From positions 1 through 5,035 of the forward strand of contig CALFEN010000258.1 in assembly GCA_937950065.1 (NCBI GenBank): a DNA stretch of 5,035 bases, read 5' to 3'. The notes under the pieces were generated by a model, which was not told the DNA's origin, did not search any database, and saw nothing but the letters and a program-made list of their open reading frames with translations. Positions 1 through 5,035 of the stretch are shown piece after piece. The stretch is from an uncultured bacterium (lineage in GTDB: Bacteria; Patescibacteria; JAEDAM01; Absconditabacterales; Absconditicoccaceae). The position numbers and the translations under genes are program-made. The first letter of the stretch is position 1; every line of letters begins with the position of its first letter.

Positions 1-46
1 CGAGATAAGCTAGTGACTGGAGTTCAGACGTGTGCTCTTCCGATCT
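1..46 (+). other. Illumina TruSeq adapter and index (library contamination)
   Basis: Bases 13-46 match the standard Illumina multiplexing read-2 adapter, beginning GTGACTGGAGTTC and ending CTCTTCCGATCT. Bases 1-6 (CGAGAT) are the end of the P7 flow-cell sequence, and bases 7-12 (AAGCTA) sit exactly where the 6-nt index lies. From memory this is the reverse complement of TruSeq index 10. None of it is genomic. Biological sequence starts at about base 47, and the open frame on the minus strand is cut there. The adapter at the very first base indicates untrimmed reads at a contig end. Confidence 0.97.
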
Positions 47-210
47 TTTTTAAATTCAGGGAAAAAATGCATAAAGCTTTGTCCCTGATTTCTCAAAACA
101 CTTTCTATATTTACTGCAATATCCGCCAAAATAACTTCTAATCTTTCTATCTCTAGCTTAACTTCGCCAAAATCTATCTCTCATAGTAAAGTAGAAGGGT
201 TTTGTTGCAT
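47..210 (-). CDS. Hypothetical protein, N-terminal fragment cut by contig end
   Basis: The frame reads about 54 codons from an ATG at 210-208 with no TAA or TAG until it runs into the adapter at base 46, so the C-terminus is missing. Residue 10 is a TGA-encoded glycine. Residues about 15-45 are rich in Leu, Ile, Val and Glu with a helical, coiled-coil-like spacing (EVKLEIERLEVIL), followed by a more polar stretch with Phe-Phe-Pro near the cut. I recognise no family. A well-formed promoter lies 49 nt upstream on the same strand, which supports this being a real gene with its own transcription start. There is no clear Shine-Dalgarno before the ATG, and an in-frame TTG lies two codons upstream, so the exact start is open. 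Confidence 0.55.
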
Positions 211-258
211 GTACAAAATTCTTATTTTATAAATTTTTCTATTATCAAAGACTGCGTT

Positions 259-288
259 ATTATATATAGATTTACAATACAAAGTCAA
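259..288 (-). promoter_or_regulatory. Sigma70-type promoter for the 47-210 gene
   Basis: Read on the minus strand, a TTGACT -35 box (288-283) is followed by an 18-nt spacer and a perfect TATAAT -10 box (264-259). The expected start is near 252, giving a leader of about 40 nt before the ATG at 210. It lies in the 103-nt gap after the methyltransferase stop, so the truncated gene need not depend on read-through. In DNA this AT-rich TATAAT alone would mean little; the paired -35 box at proper spacing is the support. Confidence 0.55.
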
Positions 289-313
289 TATAATTTTAAA
301 TACATTTTTAAGA

Positions 314-984
314 TTATATTTTTTTGCATAGTATATTTGTATAGTATATGGCTATCCTGTCTTGAGTCTTGTAATATCATATAAATTTTTCCTGATCTAT
401 CACCTCAAATTTATCTTTCAAGACATCTTTGATTTCATCGACCGTATATCTAAAATTATCAAAATCGGTCAATGGATGAATCGGTGCGTTTCATACCTTA
501 CCCATAGGAGAATGCTTATCTCTTTGTATACTATGTCAGTCCACAAACTCTTCAAAACTAAACAAAAATATCATCATTTTTTGAGCTTATCACAAATATG
601 ATTTAATACATAATCTTTTTTTGTTAGAAATTCAAATAGTCAAATCATAATTATTGTATCAAATTTTCATTTTACTGTGTCAAATTTTTCTTCTATATCA
701 ATTTTTGATGTTTTTATATCAGGATATTTAGTTTTTATTATCTCTATCATCTTTGAAGAAATATCTATTCATACATAACCATCATTTGATATATTAGCAG
801 TAATCAGTTCATCGAGAACTTGTCCTGTGCCGCATCACAAATCCAGAAGTTTGCCCACATTTGTGATTTCATTCCTTTGAATGATCTCTACTGCTTTTTT
901 ACAAGGCAGCCGTGCAAATTCAGGCGTCTTTTGATCATACACACTAGAAAGGAAATCATAATATTGTTCTATTGTTTTTGGCAT
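314..984 (-). CDS. Class I SAM-dependent methyltransferase, one-base frameshift
   Basis: Predicted to transfer a methyl group from S-adenosylmethionine; the substrate cannot be read from the sequence. ATG at 984-982 is preceded directly by an in-frame TAA and by AGGA at 7 nt. Numbering assumes the frame is repaired (223 aa). Motif I LLDLGCGTGQVLDEL lies at 46-60, with Gly50 encoded by TGA at 837-835. The acidic post-motif GYVGIDIS is at 69-76, FDTIIMIGLFEFL at 108-120, and a Lys-Lys-Gly-Gly turn at 135-138. After the Gly-Gly the frame must shift by -1 in a T run (564-568 on the plus strand). The continuation (SFEEFVDGHS, then NAPIHPLTDFDNF) is open to TAA at 316-314. Without the shift the reading ends at a TAG at 399-397 with an implausible tail. 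The methyltransferase fold is secure; whether the gene is intact is not. Confidence 0.85.
564..568 (-). other. Frameshift site in the methyltransferase (T5 run)
   Basis: On the coding strand the text reads TGATGATATTTTTGTTTAG. Frame 0 gives Gly-Gly-Tyr-Phe-Cys-Leu-Val and then poor protein. One extra T (T6), or a -1 slip, gives Gly-Gly-Tyr-Phe-Leu-Phe-Ser-Phe-Glu-Glu-Phe, in keeping with the Rossmann strand expected after the Gly-Gly turn. A missing base in a homopolymer (assembly or real mutation) is the simplest explanation. A UUU codon in a U5 run would also permit a P-site -1 slip, but no classic X-XXY-YYZ heptamer is present. Confidence 0.8.
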
Positions 985-991
985 TTATTTA

Positions 992-995
992 TCCT
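992..995 (-). promoter_or_regulatory. Ribosome binding site of the methyltransferase
   Basis: AGGA on the minus strand, 7 nt before the ATG at 984. It is the only recognisable Shine-Dalgarno element among the starts in this window whose upstream sequence is visible, and it supports that start. Confidence 0.5.
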
Positions 996-1018
996 GAAAA
1001 AAATAAAAACTATATCAA

Positions 1019-1046
1019 ATTTTAAATCTTTTTATAGGAAAATCAA
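1019..1046 (-). promoter_or_regulatory. Possible leftward promoter for the methyltransferase
   Basis: On the minus strand TTGATT (1046-1041) and TAAAAT (1024-1019) are separated by 16 nt, upstream of the methyltransferase start. Both boxes deviate from consensus and the region is so AT-rich that chance matches are expected, so this is tentative. Confidence 0.28.
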
Positions 1047-1139
1047 TAAAATATTGCTCAATTTTTAAAAAATTATAATATCCTTTTATTTAATACATAA
1101 AATTTTTTAAAAATATTTATAAAAAATAAATATAAAAAT

Positions 1140-1167
1140 TTGACAAATAAAAAAAATATAATATAAT
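1140..1167 (+). promoter_or_regulatory. Sigma70-type promoter for the pilT gene set
   Basis: Perfect TTGACA (1140-1145), a 16-nt spacer made almost only of A and T, and a perfect TATAAT (1162-1167). The start point would be near 1174, leaving a leader of about 30 nt before ATG 1204. It probably drives pilT and the two closely spaced genes behind it. Confidence 0.6.
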
Positions 1168-1203
1168 TTAATAAAAGATATTTTTATATAAAATATTAAT
1201 TCA

Positions 1204-2331
1204 ATGGTAGAAGAAAAATGAAAGTCCAATCCCATCTTCAAAATATTTGATAAATTTGTGGATACAACTTATTGTGATTTACACGTATGAGTAAAATACA
1301 ATTATGTCAGGGAAAGAGTTTGAAATATCAAAAATCTTTGATTTGGTCTCACAAACGATATTATAGAAGCTTTTGCAAAACAAATATTAACCAAAGATAA
1401 ATTTTCTTTATTGCTTTCATGAGAAGAGGTTGATTACTGATTTACTTACAAAGATGCAAGATTTCGTTTAAATTTTTATTATGATAACGAATGATTGAAT
1501 ATAGCAGCCAGAAGGATAGAATCAAACTATCCAGATCTCGGAGCTCTATGACTTACCGATATTCTACAAAAAAATTTCTTAAAACAAAAAGGACTTATAC
1601 TCATTACATGACCTACAGGTACATGAAAATCCACAACTATGGCATGAATTCTCAAGTTTATAGCAGATAACAGGAAATGCCATATTTTAACATTGGAAGA
1701 CCCTATAGAATATATTATAAGCTCCAGCAATTCGCTTATCCATCAGAGAGAAGTGGGAAGAAACACAAAATCATGGTTAAACTGAATAAAATATGCACTC
1801 AGGCAGGATCCAGATGTAGTAGTGGTATGAGAAATGAGAGATCTGCCAACTATAGAATGAGTATTGACCCTAGTAGAAACATGACACCTTGTAATCTCTA
1901 CGCTTCATACTATAGATGCTGTACAGACTATTACTAGGATAATAAACTCTTTCCCTCCAAACCAACAAAATAGAATCGCACTACAACTCAGTATGGTTTT
2001 GGAAATGGTAATATCACAGAGACTTATACCTCGTAAAGATTGATTTGAAAGATATTGTGTCAGAGAAGTATTGATAAACAATACGGCTATCGCAAACCTT
2101 ATCAGGACTTGAAGAATCCCATGAATATATGGAGTACTTGAAACTCAAAGAAAAATATGAATGACTACGATGGACAATGATATGGCACTAGCCGTAGTAA
2201 ACGATATGGTGGATATCAAAGATGTATTACCGCTTGTCAAAGATATGGCTAGCTTCAAACAGATGGTCCTTTATTATCAGGAAGAAAAAGATAGAAGAGA
2301 ACTTTATAAACCAAAAAACAAAGATGAGTAA
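1204..2331 (+). CDS. pilT: PilT-type type IV pilus retraction ATPase
   Basis: A cytoplasmic hexameric ATPase that powers depolymerisation (retraction) of type IV pili, giving twitching or gliding and surface attachment. The 375-aa length is close to the usual PilT. The N-terminal domain spans about 1-110. Then come Walker A GPTGTGKS (136-143), the Asp box LTLEDPIEY (162-170), Walker B DPDVVVVGEMRD (202-213) and the His box STLHTIDAVQTITRI (232-246). The PilT signature AIANLIRTGRIPG (295-307) follows; PilT usually has AIRNLIRE. Lack of a tetracysteine zinc site and of a long N-terminal domain argues against PilB. Nineteen of 25 glycines are TGA, including Gly136 (1609-1611) and Gly141 (1624-1626) of Walker A. 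An in-frame TAA 15 nt upstream makes ATG 1204 the first possible start; no Shine-Dalgarno is visible. The stop overlaps the next gene by 8 nt. PilU is a less likely alternative. Confidence 0.93.
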
Positions 2332-2860
2332 AAAGAAAGATGTAAATATAGACGAAGCTCTACAAGAACTAGATGCCGTAGACGATAGCCCAAAAGAAAA
2401 AGCCTTGAGAAAGAAAGTTGAAAGACTTGAGACTTCTAACCAGACTTTAACTCTTGCTCTCAAAATAGCAAATGTAATGAATAGTATAGAATCTTGAAAT
2501 TTTTGAGATCTTGAAAAAGCTCTAAAAACCCTTTTTGCAGTATGAGAAATTACTGTTCTAAAAAGCTACGATTGAGTACTATCCAAATATTGACCATGAT
2601 TTATCAAACCTGCAATACTGGAACGAATAGAGCAATCTATACAAAATAAAAAAAGTTGAGATGTTATAGTCTGCAAATGAGATGATAACCTTATATTTTT
2701 ACCAGATGGAGTAATATATCTGACATGAGTAAAAAAACTACCTCAAGATCAGATAAATCAAATATTAACCCTTGGTCTAGGAAATATCAGATATGTAGCT
2801 GATAATATAGAAAGAGATGCTAATTTTGATGAAGCAACATGACTCAGTTTAGATTCTTAA
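2324..2860 (+). CDS. Coiled-coil protein coupled to PilT, possible GAF-like C-terminal domain
   Basis: A 178-aa soluble protein with no signal or membrane segment. Residues 1-25 are charged and probably disordered. Residues about 23-50 (KEKALRKKVERLETSNQTL) form a likely coiled coil. From about 60 to 165 there is a compact alpha/beta pattern with strands at 113-117 (DVIVC), 122-126 (NLIFL) and 129-134 (GVIYLT) and a final amphipathic helix (140-163). This order resembles a small sensor fold such as GAF, but I see no ligand-binding motif, so that is inference. The start ATG lies inside the pilT stop region (8-nt overlap), implying translational coupling and balanced production with PilT. An upstream in-frame ATG at 2222 lies deep inside pilT and is rejected. 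Ten of 13 glycines are TGA. The context suggests an accessory or regulator of the retraction motor, unproven. Confidence 0.82.
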
Positions 2861-2870
2861 AAAAAACAAA

Positions 2871-3434
2871 ATGAATTTCCAACCAAAAACTCCAACTTTA
2901 GAATCTTTACATATAGGTTGAAAAAAAAGTGTTTTAAATACCAATTTTGAATTACTTCAATTACTAGACGAAAATTGAGATGAATTTGAAATAGAAGAAG
3001 AACCTTGAGATGATGAAAACAGTTTTATAAAAAGATATTATTTCCATTGACAGCAAATTTGATTTGCTGAAATTTCAATTATAGGAAACAGACTATTGTT
3101 ATCAAGACTCGGTAGTATCAACTGATACAGGAATAATTGGCAAAACATTGAATACGATGAACAAGAAATATTTGAAGAATCAATAGAGAACCTGTGCGAA
3201 GAATTTAATCTCTCTTCAAATTTCGACAAAAATATGTCTTTTTTAAACTGAATCTGAAAGTTTATCATGTATAATGTAATAGAATTCGCGAAAGAAAAAG
3301 GTGCCGATAGTATAGAACTAGAAAAAGATGTTACAAATGATGAGTTTTATGAAAAAATTTTAAACAGCTTCAAAGCAGATGGCACAATCAGCGATTTTGA
3401 AGAAATGTGAAAACTTATAGATATATCTTTATAA
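2871..3434 (+). CDS. Small acidic protein with GNAT-acetyltransferase-like region
   Basis: 187 aa, soluble, starting 10 nt after the previous stop, so probably the third gene of the pilT set. The N-terminus is variable and carries a very acidic run (34-50, ENGDEFEIEEEPGDDEN). Residues 59-85 look like beta strands (QQIGFAEISII, RLLLSRLGSI). Then LNGIGKFIMYNVIEFAKEKG (125-144) and DSIELEKDVTNDEFYEKI (146-163) resemble GNAT motif A: a Gly-x-Gly-Lys loop, a helix, Ala-Lys-x-x-Gly, a strand, and an Asn followed by a Tyr. If correct, it would bind acetyl-CoA and acetylate an amine. However, the central Tyr-Arg-Gly/Gln stretch usual before Gly-x-Gly is weak and the family assignment is by eye only. 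Nine of 14 glycines are TGA, two of them the putative loop glycines 127 and 129. No Shine-Dalgarno; the leader is A-rich. Confidence 0.8.
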
Positions 3435-3476
3435 TATAATCTTCGAATTTCCGCTTCAACTTTAAACAAAAAAGTA

Positions 3477-3506
3477 TTGACAAAGTAACCTATATAACTA
3501 TATATT
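3477..3506 (+). promoter_or_regulatory. Sigma70-type promoter for the exported Cys-rich protein
   Basis: Perfect TTGACA (3477-3482), an 18-nt spacer and TATATT (3501-3506). Transcription would start near 3513, about 27 nt before ATG 3540. A perfect TATAAT at 3507-3512 also exists but is 24 nt from the -35 box. The promoter sits in a 105-nt gap after the GNAT-like gene, suggesting the next gene is a separate unit although it is on the same strand. No GC-rich terminator hairpin is visible in the gap. Confidence 0.55.
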
Positions 3507-3539
3507 TATAATTTATAATTAAAATAAATATACAAAAAT

Positions 3540-4532
3540 ATGGAATCTTTACAATTTTCTTTAAATCCTAAAATTTCTTGAAAAACTTGAAAAGTTTTGC
3601 AAATTTTGAGTTTAGCGATTCTTATATGTTTGGGAGCGGATAAAGCAGACGCGACAAAATGTTGATGTAATCCTCTGGACAAAGATAATCTATATTGTAC
3701 CATGTTTCAATCATATCCATTTCTATTTGAGTCTTTCCAAAAATTTTTTTCTGCATCATACAAACTTCCTACAGATACATTTACTTTGAACTGTAGCAAT
3801 CTAGGTCAGATAGATTCTCCCAAAGTTACAAAATCATATAATGAATATATTTCTAGTATTTGTGGTTGTTCAGAGAAAAAATGATTTATCTTTTTTATAG
3901 AAGACTGGCAAAATATTTGAAGGCAATTAGGGTTAACCAATGAACAAATGTTAGATGTTTTTGAACAATATCTACAAAACAATTATATTCCACTTCAAAA
4001 CATACTATTTTTGGAGGATCTCAAAAATTTTTATGGAAGCAAGTTTGATAAAAAAATATCTGAATTTATGATGATGCTAGACAAAAATCCAAATGTAAAT
4101 TCAAACCATCTTCAACTTTTATTTTGAGATTTTATAGAAAATTATCGCAATTCACAATGAGCATTACAAAACAAAATAACTATATATTCTTTTAGTATAG
4201 CAATATTCCTATGCATTGTCCTTTTCTTGAAGAGCAATAAAGAATTCAGAAGAATGAATGCAGAGCTTAACAGATACGCCCATAATAATTTGTCCGTAAA
4301 AAAACCTTGAGATACAGTAGAATGAAATAATTTCTGAAAAACTTTGGAATGACAGAGTGATTATATAGTATCAGTTGATCATACTACAGATTGAACCAAT
4401 GATTCTTGAGGTAAAAAATGAAAAGTAACGCCATTAGTTCATCCTCAAGCAAAATGAAAAACAATTCCTCCTCTAGAAGAAGTGATAGAAGAATTAACAG
4501 TTGAATTTAAAGAATGAGAGTGAGGCCGTTAG
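3540..4532 (+). CDS. Predicted exported, Cys-rich single-anchor membrane protein
   Basis: 330 aa, no recognised family. The N-terminus looks like a Sec signal: basic residues (K11, K15, K18), a hydrophobic core about 19-32 (VLQILSLAILICLG) and a possible signal peptidase site after Ala-Asp-Ala (36-38). The predicted outside part (about 39-212) holds six cysteines: C41 and C43 as Cys-Gly-Cys, C53, C85, then C108 and C110 as a second Cys-Gly-Cys. This suggests disulphides or metal binding. A second hydrophobic segment at about 213-230 is followed by basic residues (KSNKEFRRMNAELNR), so the last 100 residues should be cytoplasmic. They are Gly-rich, polar and probably disordered. Seventeen of 24 glycines are TGA, ten in that tail. 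An in-frame TAA 15 nt before the ATG fixes the start; no Shine-Dalgarno is seen. It may be a surface or pilus-associated factor, but this rests only on location. Confidence 0.83.
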
Positions 4533-4539
4533 AGCGATA

Positions 4540-4556
4540 AAATTATAATATAATTT
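4540..4556. terminator. Weak A/T palindrome at the convergent gene ends
   Basis: AAATTAT-AAT-ATAATTT forms a 7-bp stem with a 3-nt loop at the meeting point of the two convergent genes, overlapping the last codons of the phosphoesterase. The stem has no G or C and no clear T tail, so it would be a poor intrinsic terminator. Only its position makes it worth listing. Confidence 0.2.
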
Positions 4557-5034
4557 CTAGAAATTCAGTCCTTATCATAGTACCAGGGTTTACTACGTAA
4601 GTACATTTTTCATCGTCCAGTTTGATTTCATTGACCGGTAAAAAAATTCAATCTTTATACTTATATATTTCTTGTCTATGTGTATGTCAGCAAAATAGTA
4701 TCTTTGCATCATTTTCCAAAGCTATATTAACCAATCATTCCCTATTTCATCTTGGGTTTGACACCTGATGTCAATGAGCTATCATCATTTTATATTTATC
4801 TATTTCCCAAAATTTCATTTCAGGCAAAGTATTTTTTAGTTCATATTCATCACTATTACCATGTACGCAATAAAGTCTATTTCAAGCAATTTTTTTTATT
4901 GTCTCATAAGTAGCTGTGGTATCAAAATCACCACAATGTATTAGTAAATCATAATCTTTATTTTCTAAAAAATCCGATATATCAAAATGATTTCTAGAAG
5001 GAATATGATTATCTGATATTACAAGTAATTTCAT
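4543..5034 (-). CDS. Metallophosphoesterase, YfcE/MJ0936 type
   Basis: A 163-aa calcineurin-like phosphoesterase, the usual length of the small YfcE/MJ0936 phosphodiesterases, which use two divalent metals to hydrolyse phosphodiesters. All metal-site motifs are present in order: Asp8 and His10 (ISDNH), Asp36 (CGDFD), Asn60 (HGNSDE), His87 and His89 (AHGH), and His117 and His119 (GHTH). The family's late Asn-Pro-Gly (149-151) is also kept. TGA encodes the invariant Gly88 (4773-4771) and Gly116 (4689-4687); six of nine glycines are TGA. The ATG is one base from the window end, so its promoter and leader are out of view. It runs towards the Cys-rich protein gene, leaving only 10 nt between their stops. 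The physiological substrate cannot be told from the sequence. Confidence 0.92.
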
Positions 5035-5035
5035 T

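What the first reader, a model, noticed from the sequence alone, without database searches (positions are those of the whole stretch)
47..5034. UGA is read as glycine throughout (code 25), used as the main Gly codon
Seen: all six long genes need TGA read through and end at TAA or TAG. About 71 of 102 Gly codons are TGA by hand count. The choice of Gly over Trp (code 4) is decided by motifs: Walker A would otherwise be Trp-Pro-Thr-Gly-Thr-Trp-Lys, and the phosphoesterase motif would be Trp-His-Thr-His. Known: this reassignment defines Absconditabacteria and Gracilibacteria. Anyone annotating with code 11 will report only fragments and antisense frames.
Basis: partly seen in the sequence, partly recalled or inferred. 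Interest (0 to 1): 0.75.

Follow-up and report, generated by a model that had tools for sequence, protein, structure and literature searches.

The report
Bacterial DNA reading UGA as glycine
This piece of DNA, probably from an uncultured Absconditabacteria-like bacterium, uses the usual stop signal UGA to mean the amino acid glycine, a known quirk of this group that many nearby public protein entries seem to get wrong by writing tryptophan instead.

Summary
In 92 PilT homologues without in-frame stops, the 19 UGA columns hold Gly in 701 of 1407 cells and Trp in 9; log-odds are +26.6 bits for Gly, -62.2 for Trp. Gly is the commonest residue in 10 of the 18 columns with cover. Code 25 is right, code 4 wrong; this is known biology. 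A PilT tree puts the window in a clade with a named Absconditabacteria protein. Corrections: (1) the methyltransferase ORF 397-984 is frameshifted near 565; the true end is 314. (3) The name Gracilibacteria is not enough: one MAG so named has prfB and a PilT without in-frame stops. prfB loss and tRNA-Gly(UCA) could not be tested: no genome is held.

The parts
1..46 (+). Illumina library adapter, not genomic; 13-46 is the exact 34-base TruSeq sequence; 1-12 looks like the end of P7 plus a 6-base index (recalled)
   Evidence: exact match at 13-46, none expected by chance; the same 34-mer and the word TruSeq occur together in 108 papers (listing only)
47..210 (-). partial gene, 54 codons, cut by the adapter; 1 TGA and 2 GGN
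   Evidence: frame and codons
314..984 (-). class I SAM-dependent methyltransferase gene with a frameshift near 565: in-frame pieces about 565-984 and 314-565; 9 TGA codons, among them Gly50 (835-837) of DLGCGTG (SAM motif, recalled); stop TAA at 314-316
   Evidence: Pfam Methyltransf_12/31/25 over cut-off, scanned on the 195-aa ORF 397-984; 223-aa homologue P0123 follows the window's first frame to GGYF and then its second frame
1204..2331 (+). PilT/PilU family type IV pilus ATPase, 375 aa, 19 TGA and 6 GGN codons, stop TAA
   Evidence: TIGR01420 337 bits, cut-off 319; PDB 2ewv PilT E=6.7e-65 with TGA masked as X; codons
1609..1626 (+). Walker A core: TGA-coded Gly136 and Gly141 (GPTGTG)
   Evidence: Gly in 92 of 92 homologues at both columns
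2324..2860 (+). gene of unknown function, 178 aa, overlaps the end of pilT; 10 TGA codons, stop TAA
   Evidence: three database proteins found: the window's own P0126 and homologues P0127, P0128; no Pfam family over cut-off
2871..3434 (+). GNAT-like acetyltransferase, 187 aa, 9 TGA codons, stop TAA
   Evidence: PF00583 22.1 bits, cut-off 20.7; no NCBIfam match
3540..4532 (+). unknown gene, 330 aa, 17 TGA codons, stop TAG; looks like an exported membrane protein by eye
   Evidence: no Pfam or NCBIfam match; no homologue search was made
4543..5034 (-). YfcE-family phosphodiesterase, 163 aa, 6 TGA codons, including Gly116 of GHTH (4687-4689), stop TAA
   Evidence: TIGR00040 85.6 bits, cut-off 56.25; PDB relatives 2kkn and VPS29 with TGA masked

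Best explanation
The window is a short contig, most likely chromosomal, of an Absconditabacteria-like member of the recoded CPR bacteria that use translation table 25. UGA is a sense codon for glycine and its commonest glycine codon here (about 71 percent). Shown: the genes, the UGA-to-Gly reading by homology in PilT, and gene ends at UAA or UAG only. Inferred from the literature on this group: a glycine tRNA with anticodon UCA reads UGA, release factor 2 (prfB) has been lost, and release factor 1 ends translation at UAA and UAG.
For: With TGA masked as X, PilT still finds PilT structures. In 92 homologues without in-frame stops the 19 TGA columns hold Gly in 701 of 1407 cells (49.8 percent) and Trp in 9, against 266 of 473 Gly at the 6 GGN columns and 6.2 percent Gly overall. 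Log-odds for TGA over 18 columns: Gly +26.6, next best Ala -17.1, Trp -62.2 bits; as a control, 23 of 25 codons with 5 or more columns recover their standard meaning, the exceptions being TGA and TTT. The conserved glycines at 136 (92 of 92), 141 (92 of 92), 209 (90 of 91) and 227 (91 of 91) are TGA here. In 53 database entries that print W at conserved glycine columns, the TGA columns hold W 442 and G 120 of 1007 cells, while the true TGG column (191) holds W 51, R 1, F 1 and never G. In the phosphodiesterase the masked TGAs in GHQ and GHTH align with Gly of VPS29. PilT groups with an NCBI Absconditabacteria protein, P0007, support 0.98. UGA-to-Gly is supported by proteomics in BD1-5 (PMC4032931, passages).
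Against: No genome is held, so prfB and tRNA are untested for this organism. In 8 of the 18 TGA columns with cover Gly is not the commonest residue in these distant homologues (29, 46, 73, 79, 148, 194, 219, 307; Ala, Trp, Arg, Ala, Ala, Ala, Leu and Gln lead), and at column 46 Trp has 9 of 37 against 3 for Gly. In the PDB entry 2kkn the masked TGA of GHQ aligns with Cys, not Gly. The statistical test rests on one gene family, and the homologues are not independent.
Confidence: 0.97

Rival explanations
1. UGA is read as tryptophan (table 4), as in Mycoplasma and as the public entries matching this window are written.
For: P0002 and P0122, and in all 53 of the 120 listed PilT entries, print W at conserved glycine columns or TGA sites; at column 46 Trp (9 of 37) exceeds Gly (3) in homologues.
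Against: All 19 (P0002) and all 9 (P0122) differences from a table-25 reading are at TGA, so there the W is a choice of table, not an observation. Homologues without in-frame stops have Gly in 92 of 92 at the two Walker A columns and Trp in 9 of 1407 cells overall. Log-odds for Trp lie 89 bits below Gly. PilT would be 5.3 percent tryptophan (P0002).
Confidence: 0.01
2. UGA is still a stop and the region is decayed, or held together by frame errors.
For: One frameshift is present, in the methyltransferase, and table 11 lists only short ORFs.
Against: Open runs without TAA and TAG are far longer than simulated ones, UGA falls on glycine positions, and relatives at 83-85 percent identity have full-length PilT entries.
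Confidence: 0.005
3. The contig is a code-25 phage or plasmid rather than a chromosome.
For: Phages of these hosts can also use code 25 (PMC10746230 and PMC13059738, passages); two genes have no family.
Against: No match in 50,697 phage or 72,556 plasmid records at megablast sensitivity; no PilT relative confirmed in viral contigs, though that scan reads table 11 and is weak for recoded DNA. PilT, YfcE and a methyltransferase are ordinary cellular genes, and no phage gene is among the Pfam and NCBIfam matches; PHROGs was not searched.
Confidence: 0.03
4. UGA is mostly Gly but read ambiguously, with some Trp from near-cognate tRNA-Trp(CCA).
For: A few non-Gly UGA peptides were reported in BD1-5 (PMC4032931); four of 53 recoded genomes carry an unusual tRNA-Trp(CCA) (PMC13092985, passage).
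Against: Nothing in the window bears on it directly; the Walker A glycines use UGA, which would make misreading costly (inference).
Confidence: 0.1

Closest known systems
Table 25 (SR1/Absconditabacteria and Gracilibacteria code, UGA = Gly)
   Same: UGA in frame at glycine positions, UAA and UAG as the only stops, low GC (28.7 percent), PilT relatives in Absconditabacteria
   Different: No difference in the UGA reading was found. prfB and tRNA were not testable. The two CGA/CGG codons here lean to Arg, whereas PMC8629427 (passages) predicts Trp for CGA and CGG in Absconditabacteria
Table 4 (Mycoplasma code, UGA = Trp)
   Same: UGA is a sense codon
   Different: Residues at UGA columns are far more often Gly than Trp
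CGA/CGG to Trp reassignment of Absconditabacteria (PMC8629427)
   Same: CGN is rare here: 6 CGN against 42 AGR codons
   Different: The one CGG (methyltransferase 25) and one CGA (178-aa gene, 101) sit where homologues from other organisms have R in 4 of 4; a relative, P0005, has R at the conserved Trp191, as that reassignment would give

Membership tests
Table 25 organisms (UGA = Gly) | in-frame UGA at positions that are Gly in standard-code homologues | tested here: met
   PilT: 701 of 1407 cells Gly, +26.6 bits; Gly commonest in 10 of 18 columns with cover; second gene only by PDB alignment
Table 25 organisms (UGA = Gly) | genes end only at UAA or UAG | tested here: met
   five TAA and one TAG for the six genes once the methyltransferase end is corrected
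Table 25 organisms (UGA = Gly) | glycine tRNA with anticodon UCA | not testable with these tools
   no tRNA in the window; no genome held for it
Table 25 organisms (UGA = Gly) | no release factor 2 (prfB) | not testable with these tools
   no genome held. 379 sampled genomes of G001's phylum gave no match to a TGA-coded Walker A pattern that does match the window, so no recoded relative was reached
Absconditabacteria | phylogenetic placement | tested here: inconclusive
   PilT tree: eight-member clade with the NCBI Absconditabacteria protein P0007, support 0.98; one gene and one named anchor
Absconditabacteria | CGA and CGG read as Trp (predicted, PMC8629427) | tested here: inconclusive
   two codons only; R in 4 of 4 homologues, whose own codons cannot be seen
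Table 4 organisms (UGA = Trp) | UGA at Trp positions | tested here: not met
   Trp in 9 of 1407 cells, -62.2 bits

The most novel reading that the evidence does not exclude
The lineage (the window with P0003 and P0004) lies inside or beside Absconditabacteria, reads UGA as Gly, but keeps CGA and CGG as Arg, so the second reassignment predicted for Absconditabacteria would not hold for the whole clade. Basis: R in 4 of 4 homologues at the only two CGR codons here, while P0005, in the same eight-member PilT clade, shows R at a conserved Trp.
Probability: 0.3. Interest if true: 0.4.

Novelty: already known. Interest (0 to 1): 0.15.

Why it matters
The reassignment itself is established. What matters in practice is that public protein collections hold proteins printed with tryptophan at conserved glycine sites: 53 of the 120 listed PilT hits, including the entry that matches this window. 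That distorts homology searches, active-site motifs and composition statistics for these bacteria, and would mislead anyone who tests the code by looking at close homologues. If the CGA/CGG observation held, it would help place a second code change inside the group.

Tried and rejected
I went through a MAG titled Candidatus Gracilibacteria (L001 = G001) to 379 genomes of its phylum. That MAG looks standard-code (PilT without in-frame stop; prfB over cut-off). For the 379: PilT in 340 at E<=1e-30; prfB over cut-off in 340, so not in 39. I took 20 of those 39 (the weakest best E-values and the three without a match, picked by eye); the other 19 were not followed. prfA was found in 17 of the 20, in no listed match with TGA inside; these 17 look like standard-code genomes with prfB missing or unassembled (inference), and the other 3 stay unexplained. 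A TGA-coded Walker A pattern matched 0 of 379; it matches the window and would fit 39 of the 53 W-printed PilT entries at the four residues checked, if their W is TGA. No recoded relative was reached, so prfB loss and tRNA-Gly(UCA) stay untested.

The phosphodiesterase against 116 of those genomes gave nothing at E<=1e-6 (the tool notes that an empty answer shows nothing), so a second column statistic could not be made; only PDB alignments cover it. Viral contigs: 13 stretches matched a pattern, none confirmed. Phages and plasmids: no match at megablast sensitivity. Promoter, Rfam, PHROGs and PADLOC searches, a homologue search for the 330-aa protein, and structure predictions were not run.

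Column counts left out 11 of 103 matched loci, 6 for an in-frame stop in the match and 5 for E above 1e-20. The 92 used are not independent; many come from Verrucomicrobia and Patescibacteria. The tree used 52 of the 53 W-printed entries (P0065 left out), P0007, the window and 8 of the 67 other entries.
Full report
What is there. Under table 25 the window holds six long ORFs: a class I methyltransferase (Pfam), a PilT-family pilus ATPase (TIGR01420 over its cut-off), a 178-aa protein of unknown function, a GNAT-like acetyltransferase (PF00583 just over its cut-off), a 330-aa protein without a family match, and a YfcE-family phosphodiesterase (TIGR00040 over its cut-off). A seventh, partial gene runs into a sequencing adapter at the left end (47-210, minus strand). 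Under table 11 only ten short ORFs appear, two of them in-frame fragments of real genes by coordinates.

Counts. With the methyltransferase read in its two proper frames there are 1456 codons: 70 TGA, 29 GGN, 4 TGG, no TAA, no TAG; the partial gene adds 1 TGA and 2 GGN. Open runs of 379 and 334 codons with TAA/TAG as stops exceed anything in 200 Markov simulations (largest 220); with all three stops the longest run is 112.

Which amino acid. I masked every TGA in PilT as X, so that the query could not favour glycine, and aligned it by tblastn to loci at hand. I take these 92 as standard-code because their matches are free of stops. At the TGA columns Gly fills 701 of 1407 cells and Trp 9; at the GGN columns Gly fills 266 of 473; the background for Gly is 6.2 percent. 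In a column-wise log-odds test in the manner of Codetta, TGA scores +26.6 bits for Gly, -17.1 for Ala (next best) and -62.2 for Trp. As a control, 23 of 25 codons with at least five columns recover their standard meaning; TGA is one exception and TTT (Tyr over Phe) the other. Against the reading: of 18 TGA columns with cover Gly is commonest in 10; in the other 8 (29, 46, 73, 79, 148, 194, 219, 307) another residue leads, and column 46 has more Trp (9 of 37) than Gly (3). For the phosphodiesterase I only have PDB alignments: the masked TGAs in GHQ and GHTH align with Gly of VPS29; in 2kkn the GHTH one does, the GHQ one meets Cys. For the methyltransferase, TGA50 falls in the SAM motif DLGCGTG (sequence; motif recalled).

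A trap in the databases. The database entries that correspond to this window (P0002 for PilT; P0122 for the methyltransferase, on a 5035-base contig) differ from the table-25 translation at 19 and 9 residues, every one a TGA printed as W. Of the 120 PilT hits listed (of 7990 passing), P0002 among them, carry W at one or more of seven conserved-glycine columns. That their W is also TGA is inferred, since their DNA was not seen. P0007, named by NCBI as Candidatus Absconditabacteria, has Gly at all seven. The same entries speak for glycine when read so: at the 19 TGA columns they hold W 442 and G 120 of 1007 cells (then S 93, A 78, D 46), at the 6 GGN columns W 110 and G 65 of 318 (then S 42, E 35), while at the one true TGG column W holds in 51 of 53, with R and F once each and G never.

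Homologue P0123 (223 aa) follows the window's methyltransferase to GGYF (residue 140, base 565) and then continues LFSFEEF, which the window has in the overlapping frame of ORF 314-577. The last 55 codons of ORF 397-984 are therefore out of frame, and the gene really ends in TAA at 314. This also removes two apparent CGA/CGG codons (168, 181). An adapter at the contig end and a break in a run of T suggest, but do not show, a sequencing or assembly error.

Which organism. PilT is 83-85 percent identical to two unnamed entries (P0003, P0004), then 54-56 percent to P0005, P0006 and P0007. A FastTree of PilT with all W and G masked puts the window, P0002-P0007 and P0011 in one eight-member clade with support 0.98 (P0002 is the window's own protein). 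This is one gene with one named anchor, so Absconditabacteria is likely, not proven. The label Gracilibacteria is not enough: the MAG behind L001 bears it, yet its PilT has no in-frame stop and it has prfB over cut-off. PMC8629427 (passages) reports two such species.

CGA and CGG. PMC8629427 predicts CGA and CGG as Trp in Absconditabacteria. Only two such codons remain here: CGG at methyltransferase residue 25 and CGA at residue 101 of the 178-aa gene. The homologues from other organisms have R at these sites in 4 of 4 (P0124, P0125; P0127, P0128). Their codons cannot be seen, so this leans to Arg without settling it. P0005, in the same clade, has R at the conserved Trp191, as a CGR-to-Trp change would give.

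Literature. [quoted passage not shown] I saw passages of these, not whole texts. The founding paper of Campbell and others (2013) is not held and is known to me through these citations and recall. I did not establish whether the W-printed database entries have been described in print; two searches were seen as listings.

Not tested. prfB loss and tRNA-Gly(UCA) in this genome. A sample of 379 genomes of the phylum of G001 held no recoded relative by the pattern used.

Verdict. The observation and the interpretation are right and the phenomenon is known; the added points are the W-printed entries, the frameshift and a weak hint about CGA/CGG.

Noticed in passing
window 1-46: Illumina adapter left at the contig end; 13-46 is the exact TruSeq 34-mer. 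Table-25 ORF 10-288(-) reads through it (KSTRLNSSH tail).
   Followed up: yes
window 314-577 and 397-984, minus strand, near 565: Frameshift in the methyltransferase; a 223-aa homologue (longest contig 8571 bases) is intact.
   Followed up: yes
P0002-P0065 (database PilT entries): 53 of 120 listed PilT entries print Trp at one or more conserved glycine columns, probably table-4 translations of code-25 genes.
   Followed up: partly
P0005, PilT column 191: Arg where 51 of 53 of those entries have Trp; may be a CGA/CGG codon read as Trp in that lineage.
   Followed up: no
window 1204-2860: pilT and the following 178-aa gene overlap and seem to stay together in relatives: P0003 and P0127 have the same longest-contig length (2436), P0004 and P0128 likewise (2366).
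   Followed up: partly
window 3540-4532: 330-aa protein without a family match, with several Cys in its N-terminal half and one likely membrane segment by eye; downstream of pilT and the two following genes.
   Followed up: no
L001 / G001: A MAG titled Candidatus Gracilibacteria has a PilT without in-frame stop and prfB over cut-off: the name alone does not imply code 25.
   Followed up: yes
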